In this document: positions 1 to 64,000 of the stretch, piece by piece | How the letters are laid out: the number at the start of each line of letters is the position of its first letter | How positions within the stretch are numbered: the first letter of the stretch is position 1 | Source: Astropecten irregularis | Lineage: Eukaryota > Echinodermata > Asteroidea > Paxillosida > Astropectinidae | DNA: 64,000 bases | Direction: 5' to 3' | Assembly: GCA_963971285.1 (NCBI GenBank) | Contig: OZ020250.1 | Span: forward strand, 14,430,499-14,494,498 | The notes under the pieces: generated by a model | Databases searched by the model: none | What the model was told of the DNA's origin: nothing | The model's input: the letters and a program-made list of their open reading frames with translations, nothing else | Program-made: the position numbers and the translations under genes

Positions 1-70
1 ATTTTGAATGGTGGTTTGTTTTATTGGGAGAGACATTTTTGTGCTTAACAGTTTTATGAAATTGGCCCCA
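1..70. mobile_element. C-family MITE, right end only (cut by window edge)
   Basis: C-family elements are about 240 bp with ends GGGGCCAATTTCATAGAGC, containing CTTAGCAC and, near the right end, GGTGGTTTGTTTTATTGGG. This copy enters the window from the left and ends AAATTGGCCCC. Confidence 0.75.
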
Positions 71-835
71 CGAGTCTTGGCCACGCGTGGTTCCAAGTGA
101 TGGTGGCTTAAAAAGTTAACATAACCTCCTGACCCGCCCGCAACACACGATAAATTCGAAGTTTACCTTGTTCCTTAATAATGCTACAGTCACACGGCCA
201 TGTCACGGACATGCGGATGCCTGCTTATATTTGGATAATGGAAATGCGTAATTTTTACCCCAAATTTCAGCAAAAGATACCTATATTCTGCAGACGATAC
301 GGATTAGTTACGGATGTTACGTACGAATTACGGATGTTACGGGTAAAACCTGCGGAGGATCCCATCCGCTGAAACATGTCACGGAAGACTTACGGATGAC
401 TTACGCATTTTACGGATGACTTACGGGCGATACGGATGAGTTACGTTCGTGTCTGTGCATGTCGGCTAAAACTGGCGTCCGCACCATCCGCATATAAACC
501 CACGCGGATTGGCTGCTTCAGTCGCATTTCATCAAGTCTTGGAGCTAGTTCCAGTTATTTACGTACCAGTGCTTGCTCATTCCGTAAAACAGACCAACGC
601 ATCTACTGCATCATTACGTACATCAGCCCTATGTGGGTCACAACTTAACCTACCTGCATGTCAGTACCGTTTTTGTTGTACGATGCAGCGCACCGATCAG
701 ACGGCACGACATACCACCCGCCATTACTGCGGTGTCCCCGCCCGATGTTTATGTGACAACAAAAGGATTTACGCTCCGCCGCACAATATGGGAGATACAC
801 CACAGCAGCCACAAGGCCAACTACATGAATCGCTT
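71..835. other. Left intergenic region, no gene seen
   Basis: Apart from the phased array at 295..450 the stretch shows no coding signature. Open frames up to about 150 codons here lack any recognisable domain, and several overlap in different frames. Confidence 0.4.
295..450. repeat. 10-bp-phased TTACG array
   Basis: TTACG starts at 308, 317, 328, 337, 390, 401, 410, 421 and 441, with TACG also near 298 and 430. The unit is close to TTACGGATGA. Spacing alternates 9 to 11 bp, near one helical turn. Flanks of about 150 bp on each side hold no recognisable feature. Confidence 0.8.
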
Positions 836-1140
836 GTCCGATTCGTGTATGAACGTAAACACATTTCTGTCAAATCTCAGCCCAGTTTTATTAATCATCT
901 TCAAATTGTATTCTTGAGGTCTAAGAAATATACTGAGAACAATATGTTTAATTGCAAATTACATGGCGCCTAAAGTCAGTTTATGTAGTGAAAAGCTGGC
1001 AGTGACTGGAACATGACTGACCACCTAAAACTGGACCGCAGTATTAGATAATGCTGATGCCAACTCTTATTAAGTGGTACGCGATCGACTCGTTAAAGAT
1101 GCCATCACAAAGGTTCCTGGTTCGAATCCCGTACAAGCAT
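836..1140 (+). repeat. Duplicated 3' flank of copy A with tRNA-SINE relic
   Basis: Matches 4815..5150 downstream of copy B in the same order and orientation, so the gene duplication extended past the stop codons. Near its right end GGTTCGAATCC (B box of RNA polymerase III genes) at about 1118 follows a weak A-box-like stretch, which suggests an old tRNA-derived SINE carried along with the duplication. Not a functional tRNA: no cloverleaf can be drawn. Confidence 0.6.
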
Positions 1141-1147
1141 GCAGAGT

Positions 1148-3308
1148 TTAAGACATCAATCGATCCTTCATGACCGGAGGATTGCGTGCTATCTCATCCA
1201 GAACCCCCTGTTTGAATCCACCCTTCACCATTGCCTCCAAAACCCAGGGTGCCATGTCCCTCAGAATCGGTGCCAGCAGCGTCTGGTGAACGGGGTAGTA
1301 GACCTCCCGCTCCCTGTTAGAGGTCCCTGTCATGATGCGGTAGGCCGTGGAAGACGGGGTGGTGAAACGAAGACTGTTGGAGACCATTTCCTGAGAATTT
1401 TCTGCCGCATTGGTGGTATTGATGGCACCTTAAAGAAATTGAGACCAGGTACAAAACATTAATGTAGTTTACATTTATCTTTGCTCATGTCTCTGTTCCA
1501 AATTAGTATCATTTATACTATAGGCAAAGTCATGGTGGGTGTATTAAACATTTGCTCGTTTCTATAATGAATGTGTTTTATAACCTGTTAAGCATTCACG
1601 TCCATGGACACGGAGTAGGGCCCACTTACCGAGTACAAACGTAGTCAAGGAGATATCGATGTTTTGCATCTTGAACTCTTGTCGTAAGGCATCGAAGAAC
1701 CCATGCAGGGCAAACTTGGAGGCGCTGTAAGCAGCGATGCAGGGCAAGCCCACCTTTCCTGAAAAAAAAAACCCACAACCAAAAGATCGAAATGGTGGAA
1801 GCCAGGGATGAGATAGGAAGTGTCTTTCACAGAAACTAAAAGAGAGATTCATCATTAAATCATCAAATACAATTGATGACAGTTTCACCTACCTGCAAAT
1901 GAGGACACCACAGCTATATTCCCCTTGCTCTCTGCTAGCATAGGAGTAGCGTAGGAAGCTAGACTCACGTATGCGTGGAAGTTAATATCCATGACCTGTG
2001 GATGGCAGTTGAAAAAGTTACAATTTCAATACAGGCAGAATAGTATAGGTATAAGAAAAGAGCAAAAAGAGTAAAAGGTTTATAAGTTGGCCAAGTACGT
2101 CGAAGCCAGCAGGACAACCCAGTGACGAACAGATGGTCAATAATGGTCATCTGTTGAACGAGGCTGCAAGAAAATTCAACTAGCTTAAGGACGGCAAAAT
2201 GGCAAACACATCCACCATCAGCCTCATCAAGGTCTTTGGCTAATTTACCCTTCTCAACTTCTCCAAGTTGCCAGTCCACACGGCCATGCCGGCCTCGGTG
2301 ATGTGGTTGAGAATGAGATGATCAAGGCCACCAAACCTCATCTTGGCCTCATCAATCAGTCTCTTTGTGTCCTCTTGTTTGGCCATGTCCAGAGGAAGAT
2401 AGAAGGCCTCCTTGGCTCCTAGCTCTTTGCACTTGGCCACGACCTGTCGGACAAAGTAATTATACAGCTATGAGAGCTAAATATTATATCACTACTACAC
2501 AGTATTCTGATCACCCGAGTATTTTAACATGTAACAGCCAGGCGTTTATAGGTTTAATTGCCACACCTACCTGTTGTAGTACAGCTTCTCTGCGTGCTGT
2601 GATGAGGACTCTTGCTCCTAGTCTTGCATACTGATAGGCAACTTCCTCACCTATCCCTGTACTGGCTCCCGTGATGACCACTCGCTTACCAGCAATGCTA
2701 GCTAATACAACAAAGGAATAGAAGCGTGTTCTGATGACTGAGGGCTGGAATGCAAGACTGTATAATTTCATATTTATGTCATCCAGCATAGGCCTATCTC
2801 TCGATACGTCACACATTCCCTACAATTTATCCTGCCCCTCCCCTACATCAAATGCATGTCATCAATCCCGAACCAGTTCAGGCTTCAGCATCTTGGCCTA
2901 GAGCTAGGCTCCATGCATGCCTCTTAAGATCAAGATAAATGCGACTGATTTCGTTTCCACTGCAAAAAGTGAAGCATGCCAATAAGTAAAACATCATTCC
3001 GTTGCTAATTGAACACAAGTAGGACTATAGACAGCTATAGGCAGCGTTGCAAATGGCCGACTGCATGATCTGCATCAGCCTACCCATGTTCTGCACTGAA
3101 TTGGACATGTCCATGCTAGAGTGCAGCGAATAGTAAATACTTTCATGTAAGGTATACACATGCATGAATTATGATCTCCTCTCCCTAACACACTGGTAAA
3201 TCGCACATTCTCTCACTAGCATTAGTCATTACCTGGGTCGAACCTGTCGATGAGAAGGAATCCGATGTAACCAGCAACCACGGCCAGAATATATTTCGTC
3301 AGCCCCAT
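1148..3308 (-). CDS. HSD11B1L: 11-beta-hydroxysteroid dehydrogenase 1-like protein, copy A (six exons)
   Basis: A membrane-anchored short-chain dehydrogenase/reductase of the 11-beta-HSD1 / HSD11B1L type, which oxidises or reduces hydroxyl/keto groups of steroids or related lipids with NADP(H) at the ER. Exons, in order of transcription: 3308..3233, 2701..2571, 2443..2249, 1995..1893, 1758..1630, 1428..1148. All introns are GT-AG with phases 1,0,0,1,1. The joined frame gives 304 residues. An N-terminal signal anchor ([20 protein letters not shown]) is followed by the cofactor motif TGASTGIG at 36-43, Asn in LNHIT near 115, catalytic Ser166 in VVSSFAG, and Tyr179/Lys183 in YSASK. The C-terminal part keeps REREVYYP, which matches the EVYY segment of 11-beta-HSD1. 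Length is normal for the family and no damage is visible. The start was chosen because it gives the signal anchor and is conserved in copy B. Substrate is unknown; other SDR28-like assignments remain possible. Confidence 0.93.
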
Positions 3309-4540
3309 GATATTTTGCCAGTCTTAGTAAGATTTACTGTAACCTTTGCTGATGCATGTACAGTTACTACATGTACATACCGGTACTCAGTCATAAGCCT
3401 GTTATATTTCTGGCTGTTCAGTCGTGCGTGTGAACCGACTATGACATAATATGCAAAATTACATGTTTGTAATTTGATAACGCACTGCTATGACCATAGT
3501 CAGGATGAACACTCGAGCTGTTTTGCAGACGACAGTTTTACACCATGGTTCACACAGGGTTCAATCATGTAGATGATACCGCATACGACGTGTACGTACG
3601 TACCGCTTGGTTGTTCCATGGTTGTTCATTGAGCACAAATACACGGGTCTAAAGGTACAGAAACGTCCGCTTGGTGGGTTCTTATGTGTACAGAAGATCA
3701 ATAATCGACCCTTTACTTGTTTTTCAGTGACCCCAAGGTCACTACTCATGGCGCGACGATTTTTTTTCCCGGGTTAGGACGCAGCGCCCTCTGCCGACAG
3801 ATCCTAAAATCTGCCTAAAATCCAAACACGTGTGTGAAATCGCAAATAAATTAAAAAAAACGACCACTGAAAGGGTTCTGTAAGACTTTTTTAACAGACT
3901 GCTACTTAAACGTTTTCCCCCGAATTTAAACCTTTTTCGTCTCTGGTCCTATAGTACGGCTTTCTCTAACCAAAGTTGCTTGCTGAAAAATGTTTTTTCC
4001 ACCCGAGGGGCACTGAATTATTCAGTTTGCAACAACAGCGTCATATATCCCTCTTCGCGTTCTGTGTCTCCCTTATGTTCATATGTTTTTTGAAAAATGG
4101 CTTCTTCGACTGGAGTGAACCATAATTATCTTGTTTTAGGGTGGTCAGCTGATCTCAAAAATTGAATGGTCAACCCACCATAAAATGAAAGGCGACATGT
4201 TCATCATAATTTTTTTCTGAGCAACCTGAACGGCCTGTGAGAGTTCTGAGTATTTGTCAATATCAATAATTATTAACAGCAAACCCAAAGCAACAACAAC
4301 ATGTGACGAATGCTGTCATTTGAAAGGTCTTATCCTACTACACTTTGTGAGCTTCCGTCTGCCACTTTCTCATTCAAGTGACGCTGGATTAAAAAGAACC
4401 TCTTACACACCCACAATATACGACAAAATTTCTTCACAGGTACAGGGTCTATAATTATACGCCTATTGCAGGTTAATATCTTGTTCCTTAACAAAAATCA
4501 AGGTTTACGGTGCTCATTCCATAAAACAGACAATAACACT
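3309..4540. other. Upstream of copy A, no gene seen
   Basis: Contains the promoter-side block of copy A at 3727..3805 and then AT-rich sequence with short runs of A and T. Short open frames here have no recognisable protein and overlap the divergent upstream region. The sequence between about 3960 and 4540 has no clear counterpart in copy B. Confidence 0.5.
3727..3805 (-). promoter_or_regulatory. Promoter-side block of copy A with CAAGGTCA site
   Basis: About 425 bp upstream of the copy A start codon. This block is conserved with the matching position of copy B (8246..8318) although the sequence around both has diverged: CAAGGTCA, then CATGGCGCGA, a T run with CCCGGG, and CAGCGCCCTC. CAAGGTCA (3734..3741) fits the extended half-site used by SF-1/LRH-1 (NR5A) and ERR nuclear receptors. 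In copy A it is part of AGTGACCCCAAGGTCACT, an everted palindrome. Regulatory function is inferred only from conservation and motif. Confidence 0.45.
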
Positions 4541-4541
4541 C

Positions 4542-4790
4542 TTAAAGGTAGTATCATACTTTGGTAAAAAAAAAACCCAGAAATGTTCACAGATTTACGT
4601 ATAAATTTCAGGGTACGAGGATGGTGCTGGTAGAAACCTACCGTTAACATTTTTCCGCTTGAAATGGGGTATTTATCCAGAAATGAATAAAACAACGACC
4701 GAAAATCTTTTTGATCTTTAAAAAGATCAGAAATAAAAGAGAACAGAAATACTGTGGCCGTTTTTCACGATTTTCTCAAATATTGTTGTA
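4542..4790. mobile_element. TTAA MITE type I, right end missing
   Basis: Type I elements are about 355 bp, flanked by TTAA, with inverted ends AGGTAGTATCATACTTTGG. Here the left end is intact after TTAA at 4542 and the copy breaks off near 4790, just before the duplicated flank of copy B. Confidence 0.8.
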
Positions 4791-4814
4791 TGGCTTTTGT
4801 TGGCTTTTGTTGTA

Positions 4815-5150
4815 TACGATGCAATATCAATGTGAACACACTCTTGTCAAATCACAGCCCACTTTTATTTATCAATCTTAAAAAAAACTTATTCAGTTCT
4901 GAGAACAAACAGAGAACAGTTTGTTTAATTCCAATTAAATTACATGCCGCCTAAAATAGTCAGTTTATGTAGTGAAAAGCTGGCAATGACTGCAATACGA
5001 CTGACCATAAAAAACTATAAAACGGAGGATCAGACCGCGCAGTATTACTGATGTCAACTCTTATTAAGTGGTACTTTGATCGACTCGTTTATTACAGATG
5101 CCATCACATATGGTTCCTGGTTCGAATCCCGGCAACAGGGCCAGAGACAT
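4815..5150 (+). repeat. Duplicated 3' flank of copy B with tRNA-SINE relic
   Basis: Sister of 836..1140. Shares the CAGTTTATGTAGTGAAAAGC segment, AACTCTTATTAAGTGGTA and a B box (GGTTCGAATCC) at about 5118, only 30 bp past the copy B stop codon. Confidence 0.6.
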
Positions 5151-5153
5151 CAA

Positions 5154-7938
5154 TCAATCCTTGATAGCTGGAGCATCGCGTGCTATCCCATCCAAGAACT
5201 CCTGTTTGAATCCACCCTTCAACAATGCTTCCAAAACCCTGGGTGCCAGGTCCCTCAGGATCGGGGCCGGCAGCGTCTGGTGAACGGGGTAGTAGACCTC
5301 CCGCTCCCTGTTAGAGGTCCCCGTCATGATGCGGTAGGCCGTGGAAGACGGGCTGGTGTTAAAAGCATCCTCGTGACATATTTCCTTGGTATACTCCATT
5401 ACATTTGGAGTCTTTGATGCACCTGGAGAAACAAACATTCACACACGATGACACATGAGAACATACCTTCAGCAGAAAGCCTGGAATCTGAACTTTACTC
5501 AACTCGCTTTGGAGTAGGGAGCCAGTATACATTCATTCTTGCTTGATTCAAGTTGACAACAGCCATCGAGTATGATGCTAAAACAATGTAGGTCATAATC
5601 TCGCTTACCAAGAACAAACATCGTCACTGCGATATCGATGTTTTGCATCCGGAACTCCTGCCGGAGGGCATCGAAGAACCCATGCAGGGCAAACTTGGAG
5701 GCGCTGTAAGCAGCTAGGAAGGGAATAGCATGTTTTCCTGAAAAAAAAAAGGGGAAAGGGGAAAACATCTCAAATAATTGTCCAAACCTTCACTACTGAA
5801 ATCGCAGTTTTAGTTGGGTTCTTCCAAAAAAGGAAATTTGAGAGGGTCCGTCCACTGCTTGTCCATGACTATAAACAAACACTCAATTGCAGACTGCGCA
5901 GACAATTTACAACTATGATTCCCAAGAGATTGATCTTTTTACAGGATACACTTGATCTATAATGCATAGATTAACAGAGATACGACCAAAACAGTCACAT
6001 TGTTTTATCACCTACCTGCAAATGACGACACCACTGCTATATTGCCCTTGCTCTCTGCTAGCATCGGAGTAGCAAAGGAAGCTAGACTCACGTATGCGTG
6101 GAAGTTAATATCCATGACCTGTGGTGAATAATTCGGATACCTATTACAATGGGAGACTTTGGAGAACCGGTCTTGAAGTCAACAGCGCACGCGCATGCAC
6201 GAGTACGCACGCGCAAAACAATGCGCGCATGCTCACAATGGCGTGCGCGTGAGCTGTTGACTTGAAGACCGGTTCTCCAAAGTCTCCCATTGCAACACAG
6301 CTTGGGTAAAAGTTCTATATTCAAGAACAAAAGTGTGAAAAGGTTATTAATTAGTTGGCTATCCACGTCCAAACCAACAAACAGACGATCAAACTTTAAT
6401 GATCATCTTCTGAACGAGGCTGCAAGGAAATCCAACTAGCTAACAACTGCAAAATTAATGGCAAACACATCCACCATCGGTATAATCAAGGCCTTTGGCT
6501 TTTTCACCTTTCTCAACTTGTCCAAATCACCAGTCCACGGGGACATGAAGTTGTAGGTGATGTGGTTGAGAATGAGATGATCTAGGCCACCAAACCTCAT
6601 CTTGGCCTCATCAATCAGTGTCTTGGTGTCCTCTTGTTTGGCCATGTCCAGAGGAAGATAGAAGGCCTCCTTGGCTCCTAGTTCTTTGCACTTGGCCACA
6701 ACCTGTCGGACAAAATCACTTTAAAGCTATAAAAGGCAGAAATAGTTCACTACTACACAGTATTCTGATTACCTGAGTATTTTAACAATGCATGTTACAA
6801 CAACAAGAATGTTAGACAACTAAGCCTGAAAAACTTCCAGTCGTAGGCTTATCACACTTAAATACCTGCTGTAGTACAGCTTCTCTGCGCGCTGTGATGA
6901 GGACTCTTGCTCCTAGTCTTGCATACTGATAGGCAATTTCCTCACCTATCCCTGTACTGGCTCCAGTGATGACCACTCGCTTGCCAGCAATGCTAGCTAT
7001 AATTATAATCAACAATTACAAAAATTAGAATAGAAGTGAGTTCTGATGACTCTCTTAGGCCAACGACTTGGTTCAACTTTGCATAAATTCATTAAGTCAT
7101 CCTGCATAGCTCTGTATTCTTCTAAATGCTCCACATAATTAAAGACTAAACAGGGTAATACGTTGAATTGTACTCTGTCACGATGAGCAATTACATCAGC
7201 ACAGACTGGCTAACCTGTACAAAGGTCACAAACCTGTAATCGAGATTTCAATATTCTTCGAATAAACTAGCCAATATCATGTACGTTTAGGTTTGCTGCT
7301 CTAATTGCAAATGCAACTTGTTCCCTCCATCAAATTCATCTAGGTCTCATCCCCAACCAGCTATATAGCTGGGATCGATTTCACCAAAGTCTTCGTAACT
7401 CGCTGTCAATCGTAGGACATGATGCATTGCAGTACGGTACCCCCACGATGGGACATCCTTCGTAAACTGTTAAGATCGATCGTAGGGCTTCGTGTTCAGC
7501 ACTTGATCTATGCCTATAGGCCTAGCTTGGCCCCAAACTCTCTGCATGGTGAGCAAAGTGAATTAGACTGATTCCATTTTCACTGCCAACAAGTGAAACA
7601 TGCAGTCACCCGAACACGAGTGTAGACAAGCAGCGTGGCAGCGTTCCAGCTAAGGCTAACTGCATCTGACCTATGAAGGGCAACAGGCCGTAATGAATTG
7701 AACATTCGACCAGGTCAATAGCGAAATACATGTACATGTAGTAAATAAGTTCCACGGTGCATGTATCCATTATAATATCATCGATTCTTTGCTAAACCTG
7801 ATCTCCCCTCCACATGCACATACTCACACAATTCCTTGTAAACCGGACATTCTAGCATTTACCTGGGTCGAACCTGTCGATGAGAAGGAATCCGATGTAA
7901 CCAGCAACTACGGCCAGAATATATTTCGTCAGCCCCAT
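5154..7938 (-). CDS. HSD11B1L: 11-beta-hydroxysteroid dehydrogenase 1-like protein, copy B (six exons)
   Basis: Tandem paralogue of copy A, same strand and same exon structure: 7938..7863, 6996..6866, 6702..6508, 6118..6016, 5737..5609, 5422..5154, intron phases 1,0,0,1,1. The joined frame gives 300 residues. Exon 1 encodes exactly the same 25-residue signal anchor as copy A; exon 2 differs by one residue (Val to Ile). TGASTGIG (36-43), Ser166, Tyr179 and Lys183 are intact. Differences cluster after LNHIT (YNFMSPW instead of EAGMAVW), around the start of exon 5 (KHAIPFL versus KVGLPCI), and in the first 20 residues of exon 6. These flank the substrate cleft in this family, so altered specificity is plausible (inference). 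The C-terminus is four residues shorter. Intron 3 carries a 146-bp foldback element that copy A lacks, and intron 1 carries an E-family MITE. Likely an active duplicate. Confidence 0.93.
6147..6292. repeat. Foldback element in intron 3 of copy B, perfect 40-bp arms
   Basis: Arms 6147..6186 and 6253..6292 are exact reverse complements. The 66-bp centre is alternating purine-pyrimidine (many CGCGCA and TGCGCG steps). Copy A lacks it at the same place, so it inserted after the gene duplication. A diverged relative lies at 15494..15646. Confidence 0.85.
7371..7492. repeat. E-family MITE (intron 1 of copy B)
   Basis: About 135 bp in the family. Consensus runs GGTCGATTTCACCAAACTC at one end, ATGCATTGCAG in the middle and GATCGATCGTAGGGCTTCG at the other, ending GTGAAATCGACC. 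This copy has a damaged right end. Confidence 0.7.
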
Positions 7939-8245
7939 GATTACTTGTCACTTGAATAGGGCCTATATATTACGATTGTTGTGGCACAACTGCAGGCCTG
8001 TTATATTTCTGGTTCACTCGTGTTTGTGATGTGATATCAAAGACAGCATACGCAATTACGCAATGTTGTACTTTGCAGTATGATAATTATTTACTACAAT
8101 GACGAACTACTCGGGCTAGTTGTATGGCAGACGGCAGTTGTTTCCAGATATAATGTGGTTAACCCGTAGTTCACGTATTTATGATACATTCTTACAATAA
8201 CGTCCGGACGGTACGAACGGACGTGTTTACTTATACCGCATGTGT

Positions 8246-8318
8246 GACTCCTCCAAGGTCACGCATGGCGCGATTTTTTTCCCGGGTTACGACTCAGCGC
8301 CCTCCTGTTGACAGATAA
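8246..8318 (-). promoter_or_regulatory. Promoter-side block of copy B with CAAGGTCA site
   Basis: Counterpart of the 3727..3805 block, about 320 bp upstream of the copy B start. CAAGGTCA lies at 8254..8261 and is followed by the same CATGGCGCGA, CCCGGGTTA and CAGCGCCCTC elements with few differences. The everted partner half-site is weaker than in copy A. Confidence 0.45.
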
Positions 8319-8319
8319 A

Positions 8320-9666
8320 GCATGACATTCACGTTTCAAAGTTACACTGGAATCGCGTTTGTAAAGGCCAAATAAAATTAGTATAACAAATTCTTGCATT
8401 AATGATTGTATTTTCTCGCATCATTTTTTTTCCTTTTCCATTTATTTTCTCCAACCAAAATTATTTTGCTTGCACCATTGGGGCAAGTTTTTTTTTATCC
8501 CAGCAAACACATTGATTCCTTTTCAGTGGAACATTTTAATTCGTATATATCGCCATGATCTCACATATGCCACCAAAACTATTTTTTACAACACTTTGCA
8601 TTCCAAAGAATGTATTTGTGATTGTAATGATCGCTTATTGCAAACAGAATATAAAGGAATAATTGTTTTGGTGTATAAGCAATGTCGACCACAATTTAGA
8701 AGGCAAAAAGAAAGAGCGCCCCCAATCTGCTTTTAAAACGGACTTGTTGTGCTACCGCCAGTTGAGACCTCAAAACAAAACAAAACAAAACAAAGGTTGG
8801 GCCACAGTATGAAGCTGAAAAAAAGGCTTTAGTTTCGTCATATTCTATCTCAAGCCCTCCATTTAATTAAAGACACAAATGGTGGTAGCAAAATAAATCT
8901 CAAGTCTCATGATAGCATCAGGCCTCATTTTGTAAAGGCTCATAGGGCAAGAGATGGAGATGACCGAGTGCTACATTATCAACAGAGCGCCCTCACCCGG
9001 TCAAGGAATCGGTTGCAGCAACAGCAACAACAAAAGTTAAGGATGTATGCAAACCTGTTTATTTATTTATTTATTTTTATTTCAAGATCTTTATACAGGA
9101 CACACAATATCAGCTCAAATGCCGTTTTGCAACATGGTCCTGTGAAATGCACCTGTTAGTGCATTTGGGCCAAGAATTTACCGATGCGGTGGTTATTTCT
9201 ATTATTTATATAGGGCCTCCATATTATCGAACTACAATGTATACAATTATTAAATGCAGGAAAAAAGACAATTACTGATATCGACCGATTAAAATGTTAC
9301 CCATTAAGTCGCCCAACATAAGGCCCTTAAAGCCACTCAATGTGCTAAGAAGTAATTAAACAAGGAACTAAAAGCATAGGGTATTAGGTGGAGGAAAGAT
9401 GAGTGTTTACGTTACGTATTCAAATGGGACATGTCATAGGTAATGGGGAAACAGGTTGCAGGTTAATAGTTCCATAGTGTGGAAGTGCGCTGAAAAAGGA
9501 TATAGAAAAGCACTTCACAGTATTGACTTAAATAGGTATACATGTACTGTAAATGCTAATGGGTGCAAATGACTTGAAAAGTTACCTGTTACACGTAAAC
9601 AGTTATTCGCTGCAGCTTCAATTTCGATGGTATGACGGCCTTCATATTCAATGATTTGTCATTCAT
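8320..9666. other. Gene-free stretch upstream of copy B
   Basis: AT-rich. Holds an AAAAC pentanucleotide run at about 8773..8795 and a TTTA run at 9058..9080; otherwise I see nothing supportable. Confidence 0.4.
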
Positions 9667-10014
9667 TTCAAGGTATAATACATGATTGGTAAAAGGTCAC
9701 AGAACAGCACTCACACTTTGTCTGATTAAACATGACTTTGTATATGAAATAATACACCTGTGAAAATTTGAGCCCAATCGGACATCCGAGTCACGAGAAA
9801 ATAGCGAAAACCCGACTCAATTTTTCTTATAAAACATAAAAAATGGTTTTGATCTTACCCCGAGATCAAAACAGTTTTCGGTCTTTGTTTTACCAATTTC
9901 TAGATAAATACACCATTTCAGGTGAAAATGTTTTAACAGTATGTTTCAACCAGCACCATCCTCATACTTAAATCTGTGAACATTTATGTTACAAATCCTG
10001 TACTGCACCTTTAA
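9667..10014. mobile_element. TTAA MITE type II
   Basis: Type II elements have ends AGGTNNAATACATGATTGGT / ACCAATCCTGTACTGTACCT and share one internal half with type I. The left target copy reads TTCA, the right TTAA (10011..10014). Confidence 0.85.
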
Positions 10015-10067
10015 CTTGGGCAACATTAATCCATTTGGTCGTTTAGTGAATTACATAATGCTTGATT

Positions 10068-10428
10068 TTAAAGGTAGTATCATACTATGGTTTTTATCAA
10101 AGAAATACAGATTCAGGGGCAGAAATACCATGACAGATACAGTAACAGTCATCTGTGAAAATTTCAGTCCCATACGGTGCCCACTTTTTGAGAAAACAGT
10201 GAAAAACAGCCCCGGTATTTTTTTAAGTCTTTTCTCTTAAATTTTTGATCTTTTAAAAGATCAAAACGTTTTCGGACGTTGTTTTACTAATTTCTGGATA
10301 AATACACCATTTCAGGCGGAAAAATGTTAACGGTAAGTTTCTATCACCACCATCTTCATACCCTGAAAGTTATATGTAATTCTGTGAACATTTCTGTATT
10401 GGTTTCTTACCAAGTATGATACCTTTAA
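10068..10428. mobile_element. TTAA MITE type I
   Basis: TTAA at 10068..10071 and 10425..10428. Complete copy with central GATCTTTTAAAAGATC hairpin, 54 bp after the preceding type II copy. Confidence 0.88.
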
Positions 10429-10671
10429 TTACTAGCGGGGACTTATCGGTTTGATTCACACCAAACTCCAGAATGAGCGTTACTCGGGAGAAAAAGATCT
10501 ACTTTTATCAAGACCAATTCCTCAATATTACCCTCGTACACTTACGACATCAGACATGCTTCAAAAGTCTCCCTAACGTGTCTGATTTAATTCGTTAGTC
10601 AGGTTTTGCAAGCTTGTTCGTCTTTGTTTTGTATTTGTAATGAATAGAGGGCGCTCTTCAAGTGCAACAAC

Positions 10672-10974
10672 CAGGGACCAATTTTTTTTTTATGGAATCC
10701 CGTTATGGCTTTTTTGTGCTTACGGGCACTGCTTTTCGTGAAATCTATTTCATGGAATATGTAAGCCATACTTTTCTGTTAGCGAAGACTTTCTAGGGTA
10801 ACCGTGATTATTTCTGCTTATGCGCTTTCATATGCATTCTGCAGAAATTCCTTGCTTACCGTTACCAAAAAAGAAAACACTCATGTGAAATACGCTAACC
10901 GTAACCAAAAAAATCTGCTCCCGTAAGCGACCAAGTTTTGCTAACCGGTAACGGATTCCATGAAATTGGGACCT
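10672..10974. mobile_element. D-family TIR element
   Basis: Ends CAGGGACCAATTT and AAATTGGGACCTG, with subterminal GGAATCCGTTACGGC-like sequence inverted on both sides. The CWG-type borders fit a Harbinger-like MITE. A partial second copy lies at 56431..56651. Confidence 0.75.
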
Positions 10975-11397
10975 GGCTGCTGATGAAAGACGCCACATGA
11001 TGAAACAAAGTTGAGAAAAGAAACGCCTAAAAAAGCTTGGCTCATGACGTGACTGATTTGAACACTGCAAAAGATACGTGTATTGTCAAAAACAAAAATC
11101 CAACTGGGTTAAATCAATATGCAGGAGCTTCGTCATTAGTTCATCACCATAATCACACACGCTATTTATACTTCCCATGGATCTATATTAAGTTATCATA
11201 ATCATGCTATATATTATGGACATTAATTGGACAATAAAAAAACGTGATGGATTCCCGTTCTACGATCGTTTGCGACCCCGTCACAGCCCTGTAAGAGTGT
11301 CAGGAATATTATTTATTTATTTAGCAGATCTAGCTATAGACCTATTGTAACTTTTGCGCCCGGAATAACAGCCGGAGCACGGCCCGGTGCTGTCTTG
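10975..11397. other. Gene-free stretch
   Basis: AT-rich sequence without recognised repeats or coding signature. Confidence 0.35.
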
Positions 11398-11416
11398 GGC
11401 CCTTTTCCAAACCTCA

Positions 11417-11462
<46 letters not shown>

Positions 11463-11658
11463 TGTCATCCACATGCTGAAAACATAGGCTGTTGCTTTTC
11501 ATTGAAGCTGAAGCTTTGTTTTCTTGTTCAAAATAAAGAATCTACTCCCAAACCGTAGCTAAAAGCCTTAATTTTGATAACCATTATTTTAAGAATGGAT
11601 TCACTAAAATGGACCCGAAATCCGGAGCCTGAGCCGGAGCCGTGGTTTGGAAAAGGGC
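11398..11658. repeat. Inverted-repeat element with (CTCCGG)7 in the left arm
   Basis: Left end GGGCCCTTTTCCAAACC and right end GGTTTGGAAAAGGGC are reverse complements, followed on both sides by CTCCGG/CCGGAG units. The left arm has expanded to seven CTCCGG hexamers (about 11419..11460) while the right arm keeps two or three. Likely a small TIR transposon with arm-internal microsatellite growth. Confidence 0.75.
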
Positions 11659-12218
11659 TTAGGTAATGTATACTACACGGTGAACGTGACACTTTTAACG
11701 GGGCGGCAGGACGTGTGCAAGAAGCTAGACGGAGGACTCCGTACGTACCAGGGACCAGGGTCCCCCTGATAGAACGCATCTAACCGTGATGGCTTATTCC
11801 GCACGAAATATCGCTGGCCTAGAGAAAGGAGCGAGGGAGGTGGAGACTCTCCAGACTCGGAGAAAATATGAAATGTCACACCAGCTGTGCGAATCACCCA
11901 GGGCCTGACCGGAGGGCGGACACGTAGAACGATTAATGGCGGTCCGATCGTTTGTAATTTCGTCAAGAGATTGTCAGTAATGATCGGCAGGTAGCTTGTC
12001 CCAGCACGGAGCCCTGTCCGCGGTCCAGGGTCTGCGTATACGGTGGCAGAAAAAAAAAAACCGACTTCGCACCCCAAAGCATCAATAATCACAGTAACAA
12101 ACTCTAAGCGACTTTATTGAATAATCAATATGATATTATGGCCATTTCAGTCAAACAGTTGAATATTTCATTCCTAATGAGAATATAGGGCACTTGTAAT
12201 ACATGCTTAATGTAAGGA
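11659..12218. other. Gene-free stretch
   Basis: More GC-rich than its surroundings. An open frame on the minus strand (11673..12092) crosses it without any recognisable domain. Confidence 0.3.
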
Positions 12219-12870
12219 GGCCTCGAGTGCCACACCAGCAGTAAATCAACCGGCAGCTAGCGGCAGTAATGGCAGCAACATTGTATAAAGACCTTATAGC
12301 ATTGACAGCGGCAGCAACAACAGCATAAGCAACTTAAACGGCAAGTAGCAACAGCTTTACCAGCAGCACAACAGCAGGGCCTGAAACATTAATTTAAGAG
12401 CAACGATGTCAGTAGCAACGACGGTAACAGCAACAACAGTAACAGCGACATGCAGCAGCAACAACATAAACAACTCCAACAGCAGAGGCAGCAGCACTAG
12501 CAACATCAGCTAAATTAGCAGCACAGCAGCAGGGCCGGCAACATTAATTTAACAGCAACAATGTCAGCAGCAACAACGGTAACAGCAGTATCAGCAGTAT
12601 CAGTGACATGCAGCAGCAACAACAACAACATAACCATCTGCAAAAACAACAGCAGTATTCTTAACCATCAGCAGAGCAGCAGGGCCGGCAACATTAATTT
12701 AAGAGCAGTAACATCAGCAGCAACAACAGTATTATAACAAAATCAGCCACAGCAACAGCAGCAACACCATGAATACACATGATGGCTGAACTGCAGAAGA
12801 CACTAGCTGCAGACCTTGCAGTGCTATAGCAGCAACAGCAGCAGCAGCAGTAGTAGCAGCAACCGACAAC
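12219..12870. repeat. CAG/CAA-rich array with ~150-bp higher-order unit
   Basis: Degenerate CAG, CAA and GTA triplets. A longer unit beginning AGGGCC(T/G)G and containing ACATTAATTTAA recurs at 12376, 12531 and 12681, so this is a minisatellite built on trinucleotides rather than a plain microsatellite. Stops interrupt every frame. Confidence 0.8.
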
Positions 12871-15107
12871 AGCTTGACGAAGCCACTTGTCGATTAAGTG
12901 CGAAGGCCACTTGTAAAAAATCTAACCAATTAGCCAGCAAACAGAATAACGCGTTATTAAAAAATAAATAAAATTGGTACCACATTAAGTCATCACAACA
13001 TCATGATCAGACCATCTGTTAGGAAATTCGGGCGACGACAAGTAGAGATGTATGACAAATTCAGAAAAGAAAAATGTATATGTATCATATGGGAGTCTAA
13101 TCAGTTGAATTGGAGCCCGTTACAAATGACCATGAATGACGGATTACAGTGATGCATGCTGAAATGATAATAGAATAACTCGCAACATGAGCAATTTCCG
13201 AGCGAGACTGCATACATGCAGCATCTGGAGCGAATGATGTTTGCCAGACGTTTTTTTTTTTTTTGGATGGCGGGGAAAAATTAATATTTTGGTTCGGGGG
13301 ATATGTTCCCCACTCCCCTTGATTGGCCAAACTGATCCTCTTTCTCTCTCTCGATCTCTCGCTCGCCCTGTCAAAGTGAAAAAGGAAATGTAGCTGGGGG
13401 ATTTGAGGCGGACAAATTTACCTGGTAAAATTAGCCGTGTATATATAGAGGCCTATACGTAAATGCCATGCAGTAAGAACAGTATTATACGGGCCGGGTT
13501 TACAGCGCAGTTTGTTGATCTGAGCTTGTTCCAGCCCGCTCAGCTAACAGCAGTTAGGGGATTCGCAATTAGGAACTTTCAATATTGGCAGAATACGATG
13601 TGGCTATTTTACAGTTGCGACGGTGACAAAGACCTGTCATCTCCCCGTCTCATCCGAGCCGTATCTCAACAACCGGACATTTTAACGGGTATCTGGTGCC
13701 GAAGAAAGGCCTGTCGTACTTTGTCTGATACTGAGCGCTGTTCCCCAGAGGAAATGTAAAAAAAAAAAAGGGGGGGGGGTATGATGGAAATCAAGCACTG
13801 TGTCATTTTTTGGATTGTATGTTTTAATTTAAAGGTTAAGACTTGTATTAATCCCACACTGGTATACATGTCTGGATCAGTAATATCACAACCAATATAT
13901 ATACACCCAACGGCGCCACTTCTATAATTATACGACAGTGTATAATACGATACATTATTAAGAGAGAATGCTTAAATTAAATGAGTTACATGCAGCCAAC
14001 ATAGGGATTTCGTAGAAAATCTATCAGCTTTTTTGTCCGTATAATCAGCACAAGACTTCTCACTGTTTGTTCCCGCTCTCTGTGTCTTTTTCTTTTCGCC
14101 TATAGTGCCCTAAAGTGCCCTAAAGTGTCCGACGAGAGATGATTCCAGAGCCGAGATTTGCCGCGCCATCAGGCCGATGAGCCCGGGGTGTCCCGCGCCC
14201 AAGCGCCGGTAAGATTTCACACCGGTCAATTTACGGCAAACGATACGAACACACGGTCTTGTCTTTTTGATTTTCTTGCTCAGTGTGACTTCATCATGCG
14301 TTATTATACGTTCTCCGAAGTCACGATGGTTGTTGGGGCGATGTTTCTATCATCGCTGGCTTCCCTGTCGCTAGTGTGGGCTTTATGCGCCGCTACAGAC
14401 TGTTGCAAGCCGACATATCACCTTCGGTTCCGCTCCCTGTCTCCTCCGTCTAAATCTCCCGTCACTCAGCATCTCAGCCAGCCAAGGAATGTTGACTGTA
14501 CCTCGATCAAAAGTCAGGATGTCTCGACCAGTACATCAGAATTATTGATAACAGAAATGTTACTAAGCACTGACGGAATAGTTCGGAATGTCAAGATTAT
14601 TGAAATGATGTTGACTCTGAAAATATAGAGGGGAAATGTTTGTGGTATAGCTTTTTATGGGATACTTGGAATGCCACAATAGGGCAATTTTATGGTTCCT
14701 CACGCTACGTTGTTTTATGCAATAAAGAAAAGTTTGCGGATATACCATGCATAAACGCCTTTATAGACCTTTCTTTTGCAACGTCACAGTCCGGGTTTTT
14801 GCCAACCAAGATGGCGGAAACTATGGAGAGCCGTCAAAGCCAGACGTAAAAAATAACCACAATTATTTTGAACACAATTTGTACATATCATTTCATAAAC
14901 GTTGAAAGATATTACTGAATGTAATGGAAACAACACAAGCGATGATGGTATATGAATTTGTACAGCTATGGAAAGTTTGCAAATTATGTTGAATGTGGTC
15001 ACGCCGTCTGTCAAGAAGACGAAATGATTTGCAACATTTGGCCGCCTATGCCAAGTATTGCCAACCAGCATGTCAGTGTTTGTATATAAACAAAAGAAAG
15101 ATCTATA
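12871..15107. other. Intergenic stretch with unrecognised open frames
   Basis: The longest frame, 14158..14628 (+), would encode from the ATG at 14296 a hydrophobic start resembling a signal peptide followed by a Ser/Thr-rich region. I do not recognise it, and no splice partner is evident. Also holds a CT run near 13340 and short A and G runs near 13760. Confidence 0.3.
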
Positions 15108-15266
15108 GATGTGTGATTCTGAAAAGAACCGGTGAGAAGTTTGATCTCGACGTTTTGACCAATGTACTCTGGCCTTCCTCACGAGAGTGTGCGGCCAGAG
15201 GACGGCCAGAGTACACTGGCCGAAACGTCGAGATCAAACCGGTTCTTTTGAGAACCACACATCTAC
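15108..15266. repeat. Foldback with decayed hammerhead-like modules on both strands
   Basis: Arms 15108..15173 and about 15202..15266 are inverted, with a 7-bp indel. On the plus strand the hairpin GGCCAG-AGTACA-CTGGCC is followed by GAAACGTCGAGATC; on the minus strand a similar hairpin is followed by AAAACGTCGAGATC. The expected CTGATGAG core is degraded to CCAGAG (plus) and CTCGTGAG (minus). Followed by CATGGTGTCTCCACAAACC, which also adjoins the 53705 foldback. Confidence 0.6.
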
Positions 15267-15493
15267 AAAGAGTTTATACATGGTGTCTCCACAAACCTTT
15301 CTTTATTATACTTCAAACATGCAAAGTTTCAAATGCTACTTGTTTGTCATGCAGTTTTCAGATACTTTTGGCTGTATTCATTATTTGGTTATACACGTTG
15401 AGTCCATGTAATCTCCTAGGATAGATGGAGTATAGCTATAAGCCTACCTAAGAATAAAAGATTAAAATTTGACGAGTACACCAGTATACACAC

Positions 15494-15646
15494 AATAGGA
15501 GATTTTTGGAGAGTCGGTCTTGAGTCAACAGCGCACGCGCACGCACGCGCAATACAACGCGCGCATGCTCACAATTGCTCAAGCATGGTTTGCGCGTGCG
15601 CTGTTGGTTACTTACGTTACACTTTCGAGGCAATCTCCAGGAAGAA
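15494..15646. repeat. Diverged foldback related to the copy B intron element
   Basis: Outer sequence GGAGATT and inner CAACAGCGCACGCGC recur inverted at both ends, with the same GC-alternating core as 6147..6292 but imperfect arms. Confidence 0.6.
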
Positions 15647-15654
15647 AGAACAGT

Positions 15655-15730
15655 AATCTTTATCTTTTGCTTGGAGTTAGGAGTGACTGACGCGTTTCGA
15701 TCTTAGCAGGATCTTTACCGAAGGCTAAAA
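15655..15730 (-). repeat. K-family hairpin module (single arm)
   Basis: Read on the minus strand: hairpin GATCCTGCTAAGATC, then GAAAC, GCGTC (15689..15698) and AGTC. Same module as the arms of the perfect palindrome at 15906..16025. Confidence 0.65.
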
Positions 15731-15905
15731 TAATGATACTTACATTTTCATAGACTTTTCTTGGCAAGAGTGAGAAACTATACCAGAAAAATGACTTCTG
15801 TTTTAGCAAGGTTACCCTCTTGCATGTGGTGTAGTTGGTTGCCTTCAAGTTTCATGTAAAAGTAACCTCGTCTGGCATGGCCATAATGTTGTTGATTTTG
15901 TTATT

Positions 15906-16025
15906 TGCTTAAAGTTAGGAAGGCCTGACGCGTTTCGATCCTAACAGGATCTTTCTCAAAGACTCTCGCCTTTGAGAAAGATCCTGTTAGGATCGAAACG
16001 CGTCAGGCCTTCCTAACTTTAAGCA
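15906..16025. repeat. K-family perfect palindrome, 56-bp arms
   Basis: Arms 15906..15961 and 15970..16025 are identical in inverted order with an 8-bp loop. Each arm holds the hairpin GATCCTGTTAGGATC, GAAAC, the self-complementary ACGCGT and GTC. The right flank (16026..16095) is the K-family body (reverse of CATCAGCCAAAATGACCTGA). Confidence 0.9.
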
Positions 16026-16130
16026 TTTGATATATTTCAGGTCATTTTGGCTGATGAGCAGTTTGCAGCAGTTTATTACTTGTATTGATTTTGTTATTTG
16101 TTATTTTAACAAATTACAACTTATAGCATA

Positions 16131-16250
16131 CAGGCGCTCTACCAACTGAACTATCCGGCCCTACGTTGGTAGTGGTATCCCTTAGTCAATTATCTTTGTT
16201 ATAATTCAGTCAGTTTCCCTTGTGGTTATTTGATGATTAAACTACAACTG
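16131..16250 (-). repeat. tRNA-derived SINE fragment
   Basis: Minus-strand A box region (AGTTCAGTTGGTAGAGCGCC) next to CCGGATAG, then a segment with TTTCCCTTGTGGTTATTTGA that also occurs in the SINE at 45053..45410. The B box end is missing. Confidence 0.65.
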
Positions 16251-16555
16251 TATTGTATTGTTCAACCCACCTCCCCGGCCGGCCTTTTGTACCTTTCAGA
16301 CCCGCCGACTGTCAAGTCATAATACGTGCACAAATAAATGCCAGCAGCATTTTGTATGGAAGCAAATGCTTTCACTTTAATAACGAGAATGAGGAAAAGT
16401 CCCATGCATGTCCTCTGTAACAAAAGATATGTATACATTTATTTTTGTTTGGAACAATAATTACAACTGATGTAAATAATTATAGAATGACATTTGAAAA
16501 TTGTCTTTTTCAAAATTGAAAGACGTCTGCACACTTTTTGAACAGTAAACAGACT
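16251..16555. other. Gene-free stretch
   Basis: No recognised repeat or gene; AT-rich. Confidence 0.35.
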
Positions 16556-16709
16556 GGGGTCGATTTCACCAAAATCTTCGTAACTTACTTACGTATCAAT
16601 CGTATGACTTTTGATGCATTGAATCCCTACGTGGGAAAGGCCCCCTACGATGGGTTATCCTTCGTAACTCGAGTTACGATCGATCGCAGGGCTTCGTGAA
16701 ATCGACCTC
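16556..16709. repeat. E-family MITE
   Basis: Nearly complete, bordered by CTG on both sides (CTGGGGTCG at left, CGACCTCTGG at right). Confidence 0.82.
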
Positions 16710-16788
16710 TGGTCGATTTACTCTTTTTGACTCGTTTATCTTTTTGACGACCAAATAATAGTTGCCCTAAACCATATATTATATTATT

Positions 16789-16869
16789 AGACTGGTTCTC
16801 GTCCCAATACATAAAATATTCGAGTGACGTAGACGTCAGGAGACTACGGTAGGGAACGGGAACCAGTCT
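16789..16869. mobile_element. 81-bp TIR element with TA flanks
   Basis: Ends GACTGGTTCTCGTCCC and GGGAACGGGAACCAGTC between TA dinucleotides. Too short to code; a minimal MITE. Confidence 0.7.
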
Positions 16870-16925
16870 ACCTATATTATATTAGGCCTAAAAAACGATT
16901 TATTATGTGTGGGTATACAAACATG

Positions 16926-17280
16926 TTAATGGTAGTATCATACTTTGATAAGAAACCAAAACAGAAATGTTTACAGATTTACCTATAACTCACATGGTAT
17001 GAAGATGGTGGTGGTAAAAACATACCGTTAAAATGTTTCTGTCTGAAATGGTTTATTTATCCAGAAATTAGTAAAACAACGACCGAAAATCTTTTTGATA
17101 TTTTAAAAGATAAAAAATAAAAAAGAGAGAGGACTTAAGAAATACTGTGGCTGTTTTACTCTGTTTTCTCAAAAAGTGGGCATCCTATGGGACTGCAATT
17201 TTCACAGATGACTCTTACTGTATCTTTCTAGATATTTTTGTATTTCTTTAATAAAAACGAAAGTATGATATTACCTTTAA
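16926..17280. mobile_element. TTAA MITE type I
   Basis: TTAA at 16926..16929 and 17277..17280; complete and in reverse orientation relative to 10068. Confidence 0.88.
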
Positions 17281-17969
17281 TATCATCATGAATTTATCAC
17301 AATTTTATACTCGTTGCCATCGCAACGATCGTGATACACGGCCTCCGCTATATTTAAACCCAACGATCATGTATTGTATACGATAATATTATATAAACAG
17401 TATTTATACGTCCCTTAAGGCTACTTAAGATATCGTAATCCTTCACCATGACGTATATGCCTTGAGATGTTAAACAATGAAGGTTTATAGCCAAAATGTC
17501 AACTGAGCATTTTAATAGTTTGGACTGATATGATATGAGTATTATAATATAACATCATGCACATATGTTTTGACAAGCATGTACATGACTGATCTTAAAC
17601 ATGCATGACAATAATTGCTCGCCGTATATTCCCCGTGCATAGTCTAGACATGTGCTTTATATCAAAATATCGATATAGTATCGATCAGCAATCGATATCT
17701 GCGGTGGGGACGCACAGTTTACGGAGTAATCGCGGCTCCTTTTTGGTTAATAGCCAAATCAATACAGCAGGGGCTTCACTATTAACGACGCACCGACAAA
17801 CATTGATTTTACCCCCGGTTGACAAGTTACACAATTTTGACTGGAGCCGCATCACCGGCCGTACCGACTAAATTGGCCATAATCAAGGCTGTATACAATA
17901 ACTGGCACTGCTGATGCATATTAAACCATCAAGGCCTATAATGACTAAAGCGGTCACGCGCAGTTTACT
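17281..17969. other. Gene-free stretch
   Basis: AT-rich; a short open frame at 17605..17871 has no recognisable domain. Confidence 0.3.
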
Positions 17970-18212
17970 GGGGCCAATTTCATAGAGATGCTTTTAGCAC
18001 AAAAAAAATTGCTTAGCACAAAAATGGCTTGCCCAATAAAACAAACCCTCATTGAAAATTCGATTTGATATTCATAGTCAGCGAACAACAGCCAATTGCA
18101 AGTGATACACAACACATGGACATCTGGTCGTTAATCCTGTTTTTTTTTATCAAGGCAGAGATGTCATGCTTAGCGATTTTTTTGTGCTAAGCAGCTCTAT
18201 GAAATTGGCCCC
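17970..18212. mobile_element. C-family MITE, complete
   Basis: Bordered by CTG on the left and CAG on the right; ends GGGGCCAATTTCATAGAG and CTCTATGAAATTGGCCCC. Confidence 0.85.
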
Positions 18213-18394
18213 AGGTCGATATATGCTGTAACTTTCCACCATCATCATTTTTCTAGTTTTTTAATTTCTTCATCGATCGATGCGGTCCTTAACGGGAAGG
18301 ACGATAATTACTTGTAGAGCACACGAGGCCGCGATGATAATGATGATGATTCTTGCTTCAAAAACCTTGATTGGGATTGTATGCATTATTCAAT

Positions 18395-18780
18395 TTAAAG
18401 ATATAGTATACGATTGGTAAAAGGTGACAGAACGGCAGCTGTTTTCTTTTCATAATTTGTTTTGTCATGGAATCAAAACAAATCTGAGAAATTTTTACCT
18501 CAATTTAATAATTGGAAACACCAGAAAACAGCAAAAATCGTTGCAATTGTTACGCGAAATGTTGCGATTAAACTTGTAATTGTGTGGTTTTGATCTAGGA
18601 GATCAAAACTGTTTTCGGTCTTTTGTTTTACTCTTTTCTGGATAAATACAGCTTTTCAGGCAGACAAATTTTTAACGGTATGTTTGTATCAGGTCCATCT
18701 CTATACCCTGAAAGTCATATGCAAATCTGTGAACATTACTGATTTGGTTTCTTTAATACCAATCCTGTACTGACCTTTAA
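18395..18780. mobile_element. TTAA MITE type II (subtype b)
   Basis: TTAA at 18395..18398 and 18777..18780, with central hairpin GATCTAGGAGATC. Shares its right TTAA with the next element. Confidence 0.82.
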
Positions 18781-19126
18781 ATGTAATACTTTGGTTTTTA
18801 TCAAAGAAATACAGATTCATGGCCAAAAATATAAAGACAGATACAGTAACAGTCATCTGTGGAAATTTCAGTTCCATACGTTGCCGAAACAGTGAAAAAA
18901 ACAGCCACAGTATTTCTTGTCTTTTCTCTTTTATTTTTGATCTTTTAAAAGATCAAACAGATTTTTGGTCGTTGTTTTATTAATTTCTGGATAAATATAG
19001 CATTTCAGGCGGTAAAAGTTTAACGGTATGTTTCTTCTACCACCATCTTCATACCCTGTAAGTTATACGTAAATCTGTGAACATTTCTGTTTTGGGTCTC
19101 TTACCAAAGTATGATACTACCTTTAC
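18777..19126. mobile_element. TTAA MITE type I, back to back with the previous copy
   Basis: Starts at the TTAA that ends the preceding type II copy. Its left end is worn (TGTAATACTTTGG) and its right end GTATGATACTACCTTTA is intact except for the last base of TTAA. Confidence 0.82.
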
Positions 19127-19209
19127 CTTTTTTTTTACCTTTAAGTGATGGAGTTATATCCCGGTGAAATGTCGCACAGAGTTTATACAACAAGGACGAA
19201 AAGTCGCCT

Positions 19210-19350
19210 GGTGTCAATTTCACCAAACTCACCGTAACCATCTATCAGTCGTAGTAGTTAGGACGCATTGCAGCCCTACGAAAGATACGATGGGTCATCC
19301 TTCGTATAACTCGAGTTACGATCGATCGTAGGGCTCCGTGAAATCGCCCC
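19210..19350. repeat. E-family MITE
   Basis: Begins GTGTCAATTTCACC and ends GTGAAATCGCCCC. Confidence 0.8.
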
Positions 19351-19610
19351 AGCTGTTTTTTACAGATGGCTATTTTTTCGTCCTTCATAGCGGCCGAAAA
19401 ATGGCCATCGACTTTTCTGCCTTGCAGATGGCAAAAAAGCAGATGGCCACTTTTCGTCATCAATATTTTATATTAAAATCACCACTTTTGAAACGTTCTG
19501 GGAAAAAAAGCCTTTTACTCGGTAAAAATGTCCCTGTGTGCAAACTATACAATTCTAAAGATTTCGTGGGTGTGTGTGTGAAAAGGATGCGTAACGTTGC
19601 CTTAGAGTAC

Positions 19611-19852
19611 AGGGGTCAATTTCATAAAACTGTTAAGCACAAAAATTTGCTAAGCATGATATTTCTGACCTAATAAAACCAGGGTTAACAACCAAATTTC
19701 CATGTGTTGTGTATCACTTGTGATTGTTCTTTGGCTGTCGTTCGCTGACCATGAATATCAAATGGAATTTTCAATGGTGGTTTGTTTTATTGGGCGAGAC
19801 ATTTTTGTGCTTAGCAAATGTTGTGCTTAACAGTTTTATCAAATTGGACCCA
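19611..19852. mobile_element. C-family MITE, complete
   Basis: CAG border on both sides; ends GGGTCAATTTCATAAAAC and GTTTTATCAAATTGGACCC. Contains the GTTGTGTATCACTTGTGATTG core of the family. Confidence 0.85.
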
Positions 19853-19868
19853 GGTTGCAATGAGACCT

Positions 19869-20286
19869 GGTTCGATTTTACGAAGCCCTACGATCGATCG
19901 TAACTCGAGTTACGAAGGATAACCCATCGCATCCTATGTATGGGCTGTAATTCATCAAAAATCCTCCGATTGATAGTAAGTTACGATGAGTTTGGTGAAA
20001 TCGACCCCAGGGGTCGATTTAAAAAAGCCTTACGATCGATCGTAACTCGAGTTACGAAGGATAACCCATATCATTCTACGTAGGACTGCAATGCATCACA
20101 AGTCCTACGATTGACAGTAAGTTAAGATGAATTTGGTAAAATCGACCCCCGAAGGCCGATTTCACGAAGCCCTACGATCGATCGTAACTCGGATTACGAT
20201 GGGTAAGGGGCATATCCTACGTAGGTCATCATACATCCTATATGACTGATAGTAAGTTACGATGAGTTTTGTGAAATCGACCCCTG
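19869..20286. repeat. Three E-family MITEs head to tail
   Basis: Copies at 19869..20008, 20009..20149 and 20152..20286, all in the same orientation, each ending AAATCGACCCC directly before the next GGTCGATTT or GCCGATTTC. Confidence 0.85.
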
Positions 20287-21133
20287 GCGACTTCCCAGCG
20301 CATGTATGCTTTTTGGTCGCACATAATAATACGACCGCGCAAGAAGTGTCGCTTGTTATATAGGCCTGAATCATTGCACTTTTCGTCACCGATGCTGGTA
20401 ATAATTTCCTGGGAATGATATTGAAACGAAAAACCCAGGAAGTCCTGGGAAGATTCACCGAGAGGCCAACAAAAATTGCCAGTAATTTGCCTTAGGGTAG
20501 GAAAGGGCGATCTGAGGCGGGTCTCTTCGGGGGCTATTCGGGGTATAACCCCGTCTTCATGAACGCCGTGCCCCGTGGACTATTAACAGAACGGTTTGTG
20601 CAATGAAAAGAAAAAAAAAGGAGGAATGACTTCTCGGTCTGCAATATTGGAATATCACCCTTTGATTAATTACGCTTCTATCTTGGGGGGGGGGGGGGGG
20701 GGGGGGGGATGGGCGAGTTACAGCGAAGCCGGATGTCAAGGAATGGTCAGTACTTTGGAGACGCAATTGGGCACCGCAGTCAGGGCTAGTTAGTGCTTCC
20801 ATGCATCTTGTTTTCTTCCTGTTTGTAGAGAAGTCGCGCGACCTTATAACGGTTTGACCGACTCAGCCGAGACACCGTGTTCTCGCCCGCATAGTCGGTC
20901 GCTGCATACCGTTGCATGCGCTCGGACGCACCGTGTCTTTCCTTCACGCACGTGGCAGAGAACTATATCGTTATTTTGCCCTAGAACACTATTGTTTTGA
21001 AACCTGGCTTATTATGGTCATTATGTGCACTGATATTTGTGATGTTGCATGAAACATCGCACATCACAAAATATGCGCAGATGTTTGTGAATTTGGGATA
21101 TGCAATGTATCAAACATCACAAATAATGTGCCC
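20287..21133. other. Gene-free stretch with a 24-G run
   Basis: Uninterrupted G from 20685 to 20708. No gene recognised; the short open frames that cross the G run are translations of it. Confidence 0.45.
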
Positions 21134-21190
21134 AGGGGCCAATTTCATAGAGCTGCTTAGCATAAAAATTCGCTTAGCATGACATTTCTG
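21134..21190. mobile_element. C-family MITE, left end only
   Basis: GGGGCCAATTTCATAGAGC and CTTAGCATGACATTTCTG, then broken off just before a type I fragment. Confidence 0.7.
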
Positions 21191-21208
21191 TACACACTGT
21201 ATTTTCTA

Positions 21209-21384
21209 TATAAAAGAGAAAAGACTTAAGAAACACTGTGGCCGTTTTTCACAGTTTTCTCAAAAAGTGGGCACCGTATGGGACTGATACTTTCACAGAT
21301 GACTGTTACTGTATCTATCTTGATATGTTTGCCCATGAACCTATAATTCTTTGACAAAAAACCAAAGTATGATATTACCTTTAA
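21209..21384. mobile_element. TTAA MITE type I, right half
   Basis: Begins inside the AAAAGAGAAAAGACTTAAG segment and ends with an intact type I terminus and TTAA at 21381..21384. Confidence 0.8.
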
Positions 21385-21943
21385 GGGAATCGGAGCCACC
21401 TTTTCGTGCATGAGTGATGGCACTGTTGATCTTAAAGACAAGTTTTAATAACTCGATGATTTATATAGACCCATCTTGCAAAATAGTGCGTCGTGATCAT
21501 TTCCTCCACCCCCTAAATGACTATAACTTGACTCGATCAATGAAACTGTATAGATGGAACTAAAGACTGCACCCCCCTCTGAAACCTCGGCCTAAACTAT
21601 CCTTGGTCCACCCAAGCATCCAATTCATTATACAAATTGATTTATTTTGTCCTGTTGTTTCATTTATACTAGAACAAGCTATGGCCTGACCTTTGAAATT
21701 TTGTATCTTAACGACATAGCGTGGAATACGTGACGTACAACACATGCACAGCTTATTGCGTGTTAGTGTATATACTAATCTTATAGTCGTCAAATCTTAG
21801 CCTTTGCGACAAATGACTTTACATGTATGGTTTATTATTGTTATACTTCATTTTTGCACGCAATCATTTTCGCGCTTGTTCACACAAAACTGACTTTGAT
21901 GGAATGACGTAATGACGATTATTTAGTTCCGTCCACAAAAATA
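21385..21943. other. Gene-free stretch
   Basis: Nothing recognisable. Confidence 0.3.
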
Positions 21944-22182
21944 CAGGGTGATTCAAAAAGAACTTGACCGGGATTGGTGATGTTTTTCAAATGACACTCA
22001 AAAGTTAGGTAAAACATATATTTAACAAGCATTGTCTCTTGCTTATTAAAACAAAGAATGAACCAAATTGATCATCCGTAAGAGGAGTTATGTCTATTTT
22101 AATGAATGTACTCATATTGAAAGCTGTCCATGGAATACTTGACCACACCAATGATAAAGAACGCATTTTAGCTGTGAACTCT
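21944..22182. mobile_element. Mariner-like MITE, left half
   Basis: Starts CAGGGTGATTCAAAAAGAAC after TA; collinear with the left half of the complete copy at 61869..62348. The right half is missing, and the sequence is cut at the TTAA MITE inserted at 22183. Confidence 0.78.
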
Positions 22183-22548
22183 TTAAAGGTACAGTACATG
22201 ACTGGTAACGTACTCAAACAGAAATTTTCACAGATTTACATATTACTTACAGGGTATGAAGATGGTGGTGGTAGGAACATACCGTTACAATTTGTCCGTC
22301 TGAATTGGTGTATTTATCCAAAAAATTAGTAAAACAACGACCGAAAATCTTTTTGATCTTTTAAAAGATCAAAAATAAAAGAGAAAAGACTTAAGAAATA
22401 CTGTGGCCGTTTTTCACTGTTTTCTCAAAAAGTAGGCACCGCATGGGGCTGAAATTTTTACAGATGACTGTTATTATACCTGTCTTGATATATTTGCCAA
22501 TGAATCTGTATTTCTTTGATAAAAACCAAAGTATGATATTACCTTTAA
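22183..22548. mobile_element. TTAA MITE, mosaic of type II (left) and type I (right)
   Basis: TTAA at 22183..22186 and 22545..22548. The left end ACAGTACATGACTGGT is type II; the right end AAGTATGATATTACCT is type I. The junction lies within the half that both types share. Confidence 0.82.
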
Positions 22549-23240
22549 TTCATTGAATCTGTAAATTTGATTTCATGCGTGAAATTCAATGCATTAGGTT
22601 TTTCTGACCTGCACCGCATTAACCCAAAGATGCGCCTATACATGTAGCTATCTGTGAAAATCCCACCAAGCAAACATTTGGTGACGCAGTGTACATTTCG
22701 TGCTCGTGTAAATATTATTACGTCAGTAAAAATCAGTCCCAGAGAAGAAAAAAAAACACAAGTGGCCAGTTCTTGCTTGTGATAATAGCAGGACAAGGTT
22801 GCCGCGGCAGGAATACAGTACGTAAACAGGAACGGGCGGTATACGGCGTACGGTACGTACCTTTGATCTGCTGCGAGGATTTTGTTCTGTTTTGTTTGGA
22901 CTTCGCAGGAGCAGGCAAGGTCAAACGCATATAACAGTGTAATTATTGACGAAAAAGAAGAAGTGAAAAAATAACTAGACATTGTTGCCCATCGGCCGTG
23001 TTTTTATTGATTCCACTTAGGCGATGTTTAATAGCAACAACGAGATGCAGAAATGTTGTATTGTTTTTCCCTTTATTTTCATTTTTCTTCTTCTGATTTT
23101 TTTTTCGTTCGAGTCTTTAACCACCTTGACTCGAATTTCTAGTCTTACTTATTCGATAATGATCAATCTAGGCCAGTGAATATGCATGCATGAAGGATGG
23201 GTTGAAGGACTGTATATATCGGGCATATAGTGTGGCTACT
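22549..23240. other. Gene-free stretch
   Basis: No gene or recognised repeat. Confidence 0.3.
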
Positions 23241-23571
23241 GGCAGTATATCATACTTTGGTTTTAGTGAAAGAAAATGCAGATTCGCAGGCAAAAATACC
23301 AAGGAAGATACAGTAACAGTCATATGTGAAATTTCCAGTCCCATTCGGTGCCCACTTTTTGAGAAAATAGTGAAAAACACCTATGGTATTTTAAGAATAT
23401 TCTCACTGTTGTCAACGGGTTTTACACTTTTCTGGATAAATACAGCATTTCAGGCAGAAACATTTCAACAGTATGTTTCTACCATCACCATCTTTATACT
23501 CTGTAAGGATATAGGTAAATCCTTCAAGATTTATGTTTCGGTATATTACCAAAGTATGATAGTACCTTTAA
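23241..23571. mobile_element. TTAA MITE type I, worn left end
   Basis: Right end intact with TTAA at 23568..23571; internal sequence diverged in the centre. Confidence 0.8.
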
Positions 23572-23635
23572 GCGGCTGCCCGGAATTCTGTTCGCCGGCT
23601 ATGGGTCATTTTTCATATTCAGGCATTATATTCAT

Positions 23636-23893
23636 CTGGGCCCAGATTCATGGGTCTGCTTTCTGCGGAATTCAGCACTTATGATTCTGGTTCTTCGCTA
23701 TTCTGTGCCGAATTATAATAAGGCTATAGGCGAGTATAAAGAGAGAAATCTTATATTTATAAGATGAACTACGCACGCGAATAACTAACAATTCCTCCCC
23801 AAACCATGAAATAAGTTCTGGTAAGCACATAATTAATTCTCTGCTTCCGGTAAGCGCCGATTCTATACGCTTATGTGCTAAGCAAATCCATGG
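23636..23893. mobile_element. Diverged C/D-like TIR element
   Basis: Left CAGATTCATGGGTCTGCTT and right AAGCAAATCCATGG with CAGCACTTATG/CTTATGTGCTAAG inverted inside. Related in layout to the C family but not in detail. Confidence 0.5.
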
Positions 23894-24687
23894 AAATAAA
23901 ACTTGTCTTATTATGCTACATTTTGTGGACATTGAATATGTGGTTCCATTGTGGAATAAATGGAATTTTTTTCAGTCGAGCCCCATGACGTGAAGGTATT
24001 CTTGTATCAGTTTCTTAAGCCCATAGAGCACTGTCCATGTTTGGTCACAATCGAATAATTAAAAAAAAAAAATGCGATATCAAACACAACGGGCACGGTC
24101 GTGATAGTCTAAAATGGCCCAACGTATACGCACAGGAAGGGTTAAAAAAAATGGAGAAAAACACGGCCGTTTAATCCTATTAGTCCCAAACAAATTGAAA
24201 TTCCGTTATTGCCTACTTAATGTAGCAATAATGGGTAGCAAGGGGATAGACCCCTATAGCTTAACAATCCAATACGAATGTCGTAAAAGCTGACATTTAA
24301 AAAAAACGGACCTGGCTATCTGTACATAATAGCAAATCCTCAAAATGTCCGATCAAAATATTTTACTGCCATACGGGATGTTGGTATTATTACAAACCAG
24401 CATGTATAGGCTGTTTGATAGCGTGATAGCCTCAATAACTGTTAATTGGAAGAAAAGCAATTTTGAGCTCAACTTCAAGGCGAGCGTTTTGATTTCAATT
24501 GCCATGGATGAAACGATTAACGAGCCTATTATATCGGGGTTTCAAAAGGGTGTAAAATATCAAAGCACTTTTATATGACGATGCCCGACCATTGTGGAGT
24601 TTAAGGCCAATTAACGGGGGAGGTCTTCAAAAGAGGAAAGCAAAAAAAGTTGGTCTCCTCTGTCCATAGAAATACGAGACCGATATT
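23894..24687. other. Gene-free stretch
   Basis: An open frame at 24345..24578 has no recognisable domain. Otherwise AT-rich sequence. Confidence 0.3.
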
Positions 24688-24804
24688 GGGCCTGTTTGTT
24701 TCACGCAAAGGATCCGATATTTTGGGATCCACCTCCTATGCAGGGTACGCTAAAATGGGATCCGGATCCGGATCCGCAGGATTCGTCATAACACACACAG
24801 GCCC
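24688..24804. mobile_element. H-family Harbinger-like MITE
   Basis: Ends GGGCCTGTTTGTTT and CACACAGGCCC, inner GGATCC repeats (GGATCCGGATCCGGATCCG). Same family, opposite orientation, as the copy inside the satellite at 32581. Confidence 0.8.
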
Positions 24805-24892
24805 TTTGTAAAAGGGTAACTTAAAGGAATACTGGCACGTAAAAGTTGGTATGAAAATTGGCGATTTTGTAATGAATATAAATATTGGGGAT

Positions 24893-25205
24893 GGAGTCGG
24901 TGAGCTAGGGTAGGCTGGGCTGAGATTGGCTGGGGTGGGTATGGTGGGATGGTGGAGTGGGATGGCGGGTGGACTTAGGTGGGATGGGGTGGATTTGGGT
25001 GGGCTGGGGTGGGCTCGACTGGACTGGGGAGGACTGGGCTGGGCTTAGCTGGGTTGGGCTGGACTGGGCTATAATTATGCTTAGTTGGGCTGGGCTGGGC
25101 TGGGCTGAGGTTGACTGGGCTTGGCAAGGGTCACCTGGACTGCTTCGGCATGGCGGGGCCGTGGTGAGCTGGGCCAGGCTCGGCTATAGAACAGACTTGG
25201 CAAAT
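24893..25205. repeat. G-rich degenerate array (TGGGC/TGGAC units)
   Basis: Five-base units varying around GGGCT, GGACT and GGGAT for about 310 bp; strong strand asymmetry (G and T on plus). The open frame through it is a Trp/Gly repeat with no domain. Confidence 0.8.
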
Positions 25206-27381
25206 GGCTTTGGATTGGCTTCTCTCGGTTTGGCTAACAAGGTGATAAGGGTGTGGTGTACAAAGTCCTCTCTATACAACCTTTGCGTACTGATCCACTT
25301 CAATCACTTCGACGTGCCAGCAAAATGAAGCTTCGCTCTTTTGTGTTACCCTTCAAGGAAAAAGATGTAGTTACATGTAGTTACTCTACATCTCCACACC
25401 TTTATTCCCCATGCACCATGGGCATGCAGTACAGTATAGGCCAATAATACCAGCATAAACAATGAATGTATAATTCCTGCTGTTTGATCGAAATGGAAGC
25501 ACGATCTAGAATTTGAAAACATTCGTTTTGGTCCGGTATATAATATTTGCCAACAAGAAGCTGTTATCTAAACTTCTGGATTGGTACATATTATGACAAC
25601 CTCCTGTAAATATAGGCGTACCTTTCTTTGCTCATGGCTGTGACAATAAATCGTTTAGAGACAAGAGAAATACCTTGTACACACCAATCGGCCATAAATG
25701 GTTGCTGTGTATAAAATATACCTGCGTGTGTATACGTTTTGTGTTTGCCATTTGACGCATTTCCATTTCCATGCACATGCAGATCTTGCCTTGAATTGCC
25801 GTCGCATTCTTCACCTTTTGTTTTTGATGTTTAAACAAAGACTCGTATACAACTCTTCGTAATGAGACGAGAATGTATCACAGTATGATGGTAACAGGCC
25901 CCGTTCCCGTCTTCACCTAGTGTGTGGAGGAATCTTATAGCCGCCCTTCCCATCGACTTAATTGCCCCAGTCGTAAATTTAGCCTTGACATTTTCTCCAT
26001 TACCCAAAATAAGAAACGTAACCTCCTATTTTCGACCGGCGGAATTCTGCAGGTTGACGCACCGTGCTGTGCGCGGGAAAAAACTTAGGTCCAGGCGCGG
26101 TTCTAGAGCCAATACTTTATCTATTGAATTTTTTTGGGGGTGGGGGCTAGAAGACTAACATTTTGGGGGGCTAGACCCTTCGCACGTGACGTCATCTTCT
26201 AACATTCGCTTCTGCTGTCTTATCATATGTGTAGAAAAACAACCTATAGCCCCCCACAGCGCGTTTTTAAAGTAATTGGCGCGTATGATAACTGAAAAGA
26301 TCCAGTATTTTCCCAATTGCCAGCATTTTTTTTTTATTAAATGTTTTTTTTGGGGGGCGGTGCTAGACAAAAGTTGGGGGGGGGGGGGGCTACAGCCCAG
26401 TAGAACCGCCCATGCTTAGGTACCTGTTTTGGGTGGTTTTGTTTGTTGCGTTTAGAAGCCAAAGAATATAGCGACAGCTACCGCGTGTTTTAGTGTAGAG
26501 GGTATGTCCACGTCACATCTAGGAGAACTTTCGTTTGTTGTTGGTGATTTCATTTTTTTTATCGGAGGCACTGAGCCCGATAGCGGGCACTTGGGAGGGC
26601 CGTCCTTACGGCAAGATTTGGCTAACTCGATTTTTCCAGCAATTGCTCTCGCCCCTGTGCGGTAATTATGTCACCCTAGGACGGAATTCTTGGCACAACA
26701 ATAAATCCCCGCGCATTCATTAGATGCCATGTGATTCCCCTGCCTCTTTGATATTTGATTTGGGGAGACTTTAAGGCCCTAGCTGTAGATTCTTGTTTTA
26801 TAATAAGAAAGACCAAAGCAGTTTAGATACTGTATATTAGCTGCATGCAGCGCTCTTTGAGGTATTATGTGGACAAAAAAATGAGCTTAATAGAATTAGA
26901 ATGGCTTTGGAGAGTCCGACTCAAAATGTCAGGTTTTTTGTTTTCGGCGTGCAAAGCAGGCACCGCCGGCCGGGGACCAAGACGAATTACACGGTGTTGC
27001 TCACGACACATACGCGGGCAGTTTACCGTGGATCCTACCCATCAATCAGCGCAGTGAAACATCACTATATTAATACACACACATTCTCGCACGACCGGGT
27101 CAGGCTTAATAATACCGTGTTTCAAATTCTCCAATATATCTCAGCTAAAGAAGGAAAAAACTGAAAACCGAAATATAAATTGCAAAAGCTTTAGAGAGAT
27201 TTGAGCCCTGCGGAAGGACTTAAGTCGATATAGGCTTGTTGGTATTTTGCTGGCAAGGACGTCGGAATAATTTAAATTTGTGCGTTACTCACATGGGAAC
27301 TATCCGTTTAAGTAATCTTCAAGGTTTTTCCCGCCAAAAATCACCAGGTCTGATACAAAACGTGCATCCTGCTAATCATCC
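25206..27381. other. Gene-free stretch
   Basis: About 2.2 kb without a recognised gene or repeat family, apart from short G runs at 26342..26390. Open frames of 60 to 90 codons lack domains. Confidence 0.35.
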
Positions 27382-27747
27382 TTAAGGATATAATACATGA
27401 TTGGTAAATGTCACAGAACAGCATTCACACCGTCTAATCCAGCATGTACATGGAATGATAAACCTGTGAAAGTTTGAGCTCAATCGGACATCTGGATCAC
27501 GAGAAAATAGCGAAAAACCCGACTCAATTTTGTTCATAAAACATGAAGAACGTTTTTTGTCTTATACCATGAGATCAAAACTGTTTTCGGTCTTTGTTTG
27601 ACAAATTTCTGGATAAATATACCATTTCAGGCGGAAATATTTTAACGGTATGTTTCTTCCAGCACCATCTTCATACCCTGAAAGTTTGGCGTAAATCTGG
27701 GAACATTTCTGTTTGGGTATGTTACCAATCCTGTACTGTACATTTAA
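27382..27747. mobile_element. TTAA MITE type II
   Basis: TTAA at 27382..27385 and 27744..27747; complete. Confidence 0.87.
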
Positions 27748-27844
27748 CGCAATTGTCACTTTGAGGATAAAACCAATGGTCTTGTAGTTTTAGGGTGATA
27801 GGTATACATTTTAGGCTCATTGGGCCTAATACATTGTGTGATAG

Positions 27845-28302
27845 TTAAATCTATAGTAGACGATTGGTAAAGGTAACAGAACAGCTGCAGATATGTTAAT
27901 AATTTGATTTATCATGGAATAAAAACAAACCTGCGAAATTTGCAGCTCATTTGATCATAGGAAACCGTCGAAAAACCCGATTGTGCGGTAATTGAAATTA
28001 TGTGGTTTTGTTTTCTGTCTTTTGTTTTACTCATTCTGGATAATATGAAAACAGCATTTTCAGGCAGAAGAATTCTAACTGTATATTTGTATCATCAAGT
28101 ACATCTCTATACTCTGTAAGTTACAGGTAAATCTGTGAACATTGTTTTGATTTGTTATACGTTTGTTACCAATCCTGTGCCCGATTTCACGAAACTTTAC
28201 GCAGTTGCGTAAGTCCACTTACGCCACGAAATTTGTGGCGTAAGTAGACTTATGCAACTGCGTAAAGTTTCGTGAAATCGACTGCTGTACTGTACGTCTA
28301 AA
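27845..28302. mobile_element. TTAA MITE type II (subtype b) interrupted by a palindrome
   Basis: Left TTAA at 27845..27848; right end worn to CTAA. The terminus CAATCCTGTACTGTAC is split after CAATCCTG by the 106-bp insert at 28178..28283. Confidence 0.82.
28178..28283. mobile_element. G-family palindromic element with CTG target duplication
   Basis: Arms run from CGATTTCACGAAACTTTACG to its inverted copy, nearly perfect, around a short loop near 28229. CTG precedes and follows; removing the element and one CTG restores the type II terminus exactly. Confidence 0.85.
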
Positions 28303-28826
28303 GGGCAATTTTGGAAGACGTTCACGCGGAGCCCTTTGCACAATGCAAGATATTCCGAAAACTCGCTCCCACCTTCCTAGTCTCGAATCCATCTTTCTAC
28401 ACCAAAGTTTGGGACCACTCGGAACAAATCTCATTTGCAAAAGTGTAAACATGACAATAAACATCAGGGGGACTCTGAAATGGCAACATAATTCGTGACA
28501 TTTCGCTTTTTTATGTCTGTAACAAATTCGGTCTCCTAAGTCTGTATGCATTAACTCATGCGCATGTATGGAACTGTATGGTTGTTTTATAAATTACTTT
28601 GAAAGAAATTAAAATTAAAACTGCTACACATTCGATCGTAAAGCTTTGCTTACGCCACTTTAACAATGTATATGGCTTGAATTTTCCTGTACGTTTCTAT
28701 ATGAGAGAAATTAGCAGTATATGAAGTGACTTTATTCCGCTTATCACCACTATTTATTCTTAGCACTGTTCTTAATTAAGTGCGCAGCGCTTCATTTGTT
28801 ATGCATGCAATCTGCACTTCATAAAT
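28303..28826. other. Gene-free stretch
   Basis: No gene or recognised repeat. Confidence 0.3.
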
Positions 28827-29190
28827 TTAAAGGCATAGTACATGATTGGTAACGTACCCAAACAGAAATGTTCACAGATTCACGTGTAACTTTCAGTGTA
28901 TGAAGATGGTGCTGGTAGAAACATACCGTTAAAATATTATTTCCGCACGAAACGGTGTATTTATCCAGAAATGAGTCAAACAAAGACGGAAAACTGTTTT
29001 GATCTCGGGGTAAGATCAAAACCATTCTTCATGTTTTATAAGAAAAACGGAGTCGGGTTTTCGCTATATTTTCTCGTGACTCAGATATCCGACTGAGCTC
29101 AAATTTTCACAGGTTTATAATTTCATGTACATGTTTGATCAGACAAAGTGTGAGTGCTGTTATGAGACCTTCACCTTCACCTACCTTTAA
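28827..29190. mobile_element. TTAA MITE type II, reverse orientation
   Basis: TTAA at 28827..28830 and 29187..29190. The distal end carries CTTCACCTTCACCTACCT instead of the usual terminus. Confidence 0.82.
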
Positions 29191-29737
29191 CTTATTACAC
29201 TGCTTCGATGCTCAAAGACACATCGCATATAATACAATTCCTATACAGAAAAAAACAAGAACGGAATGGACACGAACATATGGCCGATTCCTTACAGAAT
29301 CCCACTGGGGGACGTTATCTTCTTGTTCTGACGGAGCAATTCCACTCCTTGGAATTGTCTGGATGCGAAAATCCGTACGGCTCTCATTCTGCGCAAGCAT
29401 TTTGTGGAGTCTTCTATAACGCTTGTAGTTCAAACGGAAAGCAGTATGGAGGTGATGTCCTTCGTGCGCGCTTATGGCATAGGATTACATGGATACTGTG
29501 AATAGAACCAGCTAGGATTCAGACCAAATGGTTTCCTGTTTGTCAATTGTCAGGGAAGCATCCAATGGTAAGGCATTCAATCAAAACACTTAGAAGGAGT
29601 ACAAAACATGAGGAAGTGTACAGTTCTTCGGACACTAGGGACAGACAACCAAACTAAAAGACGGACAATTGATTCCATTTGACCTGGATCCTAGCCAAAC
29701 AAGGCAAATCATTCTGAACATTATACCAAAACGAGAT
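29191..29737. other. Gene-free stretch
   Basis: Overlapping open frames at 29208..29501 have no recognisable domain. Confidence 0.3.
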
Positions 29738-30162
29738 TTGATACAAGTAATAAACTTGCTGCAAACTGGGGCCAATTTCATAAAACTGTTAAGCACACAA
29801 ATTTGCTAAGCATGACATTTCTGTCTTAATAAAAACAGGGTTAACAACCAAATGTCCACGTGTTGTGTATCACTTGTGATTGTTCTTTGGCTGTTGTTCG
29901 CTGACCATGAATATCAAATGGCATTTTCAATGGTGGTTTGTTTTATTGGGAGAGACCTTTTTGTGCTAAGCAAACTTTTGTGCTTAACAGTTTTATGGAA
30001 ATTTGGTCCCAGCTCATCGGCCAAAATAATGACCTGAAATCTATAAAATGCTTGGAGTTATAGGAGGGCCTGACGCGTTTCGGTCATAGCAGGATCTTTT
30101 AGCCTTTGAGAAAGATCCTGCTAGTATCGAAACGCGCCAGGCCCTTCTATAACTCCAAGCAA
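29738..30162. repeat. K-family element with hairpin, interrupted by a C-family MITE
   Basis: Body: ACAAGTAATAAACTTGCTGC, then CCAAAATAATGACCTGAAAT, then inverted arms from 30051 to 30161. Each arm has the GATCCTGC hairpin strand, GAAAC, GCGCC or GCGTT and AGGCC. The C-family copy at 29768..30010 sits between GCAAACTG and CTCATC. Confidence 0.8.
29768..30010. mobile_element. C-family MITE nested in K element
   Basis: CTG on the left, CAG on the right. The uninterrupted K sequence at 41320 and 38306 reads AACTGCTCATCAGCC, which fixes the insertion point. Confidence 0.85.
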
Positions 30163-30252
30163 ACAAGATTTGATGAAAATGACAGCAAATGAAGTACATT
30201 CATCCTGTAAGCTGTCATTATTATTATTTTTTTGGCAAGTTGAGTTTTTGGG

Positions 30253-30617
30253 TTAAAGGTAATATCATACTTTGGTTTTTATCACAGAAATACAGATTCA
30301 TGGGCAAAAATATCAAGACAGATACAGTAACGGTCATCTGTGAAAATTCCAGTCCCATACGGTGCCCACTTTTTGAAAAAATCGTGAAAAACAGCCACAG
30401 TATTTCTTAAGTCTTTTCTCTTTTATGTTTTATCTTTTAAAAAATCAAAAAGATTTTCGGTCGTTGTTTTACTCATTTCTGGATAAATAAACCATTTCAG
30501 GCGGAAACATTTTAACGGTAGGTTTCTACTAGCATCATTTTCATACCCTGAAAGTTATACGTAAATCTGTGAACATTTCTGTTTTGGTCTCTTACCAAAG
30601 TATGATACTACCTTTAA
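30253..30617. mobile_element. TTAA MITE type I
   Basis: TTAA at 30253..30256 and 30614..30617; complete and well preserved. Confidence 0.9.
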
Positions 30618-32521
30618 GTTTCATTATGGCACATTCCATAACTGAAGTTGTCGCCCCGTTTTTATCAAAGTAACTGCAACTTAACATAGAAACTGATGAC
30701 TGTATGAGAGAAAGTAACATTTTTAGGCTAACCAGCACATGCACAGGTTAAATAAGGCGAGTTAGACGCCAGGATTAAATTTGAGCGAAAAACACCCCAA
30801 AATGCTCACATCTAATCTTAAAATTTCTTTATGCCACATTCCATAACTGATGCATAAGAAATCGCGATGGCACCCAATGTTCATTTTCTCCGGTCAGTGA
30901 GCCAGTTTTTCACCCTGAAATCATCCCAAACTCCCTTGGGAATATTATACCTAGGCGGCCTACAGCGCACAAAGGTTAATGAAACACGTATACTGCAGCT
31001 ATCTCTATCATCACAGATGCATTTTACATTTAACTCCACTATAGCATGGACAGAGCAATGTTGAAGCAATAACCGCGTGCATTGGCTTAGAAACGCCAGC
31101 ACTGATACCGTCATCTGCTTCGGTTCGAACTCACAACCCGTGGAATCGTCACACATTCAAGATGTTTGAGTTTGACACAGCGCACCGTCATACCACTCAA
31201 CCACAACACTTCACTGTAATAACGTTAAAAAACACTCCCCAAAACAAACAAATCATTTTGCTAGTTGGAAAACCTCATGTAACAAACTGCATGCTCGATG
31301 GAGTGGTCACTGTGCATGTAATTATATGGCTTGATACATAACAAGTTCATTTGCATATGTAGAATCAAATATTGACAGGGATGTATATAATGTGGTGGTG
31401 GTCCATGTATATGTATACGTATTAATACACTAAGCGGTAAGGTTAATAGATGCGCCTTTTACTGGCAATCAATTTGCATTTCAGATTCGCCGGGACCAGG
31501 CTCTTAATGGGTGGCCGTCTCTGCGCTGCCAAACGCGGCAGTTACAAAGCTAAAGCCACGCTATCTACCTCGCTGTATAAATTCACGGCCCTCCTATAGC
31601 ACCCGCGGATTAATTATAAAAATACATTTTGTGCAGAAGGAAAAAAAAAAATACAAGGCGATGAAGGCGGATGACATCATCAAGATGGTCTTTCTCTTGT
31701 GGCGAGAGCTTAGACTTACAGCCAATCCTGGCGTAGCAGAGCAGTAACGTCATTGTTTCAGCTTGCCTTTACCCCCACGGGATTTTATACTTAACGGTTG
31801 GAAGTCCACGTCAAAAGGCTCATACCCGTTGGTGGAGCAGAGCAGTCGGCATTGGTGGATCGTGTATACTACTGGCGTGGCTTATACATACATGCACGGA
31901 GACCGGATCAGTAACTACAACGCAGGCCGTATATACGCTAAATCATCGCCCGGTGTTCTTTTATTTTTTTGTGGACAGCTCGCTGTGGGGCGAGTCTTTA
32001 CTGTACTTATAGTGTTAAAACCCTCCGAACACATCGCAGGAACAACATGTCATCTAAGCCAGCTTGATAATCGCTTGTGACCCATCTTACCTGGGAAACA
32101 GAGCCGTTAATCCTACCCTCGTCGTTCCTTGCCGTTACCAGGCCGGAGTGCCAGCGATACCGGGGTAAGTTTCATATTTCCCCCCTCTCTCTATAATCAT
32201 ATATCTTACTCCCCTTCCCCCACGCCATGTATAATGTACCCAGTTTTACACCCTGCCGATGCTAATGTAATTCCTACACCAATGTATTCTAATTTATCGA
32301 TTGGATTAAAATGAATAATTAGCTTTAATGCAAGAGAGAGAGCAAGCTGGGATGCCATGTGTACATGTCATGTCATTCCGACACTGGACACTGATATGTA
32401 ATTGTCACGTCTGGGCTCTAAGCCATACGATGACATGCTTTGAGCCACCGACCGGGATGCATGCACCCCTTGACGTACAAGGAGATAAAGAACTCCCCTG
32501 GGCTGTCGGTGAACACACCCA
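30618..32521. other. Gene-free stretch
   Basis: About 1.9 kb. A frame at 31763..32080 (+) is open but unrecognised. Nothing else supportable. Confidence 0.3.
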
Positions 32522-33329
32522 GTAAAATGTCTGATCAAATCAAGGGTTTTACACGCAAATATTTTAAAAACACCCAGTAAGGGCCTGTTTGTTTATAAAG
32601 AATCCTTCGGACCGGATCCCATTTTAGCGTACCCTGCATAGGAGGTGGATCCCAAAATATCGGATCCTGTGCGTTAAACAAACAGGCCCTAAGTGTCTAA
32701 TGAAATCAAGGATTGTACACGCAAAGATTAAAAAAAAATCACCCAGTAAGTGTCTGATCAAATCAAGGGTTTTACACACAAAGATTGTAAAAACACCCAG
32801 TAAATGTCTGATCAAATCAAGGGTTTTACACACAAAGATTGTAAAAACACCCAGTAAGTGTCTGATCAAATCAAGGGTCTTACACACGCAAAGATTTTGA
32901 AAACACCCAGTACGTGCCTGATCAAATCAAGGGTTTTACACGCAAAGATTGTAAAAACACCCAGTAAGTGTCTGATAAAATCAAGGGTTTTACACGCAAA
33001 GATTTTGAAAACACCCAGTACGTGCCTGATCAAATCAAGGGTTTTACACGCAAAGATTGTAAAAACACCCAGTAAGTGTCTGATCAAATCAAGGGTTTTA
33101 CACGCAAAGATTGTAAAAACACCCAGTAAGTGTCTGATAAAATCAAGGGTTTTACACGCACAGATTTTGAAAACACCCAGTATACGTGCCTGATCAAATC
33201 AAGGGTTTTACACGCAAAGATTTTGGAAACACCCAGTATGTGTCTGATCAAATCAAGGGTTTTACACGCAAATATTTTAAAAACACCCAGTAAATGTCTG
33301 ATCAAATCAAGCGTTTTACACGCAAAGAT
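32522..33329. repeat. 54-bp satellite, about 13 monomers
   Basis: Unit: TGTCTGATCAAATCAAGGG, TTTTACACGCAAAGATT, (T/G)TAAAAACACCCAGTAAG. Monomers alternate between GATTGTAAAAAC and GATTTTGAAAAC variants and between AAGTGTCTG and ACGTGCCTG, suggesting a two-monomer higher-order unit. Because 54 is divisible by three, both strands stay open; this is not a gene. Confidence 0.93.
32581..32689. mobile_element. H-family Harbinger-like MITE inside the satellite, TAA duplication
   Basis: Ends GGGCCTGTTTGTTTA and TAAACAAACAGGCCC, flanked by TAA (32578..32580 and 32690..32692). The neighbouring monomers show the empty site CAGTAAGTGTCTG. Confidence 0.92.
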
Positions 33330-33826
33330 ATGGATACAATTCTGCAGAATTTATTGAAAACAAGCATTTGAATCTTTCTGCGAACGGACAAACAAAGTTT
33401 ACAAGGCGAAACTAAATCTCGCGATTGTTTTCCTTATAATGACTCATTACACGGATGCTATTTTATGGTTTGCTGGCGAAAAGGTCTTGTAAAGAAGGAA
33501 CAAACGTATAAGTCAATATGTCATGGTTATCTCGGTAATCTTTGTGTTTATACCGTTGCCCACCTTGTATATTGTGTGTGTTGCCCTTCATAACGTTTAA
33601 TACCAAGCATAATTGCAAGTATTATACCGGTTGTCATGTAGAGGTATTTTGACCAAAGTCACGTTCTGCGGTGCGCGGGCGTCATCTTGGCAAAAACGGC
33701 CTTCTAGTTTCTCGATCCTTCGGAAGAAAAATGTTTTTTTCCCATACATTTTAACAGGAAAGAACTGATAATTTGGCTGAAACAACCATTATTCAAGACA
33801 GTTTTCCGTATGGCTGACAGAAACAT
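33330..33826. other. Gene-free stretch
   Basis: No gene or recognised repeat. Confidence 0.3.
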
Positions 33827-34326
33827 GGGGGTGCTGTGACCTAGTGGTCTGGCGTGTCGTACTCAAGATATTGATGTAAATCTATACGGATTGTGGGTTC
33901 GAATCCAGTCATGGGCTAGTGGCGCTTGCGTCATTGGGCAAGATGCTTTGTCACATATTGCTCCTCTTCACCCAGGTGTAAATGGTACCTGTGAGGGTAG
34001 AGATGATTTTGTGTGCTGGATTAGCCTCTGTGTGCCATACAGCGGGGCTGTATTTCCCAGGGAGTTGAGATGGTTTCAGGAATGTAGCCCAATGACAAGG
34101 GGTCGATTTTACTAAGCCCTGCGATCGATAGTAACTCGAGTTACGAAGGATAACCCATCGTATCCTACTTATCCCACGTAGAGTTTCAATGCATCGCAAA
34201 TCCTACGATTGATAGTAAGTTGCGATGAGTTTGGTGAAATCGACCCCAGGGATGATAGTAATACGCGCATAGAGACATCATTGATTGTGATTGTGCGCTA
34301 TACAGAAACGGTTATTATTATTATTG
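33827..34326 (+). mobile_element. tRNA-derived SINE with ATT tail, split by an E-family MITE
   Basis: A box TGACCTAGTGGT (33837..33848) and B box GGTTCGAATCC (33896..33906), then a core with GCAAGATGCTTTGTCACA and CTTCACCCAGGTGTAAATGG, then GTGCGCTATACAGAAACGG and an (ATT)n tail at 34311..34325. Length without the insert is about 350 bp, typical for such SINEs. The insert is at 34099..34248. Confidence 0.85.
34099..34248. repeat. E-family MITE nested in the SINE
   Basis: Complete: GGGGTCGATTTTACTAAG at the left, GGTGAAATCGACCCC at the right. Confidence 0.85.
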
Positions 34327-34606
34327 CCAAAAGGAATAACACTGTAGTCTGGGAAAGATTTCCAAACAGTTTCCTCAAGAATGCGAGAAACAAAAACGGA
34401 AAACACTGAGTACCCATGATCTAGGTATCCATTATCCCTTTCCAAGCATCCAATTTGTACGAATCTACTAAGAGAAAGGCCTCTTTAATTAGTCATGTAA
34501 TAATCGTTAGGGGACATTAGAGGCCGACAGTTCTGCATATCCACGGTGGAGAATCTTTAGTCCATAATGCAGGTCATCATTTGGACCTCACATAGCCTTA
34601 AAGTGT

Positions 34607-34663
34607 CGGTCACTTCACACGTAACGTCGTCGTCCTCATCCGAAACATGTATCACCTTTGATG
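34607..34663. repeat. Direct repeat left of the 34665 MITE
   Basis: GGTCACTTCACACGTAAC through ACATGTATCACCTTTG recurs at 35037..35092, on the other side of the MITE. Confidence 0.75.
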
Positions 34664-34664
34664 C

Positions 34665-35026
34665 TTAAAGGTACAGTACAGGATTGGTAACGTACCCAAA
34701 CAGAAATCAGATTTACATATAACTTTCAGGGTATGAAGATGATGCTGGTATACAAACATATGGTTAAAATATTTCCGCCTGAAATGATGTATTGATCCAG
34801 AAATTAGTCAAACAAAGACCGCAAACAGTTTGATCTCGGGGTAAAATAAAAACCACTCTTTATGTTTGACGAGAAAAATTGAATGGGGTTTTCGCTATTT
34901 TCTCGTGAATCAGATGTCCGATTGAGCTCAAATGTTCACAGGTTTATCATTTCATGTACATTGCTGGATCAGACAAAGTCTGAGTGCTGTTCTGTGACCT
35001 TTAACAATCATGTATTATATCTTTAA
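34665..35026. mobile_element. TTAA MITE type II, reverse orientation
   Basis: TTAA at 34665..34668 and 35023..35026; complete. Confidence 0.85.
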
Positions 35027-35036
35027 AGTAAAGCGT

Positions 35037-35092
35037 TGGTCACTTCACACGTAACTTTGTCCTCCTACTCCAAAACATGTATCACCTTTGCT
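35037..35092. repeat. Direct repeat right of the 34665 MITE
   Basis: Partner of 34607..34663, same orientation, roughly 85 percent alike by eye. Confidence 0.75.
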
Positions 35093-35484
35093 TAATTTAA
35101 GCAGCGCGCGTTTGAACACAGAAAGAAGATATGGGTTGTTAGGTATAATAGCTTCAATGGGACTATTTTGTTTCAAGCTGGTCATTATCGCTGTGAACTA
35201 CGGTGTGAAATTAAGCCACACAAAAAGGCAATCAAAATTTGGGCTGGGGCTATAGGAATATAGGGGCGGCAGCGGTTGAATTAAAAACACAGGGATCACC
35301 ATTCATCAATGCACATAATCCGCTTCATTAGAACGAACCTAATTGCCTCTCTGTGGTCAGGTCATTAATTGAAACGAGAGAGTTCTTGTCCGCTTGAGGG
35401 CAGTATATAGGATCATGCTGAATAATATTGTCCGGGTTCTGAGCATGCGCGCAACGAATTATTGGACCCGTCTGGCCGACGCAG

Positions 35485-35852
35485 TTAAAAGTACTATCAT
35501 ACTTTGGTAGCATACCGAAACAGAAATCTCCACAGATTTACCTATAACTTACAGGGTATGAAGATGGTGATGGTAGAATCACACCGTTACATTTTTTTCT
35601 GCCTGAAATGCTGTATATATTCAGAAAAGAGTCAAGCCAATTGACCAAAACCAATTTTGTTCTCCGGAAGATCAAAAATAACAGTGAACAGATTTTAAAA
35701 CATACCGTGGGCATTTTTCACTCTTTTCTCCAAAGGTGGGCACCGTATGGGATTGGGAATTTCACAGATGACTGTTACTGTATCTTCCTTGATATTTGTG
35801 TCCACGAATCTCAATTTCTTTGACAAAAACCAAATTATGAAATAACCTTTAA
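35485..35852. mobile_element. TTAA MITE type I, reverse orientation
   Basis: TTAA at 35485..35488 and 35849..35852; centre GATCAAAAATAACAG variant. Confidence 0.85.
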
Positions 35853-36621
35853 ATTAATGTCTGTATTCCCCTTTTTGTTATACGAGGGGAACTCTTGTGC
35901 ACAAATGAAACGACTGTTACTTGTACTGGAACTATCAACTGCCAAATTGTCAATTTACCAATCAGCAAACAGTCGTCTGCTTTGGTCTTCAATTTATAGT
36001 AATGTCTAAATACTGGAATAAAGAAGAGTGGTACATATTAACAAGATTTAATGGAATGTATAGCCCCACAACATGAAGCAGGGCATAATCCAATAGACAT
36101 GTATCACTTTGTTGATCAGAGAGATCCTTCACCCCCTATACACAGAATCCTATAGCATTGGTGATTCTCTTATAACTCCTCCAGTTTTTTACGCCATACT
36201 TTCATGTGTAAAATCTGCCTGTATTCTATTAATCATATAACGGCAAGTGATGTGACTCACTGCGATCAAAAGTCACATATTGCCTTTAGTGTAGGCTTCG
36301 TGTTGTAGCCAATGAGCTTAAAAAGGGGGGGGGGATTTTTGCGAGTATTTGTTAAAACCATATAGGGAAATTGAGGCGCATTTTTCGGCATGTTTAACTA
36401 AGTTACAATTGTGGGCAGTTTGCAAAATCGCGCGAACAATGGCCGCGCGTTCATTAGATTGGACCCCTCCCCACTGAAATCAGATCATCTTTATTACTTA
36501 ACTGGCAAAATTCAATTTTCTATACGGAGATATAATTATATTGTTAGAACCATCAAGGTCCTGTTTACCAGTTGGGAAGTATTACACAGTTTTTAATATG
36601 AAAAACTCGAGTCATTTTCTG
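35853..36621. other. Gene-free stretch
   Basis: No gene or recognised repeat apart from a G run at about 36326. Confidence 0.3.
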
Positions 36622-36873
36622 GGGCCAATTTCACGGCGCTGCTTAGCACAAAAATTGGTATTAAGCATGACATCTCTCAATCTCTGTCTCAATAAAAACA
36701 GGATTGACAAGAAAATTTCCAGGTGTTGTGAATCGCTTGTGATTGTTTTTTGGATGTTGTTCGCTGACCATGAACTTCACAAATGGAATTTTTAATGGTG
36801 GTTTGTTTTATTGGGCAAGACATTTTTTGTGCTAAGCAATGTTTTGTGCTTAGCAGGTGCATGAAATTGGCCA
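36622..36873. mobile_element. C-family MITE, complete
   Basis: CTG borders on both sides; GGGGCCAATTTCACGGCGC at left, GCATGAAATTGGCCAC at right. Confidence 0.82.
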
Positions 36874-36892
36874 CTGGTCTGACATGACAGAC

Positions 36893-37085
36893 CCGGGTAG
36901 ATTTCACCAAACTCATCGTAACTTACTCTCAATCGTATCTTATGATGCATTGCAGCACCATGTAGAAGTCGAATGATACGATGGGCTATCCTTCGTATCT
37001 CGAAGTAGGGCTTCGTGACAATATCCTAGCATATCCTAGCATCTCGAGAAACGATCGATCGTAGGGCTTCGTGAAATCGACCCCC
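36893..37085. repeat. E-family MITE with internal duplication
   Basis: Longer than other copies because ATCCTAGCAT repeats near 37011 and the TCTCGA segment is doubled. Confidence 0.75.
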
Positions 37086-37262
37086 TGCTCACTGAATGGA
37101 ATAACCTCCAAAGCTTTTTCAAAATATGTAAGAAGGGCCGATTTCTAACGGACTCTTTTCCAAAAAGCGAATTAAGTAGGCCAATCACACAAACCTAGAA
37201 CTACGTAGCGAACAAAAACGAACAAACGTCAGCGAAGAGAAACGAAGCACGAAAATGACTTG

Positions 37263-37862
37263 GGGCAAATTTCATAGAGCTGCTTAAGCACAAAATTTGC
37301 TTAAGCATGAAAAGCCTTCGTTGATCAGACAGGTTTACCAACAAAATTTTCATGTGATGTTTACTGCTTTTGACTTGTATTCGGCCATTGTTTTCTGAGC
37401 ATTTGGCTGGCATATTTATTTTATTTACCAAGGTTTTTGGTGCTTAAAGGGATGGTACAGAACTGGTGTTTGCGACAAAACCGTTGCTGACAGTGAAAGC
37501 ACATTATGTAATCCATCATATACCTTAACTGACAAACCTGTAGAAGTTTGAGGTCAATCAGCCATCTGGGTCACGAGAAAATAGTGAAAACCCGTGTACG
37601 GAGAACTGTACACATTTCAACGAATGAATAAAACGCTTCGAAGCGATTTATTCCAATCGGAAAATAGTTTCATTTATTTCTCAACGAATATGGCATTTCA
37701 GACAAAAACATTTCATGGGATGTTTTCTGCTATCATCACCATTATACTGTGTAAGTTTTATGTGAATCTGTGATTATGAAGTGTATTTTGTCTATACCAA
37801 TTCTGTACCCTCCCTTTAAGCAAACTTTGGTGCTTTATAAGCAGCTGGTAAGCCCCTGGTAA
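37263..37862. mobile_element. C-family MITE (CTTAAGCAC variant) split by a TTAA MITE
   Basis: Left part 37263..37447, right part from 37816 (GCAAACTTTGGTGC to AGCAGCTGG). The intact sister at 56154..56392 has GGTGCTTAAGCAAATGTTGG at the junction. Confidence 0.85.
37444..37819. mobile_element. TTAA MITE, divergent subfamily (type III)
   Basis: TTAA at 37444..37447 and 37816..37819; ends AGGGATGGTACAGAACTGG and ATTCTGTACCCTCCCT. The centre is GCTTCGAAGC instead of the GATC hairpin. Confidence 0.85.
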
Positions 37863-38290
37863 GCGAAAAAGGGAACAAAATAACACGAGAACTGAAAAAA
37901 AAAAAAAGGATTCAAGGTTTTATGGAAAGATCGGCAGGAAATGGGAAGATGTACTGGAGGGCGGGAGAACAGGTTAAACATCAAATGGCCGGTGCTAGGA
38001 TATTGTCATTAGGGACTAGGCGGGAATCAATTGCTTGTTAATTACAACCCAAGGTATTCCAATGTAGAGTGATATTACCCACAAGCCTCAATGCTCATAA
38101 TTGTCTGCCGTAAATCGTACTTTATTAAATGTCAGGCTCACTGTGCACCATCTTCAGAATGCACTGACTGTGTTGGAGCACAAAGCATTGATTTCTCTTT
38201 TCGAACGAACGAACGAACGAATCAAGAAAGCTATAGTTTGTAAAGGGAAATGAAAAATAATGAAAAATAAGAAAATGTAATCAATTCAAG
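37863..38290. other. Gene-free stretch
   Basis: Contains a short GAAC tetranucleotide run at about 38205..38222. Confidence 0.35.
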
Positions 38291-38412
38291 TCATAAAACT
38301 GTTGCGAACTGCTCATCAGCCAAAATAATGATTTGAAATAGCCTTTATAAAAATGCTTGGAGTCATAGGAGGGCCTGACGTTTAGATCTTGCCATGATCT
38401 TTCTCAAAGGCT
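38291..38412 (-). repeat. K-family element, single decayed arm
   Basis: Body CTGCTCATCAGCCAAAATAATG then GGAGGGCCTGACGTTTAGATC, GATCTTTCTCAAAGGC. The GAAAC strand has decayed to TAAAC. Confidence 0.65.
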
Positions 38413-38708
38413 TTACCCAGCAAAATACGGTAATTTCAAAATATTTACGTCAATATCCGTATTAATAATATTTTTGTTGTAATAATTAACTTTGATATAC
38501 AATAGCCACACAATAATGTCACTGTGTCTTTCTAAAGATCGTCTTTACGCTTCCTATTTGGCAATTTTTCTTACTAATACTAGCGGTATGCGTTGAACAG
38601 AACATAAGTATTCATAATATCTCGATGACGGGGGGACATTTTAAGATGAAATCATCAGAATATAAATTGATTTTCACTGTTCAACAACGTTTTTCAACGC
38701 TCAGTGCT

Positions 38709-39005
38709 TTAAAGGTACAATCCATGATTGGTAAAGGTCACAGGACTGCACTCATACTTTGTCTGATCAAACATGTACATGAAATAATAAACCTGTGAAA
38801 ATTTGAGCTCAATCGGACATCTGAGTCACGAGTAAATAGCGAAAACCAGACTCGATCTTTCTCATAAAACATGAAGAAAATGTTACTTTATGTTTTGGAA
38901 AAGACACTAATGGTGACTGTTTACGAACTTTTGAGTCCATTTTCTGTCTCAAACTCAATAATTTGTTTTTTTGGAGGCCTTGCAAATCCTATATGCTCCC
39001 TTTAA
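38709..39005. mobile_element. TTAA MITE type II with internal deletion
   Basis: TTAA at 38709..38712 and 39002..39005; the half shared with type I is missing and replaced by unrelated sequence. Confidence 0.75.
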
Positions 39006-40009
39006 CCCCCAATCAGCATTGACGATGAATGTTCTGAGTCACAATCATGTCATTTTTGCTTTCTGGGCCAAACGTTAATAATAAGCCCCAATCGCTTAAA
39101 CAAGCTTGTTTTTTTTTTATTTACCAGCCACACACATTATCGCGTTTTGTTTTTTTACTGGCTGACATTTTTGTTAAGGGGTGTGAAGATATGGATTAAG
39201 ATGTACAAAGCGATAACTGGGCACAATATTTATATGTCTAAGCGTGTATACGTTGAGCTATAGTTATAGCTGCAGGCACTGACATCGTGACTAAGGTGAA
39301 TCAAGCCTGCAAGCCTATTAATCTCAGACACTGTGCTCGGATAGATAGAATATCTTAATGAATCTTTCGTCGGCGGTACATTGTCAACTCACGCCGTGTA
39401 TAGCGGTTAGTTGTAGTAGTAGTTGTTGTTTTTGTAGAAAGTAGGCCTATATCATATGCCTTTGCCCGATTGGAATGAAAAGTCGGTCCCCAAGCCCTCG
39501 GACCAGCCCGGTCAAGCCAATCAGCTTTTATACGCTTTGTTGTTGCGGGGCACTGTGTATAGGCCTAGGCCTACCCAGGATTGGGTTATATACACGCAGC
39601 AGACACTACCATTTCGTTTTAACCAATCAATTTTTTTCTTTCTTCGTCATCTTTCCTCCTCGGGTTGCCTTTATATATAGGCCTATATGTATGTATATTA
39701 TATATACATGTATAATAATTGTCGATGATAGTAGGCCTGTCTACGATAGGGTTGTGCACAAACTTCACTTTATACCTATTTCTAAACATCCTTTAAACAC
39801 CAATGAAAATGAAATTGATGTATGTTCATATTAAGAGCATTCTCTGTCTTCGTTTCAAATTTGGGCGATAAAAATGTCTTTAAAAGGTAACTGAAACATT
39901 CAGGAGATATCGAAATGTCTCCTTAAAGTCCGATATCCCCCTAATGTTAATTTTCGTCACTAAATTGTCCTCTAAGATATCTTTTAGTAACAAATATATA
40001 TTATATATA
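39006..40009. other. Gene-free stretch
   Basis: AT-rich with TATATA runs near 39680..39715 and 40000. Open frame 39475..39834 unrecognised. Confidence 0.3.
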
Positions 40010-40321
40010 TTATAAGTATGATATATGGTGATGGTACAGACATACCGTTATAACGTTTCCCGCCTGAAATTCTGTATTTTTCAAGAAATGATTAAAAAAA
40101 CAAATACTGAAAAGTTTTGATCTCCGAGATCAAAACTTCACAATTACAATTTTTCTCACAATTTCGCATAACAATTGCAACGTTTTTTCCCGTGTTCTGA
40201 TGTTTCCAAAGATTAATTGAGCTGACAATTTCACAGGTTTGTTTTTATTTCATGATTGTTCTCCTTATGATAAGACCGCAGCTGTTCTATCAACTTTACC
40301 AAAGTATGATAGTTCCTTTAA
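40010..40321. mobile_element. TTAA MITE type II/I mosaic, left end missing
   Basis: Centre GATCTCCGAGATC; right end is type I with TTAA at 40318..40321. Confidence 0.75.
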
Positions 40322-40859
40322 ACAATGGTAATAACTAGTGAAAGTAGCGTGATGATATACCTTGTAATATTGCACGAAGGTATCACTTGTCGTGCTCAAA
40401 ATGGGTATAAAGTACACACTGGTTGTGTTTTAACGATTGTTTTATTCAAACAGTGTCATCATTCGAATCAGCATCACGCTAAGATTAACTTCATTCACCT
40501 TTGAAAGGTTCACACGTTGAATACCAATTCAATGGCATATGTCCGATTAACTGTGATCTGCATTTCTGAGTATTATATTATTACCCCCATTGGACTGTTA
40601 ATGGGGTCAGAAGATATCACAATTACCCTACCGGGTCCAAAATGGGTTTGTTTTCACATCTGCTCCTGCACTTTACAAGGGCACATCTGCGATTCGGTTA
40701 TTTTGTGTGTTGACCAAAGGAAGCAAAATGCCCCCCAGAAAAGATGGACCGAAACGTTCTTTAGCACATCTTAATTGTTCTCCTAAGATTCTTTCTCTAT
40801 TCAGAGAGGATACAGTTTAGAATGACACTTTACTTCACTGTAATTAAAAGATGATGGAT
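40322..40859. other. Gene-free stretch
   Basis: Open frame 40517..40774 has no recognisable domain. Confidence 0.3.
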
Positions 40860-40999
40860 ACAAGTAATAAAATGCTGCAAACAGTCATCAGCCAAAGTAA
40901 TGACCTAAAACGCTTGGAGTTAGGAGTTTCTGAAGTTTCGATCCTTCGAGAAAGATCCTGCTATAGGATCGAAACGTCAGGCCCTCTTAACTCCACGCA
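40860..40999. repeat. K-family element with paired arms
   Basis: Body TACAAGTAATAAAATGCTGC and GCCAAAGTAATGACC, then arms from 40912: left ends TTTCGATCC, right has GATCCTGCTATAGGATC, GAAAC, GTC and AGGCCC. GAAACGTC makes a self-complementary ACGT stem III. Confidence 0.75.
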
Positions 41000-41294
41000 T
41001 AATGACAAATCTTTTCAATGACGAGGCTAAATGTAAGTTAGGAAGACCAGTTAGTGTTTAAAAGTGAACATTTAGGGCGACCGTTGTGCTTGCGGCCGAC
41101 ATTTAGAGGTCGCCATAATAATGTTTTAGCTACATTTTAGAGAGTAACATTTTTAAATGTTAAGATTTTACTGGAAGACTATGCTCTCGAAATGAACAAA
41201 ATTTCAATTTCATGTTCATAGGTAAGTAAAGTTTGTACAATGACCGTATGGGAATGGTCAACCTATTACGGATAAATTTATAGATATCACTGTA
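41000..41294. other. Gene-free stretch
   Basis: Nothing recognised. Confidence 0.3.
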
Positions 41295-41412
41295 AATACA
41301 AGTAACAAACTGCTGCAAACTGCTCATCAGCCAAAATGACCTGAAATATATAAAATGCTTAAAGTTACAAGGGCCTGACGCGTTCCGATCCTAACAGGAT
41401 CTTTATCAAAGG
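41295..41412 (-). repeat. K-family element, single arm
   Basis: Body with the intact AACTGCTCATCAGCC site, then GGGCCTGACGCGTTCCGATCC, ACAGGATCTTT and CAAAGGC. The GAAAC strand reads GGAAC. Confidence 0.7.
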
Positions 41413-41779
41413 CAAACTGGGATATCACTGTAGATAGCAATACAAACAAAACGCAATTTTGAGTTTTTCTCCCAATTTGTATAGACAAATGAAAATACAA
41501 AATTACAAGTGATGAAAAAATTCCATAAATTATAATAATTTCAACTCCAAAAATATTCTGGACACGAAATGCCAAAGATATCACGTCGAGAAAGTATTCA
41601 CAGTAAATGGTTACATTTCTATATTGAGTGAATCAATTCTAGCATGTAACTGGGTGTCATTATACCCCATATTGATTCCTTGCCACGAAACCCTATGAAA
41701 AAAAAATAGACGGTCAAATTTTCCAGGTCTCCGTAACTCGATTTTGTCCGCTCATGTGAGGGTGCTATATTCCTGGTTT
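41413..41779. other. Gene-free stretch
   Basis: Nothing recognised. Confidence 0.3.
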
Positions 41780-42139
41780 TTAAAGGTGTAATACATGATT
41801 TGCTTAAAGGTCACAGAACAGTGCTCACACTCTGTCTGATCCAATATCTGCGTGAAATAATAAACCTGTAAACATTTGAGCTCAATTGGACATCCGAGTC
41901 CCGAGAAAATAGCGAAAATCCAACTCAATTTGTCTAGACACGAGTGATTTTGTATCTTGCTAAGATCAAAAATGTTTTTGGTGTTTGGTTTTATTATTTC
42001 TGGATAAATACACCATTTCGGGCGGAAATATTTTAACGGTATTCTATCATCACCATCTTCATACCCTGAAAGTTGTAGGTATATCTGTGAGCATTTCTGT
42101 TTCGGTATGTTTGAAACCAATCCTGTACTGTACCTTTAA
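41780..42139. mobile_element. TTAA MITE type II
   Basis: TTAA at 41780..41783 and 42136..42139; complete. Confidence 0.87.
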
Positions 42140-43933
42140 GAGGGTATATCGCATATTGCTGGAGTGCTAGATATTTCGACTGACCATTTCAGACATAGTG
42201 AGTTAGAGAATCGAAGGGCTAGCCACGTACGCAAGCTCGTCTTTACTCGATTGGTTTATTCGTCTTACTCAAATAAAACATGATTTCCTTCACTGGGGAA
42301 ACAAAAAATGAATTCTCGGTCACGGGCCAGTGCTAAAATTTAGCATTTGGCGATAGCGACACTGCTTGGCAACCTGGTGTTGTGGGCACGGAAAGTGGCG
42401 TGTGACGTGACCAGCCTGTGACCGTGACGAAGATGCCCCCGGGTGTGAAAAAACCAATCAGATACTGTATAATAGACCAGCAACGTGGCAGGCCGGCCGG
42501 TCATCAAACTGTATAAAAAGAGTGTTCCCAAAGGGTTGTTATTTCAATGACGTCCGCACTGTCATATCTGATAATAAACCCATCCGTAAAGTTCAATTGT
42601 TTGCCAATTAGAACCCCAAGGTGGCATCCTTGGCTAGATTGTGTAAGAGGTTTCCCCTCTTGTATAAAGACGGACTTAAATGAAATTCCTACACCGTCCG
42701 TAAGTTTTGAGGTAATGATCCGGAAATTCGGGCTTCGTCGTTGATGATGTTGCTATATTAAGTGCGCGCGATGGAGCGTGGGCCCAGAGTGCCGGTTGAA
42801 AAAGCACACGGCTGTCTGAGAGACGGCAAGGCAACTTGCAGTCGCTTTTAAAATGTGTGGAGCATGAAGGAGGCAGGATGTTAACCCATTTCCGAGATGC
42901 TGTGCGCGATTTCCGTTCATAAAACGTGTACTATTTCTTTTTACGAGGCCCCGGCCGTCGCGACACTTCACGACGGGCCAGCATTCTTCAAGGGAAGGCC
43001 GGGGAAATTAGGGGAGGCAACCCGAGATAAGGCGAGACGAGACGCACATAAAACGACCCCAGCATTCTCGCTTCCAAGGGCAAAACATCCCCTCATGAAT
43101 TTACTTTCCCCTAAATTTTCTGGAGGCGTTTGGAATTGATATTATAGAAACGAAAGAAGGTGTCTAGGAATTACACAACATTGGCTTATAGTCTAGAATT
43201 TGGCTGTCTCCTAAAAATGCGTAACGTTATCACACGATACAATATAATAAACAACGGGGGCAATCTCCAAGCAAATGGATTTTTCTTCTAAAAGAAATCT
43301 CTCTATTATAATTATCTTATCTTAGAAAAAGGGGGTCACTAATGTAGGAGTGGATAGTCAATCCAGACGGACCTATACATGAGGTCTAATACCGGCTGGA
43401 AATCAAGAAGCAAACAACACAATTGCTCGTCAAATCTGAGAATTATGTCCGAATGACTTGCTGTCTATGGCGACTGGTGTTCGAAGGTGCTTTTATGTGC
43501 GTCTCACATTGTATGGTCTTCCATGATCTCTTTATGAAGTCGTTTGTGTGACAAGGTAGTTGTTAAGCGGCGATGTATAGCTCTGGTAGACCGGGAGAAA
43601 ATTGTTTCTGTTAAACGTTAATGGGTTGGAGTGAGACCCAGGTTCCGGGGATTTTCTGTTTTTACTGACCTTGGATCCGGATCGACGTTAACCAAATCAG
43701 TTTAAGACCGGTGGCCGAGAGCACGGACCGCGCGCTGGACCACGGAACCACGGTTTGGAGTTGGAGTTTTTTTTTCTGAAACACTGCGCCCTGTGCCGTC
43801 CAGCTGAAATCGTTAACTTCCTACACGAAGGTTTGTGTATATTGAATGTTGAACTGCTTAAAATTATATTCATGCAATATAATGCTTTGTTAATTGACCC
43901 ACATTTCTGCTGTAGCACTGTACATGTACACTT
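42140..43933. other. Gene-free stretch
   Basis: About 1.8 kb with unusually mixed composition and several 65- to 80-codon frames without domains. No repeat family recognised. Confidence 0.3.
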
Positions 43934-44215
43934 GGGGTCGATTTCACGAAGCGCTGCGATCGATCGTAACTCGAGTTACGATGCATAGCCTATCGTATAG
44001 TGTGCCTATCCCACGTTGGTCTGCAATGCATCGCAAGCCCTTGCTATTAAGCTACGAAGAGTTTGGTGGTCAACTTCACGAGGCCCTACGATCGATCTTA
44101 ACTCGAGTAACGGTGGATAACCTATCGTAGGGTGCCTATCCCACGTAGGTCTGCAATGCATCAAAAACCCAACGATTGATAGTAAGTTACGATGAGTTTG
44201 GTGAAATCGACCACT
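43934..44215. repeat. Two E-family MITEs head to tail
   Basis: First copy 43934..44071, second about 44072..44215; the junction reads GGTGGTCAACTTCACG. Confidence 0.82.
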
Positions 44216-44539
44216 GGGGTAGAATGTCGTAATTTTTTAGTAGTCTGTAAAGTGGTGAGACCAACTCAAATGAAGAGTCTATAAATTGTGGGTTTCAAGC
44301 TTAGCCATGGGATGACATGCATGGCTATACACCGCTGTGTCACGGTGTCAGTAAGCGGGATAAATTGTCATTAATTGATTATGTCTACCGGTACTTAAGT
44401 GTGGACCACTTACTACTTGCAATGGTAGACATAGCCATGCGTTTAATAATCTACGTGTGACTTTATAACAGCAGGCTGGCTGGTTGTATCCACTCCATGG
44501 ATGTATACTGTATAGGCCTAGGTTCCAAGAATCATACCC

Positions 44540-44902
44540 TTGTCCAATGTGCAACATTGGTAAAGGTGACAGGGCAGCTACACGCTGTTCATAATTTGAT
44601 TGATCATGGAATAAAAACAAGCTTGTGAAATTGTCAGCTTAATTGATCATTGGAAACAGTAGAAAAACGACGAAAATCCGTTATACCAAATTGTGTGGGA
44701 ATAGCTGTCTCATTTTTGATCTTGCTTAGTTAAAAAAAATGTTTTGGTGTTTGGTTTTACTCTTTCCTGGATAAGTACAGCATTTCAGGCAGAATAATAT
44801 CCACAGTATGTTTCTACCATTACCGTCTTTATACCGTCTTTATGTAAGTTATACATCAATATGTGAACATTTCTGTTTTGGTTTGTTACCAATGCTCTTT
44901 AA
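44540..44902. mobile_element. TTAA MITE type II (subtype b), worn left end
   Basis: AACATTGGTAAAGGTGACAG at left; TTAA at 44899..44902 on the right. Confidence 0.78.
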
Positions 44903-45052
44903 GCTTATTCGAGCACCACGTAGAAGGATGTCATTGCCAACAAACCTATGGTCCCAAACCTTTGCCTAGAAAGCTTGGTGAAGAGTTTAGAAAAAAAGGT
45001 AGCCAGTTGGCTCGTCTTCGTCAATGTACCTATTTTTTATCAGTGAAAAGTG

Positions 45053-45410
45053 AACAATTGACTGGAGCGGGATTTGAACCGGCGACCTCCTGAATACCTC
45101 ACAGGCGCTCTACCAACTGAGCTATCCAGCCCTACGTTGGTGGTAGTCAGTTATCTTTGTTCGTTTTGGCAGTCTGAACTCTGAAGCCTTGAAACCACCC
45201 ATGTACAGCTTTATCCCAGGTATCATTTTATGCTGAAACCTGAGAACAGTACATGGGGCATCTCTCAAAGGCCAGACGGCTTTTTAATTATAATATGCAT
45301 CAAAATAATAACCACAAGGGAAACTCAGTGACTGAATTTTTAAGTCATTAAACTGGCGAGTTCAGTCAATTTCCCTAGTGGTTATTTGATGATGATAATG
45401 ATTTTTTTTA
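45053..45410 (-). mobile_element. tRNA-derived SINE
   Basis: Read on minus: A box TAGCTCAGTTGGTAGAGC (45107..45124), B box GGTTCAAATCC (45070..45080). The anticodon arm pairs only four bases and position 33 is not T, so this is not a tRNA gene. The body holds an inverted pair (ATAACCACAAGGGAAACT and TTTCCCTAGTGGTTAT). Confidence 0.8.
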
Positions 45411-45464
45411 ATCAATTTAGAGCAATTCCAGATTATTACTAAGACAAGAAAATTATATGCAGTG

Positions 45465-45604
45465 GGGCCGATTTCACGTAACACTAAAACTGTTTTCAAT
45501 CGTAAGATCAATTCTAATTACTAAGCAAAGTGTAATGTCACAATCTGTGGAGATACTGACAACTCATCTTCAGATTAATCTTCATGCTTGGTGAAATCCA
45601 GCCT
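45465..45604. mobile_element. F-family short TIR element
   Basis: GGGGCCGATTTCACG at left, TGGTGAAATCCAGCC at right; directly adjoins an E-family pair. Confidence 0.55.
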
Positions 45605-45914
45605 TGGGGTCGATTTCACCAAACTCATCATAACTTACTATCAATCGTAGGACAATATGATGCATTGTAGCCCTACGTATATAGATATGATGGGTTATCC
45701 TTCGTAATACGAATTACGGTCAACCGTATGGCTTCGTGATATCGACCCCTGGGATCGATTTTACCAAACTCATCGTAACTTACTATCAATCGTATAGGAT
45801 CGTATAGGATCGTTGATGCATTACAGACTCACATATGATATAGTCCATCTACGATGGGCTATCCTTCGTAATTCGAGTTACGATCGATCGTAGGGCTTCG
45901 TAACATCGACCCCT
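45605..45914. repeat. Two E-family MITEs head to tail
   Basis: 45605..45750 and 45751..45914, same orientation, junction ATCGACCCCTGGGATCGATT. The second has a duplicated GGATCGTATA. Confidence 0.85.
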
Positions 45915-46047
45915 GGACTGATAGACAGAGTCTACGAGGTTATACAAGAGGGGAAACAAAAAGACCGAATTCTGTGCACAATTATATGGAATTGCATTTA
46001 TGCATAAAAATGAATATACCCCTTTCGATGCAAAGGTCGCATCGATA

Positions 46048-46408
46048 TTAAAGGTATAGTATCACACTTTGGTTCATTATCAAAGAAATACAGATTCATT
46101 GGCAAAAATACCAAGACAGATACAGTAACAGTCATCTGTGAAAATTTCAGTCCCATACGGTGCCCACTTTTTGAGAAAACTGTGAAAAACGGCCACAGTA
46201 TTTCTGAAGTGTTTTCTCTTTTATATAGTTTTGGTCTTTTTTGATTTTCAGTCGTTGTTTTACTAATTTCTGGATACATACAGCATTTCAGACGGAAATA
46301 TTTTAACGGTATGTTTCTACCACCACCATCATCATACCCTGTAAGTTACACGTAAATCTGTGGACGCTTCTGTTTTGGTTTCTTACCAAAGTATGATACT
46401 ACCTTTAA
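46048..46408. mobile_element. TTAA MITE type I
   Basis: TTAA at 46048..46051 and 46405..46408; complete. Confidence 0.88.
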
Positions 46409-46837
46409 TATTACCCACTAGCCGCAGTGTAAACATTGTGTCAAACCACTTACTGTATAATCTTTCGGTTTATTTCGACTATATACCTCCCAGAGCAAGA
46501 CTGTATGCAATTAATATTCGATATTAATAGACAGAAAGTTCAAATGAATGGTCATTGTGCTGCCGGGCAATCCTTTGTTATGAAACAGTCATTAATTCTT
46601 GATGTGCAAGTTGGCTCTCAGACGGATCAATGTGAGTGACCTTACTTTGCACGGAATCACAATGGAGGTACATGTATGTATACAGCCGCCGAGTGTGTCA
46701 TTAACCTATCGTAATAACAACCGCAGCCGTACATATATCGCAATATGTACGTCATCGGCCATTGTGCTTTACAAATCAGCTCTGCTCATAGATAGGGACT
46801 TTCCCGTGAACATCTTAGCTCTGTAATATGTAGTATG
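46409..46837. other. Gene-free stretch
   Basis: Nothing recognised. Confidence 0.3.
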
Positions 46838-47328
46838 ACTCTAAGATGCTGCTACTGCTACTGCTGTTGTTGTCGTTGCTGCTGCTGCTATTGCTGCTGG
46901 TGCTGCTATTGCTGGTGCTGCTGCTGTTGGTGCTGCTATTGCTACTGTTGTTGTTGCTGTTGATGCTGCTGTTGTTGCTGCTGCTATTGCTGCTGGTGCT
47001 GTTGTTGCTGCTGCTGGCTGCTGCTGCTGTTGTTGCTGCTATTGCTGCTGCTGTTGTTGTTACTGCTGCTGCTGTTGCTGCTGCTGTCGCTGCTATTGCT
47101 GCTGCTGCTGCTGCTATTGCTACTGTTGTTGTTGCTGTTGCTACTGCTGCTGGTGTAGTTTTTGCTGCTGGTGCTGTTGCTGCTATTGCTGCTGCTGCTG
47201 TTGTTGTTACTGCTGCTGCTGTTGTTGTTGCTGCTGTTGTCGCTGCTACTGCTATTGTTATTGATGTTGTTGTTGTTGTTGTTGTTGTGGTTGTTGTTGT
47301 TGTTGTTGTGCTGCTGCTGCGAGCCAAG
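46838..47328. repeat. CTG/TTG/TTA trinucleotide array
   Basis: About 490 bp of interrupted triplets (CTG, TTG, CTA, GTG), ending in a purer TTG run. It reads as poly-Leu, poly-Ala/Val, poly-Ser/Asn or poly-Thr depending on frame; no gene structure supports any of them. Confidence 0.92.
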
Positions 47329-47496
47329 GGTTAATTCAAACACAATTCTTGATTCTATACCCCATAATAGGTACCCAATTTTGCTTTATACTGTGTGAAG
47401 AACATTGTACCCTTTCGATTCTAACAAATTCATAGGTTTTCCTATGTGCTTTCACAATTTTGCAGACATGAACAACGAATTGTTTTAATGCAAACT

Positions 47497-47735
47497 CTTC
47501 TAAATCTACAGAGGCCATACCAACAATTGCAATGAAAAGTCTTCCTTGATCAAACAGGATTACCAACCAAGTTTCCACGTGACGTTTACTGCTTTTGACT
47601 GGTATTCTGCCACTGTATGCTAACATAATAACATCCACAAGGAGTTATGCTGGCATACTGATTTTATTAACCAAGGTTTTTTTTTTACCAAGCAAATTTT
47701 AGTGCATGCTTAAACAGCTCTATGAAATTGGCCCA
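47497..47735. mobile_element. C-family MITE, left end worn
   Basis: Internal AGTCTTCCTTGATCAAACAGG and GTTTACTGCTTTTGACT match the copy at 37263; right end CTCTATGAAATTGGCCC. Confidence 0.72.
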
Positions 47736-48342
47736 AGACTTGTATCTGATAAATGACACAATTGAGCTTTTTTTTCATAAAGTTAGAAATGTTCTTATCT
47801 TGGCCTTATAAGGAAGAAGGCTGTCCAACATAATACATAACTGAATAGGAACATTAATCTAGGAAGATTCCTAAGTCCTTTTTATGAAATAGGGCCTAGA
47901 GCCCTGGAAAGCTATTTTCCTCCCCACCCCTTGACAACAAAATCGACACTTTGAGTTCGTTCGCCTTTCTACCAAATCTGCCCAGTCCGATCACAATGTA
48001 CGTACCATATGTGATTTGCACTATGGATTCATTCATTGTAATATTCTTGTATTCCGTGTAGGATTATTCCATTAAGATAAGGACCGCGTGGGCATCTTTT
48101 TTTGCCGATGCGTGTATACGACCGCTACTCAACCCCTACATTCCTCCACCGTACCTACACTACCCTGATTTCCACCATATAATCCCGGATGTTCATCCCA
48201 GGATTAAACCTTTTAAGTACGGCGTACGGAACGACTGGCCATATGCCGTGCCGTTCTTGACATCCTTAAAGTGGTTGGCAGCATTTTACGTGTATATACG
48301 AATTTTGTTCGTAATTTGCTGTTATTATTTCTTTCCCGAATG
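47736..48342. other. Gene-free stretch
   Basis: Nothing recognised. Confidence 0.3.
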
Positions 48343-48697
48343 CTTTATCATACTTTGGTACCATATCGAAACATAAATCTTCACGGATTTACTTATAACT
48401 TACAGGGTATAAAGATGGTGATGGTAGAAACATACCGTTCAAGTTTTTTTGCCTGAAAATCTATATTAATCCAGAAAAGAGTAAAACCAATGACCAAAAG
48501 CAATTTTGATCAATAAAGATCACAAATAACGTTGAAAAGATTTGAAAAATACCATGGGCGTTTTTCACTGTTTTCTCAAGAAGTGGCCATCATTATGGAA
48601 CTGGGAATTTCAAAGATGACTGTTATTGTATCTTTCTCGATATTTTTGCCCATGAATATGCATTTTATTTGACAAAAACAAAAATATGGAATTGCCT
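48343..48697. mobile_element. TTAA MITE type I, both ends worn
   Basis: Starts TTTATCATACTTTGGTACC; right end decayed to TATGGAATTGCCT. Internal sequence collinear with 35485. Confidence 0.75.
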
Positions 48698-49160
48698 GCA
48701 AAGTGGTTGCAGCATTGCAATTGTTTTCATGATTTGTTTAATATTATTTTCCCCCGTATGCTTTAAGCGTTTGAGTATTATGGGGCTATGCAGATGGGTA
48801 TTGAGAATCTAAAATTGTATATACTAAGAAACTCATATAACAGTGTATAGTGTACATGCATTTGACAGTTTTCAAGAATGATTTAACATCACCCTTATAT
48901 AATGAGTAAATCGTATGCAAGGAGGGACTTACATTTTGCTGATGGCGAGATGCGTAAACCCATGCAGCTTAAAGGTACCTTGCAGTGTACTTTTCAACCA
49001 GGTTCATCTGAAGCATCTAGGCTACAGGAAGATCTGAAGAAATAAAATGCAAAACGAAATCATGATAAGTCTAATTCTGGATTGGAATCTTTAAGAGACA
49101 GCCCTTTTAATGCCTTTGCAAATTAGGGAGCCATTCGTGCATTAATTGGAGGACCCTAGC
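48698..49160. other. Gene-free stretch
   Basis: Nothing recognised. Confidence 0.3.
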
Positions 49161-49537
49161 TTAAAGAGCATGCACAACATTGGTTAAGGTGACAGGGCAG
49201 CTCTAGGCTGCTTATAATTCGATTTGTCATGGAATAAAAACAAACCTGTTAGATGTTCAGCTCAATTGATCATTGGGAACAGTAGAAAACGACGAAAAAC
49301 CGTTGCAATTGTTACGCCAAATTGTGTGGGAATAGCTGTCTAAAATGATCTTGCCAAGATCAAAAATGTTTTGGACATTGGTTTGACTCTTTTTTGGATA
49401 AATAGAGCATTTCAGGCAGAAATATTTTGACAGTATGTTGACATTCTACCATTACCATCTTTAAAACCTGTAAGTTATACGTAAATCTGTGAACATTTCT
49501 GTTCTGGTTTGGTACCAATGTTTTACATGTCCTTTAA
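49161..49537. mobile_element. TTAA MITE type II (subtype b)
   Basis: TTAA at 49161..49164 and 49534..49537; central hairpin GATCTTGCCAAGATC. Confidence 0.83.
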
Positions 49538-50098
49538 TGGACAAAAAAGGAGAACGGAAAAACACTGACAAAACTAGATTGAAAAATGATACTTAAGATG
49601 GATTGCATGGAACAATGCTCTATACTTGAATGAAAGAAAACATATTTACAAAGTCTATGTAATAAGGGTTTTTGTACAACCCATTATATCCTTTAAATAT
49701 GAACCTTGTCACCAGCATAGGCCTACAGACTAAACACTATATTGGACACCGTGAAACAGCAGCGATAGTGGGACAAAAATCACTGACTACTAAGCAGATT
49801 TGTCTTTGGATTAAGAGAGAAAGCTGCTAGAAGAATCTTACAAGGTAGTAGAGCCTTTACTTTGAGTAGCTGGGTGGGTTACTTGAAGGTCTTGCTGAAG
49901 GGGGTGGGCTGCAGCGAACGGATTTTCTTAAGCCCATATGACCTCTTGTTCAGTTGTAGGTCTATATTTGAATCGCTTACTCTTCGGTGACATCGACACT
50001 GTGCATTAGTTTGAACATGGAGGAAGGAAAACTTCCTCTATCCAAACTTCCTCCACGTTTTGAAGTATAGTCAGTTTTATTTATTTGAGGTAAGACTA
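49538..50098. other. Gene-free stretch
   Basis: Nothing recognised. Confidence 0.3.
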
Positions 50099-50902
50099 CG
50101 GTGCGAGTGAAAACGAACTTGACTTGGATTGGTGAAGTTTTTCAAAAGAAACAAAATAATGACACTCAGAATTTCATTAAAGCATATGATTATTTAACAA
50201 GCTTTCCCTTATGCTTCCTTTTCACACGACTCTTAAAAAAACCCCTATCAACCATTGATAAATTCACTCATGGGTCTGGACCTCGGTCAAAATCTCTCAA
50301 GGATTCACCAGGAACGTCGGTCACTCTCACGCATTGGTGTCCTTTCACACGATGACACTTTTGTAAGATTTCGCAACCATGAGATAATTTCTCAATGGTT
50401 GAGATTATGTTTGCGTCGTGTGAAGAGGCTTTTAAAGGTAGTATCATACTTTAGTTTTTGTCAAAGAAACACAGATTCATGGGCAAAAATATCAAGGATG
50501 ATACAGTAACAGTAATCTGTGAAAATTTCAGTCCCATACGGTGCCAACTTTTTGAGAAAACAGTGAAAAACGGCCACAGTATTTCTTAAGTCTTTTCTCT
50601 TTGATCTTTTAAAAGATCAAAAAGATTTTCGGTCGCTGTTTTATTAATTTCTGGATAAATACACCATTTCAGGCGGAAATATTTTAACGGTAGATTTCTA
50701 CCAGCATCATCTTCATACCCTGAGAGTTCTATGTAAATCTGTGAATATTTCTGTTTTGGTCTCTTACCAAAGTATGATACAACCTTTAAGCAGGAGAGAG
50801 TGCTTGTTAAATAATTCATTTACTGAACTTTTGAGTGTCATTCGTTTTTTTTTTTTTGAAAAACATCACAAATAACAGTCAACATCTTTTTGACTCACAC
50901 TG
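50099..50902. mobile_element. Mariner-like MITE split by a TTAA MITE
   Basis: Left half from TA at 50097 (GAACTTGACTTGGATTGG), right half ending CATCTTTTTGACTCACACTG at about 50902. Ends and order match the copy at 61869..62348. Inserted element at 50432..50789. Confidence 0.8.
50432..50789. mobile_element. TTAA MITE type I nested in the mariner-like MITE
   Basis: TTAA at 50432..50435 and 50786..50789; complete. Confidence 0.9.
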
Positions 50903-51340
50903 TTTTATAGGCCTATACATCCAACCACTTGTGCGACTAGAACGAAGTCTAAACCTCTTGTGTAACTTCAAGCGAGGTCGGCCGTTGATTTTTGATGTAT
51001 TCTTTAATGTTCGGATTCTAACATCGCGGGTCCGATAAAGTCAAATTCTCTTGAGTAATTAACGTTAATCTACGAATAATGTGCTTCAGCCCTATTATAC
51101 ATGTTCCTTCCAAACCTGCGGTTTGATTGAACAAGTGTTAAACAAGTGTTTGGCATTATTGCTACTTGAGGTGAGTAATTAGAAATGCAATGTGCATGAG
51201 ATTGGGTAGGGAATACATTAGCACATCCAAGGGAGAGCCGCCTCTTATTTGTAGGAGCAAATGGCCACAGCTTGGATTTGGAGGTTGAATTAATTTTTAC
51301 AAAGTGAGACTAGCAGAGCGCCTTCTTTTACATTCTACAT
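50903..51340. other. Gene-free stretch
   Basis: Nothing recognised. Confidence 0.3.
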
Positions 51341-51544
51341 AGACTGGCAGGCTAGTCGTTGTAAGTCGCCGTGATCGTCTCTTCTTTCACGCAACTCTCG
51401 CGAAACCTCGCGGCTAAGGCGAGAGTTCGAGTTAGGGTTAGAGTCGAATTCTCGCCGTAGCCATGAGTCTCGCGAGAAGGTAGAGCGGTTTCGCGAGAGT
51501 TACTTGAAAGAAGAGACGATTTACAACGACTAGCCTGCTAGTCT
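51341..51544. repeat. I-family foldback element, GC-rich
   Basis: Left AGACTGGCAGGCTAGTCGTT and right AACGACTAGCCTGCTAGTCT, arms continuing through TCGTCTCTTCTTTCA and TCTCGCGAAAC. CpG-rich centre with CTCGCG repeats on both strands. Confidence 0.85.
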
Positions 51545-51805
51545 ACATTCTGCATGATTTTCTGAAGGAACAGCCATACAAGGCCGGTTAATTTATGAGG
51601 AGCATATTTCCTATACTTCCAATTAACACACGACAAAGTTACTTAGGCCTACAGAACTCCAACAAATTTACACGCGTTACAAAATCACTACCACTGAAAG
51701 ACGTGAAACGCTATAGCAACAAGCACGTCGTGTTGAAACGTGTTAACTCACAACGTCTATAACATTTGAAATGTTTGGACAAAAAGATAATAATATACTG
51801 ATGAA

Positions 51806-52168
51806 AAGCTAATATCATATTACTTGGTTTTTTGTTTAGAAGAAATGCAGATTCATGGGCAGAAATATTAAGGAAGATACAGTAACAGTCATGTGTGAAA
51901 TTTTCAGTCACATACGGTGCCAACTTTCTGAGTAAACAGTGAAAAACGCCCACGTTATTCAACAAATCTTTTCACTGTTATTTTTGATCATCCGAAGATC
52001 AAATTTGTTTTCGGTAATTGGTTTTACTCTTTTCTTGATAAACACAACATTTCAGGCAGAAACATTTTAACGGTATGTTTCTACCATTACCATATTAATA
52101 CCCTTTAAGTTATAGGTGAATTTGTAAACATTTCTGTTTTGGTATGTTACCAATCCTGTACCTTTAAG
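51806..52168. mobile_element. TTAA MITE, mosaic of type I (left) and type II (right)
   Basis: Left CTAATATCATATTACTTGG is type I-like; right ACCAATCCTGTACCT is type II with TTAA at 52165..52168. Centre GATCATCCGAAGATC. Confidence 0.8.
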
Positions 52169-52521
52169 ATCTGAGCTCACGCGACCATATTCTGATTCAC
52201 GGAAAAACTTATATCATTTTGGTTTTTCACATCAAAATGATAGTCTTAGTACTCTTCCTATATAGGCCCACGATATGTGAAGTGATTGCTTCACTCTTTT
52301 CGCAGAAACGCATATTATTATTATTTTAGGCACGGGTATTTGAACAGGATTTTACAGCTCTATAACCATCACTATCTTTACACCGTGAACCTAAATATGT
52401 GGATATTAGTGGGTCTTACCGATTATGCCAGTTGAGGTAAACAGAAAATATTGATCAAAACGCCAAGAAATCGATGGTATTGGGAGTATGACTAGGCCTA
52501 TGCCGTAACCCGAGACCCCTG
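52169..52521. other. Gene-free stretch
   Basis: Nothing recognised. Confidence 0.3.
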
Positions 52522-52670
52522 GTCGATTTCACCAAACTCTTCGTAACTTACATCCAATCGTAGGACGTTTTGATGAATGACAGCCCTACGTGGGATAGGT
52601 CCCTAAGATGGGTTATCCTTCGTAACTCGAGTTACGATCGATCGTAAGGGCTTCGTGAAATCGACCCCAG
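52522..52670. repeat. E-family MITE
   Basis: Complete: GGTCGATTTCACCAAACTC at left, CGTGAAATCGACCCC at right. Confidence 0.85.
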
Positions 52671-53293
52671 CTGGATTTTGAACTATATGATTGACAAAGC
52701 TAATTACCAACAGATGGTACAATGCATGCAGTTTATATACAATCGAGAACGAAGAAAAAAAAGTGAGGGGAACGGCCTCAAAATCGGTCATGAAGCCGGG
52801 AACTGTACCAGCGAAGAAGCCGAAGAAGAGGGAATCTCGACAAGTCATCGGTGAGCGCGCTAGAGTGAGGAGTAGACGGCCGGGGGAAGAGACGGGGAGA
52901 GACCTGGAATGAATTAGGAGGTGTTCACTCGAACTTGGGTTGAGCAAACATGGAGAATGCTATCGATATTCCACGACTACACGTGTTCCTCCTTTATTCC
53001 CAGACGCGGTTTAGATCATCGAATTTGGAATTAGTCGTATAGCTATTTCAGTTATGCCAGTGTGTGTGTACACACGCTAACAGTTTTCCAATTTGTTGGA
53101 AGCGAAGCGATTACAGATATGAACGGCTCGTTGGGAATCATGAGTAAAACGATTCTCTATTCTCTTGAGAATATACGTGGCATATACACCCCTGTATCTG
53201 GCAAGCTCACCACGGTACTCATCGCAGTTGCCAATGCGAATAGCAGAACAATATTTTAAATATTTCTTTACATATTCTGTGTTCGTGGTAACG
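52671..53293. other. Gene-free stretch
   Basis: A basic open frame at 52691..52912 has no recognisable domain. Confidence 0.3.
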
Positions 53294-53704
53294 TTAAAGG
53301 TACTATCATACTTTAGTAGCATACCGAAACAGAAATCTTCACAGATTTACCTATAACTTACAGGGTATAAAGATGGTGATGGTAGAAACATACCGTTAAG
53401 GGTAGTATCATACTTTGGTATAGCATACTGAAACAGACATTTTCACATATTTACCTATAACTGACAGGGTATAAAGATGGTGATTGTAGTACCGTTAAAG
53501 TTTTTCTGCCTGAAACTCTGTATTTATCCAGGAGTAAAACCAATGATCAAAACAAATTTGATCTGCGAAGATAACGGTGAACAGATTTTTAAATACCTTG
53601 GCCGTTTTTCACTGTTTTCTCAAAGAGTGGGTACCGTGTGGGACTGGGAATTTCACAGATGACTGTTACTGTATCTTTCTTGATTTTGCCCACGAATCTG
53701 TATT

Positions 53705-53892
53705 TGTGGATCGGTTTGCGGAAACACCATGTAAGAATCGTTCGTACTTTCGCACTTCTATTTCGTTCGAGACTCCTGATGAGGACTAGAGCAGACTAGT
53801 CGAAACATTGAGACCTTACGAGAAGTGCGAACGAAATAGAAGTGCGAAAGTACGAACGATTCTTACATGGTGTTTCCGCAAACCGATCCACA
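53705..53892. repeat. Foldback with perfect 65-bp arms around a hammerhead-like loop
   Basis: Arms 53705..53769 and 53828..53892 are exact reverse complements. The 58-bp loop contains CTGATGA, a hairpin and GAAAC. The outer arm text CATGGTGTTTCCGCAAACC resembles CATGGTGTCTCCACAAACC next to the 15108 foldback. Confidence 0.93.
53751..53829 (+). ncRNA. Type I hammerhead ribozyme-like motif (Penelope-type)
   Basis: CTGATGA (53776..53782), one extra G, stem II GACTAG/CTAGTC closed by AGCAGA, then GAAAC (53802..53806). Next comes ATT as candidate NUH cleavage triplet, stem I proximal pairs GACTC/GAG-AC, and a distal stem CGCACTTCT/AGAAGTGCG. Stem III is the minimal form seen in hammerheads of Penelope-like retroelements, which work as dimers. 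The usual ACGT of stem III reads ACAT here and the extra G precedes stem II, so activity may be reduced. The forward frame through the core reads TPDED. Confidence 0.72.
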
Positions 53893-53994
53893 TACCAATT
53901 GTCACCATTCGAGGCGCAAATCTTTCTTGAATCTGTATTTCTTTGACAAAAAACAACAACTTGAACAACAAACAAAGTATGAATTTACCTTTAA

Positions 53995-54228
53995 AGAGTG
54001 TGCGTCGTATATTATAACTGCAATTGATGGATAACATTCATATATCACCGCCCAAGTACATTAATGTTTACCAATTAAGTTAAATCCATTTGCCACCAGG
54101 AGGGTTGGCCCTCCCCTCAAATCATAAACGAGAGCCTACTCGATCAAGTGTGTGCAGCTCGCACGCCATGCATGATTGTACATCCAGCACATCACAGACT
54201 GTAATCTCTTCTGACTGCTCGTTAGGGC
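53995..54228. other. Gene-free spacer
   Basis: Nothing recognised between two TTAA MITE blocks. Confidence 0.3.
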
Positions 54229-54597
54229 TTAAAGGTGCAGTACATGATTGGTAACATACCCAAACAGAAATGTTCACATATTTACGTATAACTTTCAGGG
54301 TATGAAGATGGTGCTGGTAGAAACATACCGTTAAAATATTTCCGCCTGAAATGGTGTATTTATCCAGAAATTAGTCAAACAAAGACGGAAAACAGTTTTG
54401 ATATCGGGGGAAGATCAAAACCATTCTTAATGTTTTATAAGAAAAATGTGAGTCGGGTTTTCGCTATTTTCTCGTGACTCAGAATGTCCGATATTGAGCT
54501 CAAATTTCCACAGGTTTATTATTCCATGTACATGATGGATTAGACTAAGTGTGAGTGCTGTCCTGTGACCATTACCAACCATGTATTAACCCTTTAA
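54229..54597. mobile_element. TTAA MITE type II, reverse orientation
   Basis: TTAA at 54229..54232 and 54594..54597; the right TTAA is shared with the next copy. Confidence 0.87.
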
Positions 54598-54952
54598 AGG
54601 TTGTATCATATATTTTGGTAAGAAACCAAAACAGAAATGTTCACAGATTTACGTATAACTTACAATGGTATGAATATGATGGTGGTTATAGAAACACACC
54701 GTTAAAATTGTTCAGCCTGAAAGGGTGTATTTATCCAGAAATTAGTACAACAACGACCGAACTTTTAAAAGATCAAAAATAAAAGAGGAAAGACTTAAGA
54801 AATACTGTGGCAGTGTTTCACTGTTTTCTCAAAAAGTGGGCATTGTATGGGACTGAAGTTTTCACAGATGACTGTTACTGTATCTGTCTTGATATTTTTG
54901 CTCACGAATCTGTATTTTTTTGATAAAAACCGAAGTATGATATTACCTTTAA
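54594..54952. mobile_element. TTAA MITE type I, back to back with the previous copy
   Basis: TTAA at 54594..54597 and 54949..54952; complete. Confidence 0.88.
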
Positions 54953-55443
54953 GTTGACACTTCGTTGGTATAATGAAAATTGAGAAGTGGGTTGGGGATT
55001 TGGGCGTACGTACGTACGGCACGCGCTTTACACAAGGAATGGAGGGTCCCACCGCGTCCCGATGATGTGTTTTAGTAATCAGACATTACAGCCCGACACG
55101 TCGGAATAAACGCAAAGAAACTTTCACAGACGCAAACCTTAATCAGTGGCGGTTTTGTGTTACAGTGATTCCATGTTCGTCAAGCTGGGTCTTCTGACGG
55201 GTATCACTCCCGAGGGAAGATGGCTCTGGGATGGTGGACAAAAAAAAAAAAAGAAGAGAGGGTAAAATATCGCTGCAGTGCGGAGAGCCGAGCGTGAGAA
55301 TTACCACCATAAAGTGTGAACGTGATGATGGGGAGCGCGTACATCAACCACATGTCACGTGTCAATGGGACGTCACTGACTCGAACCAGATTGTAGCGCA
55401 GCCAGGCGTGCGTAGTTATAGATGACTGACTGGTGTGTCATTG
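54953..55443. other. Gene-free stretch
   Basis: Nothing recognised apart from an A run at 55240. Confidence 0.3.
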
Positions 55444-55812
55444 TTAAAGGTGTAATGCATGATTATGGTAAAAGTCACAGAACAGCAGTAACACTTTGTC
55501 TGATCAATTATGTACATGAATTTATAAACCTGTGAAATGTTGAGCTCAATCGGACAGCTGAGTCTCGAGAAATATGGCACAACCCCGACTCAATTGTTCT
55601 TATAAAACATAAAGAATGGTTTTGATCTCGGCACAAGATTCAAAACCGTTTTCGGTCTTTGTTTTGCTATTTTCTGGATAAATACACCATTTCAGGCAGA
55701 AATATTTTAACGGTATGTTTCTACTAACACCATCTTCATAACCTGAAAGTTATACGTAAATCTGTGAACATTTCTGTTTGGGTATGTAACCAATCCTGCA
55801 CTGTACCTTTAA
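55444..55812. mobile_element. TTAA MITE type II
   Basis: TTAA at 55444..55447 and 55809..55812; complete. Confidence 0.88.
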
Positions 55813-56153
55813 CGCGCGCACTGACTGGGAGGGAGCAGGCGCGCGCATGAGCGGCAAAAACTGTCAGAGACCCTTTATCGATAGCCATTTGAGTTTTTCC
55901 TCGTTTCTACCTCTCTAGTTCTCTGAGGCTTTTCATGTAGTCTATCTATAGCCGAGCGAGGAATCGTGCAATACTTTAAGCCATATAGCTCATCCAATTC
56001 CGACATCCAATCAACGAGAATTACATCCAAATAAACACAAGCTATTTATACAGTGTTCACGATACGGTTTCTCGAATAACGATATCACACTGTTCCAACA
56101 TACTTGATACTACGGGTAAGTTTCTATCCGTATGAACGAACTCAAAATGATCT
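55813..56153. other. Gene-free stretch
   Basis: Nothing recognised. Confidence 0.3.
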
Positions 56154-56392
56154 GGGGCAAATTTCATAGAGCTGCTTAAGCACAACATTTGCTTAAGCAT
56201 GAACAGTCTTCCTTGATCAAATAGGATTACCAACCAAATTTTCATGTGATGTTTACTGTATGAATTCGACAATTTTTTGATATAAAGCATAACATTCACG
56301 AGGAGTTTTGGCTGACATATTGGTTTTATTTATGAAGGTTTTTGGTGCTTAAGCAAATGTTGGTGCTTAAGCAGCTCAATGAAATTGGACCC
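56154..56392. mobile_element. C-family MITE (CTTAAGCAC variant), intact
   Basis: GGGGCAAATTTCATAGAGC at left, CTCAATGAAATTGGACCC at right. Carries the unoccupied CTTAAGC site that is filled in the copy at 37263. Confidence 0.85.
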
Positions 56393-56430
56393 TGCTAATA
56401 GCGAACACGGCCGGCAACGTTTTAGGGGAA

Positions 56431-56651
56431 GGACCCAATTTCATGGAGTCCGTTACGGCTTTTTTTGTGCTTACGGATACTGCTATGCGTGAAATCTATT
56501 TCATGGAATCTGTAAGAAAGACTTTCGGTTAGCGAAGTATTTTTAGGCTTACTGTGATTATTTTGGGCTAAATGAGCTGTCATATGCATTCTGCAGAAAG
56601 TCCTTGCTTAGCATTGCGAGAAAGAAAACTCTCTAGTGAAATACGCACACC
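56431..56651. mobile_element. D-family TIR element, right end missing
   Basis: GGACCCAATTTCATGGAGTC and CCGTTACGGC at left; collinear with 10672..10900 up to GTGAAATACGC, where the phased array begins. Confidence 0.75.
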
Positions 56652-56927
56652 CGGGCCTACGTAGAGTTGCGTAGTGTTGCGTATCGTGTACGCCGAAATA
56701 AGGCTGCATACTCAAGGTGGGCCCACGCAGATGTGCGTATAGTGCGACGGCGTATGGTCGCGTACCCTGTGCAGAGGCACCGCGTACCTACCAGAATAAT
56801 ATAATTGGCGTACAAATGCGTAGGATTGCGTATAACAGACGTAGGATAGCGTACTATTGCGTAGGCATGCCGTACAGTAGCGTATAGTGTTGCGTAGACT
56901 TGCGTAAACACTGCGTACGTCCGGTGA
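56652..56927. repeat. 10-bp-phased GCGTA array
   Basis: GCGTA occurs 15 times on the plus strand. In the right half it starts at 56808, 56818, 56828, 56849, 56859, 56880, 56892, 56902 and 56912, with CGTA filling 56840 and 56871. Ends CACCCGGGCCTACG and CGTACGTCCGGTG are weakly inverted. Confidence 0.82.
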
Positions 56928-58575
56928 TAATGGCCTGGCTATAATATCAATGGGAATAATGTATATAGTAGTATGACGGTGAAAACTGGCTAAAAAAGAC
57001 AAATACGTATCCTTTGTGACTTGTCCATCGCGAAGAGCCGCTACTCCTACTGTAACTCACGTACGACCTTTCATATTTTCCCTAAACAGCGGACGATTCT
57101 TTAGTTCTATTTCCCTAATCTATAGTAAACCTAAATCCTTCTATTCAAACATGCATAACGACGAATTACCCCAGTTTCACGATGATGATGTCACAACTAC
57201 ACACAACTGCCGTCAGCCACTAGATAGCGGCAGAGATCATATCAGGACTGTTTTTGTGTGTTATTCAATGTCACCGGATACTCGGGGTAATTTGAACAAG
57301 AGACGTGGGGGAAATATGAAAGTTTATTGTTACCTGAGAACATATGACTGTACGTGATATGGTGAACGCCAGTAAGAGAAACCGGCAAAAAAGGTAAATC
57401 GCCAACAAAAATTACAAGATTTTATTACAACTGTGCACCTTTTCCTAAATACAGCTTCTGTTGTCCTCCATTGACCAAACACAAGAAGATCGAGTTTCTG
57501 TCTTGGGCATATCACACCGTACACATACATACACGGAGCAAATTTCTTTTTCACTTAACCTAGATTTATGCCAGTCCTTGCGGCGTCTTAAGGGCTTTAG
57601 ACTTGGGTACTCTTGTCGGTGTTCCCGAGAAGCAGACAGAAATATATATCGCCAGTTGTTATCAAGTAAATCTTTTCCCATAACTCCATAAGACACGTGT
57701 GATGACGAGTTACCCTAGATAATAATGCTGGGACATAATTGGCGGGAAACAATCTGACTCAATTTTTTTTTGGTGATGGAAGAGATGAAGTTACGTTATT
57801 ATTTAGGCCTAGGCGTTTGATGAAATTGTGCCGTATAACTGGTATATAGAGCCCACCATATGCAGGAATTATCTTTTATCTCGCCGTCCTCTTCACAATC
57901 TTCTCACTCGCTTTCATATTGCGATCTAATTCATTCATAAATTGATCTAGTTTTCCTTTCACTTGATTCCCCATTATCCTCATACACTACCAGGCCGTGT
58001 CCCAATTACCTGGCTATGACTTACACTCACACACGAGAAGCTATTGTAGCCGCTATAAACACAGACACGTTGGGAAATTCAAGCCGCAGCCATTATGATT
58101 CGTAAGTGGCTTGGGCTCATATTTCTTTAGTATCACGTCTGGTATCCAGACTTGATTTGATTGCCACTGCACGTTCAAACGACGAATTCACCCGACTAAA
58201 TTGAGAACTTTTGATGTGACAAAAAGAGGTGTGGCAATTCGCTTGGGTAAATATACTTCGCTTGTCATGTTGCTCTCCATAGTGAGCAATGTAGAGGTCC
58301 TCTCTTACGTATCAAACTACAGAACAACCAGAAACGTGTGGCACACACGTATACAGACCTCACTTTTGCAACGACCCCTCCCCCCCCCCGCCTCGCGGCA
58401 CGCCCCAAGTCTTTACCAGGCAAGCGAAAAGTTAGCTCCACAATTTGTACAAATTGTCACCCTAAATTTGTGAAAGATGTCATGTTAAAGCTAACTAATA
58501 ATGGAATTGTTCTAGTTCCCAATTAGACTGGTTGAATATAATCTTAACGTACGTGGAAGTAATTGATTAATTTGC
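56928..58575. other. Gene-free stretch
   Basis: Open frames at 57016..57357 and 58201..58473 lack recognisable domains. No repeat family recognised. Confidence 0.3.
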
Positions 58576-59014
58576 TTAAAGGTAATTTCATACTTTGGTT
58601 TTTATCAAAGAAATGCAGGCTCATTGGCAAAAATATCAAGAAAGATACAGTAACAGTCATATTATGTCAAATTCCCAGTCTCAGTTTTACAGTGGTCGGT
58701 TTCACCAAACTCATCGTAACTTACTATCAATCGTACGTAGGACTTATGATACATTGCAGCCCTACATTGGATGCGATGGGTTATCCTTCGTAACTCGGGT
58801 TACGATTAATCGTAGGACCGTTCGTGGAATCGACCACAGGATTTTTGATCTTCAGAAGATCAAAACTGGTTTGGGTCTATTGGCTTGACTCTTTTCTGGA
58901 TAAATACAACACGTTAGGCAGAAACAAATTTACGGTATGTTTCTACCCTGTAAGTTATAGGTAAAACTGTAAAGATTTTTGTTTCACTATGCTACCAAAG
59001 TATGATACTACCTA
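58576..59014. mobile_element. TTAA MITE type I split by an E-family MITE
   Basis: TTAA at 58576..58579; right end ACCAAAGTATGATACTACCT then AACA. Centre GATCTTCAGAAGATC. Insert at 58693..58838. Confidence 0.83.
58693..58838. repeat. E-family MITE nested in a TTAA MITE
   Basis: GTGGTCGGTTTCACCAAAC at left, GTGGAATCGACCAC at right. Confidence 0.83.
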
Positions 59015-60129
59015 ACATTTGATAATCCGTGTTATTCAGTGTGTGATCTTTTTACCAACAATGAACTGTCATTCTCGAAAATTCAAATGTTCGGATCAGC
59101 ATGTGCTAACAGTACCAAACATTAAATTCAATCATCAATTTCAAGACGCAATTTAATATTTACTCAAGACATCCATCACTTTGAAGCATCTTTGACATAA
59201 TAATACACTTTTTTTTCAATTCACATCTTCTTAAAAAAGCGCATGCACATACCTTTCTTGGAAAAAGTTAAAGCATTTTGCGGCAAATACCGGACGGTTT
59301 CAATAAAAATCGGTTTGACCCTTTTCACAACACAGCTGCGAAAGCACTCGAAGACCGGTTTGGGGACAAGCAGTTTGTAGGTATTCCATAATTTGCAGAA
59401 AGAGGATGCATGGAAAATGCTTGTGGACGACTTTATAGGTTTATTTTTTGATCTCAAAAAGGTTGGCTTAACTCTGTAGTTTACAGATAAAGATCTGCTT
59501 TTTTGATCAGGGAGTATTTTTTTAGGGTAAGGATGTATTGGGTCGATTGTTTACGTCAATTCCTCATTGCTTCAATGCATGGCAATTTCATGTATAGGCG
59601 TAATAAGATTTCCTTCAGCCGCGAGACCACGCGAAAAAGCACGCGTGCGGCTGTGACATTGTTTCCCCTATAGCTAGCTAAAGCTATACCGTGAGTGTCG
59701 GTGTGCGTAGGTTTTGGGCTTAAGCGTCGCAGAGTTCATGAGAACTGGCATTTGGAATCCTCTAATGTAACGTCGTTCCTTCCGCAAATTCATCACGTTT
59801 AGCTGGATATGGGCCATTGTCCCGCCGAACAAAACAGAGATAGAAAATTGCTTGACATTATGAAGCAGGGTTACCGGGTAAAGCTGTGTGAATGGAATCG
59901 TATTATTTGTGATAGGATTGCATGGTCTATAAGAAGCAACCTTTTAAAAATACATTATTTATATATTGCTTGGTTTGTTTTTGTTTGTTTGCTTTTAACT
60001 CAAAGTTGCCCCGTGCTTTATTTGGTGCGGGATGGCTAATGATTTAAACAGTGATGCTGAGTAGTTCACTAAACAGTCCCAAATTGTCCTCTTGTTCAAG
60101 TGTAAAGTCATCTCTTTATTGTACCGGTG
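59015..60129. other. Gene-free stretch
   Basis: About 1.1 kb without a recognised gene or repeat. Confidence 0.3.
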
Positions 60130-60497
60130 TTAAAGGTGTAATACATGATTAGTAAAGGTCACAGAACAGCACTCACACTTTGTTCGATCCAGCATGTACA
60201 TAAAATGATAAACCGGTGAAAATCTGAGCTCAATCGGACATTTGATTCATGAGGAAAAAAACCCGAAAATCTGTCACAATTTTTCTTTTAAAACATAAAG
60301 AACGGTTTTGATCTTACTCCGATATCAAAACTGTTTTCGGTCTTTGTTTGACTAATTTCTGGATAGATACAGCATTTCAGGTGGAAATATTTTAACGGTA
60401 TATTTCTACCAACACCATCTTTATAACTTGAAAGTTAAAGGTAAATCTGTGAACATTTCTGTTTGGGTATGTTACCAATCCTATAATATACCTTTAA
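60130..60497. mobile_element. TTAA MITE type II
   Basis: TTAA at 60130..60133 and 60494..60497; complete. Confidence 0.87.
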
Positions 60498-61218
60498 CGT
60501 GCAATAACTGAAGGCGTTAAAGCACAATGTATCCGTGACGTTAGCCAGCAGTTTAATGACGTCACAGGTCATGCGCATCATGTACATAACAATATCAATG
60601 ATTATGCAAACAATTCATTGCCCTTCAACGACGTAGATGAGCACTTCACTAAGTGCCTTTTGAGCACGCATGTAAAAATCATGCGCTGGCTAGGGTGGGA
60701 TTCGAACCCACGACTTCAATAATGATCCAGAAAAAAGCCAAAGCACTGACATCACCTGGCGTGTACAAAAAAAGGGGGAGGCAAGCCCCGCCCCCAGGTG
60801 CACCACGAGCTTTTTTCGTCTCCAGGTGCACCTGAATCTAACCTCGAATTGAGCTCTTAGGCCTATGCACGAGGTTTATAGATGATCCTGGATACCTTTA
60901 CATATACACGCAACTATACGCAAACAAGACGATCTCACCCATACTCTTTATACAAGCACTCATGCCAAGAAGACAAATTGAAATACCGCGAAAACATCAT
61001 AAACAAGTTCACTTCCAAGGTCTTCCGTTACGTATACGAATTACAATATGGGATAATTTTACAAGCACACTGCATTCGGCCGGGGGCTCCAAGGCTGACA
61101 AGTCATTCTTACTGAAAATGAACACAGGATTTCGACGTAAAAAGATGACATTTGTTTTATCAAATCAACAAATAACCACATTGGAAAGTGACTGGGTTAA
61201 TCTTTAAGTCAAACAAAT
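60498..61218. other. Gene-free stretch with a tRNA-like relic
   Basis: On minus, GGGTTCGAATCCC at about 60696..60709 is a B-box-like sequence without a cloverleaf. CTTCAACGACGTAGATGAGC (60621) recurs in diverged form at about 62470 beyond the NOX5 exon. Confidence 0.4.
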
Positions 61219-61300
61219 TGACTGGAGCGGGATTCGAACCAGCAACCACCGGAATACCGTATACCGGTGCTGTACCAACTGAGCTTTTCAAGCCCTATGT
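61219..61300 (-). mobile_element. tRNA-derived SINE head
   Basis: On minus: A-box side AGCTCAGTTGGTACAGC, B box GGTTCGAATCC, then CGCTCCAGTCA. Same family as 45053..45410; only the tRNA-like head is clear. Confidence 0.72.
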
Positions 61301-61317
61301 TGGTGGTGTCTCCTATA

Positions 61318-61478
61318 GGCCTTATTCACGGTGCATCCATCCTGCATTCGAAGCAGTGTAATCAAACCGAGGCTTGGATTCAAAATAGTCTGGTACCCGT
61401 TTTCTTTGAGAAATTGTGTTATCTTTTCCAACGGATATACGAGGAAGGTGACAAAATGGATGCACCATGAATAAGGCC
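61318..61478. mobile_element. TIR element upstream of the NOX5 exon
   Basis: 23-bp ends starting GGCCTTATTCA with one mismatch between the two (GGTGCATCCAT inner part). Non-coding, 161 bp. Confidence 0.82.
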
Positions 61479-61630
61479 AATTCATAGTGAATTAACTTTA
61501 TCCGTTGGCAGTCAGAAGCCACGGAACCACTAACAAATCGCTATATCACAAGGAACATTGAACAATAAAACGTGGATTGTTTATCTAATTTTGGTTGCGT
61601 TTTTCTTGTATTTTCTTTCCCCTGGTGAAG

Positions 61631-61815
61631 AAATTTCCGGACTGGTTCGAAAGACCGGTGCTCTGCCGGTGATGGAGAAGGGCGATGAGTTCCGTATGAC
61701 GGTGGAGGATGACGCCAAGTGGCTGGAGTGGGCTCAGAGACAGTTTGCGGCCATCGCAGGAAATGACCGGCTCATTGACTGGCAGGAATTCAAATTGGCC
61801 CTCAAGGTCAAAAAG
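61631..61815 (+). CDS. NOX5: NADPH oxidase 5-like, N-terminal EF-hand exon (gene continues beyond window)
   Basis: One exon of a calcium-activated NADPH oxidase (superoxide generator of cell and organelle membranes). From the ATG at 61672 the frame reads MEKGDEFRMTVEDDAKWLEW, then AQRQFAAIAGNDRLIDWQEF and KLALKVKK, ending at a GT donor (61816) in phase 0. The pattern EDAxWLxWxxxQFxxIAGxDxxIxxQEFKxALxVK is the start of animal NOX5, the first, degenerate EF-hand helix-loop-helix. Upstream of the ATG the frame stays open to an AG at 61629..61630 preceded by a pyrimidine-rich tract, so this may be a second exon entered by splicing rather than the first exon; both are possible. The remaining EF hands and the heme, FAD and NADPH domains are not in the window: the following 2.2 kb is intron filled with a mariner-like MITE, a minisatellite and a LINE relic. 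Confidence 0.8.
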
Positions 61816-61868
61816 GTAAGACAAAATTGGAATGAAACTCATCGGCCCCCTATTAAACCCATGTTTTA

Positions 61869-62348
61869 CAGAGTGAGTCAAAAAGAACTTGACCGGGATT
61901 GGTAATGTTTTTCAAAACAAACAAATGAGACTTAAAAGTTCAGTAAAGCATTATATTTAACAAGCACTGTCTCATGGTTATTGGAAAAAAAATGAAACAA
62001 ATTGATCATTCCTAAGAGGAGTTATGTCTATTTTAATGAAGGCACTCATTTTGCAAGCTGTCCATGGAATACTTGACAAAACCAATTTAGTACACATTTT
62101 AGCTCATGTGTACGTACGTAGTTATTTTGACTAACACCCTTCAGATGATTAGATTCAGTCAAGCATTATGGACATCTTTATTAAAATAGACATAACTCCT
62201 CTTAGGAATGATCAATTTGTTTCATTCTTTTTTTTTTAATAAGCAGGAGAGAATTGTTGTTACATAAATGCTTTCCTGAACTTTTGAGTGTCATTTGTTT
62301 CTTAAAAAAACATCATCAATCCCGTCAACTTCTTTTTGACTCGCCCTG
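61869..62348. mobile_element. Mariner-like MITE, complete
   Basis: CAGAGTGAGTCAAAAAGAAC at left and AAGTTCTTTTTGACTCGCCC-type right end (plus reads CTTTTTGACTCGCCCTG), between TA at 61867 and 62349. The inverted ends reach over 200 bp inward; both arms contain the GGAGTTATGTCTATTTTAAT segment. Tc1/mariner-type non-autonomous element in the presumed NOX5 intron. Confidence 0.88.
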
Positions 62349-62499
62349 TAGATGTTCGTTGGATTGTGGCTGGGTGGTTGGGTGTTGAATAAATGGTAAT
62401 AGTTTTCGGTTTGTTGTTTGTGGTGTCCGACTGCTGCACTAACTACTTTATAAGCTGCAAATTAGACTTGCCCTTCACCGACGTGGATGAGCACTGTAC

Positions 62500-62960
62500 A
62501 CTCTTAAAAAAATTGGTTAATATTTAACCAATTTTTTACCCAACGTTGGTCAAAATACCAACTGCAAACATTGTTGGGCTATGTTTACCAACCCCAGATG
62601 GGTGATTTGTTTTAACCATCAAATAGGCAAATAATTTACCCAATTATTGGCTTCTTGTTTTCTACCCATAAGTTGGTTAATTTTATTTACCTAAAAATTG
62701 GTCAAACCCGATTACCTAAAAATTGGTCAAACCCGGTTTACCTAATAATTGGTCAAATCCGGTTACCTAATAATTGGTCAAATCCGGTTACCTAATATGT
62801 GGGCAAATGACATGTCACCAAATATTGGTCAAACTGCCCTTCCCATTTATTGGTCAATACCATATCGCCAACTATTGGTCAAATTCATTTACCCAACTAT
62901 ATTTCCAACAATTATTGGTCAAATTTGTAGTAGGCCTATGATATAATTATTGGTCAATTG
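62500..62960. repeat. 25-bp minisatellite with ATTGGTCAAA units
   Basis: Best-preserved units at 62690..62800: ATTGGTCAAATCCGGTTACC followed by TAATA. Outer units degrade but keep TTGGTCAA. It begins near a short palindrome TTGGTTAATATTTAACCAA (62512). Confidence 0.82.
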
Positions 62961-63398
62961 TAGTTGTCCTCGTACAATATTTTTGTTGACCTTTGCAAAT
63001 TATCCAAGAACAAAATTCCTATCAGGTTGCCTCAAAACATCCCAATATTGTGATCAACTGCAGTTCAAATTATCACACATTCACCTAATAGAAGTAATAA
63101 GTTGCATTCTTTGAAATGAATGGGGATTAAATATAACAAATCAAATGTCAAGGAACAAGTTTTGAACAGAACAAAAGTTTATTGAAGCCATGGATTGGTC
63201 TAACTTCCACATAAAGTAATTACAATAACCTTCAAATCTTGATCTCAAAATGATGGAGATTGTTTAATTGGAAATGTTTAGTTAACCTTACAAAACTGTT
63301 TTTGTATATCAGAAATAATGGTACAAAGATATGTTATTTCTGAGAAACACATCAAACTTCTGTATAACTTCTATAATTTGCTGATTAAATCTCAGCTT
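62961..63398. other. Presumed NOX5 intron sequence
   Basis: AT-rich; nothing recognised before the LINE relic. Confidence 0.35.
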
Positions 63399-63790
63399 GA
63401 CCATGTCAAATTGCAAGATGACCTGTCCAAGCTTCATGAATGAGCATGCAAATGGGGAATGAGGTTTAATACCTCAAAATGCCAAGTTATGAGCATTTGT
63501 CCAAAATCATCATACTTCTATAACATCAACGACCATATCTTAAAACACACATCTCAAAAAAGAAATATCTAGGAGTCATCCTGTCTGACGACCTAAAATG
63601 GACTTCACATATCAATAATACCACAAAGAAAGCAAACGCAGTACTGCGACTCCTCCAAAGAAACCTACGATTCTGCCCTGAGCAATGCAAATGAACTGTA
63701 TATGCTGTACTGACTCGCTCGATTATGGAGTATACATGGAGCTTGTGTGTGGGATTCATTTCTTCAAAAAGAAATCAACAAAGTTATTTG
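63399..63790 (+). pseudogene. Decayed non-LTR retrotransposon reverse transcriptase fragment (CR1/L2-like)
   Basis: C-terminal part of a LINE reverse transcriptase in at least three frames. Visible motifs in order: LQDDLSKLHEWACKWGMRFN-type palm text with an in-frame stop, TSKCQVMSI, then after a frameshift KKYLGVILSDDLKWTSHI, KANAVLRLLQRNLRFCP, TRSIMEYTWS, and after another shift VWDSFLQKEINKV. This order (YLGV, DLKW..HI, LRNLR, LVRP-like, VWDP) is the thumb region of Jockey/CR1/L2-clade elements. Stops and shifts show it is dead. It lies in the presumed NOX5 intron and may continue past the window edge. Confidence 0.88.
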
Positions 63791-64000
63791 GATCATAAGA
63801 ACAAAAAAATATATATATATATTTAAATCTGTATGAAAATACATCTGCATGGCTTCTTCTTTTGCCTTTATAGAAACAAAAGTATATTTATAAAGAAAGA
63901 AATGTTTCCTTTGACAAAAGTAACGCTTTTATTTTAAAAGATGCAACACAGCAATTTAAAATGTCACAGCAAGACCTGGCAGATCATTTAGTACACACCA

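What the first reader, a model, noticed from the sequence alone, without database searches (positions are those of the whole stretch)
53705..53892. Hammerhead ribozyme module in the loop of a perfect 65-bp foldback
Seen: exact 65-bp inverted arms enclose a 58-bp loop with CTGATGA, a six-pair stem II hairpin, GAAAC and a pairable extended stem I (CGCACTTCT with AGAAGTGCG). Known: Penelope-like retroelements carry minimal type I hammerheads in their terminal repeats. Inference: this is a snapped-back Penelope end inserted into a TTAA MITE. Perfect arms imply recent origin or gene conversion. Oddities: an extra G before stem II and ACAT in place of a self-complementary stem III.
Basis: partly seen in the sequence, partly recalled or inferred. 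Interest (0 to 1): 0.85.

Follow-up and report, generated by a model that had tools for sequence, protein, structure and literature searches.

The report
Tiny Penelope-derived foldback with hammerhead relic
This is one young copy of a very small, gene-less jumping element that borrows the end of a Penelope-type retrotransposon, including a worn-down self-cutting RNA motif, and its mirror-image shape fits two DNA copies being made toward each other when it inserted.

Summary
The 65-bp perfect foldback and hammerhead-like core are real. They belong to a 223-bp insertion (53706-53928) with a 12-bp target-site duplication inside a TTAA-type MITE whose empty site appears in seven loci. It is one copy of a small non-autonomous Penelope-like (PLE) family: hammerhead module (46 nt), 78-nt tail1, 34-36-nt tail2. 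Exact copies of the module's 3' half: 1993; copies of the 3' end (up to 2 mismatches): 3229; reversed controls 0. Tail1 and tail2 are colinear with the pLTR and ORF start of PLEs in the same genome, and both end at the same place. In 24 of 26 two-armed copies one arm starts at the tail1 end and the other at the tail2 end, the known PLE tail asymmetry, best read as two cDNAs made from the two target strands. The window copy has lost much of both, misses Rfam's threshold and is probably inactive. New member of a known kind. Noticed beside it: PLE pLTRs, one in this window, carry a histone-type 3'-end stem-loop just after the hammerhead.

The parts
53694..53705 (.). left target-site duplication GAATCTGTATTT
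   Evidence: unoccupied GAATCTG.ATTTCTTTGA site in seven loci
53706..53928 (+). whole non-autonomous PLE-type insertion (223 bp)
53705..53769 (-). left arm: inverted tail1 (positions 13-77), cDNA begun at start site A
53770..53815 (+). hammerhead-like module: stem I remnant 53770-53775/53810-53815, CTGATGA 53776-53782, extra G 53783, stem II 53784-53789/53796-53801, GAAA 53802-53805, CATT 53806-53809
   Evidence: (71.6 bits with model R1, of which this sequence was a training row)
53816..53893 (+). tail1, sense copy (pLTR part)
   Evidence: colinear with PLE pLTRs
53828..53892 (+). right arm of the perfect foldback
53894..53928 (+). tail2 = start of the PLE ORF (CACCATGCAAAGC in relatives, altered here), ends at start site B
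53929..53940 (.). right target-site duplication GAATCTGTATTT
53294..53994 (.). host TTAA-type MITE carrying the insertion (TTAAAGG...CCTTTAA)
   Evidence: (I2)
15106..15342 (+). second, older foldback: PLE pLTR with two inverted hammerhead modules (15143-15188 minus, 15190-15235 plus), stem-loop 15239-15256 and ORF-start remnant 15319-15336

Best explanation
A short non-autonomous retroelement made of the pLTR end of a Penelope-like element (hammerhead module, tail1, and a tail2 that contains the PLE ORF start), copied in trans by a PLE reverse transcriptase. Shown: the family, its 5' and 3' ends, its target-site duplications, the colinear PLE homology and the shared 3' terminus. Inferred: at insertion both target strands, cut about 10-13 bp apart, each primed a cDNA on an RNA of the family, one from internal start site B (end of tail2) and one from site A (end of tail1). 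The two cDNAs were joined where they met. In the window copy the site-B cDNA ran to the RNA 5' end at stem I of the hammerhead and the site-A cDNA stopped 65 nt in, leaving 65-bp arms round one module. Inferred: the module is a PLE-type minimal hammerhead that could cleave only when two modules pair through the palindrome ACGU. Uncleaved RNA is what was reverse-transcribed, and the window module is an inactive relic.
For: Family size: 1993 exact copies of the module 3' half, reversed control 0; 3229 copies of the 3' end with up to 2 mismatches, control 0. Two start sites: of 26 two-armed insertions (nine duplicate loci collapsed), 24 have one arm ending at A and the other at B (tally 123). In a second sample of 20 loci, 11 of 11 two-armed copies whose outer ends could be read do too. 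TSD score of 8 or more in 18 of those 24, against 0.6% of 2000 random flank pairings, and in 8 of 20 against 0 of 4000. Empty MITE site in 7 loci. PLE link: tail2 matches L067, L069, L070 and L071, tail1 matches these and L066, in order and next to RT ORFs. A whole PLE copy on C27 has the same layout: inverted arm starting at A, 3' end at B, duplication ACGTGTATGTA. RNA 5' end: in the 21 distinct insertions the module match starts at position 1-7; in 11 one-armed copies it starts at 1-2 in nine, at 9 and 10 in two. Dimer fold: a stretch spanning two module copies has the hammerhead three-way junction as its minimum-energy fold, z -2.5, 6 of 200 shuffles as good; Rfam Hammerhead_3 scores a 291-base piece of an array 24.2 bits, E 0.0045. 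Literature: PLE tail, inverted pLTR and TSD in PMC3846280 (passages); internal RT start and cutting of both strands in PMC11167929 (main text).
Against: Exceptions to the A/B rule: L051 has no tail2 on either side and looks A/A by eye, and the second arm of one L053 element ends inside tail1; L078 is tail-to-tail; the array in L050 ends at A without tail2. No Rfam hammerhead reaches the gathering score; permissive scans of the older foldback, a related pLTR and the PLE loci list none at all. Three array units fold as a long rod and the single module pairs part of its core, not as a hammerhead. The modules have an extra nucleotide between CUGANGA and stem II, and 87 of 92 exact-pattern PLE modules read GGAA instead of GAAA. 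On the covariation test, structures slid by one column reach the same number of two-sided changes. Arms agree at the two diagnostic transversions in 26 of 29 and 26 of 31 copies, which also fits a single template. No autonomous element with this exact module was found. The tail homology to the fetched PLEs is short (18-41 nt at 85-95%; E-values from 6e-7 to 0.25) and rests on order as much as on score.
Confidence: 0.75

Rival explanations
1. Snap-back: a single cDNA primed on itself after reaching the RNA 5' end, so both arms derive from one template.
For: Window arms are 65/65 identical. Arms agree at the two diagnostic columns in most copies. PMC3846280 proposes self-priming, on an antisense template, for head-to-head PLE inverted repeats (passages).
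Against: The second arm stops at site A instead of running on into tail2 or the flank in 24 of 26. Head-to-head copies with two module sequences exist (L001, L004, L075, L077, L080, L085-L088). Transversion discordance between arms is higher at the two diagnostic columns than elsewhere (8 of 60 against 52 of 2056, odds ratio 5.9, p 2e-4; columns chosen).
Confidence: 0.27
2. A DNA-transposon MITE with long terminal inverted repeats, the hammerhead resemblance being incidental.
For: Long inverted arms, small size, high copy number, sharp outer ends.
Against: The two ends differ (A against B). TSDs are 10-13 bp rather than a fixed short motif. One-armed copies are inserted too. The ends coincide with where PLE copies end.
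Confidence: 0.05
3. A metazoan non-LTR retrozyme that spreads through small circular RNAs cut out by its hammerheads.
For: Hammerhead core, non-autonomous, tandem 54-nt module arrays at C1, C19 and C22 (33 exact junctions at seven places). PLEs are named as likely helpers of retrozymes (PMC7761336 passages).
Against: The copies read are mostly single units that begin 5' of the ribozyme rather than at the cleavage site. The module is minimal, with no closed stem III. Published units are about 150-450 bp with canonical hammerheads (PMC7229834 passages).
Confidence: 0.1

Closest known systems
Penelope-like elements with inverted pLTRs, optional tail and short TSD (e.g. Pen2a_Av, PMC3846280, passages read)
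   Same: inverted pLTR, 31-bp tail optionally on one of the inverted pLTRs, pLTR reaching into the ORF start, 8-10 bp TSD in several copies, head-to-head arrangement
   Different: no ORF; about 160-nt unit; thousands of copies; TSD about 10-13 bp
Minimal PLE hammerheads that cleave as dimers (Lunse, Weinberg and Breaker 2017; only its title seen, in reference lists; recalled otherwise)
   Same: CUGANGA/GAAA core, short palindromic stem III, PLE association
   Different: one extra nucleotide before stem II in the modules here; GUU triplet; window copy degenerate. One or two nucleotides inserted next to CUGANGA are said to occur in hammerhead alignments (PMC10085705, passages)
Poseidon of Anolis carolinensis, PAc (PMC11167929, main text read)
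   Same: RT starts internally near the ORF start; the tail is the stretch between two start sites; both target strands cut and extended; hammerhead cleavage not needed for insertion in vitro
   Different: autonomous element; its hammerhead overlaps the ORF start
Metazoan non-LTR retrozymes (PMC7229834, abstract and passages)
   Same: non-autonomous, hammerhead, TSDs longer than 4 bp when present
   Different: 150-450-bp tandem units with canonical hammerheads, circular RNA shown

Membership tests
Hammerhead ribozyme | CUGANGA and GAAA core joined by stem II | tested here: met
   with one extra G before stem II
Hammerhead ribozyme | stem I closing the core | tested here: inconclusive
   GGUCUC/GAGACC in the family; window copy keeps only the three core-proximal pairs CTC/GAG
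Hammerhead ribozyme | stem III with the A-U pair and an NUH cleavage triplet | tested here: not met
   family ACGU palindrome + GUU; window copy ACAU + AUU, neither palindromic nor closed
Hammerhead ribozyme | score above an Rfam gathering threshold | tested here: not met
   best relative 24.2 bits against 48.5
Hammerhead ribozyme | self-cleavage | not testable with these tools
   needs transcription and a cleavage assay
Penelope-like element insertion | pLTR homologous to a PLE with reverse transcriptase | tested here: met
   short but colinear
Penelope-like element insertion | inverted pLTR with a 30-40 bp tail on one side only | tested here: met
   24 of 26 two-armed copies, window copy included
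Penelope-like element insertion | short target-site duplication | tested here: met
   18 of 24; window 12 bp with empty site
Penelope-like element (autonomous) | ORF with RT and GIY-YIG | tested here: not met
   element is 223 bp, too short for these; partners L069/L070 have RVT_1; a GIY-YIG-like motif in L069 aligns weakly (E 0.005) but is not called by Pfam
MITE of a DNA transposon | equal ends and fixed-length TSD | tested here: not met
   A/B ends, 10-13 bp TSD
Metazoan non-LTR retrozyme | tandem 150-450 bp units with canonical type I hammerhead | tested here: not met
   single about 160-nt units in most copies read; 54-nt arrays at few places

The most novel reading that the evidence does not exclude
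The PLE lineage behind this element joins two RNA-processing devices in one pLTR: a minimal dimeric hammerhead and, about 10 nt further on, a histone-type stem-loop with a purine-rich AAAGAG site. Its RNA would be cut by the U7/SLBP machinery of replication-dependent histone mRNA, giving non-polyadenylated, S-phase-linked retrotransposon RNA. The small element in the window would be a parasite of that lineage that kept the ribozyme and the RT start sites but dropped the histone signal.
Probability: 0.4. Interest if true: 0.82.

Novelty: new member of a known kind. Interest (0 to 1): 0.5.

Why it matters
The family supplies thousands of short insertions from which the PLE insertion reaction can be read: the start sites on the two arms nearly always differ, the duplications are 10-13 bp, and the reverse-transcribed RNA kept its hammerhead uncut. 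That makes two-strand priming, seen in vitro with one purified enzyme, testable by genome comparison. PMC7761336 calls the role of these minimal hammerheads unknown (passages); these data argue that cleavage is not needed before copying. The histone-type stem-loop beside the hammerhead, if functional, would explain how a retrotransposon RNA gets its 3' end and tie it to S phase.

Tried and rejected
Rejected: (1) A protein-coding reading of the repeat strand: two hand-made peptides gave no Pfam family below E 0.06. (2) The abundant PLE of L049 as direct parent: its ORF matches none of the element loci held then and its pLTR hairpin is different. (3) The 3.9-kb shared repeat (L039-L048) as autonomous carrier: longest ORF in L041 is 140 aa; the small element is nested in it. 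(4) Close pairs of 3' ends as tandem autonomous units: they are separate insertions. (5) miRNA hits on the foldback: far below threshold, an effect of the perfect hairpin.

Led nowhere: the papers PMC5785218, PMC4209133, PMC8557442 and PMC5850863 are not held. The head-to-head module count did not complete. The other PLE-related stretches fetched (L055-L063, L065, L072) gave no second parent; L063 carries a related motif (12.3 bits, E 0.37).

Rows dropped and samples: 4 of 39 distinct modules were left out of alignment A1 (L001_1520, L004_1492, L052_2905, L054_174: core broken at a junction). Of the 30 loci, nine copies of one nested insertion were collapsed into L011, leaving 21. L001 and L004, L052 and, as exceptions, L051 and L053 make 26 two-armed insertions. 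L032 and L037 share a target, so they may be one event. One search used window 53700-53897, which does not hold tail2. The second sample was picked by hand from the first-100 lists, mostly with a tail2 match near a module, so a B end was nearly guaranteed there: 11 two-armed readable, 5 one-armed, 3 not readable (L090-L092), 1 tail-to-tail (L078). The A/B tally was entered by hand. The search required exactly one nucleotide between core and stem II; only allowed none to two, and there the L067-type module can also be read with none if GAAC is accepted.

I also added five one-armed copies that I had left out, two of which start at positions 9 and 10.

Full report
WHAT IS THERE. The arms 53705-53769 and 53828-53892 are exact reverse complements with 58 nt between them. 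The loop holds CTGATGA, one extra G, a six-pair hairpin GACTAG/CTAGTC and GAAAC. No Rfam hammerhead reaches threshold in the window, and a permissive scan of 53600-54000 lists only miRNA models far below their cut-offs, which respond to the perfect hairpin. The window lies in an unnamed 475.7-Mb genome. Its size recalls a lancelet to me; that was not tested.

THE FAMILY. A DNA search with 53700-53897 found 82 matches, with only 40 of 1669 candidates scored. Alignment of 30 loci and mapping of pieces give the unit: a 46-nt module GGTCTC-CTGATGA-N-GACTAG-loop-CTAGTC-GAAA-CGTT-GAGACC, then a 78-nt tail1 ending CGATCCACAT, then tail2 ending CAAATCTTTC(TT). The module 3' half CTAGTCGAAACGTTGAGACC occurs 1993 times exactly and the tail2 end 3229 times with up to two mismatches; reversed controls gave 0. 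Many copies carry a second, inverted tail1 facing the first, which makes the foldback. Some hold two inverted modules, some one, and some are one-armed.

ENDS AND TARGET SITES. One search holds 26 distinct two-armed insertions. In 24 of them one arm's outer end is the tail1 end (site A) and the other's is the tail2 end (site B) (tally). The exceptions are L051, which has no tail2 and looks A/A by eye, and one L053 element whose second arm ends inside tail1. In a second sample of 20 loci, picked so that a B end was nearly certain, 11 of 11 readable two-armed copies have A at the other end; one locus, L078, is tail-to-tail. Flanking direct repeats score 8 or more in 18 of 24, against 0.6% of random pairings, and in 8 of 20 against none of 4000. 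For the window copy the duplication is GAATCTGTATTT. Seven other loci with the surrounding MITE show the unoccupied sequence once. So the insertion is 53706-53928. In the 21 distinct insertions the module match begins at position 1-7. In 11 one-armed copies it begins at 1-2 in nine and at 9 and 10 in two. The copied RNA therefore began at or near stem I, upstream of the expected cleavage site, and was not cut by its own hammerhead.

THE PENELOPE LINK. A GIY-YIG search and an RT search showed several PLE groups. In one of them (L066, L067, L069-L071; RT 33-34% identical to L049; RVT_1 in L069 and L070) the ORF start CCATGCAAAGCTTCAAATC matches tail2 in four loci, and the sequence before it matches the end of tail1. 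Each match is short (18-41 nt, 85-95%, E 6e-7 to 0.25), but module, tail1 and tail2 lie in the same order. The 3' pLTRs of L069-L071 hold a related module and stop just after the same ORF start. One whole PLE copy on C27 has an inverted arm starting at the A position, a 3' end at B and a duplication ACGTGTATGTA. Published PLEs have inverted pLTRs with a 31-bp tail optionally on one of them and, in several copies, 8-10 bp duplications (PMC3846280, passages). A purified PLE enzyme starts reverse transcription inside the ORF start, the tail being the stretch between its two start sites, and cuts and extends both strands (PMC11167929, main text). The small element is thus a pLTR-only passenger of a PLE. 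No autonomous copy with the identical module was found.

MECHANISM OF THE FOLDBACK. Two cDNAs primed on the two cut strands explain the different start sites, the duplications and the head-to-head joins. Snap-back of one cDNA predicts that the second arm could run on through tail2; in 24 of 26 it stops at A instead. Arms agree at the two subfamily-diagnostic transversions in 26 of 29 and 26 of 31 copies, yet discordance there is higher than at other columns (8 of 60 against 52 of 2056, odds ratio 5.9; the columns were chosen). This is modest support for two templates in some copies. Arm identity ranges from 83.6 to 100% over 24 copies; the window copy is at 100%, with no difference from the family majority in tail1, so it is young.

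THE HAMMERHEAD. The family module has stems I and II and the core, with a stem III reduced to the palindrome ACGU. A 68-nt stretch spanning two array units folds, as its minimum-energy structure, into the three-way junction (z -2.5, 6 of 200 shuffles as good); but three units fold as a long rod, and the single module pairs part of its core. In permissive mode Rfam calls a piece of the array Hammerhead_3 at 24.2 bits, below the 48.5 cut-off. Other PLE modules in the genome keep the layout with different paired letters: GGCCAG/CTGGCC, GAACAG/CTGTTC, GGTGC/GCACC and GATCC/GGATC, the last with a broken core. On 35 modules 88.6% of cells pair and 4 of 12 pairs have two-sided changes (0 of 500 shuffles reach this). 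One-column slides reach the same count of two-sided pairs with only 32-35% of cells paired, so covariation alone is not proof. A model built from these finds both modules of the older foldback, which were not in the training set (39.1 and 36.1 bits), and the PLE pLTRs (52.4 bits; that sequence was a training row). The modules read have one extra nucleotide before stem II (whose search required it, which allowed none to two); published alignments allow one or two there (PMC10085705, passages). Against activity: 87 of 92 PLE modules matching one pattern read GGAA, and the window copy has lost half of stem I and the palindrome.

TANDEM MODULES. Arrays of 54-nt units lie at C1, C19 and C22 (33 exact junctions at seven places). 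The C1 units are of two interspersed types, which suggests amplification at the DNA level at least in part.

BESIDE THE FINDING. The window's older foldback holds a histone-type stem-loop (Rfam Histone3, 30.0 bits, cut-off 34). PLE loci L067 and L070 pass the cut-off (36.1 bits); L071 and L069 of the same group do not (25.5 and 23.9). L064 and L068, near-identical loci of one other PLE group, score 25.5 bits, also below the cut-off, with a differently paired stem that lies just after an upstream ORF. GGTTCTTTTCAGAACCACAC followed by AAAGAG within 3-14 nt occurs 315 times, control 0. The hammerhead 3' half precedes the stem-loop in 112 places, control 0. Canonical GGCTCTTTTCAGAGCC plus AAAGAG occurs 433 times, control 0. 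Of the first 100 places listed, two lie about 1.0 kb upstream of listed PLE RT matches (0.012 expected). How many of the 433 are histone genes is not known. Not every PLE stretch fetched shows the signal, but most were partial. A search for 'histone stem-loop' with 'Penelope' found no paper in the held library; a wider one listed 15 of 46 papers, none on the subject by title. The small element lacks the stem-loop.

VERDICT. A new, abundant, non-autonomous member of the Penelope-like elements with a degenerate minimal hammerhead; the structure is well explained by known PLE insertion behaviour.

Noticed in passing
window 15239-15272; L067 1116-1160; L070 1947-1991; L064 516-559 (-); L068 843-886 (-): Histone-type 3'-end stem-loop plus AAAGAG (U7-like) site in PLE pLTRs, in the L067 group directly after the hammerhead; above the Rfam cut-off only in L067 and L070. 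315 exact copies of one stem-loop + AAAGAG pattern genome-wide, control 0; 112 of a linked hammerhead + stem-loop pattern.
   Followed up: partly
window 15106-15342: Second, older PLE pLTR foldback in the same window with two inverted hammerhead modules; its plus-strand module keeps GAAACGTC, as do only 5 of 92 matches of one pattern.
   Followed up: partly
G000:C1:3250906-3251977, C19:4734175-4735995, C22:10121910-10122218: Tandem arrays of 54-nt hammerhead units, with a family tail following the C1 array once.
   Followed up: partly
window 53907-53917: Private block of changes in tail2 (ATTCGAGGCGC for ATGCAAAGCCTC), the only match in the genome with up to 1 mismatch, although the arms show no change.
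   Followed up: partly
L039-L048 (about 3.9 kb, roughly 96-98% identical): A larger repeat without long ORFs that carries one nested copy of the small element together with PLE-type modules and stem-loops.
   Followed up: no
L066 1066-1185: U5 spliceosomal RNA gene or pseudogene (90.6 bits) just upstream of a PLE insertion.
   Followed up: no
G000:C11:21063511-21063543 and C9:5968187-5968219: Canonical GGCTCTTTTCAGAGCC + AAAGAG 1001 and 1014 nt upstream of PLE RT matches of a further group.
   Followed up: partly
L063 1092-1132 (-): A PLE of another group has a hammerhead-like motif with stem III AGCU, stem II GGTGC/GCACC and one extra A before stem II.
   Followed up: no
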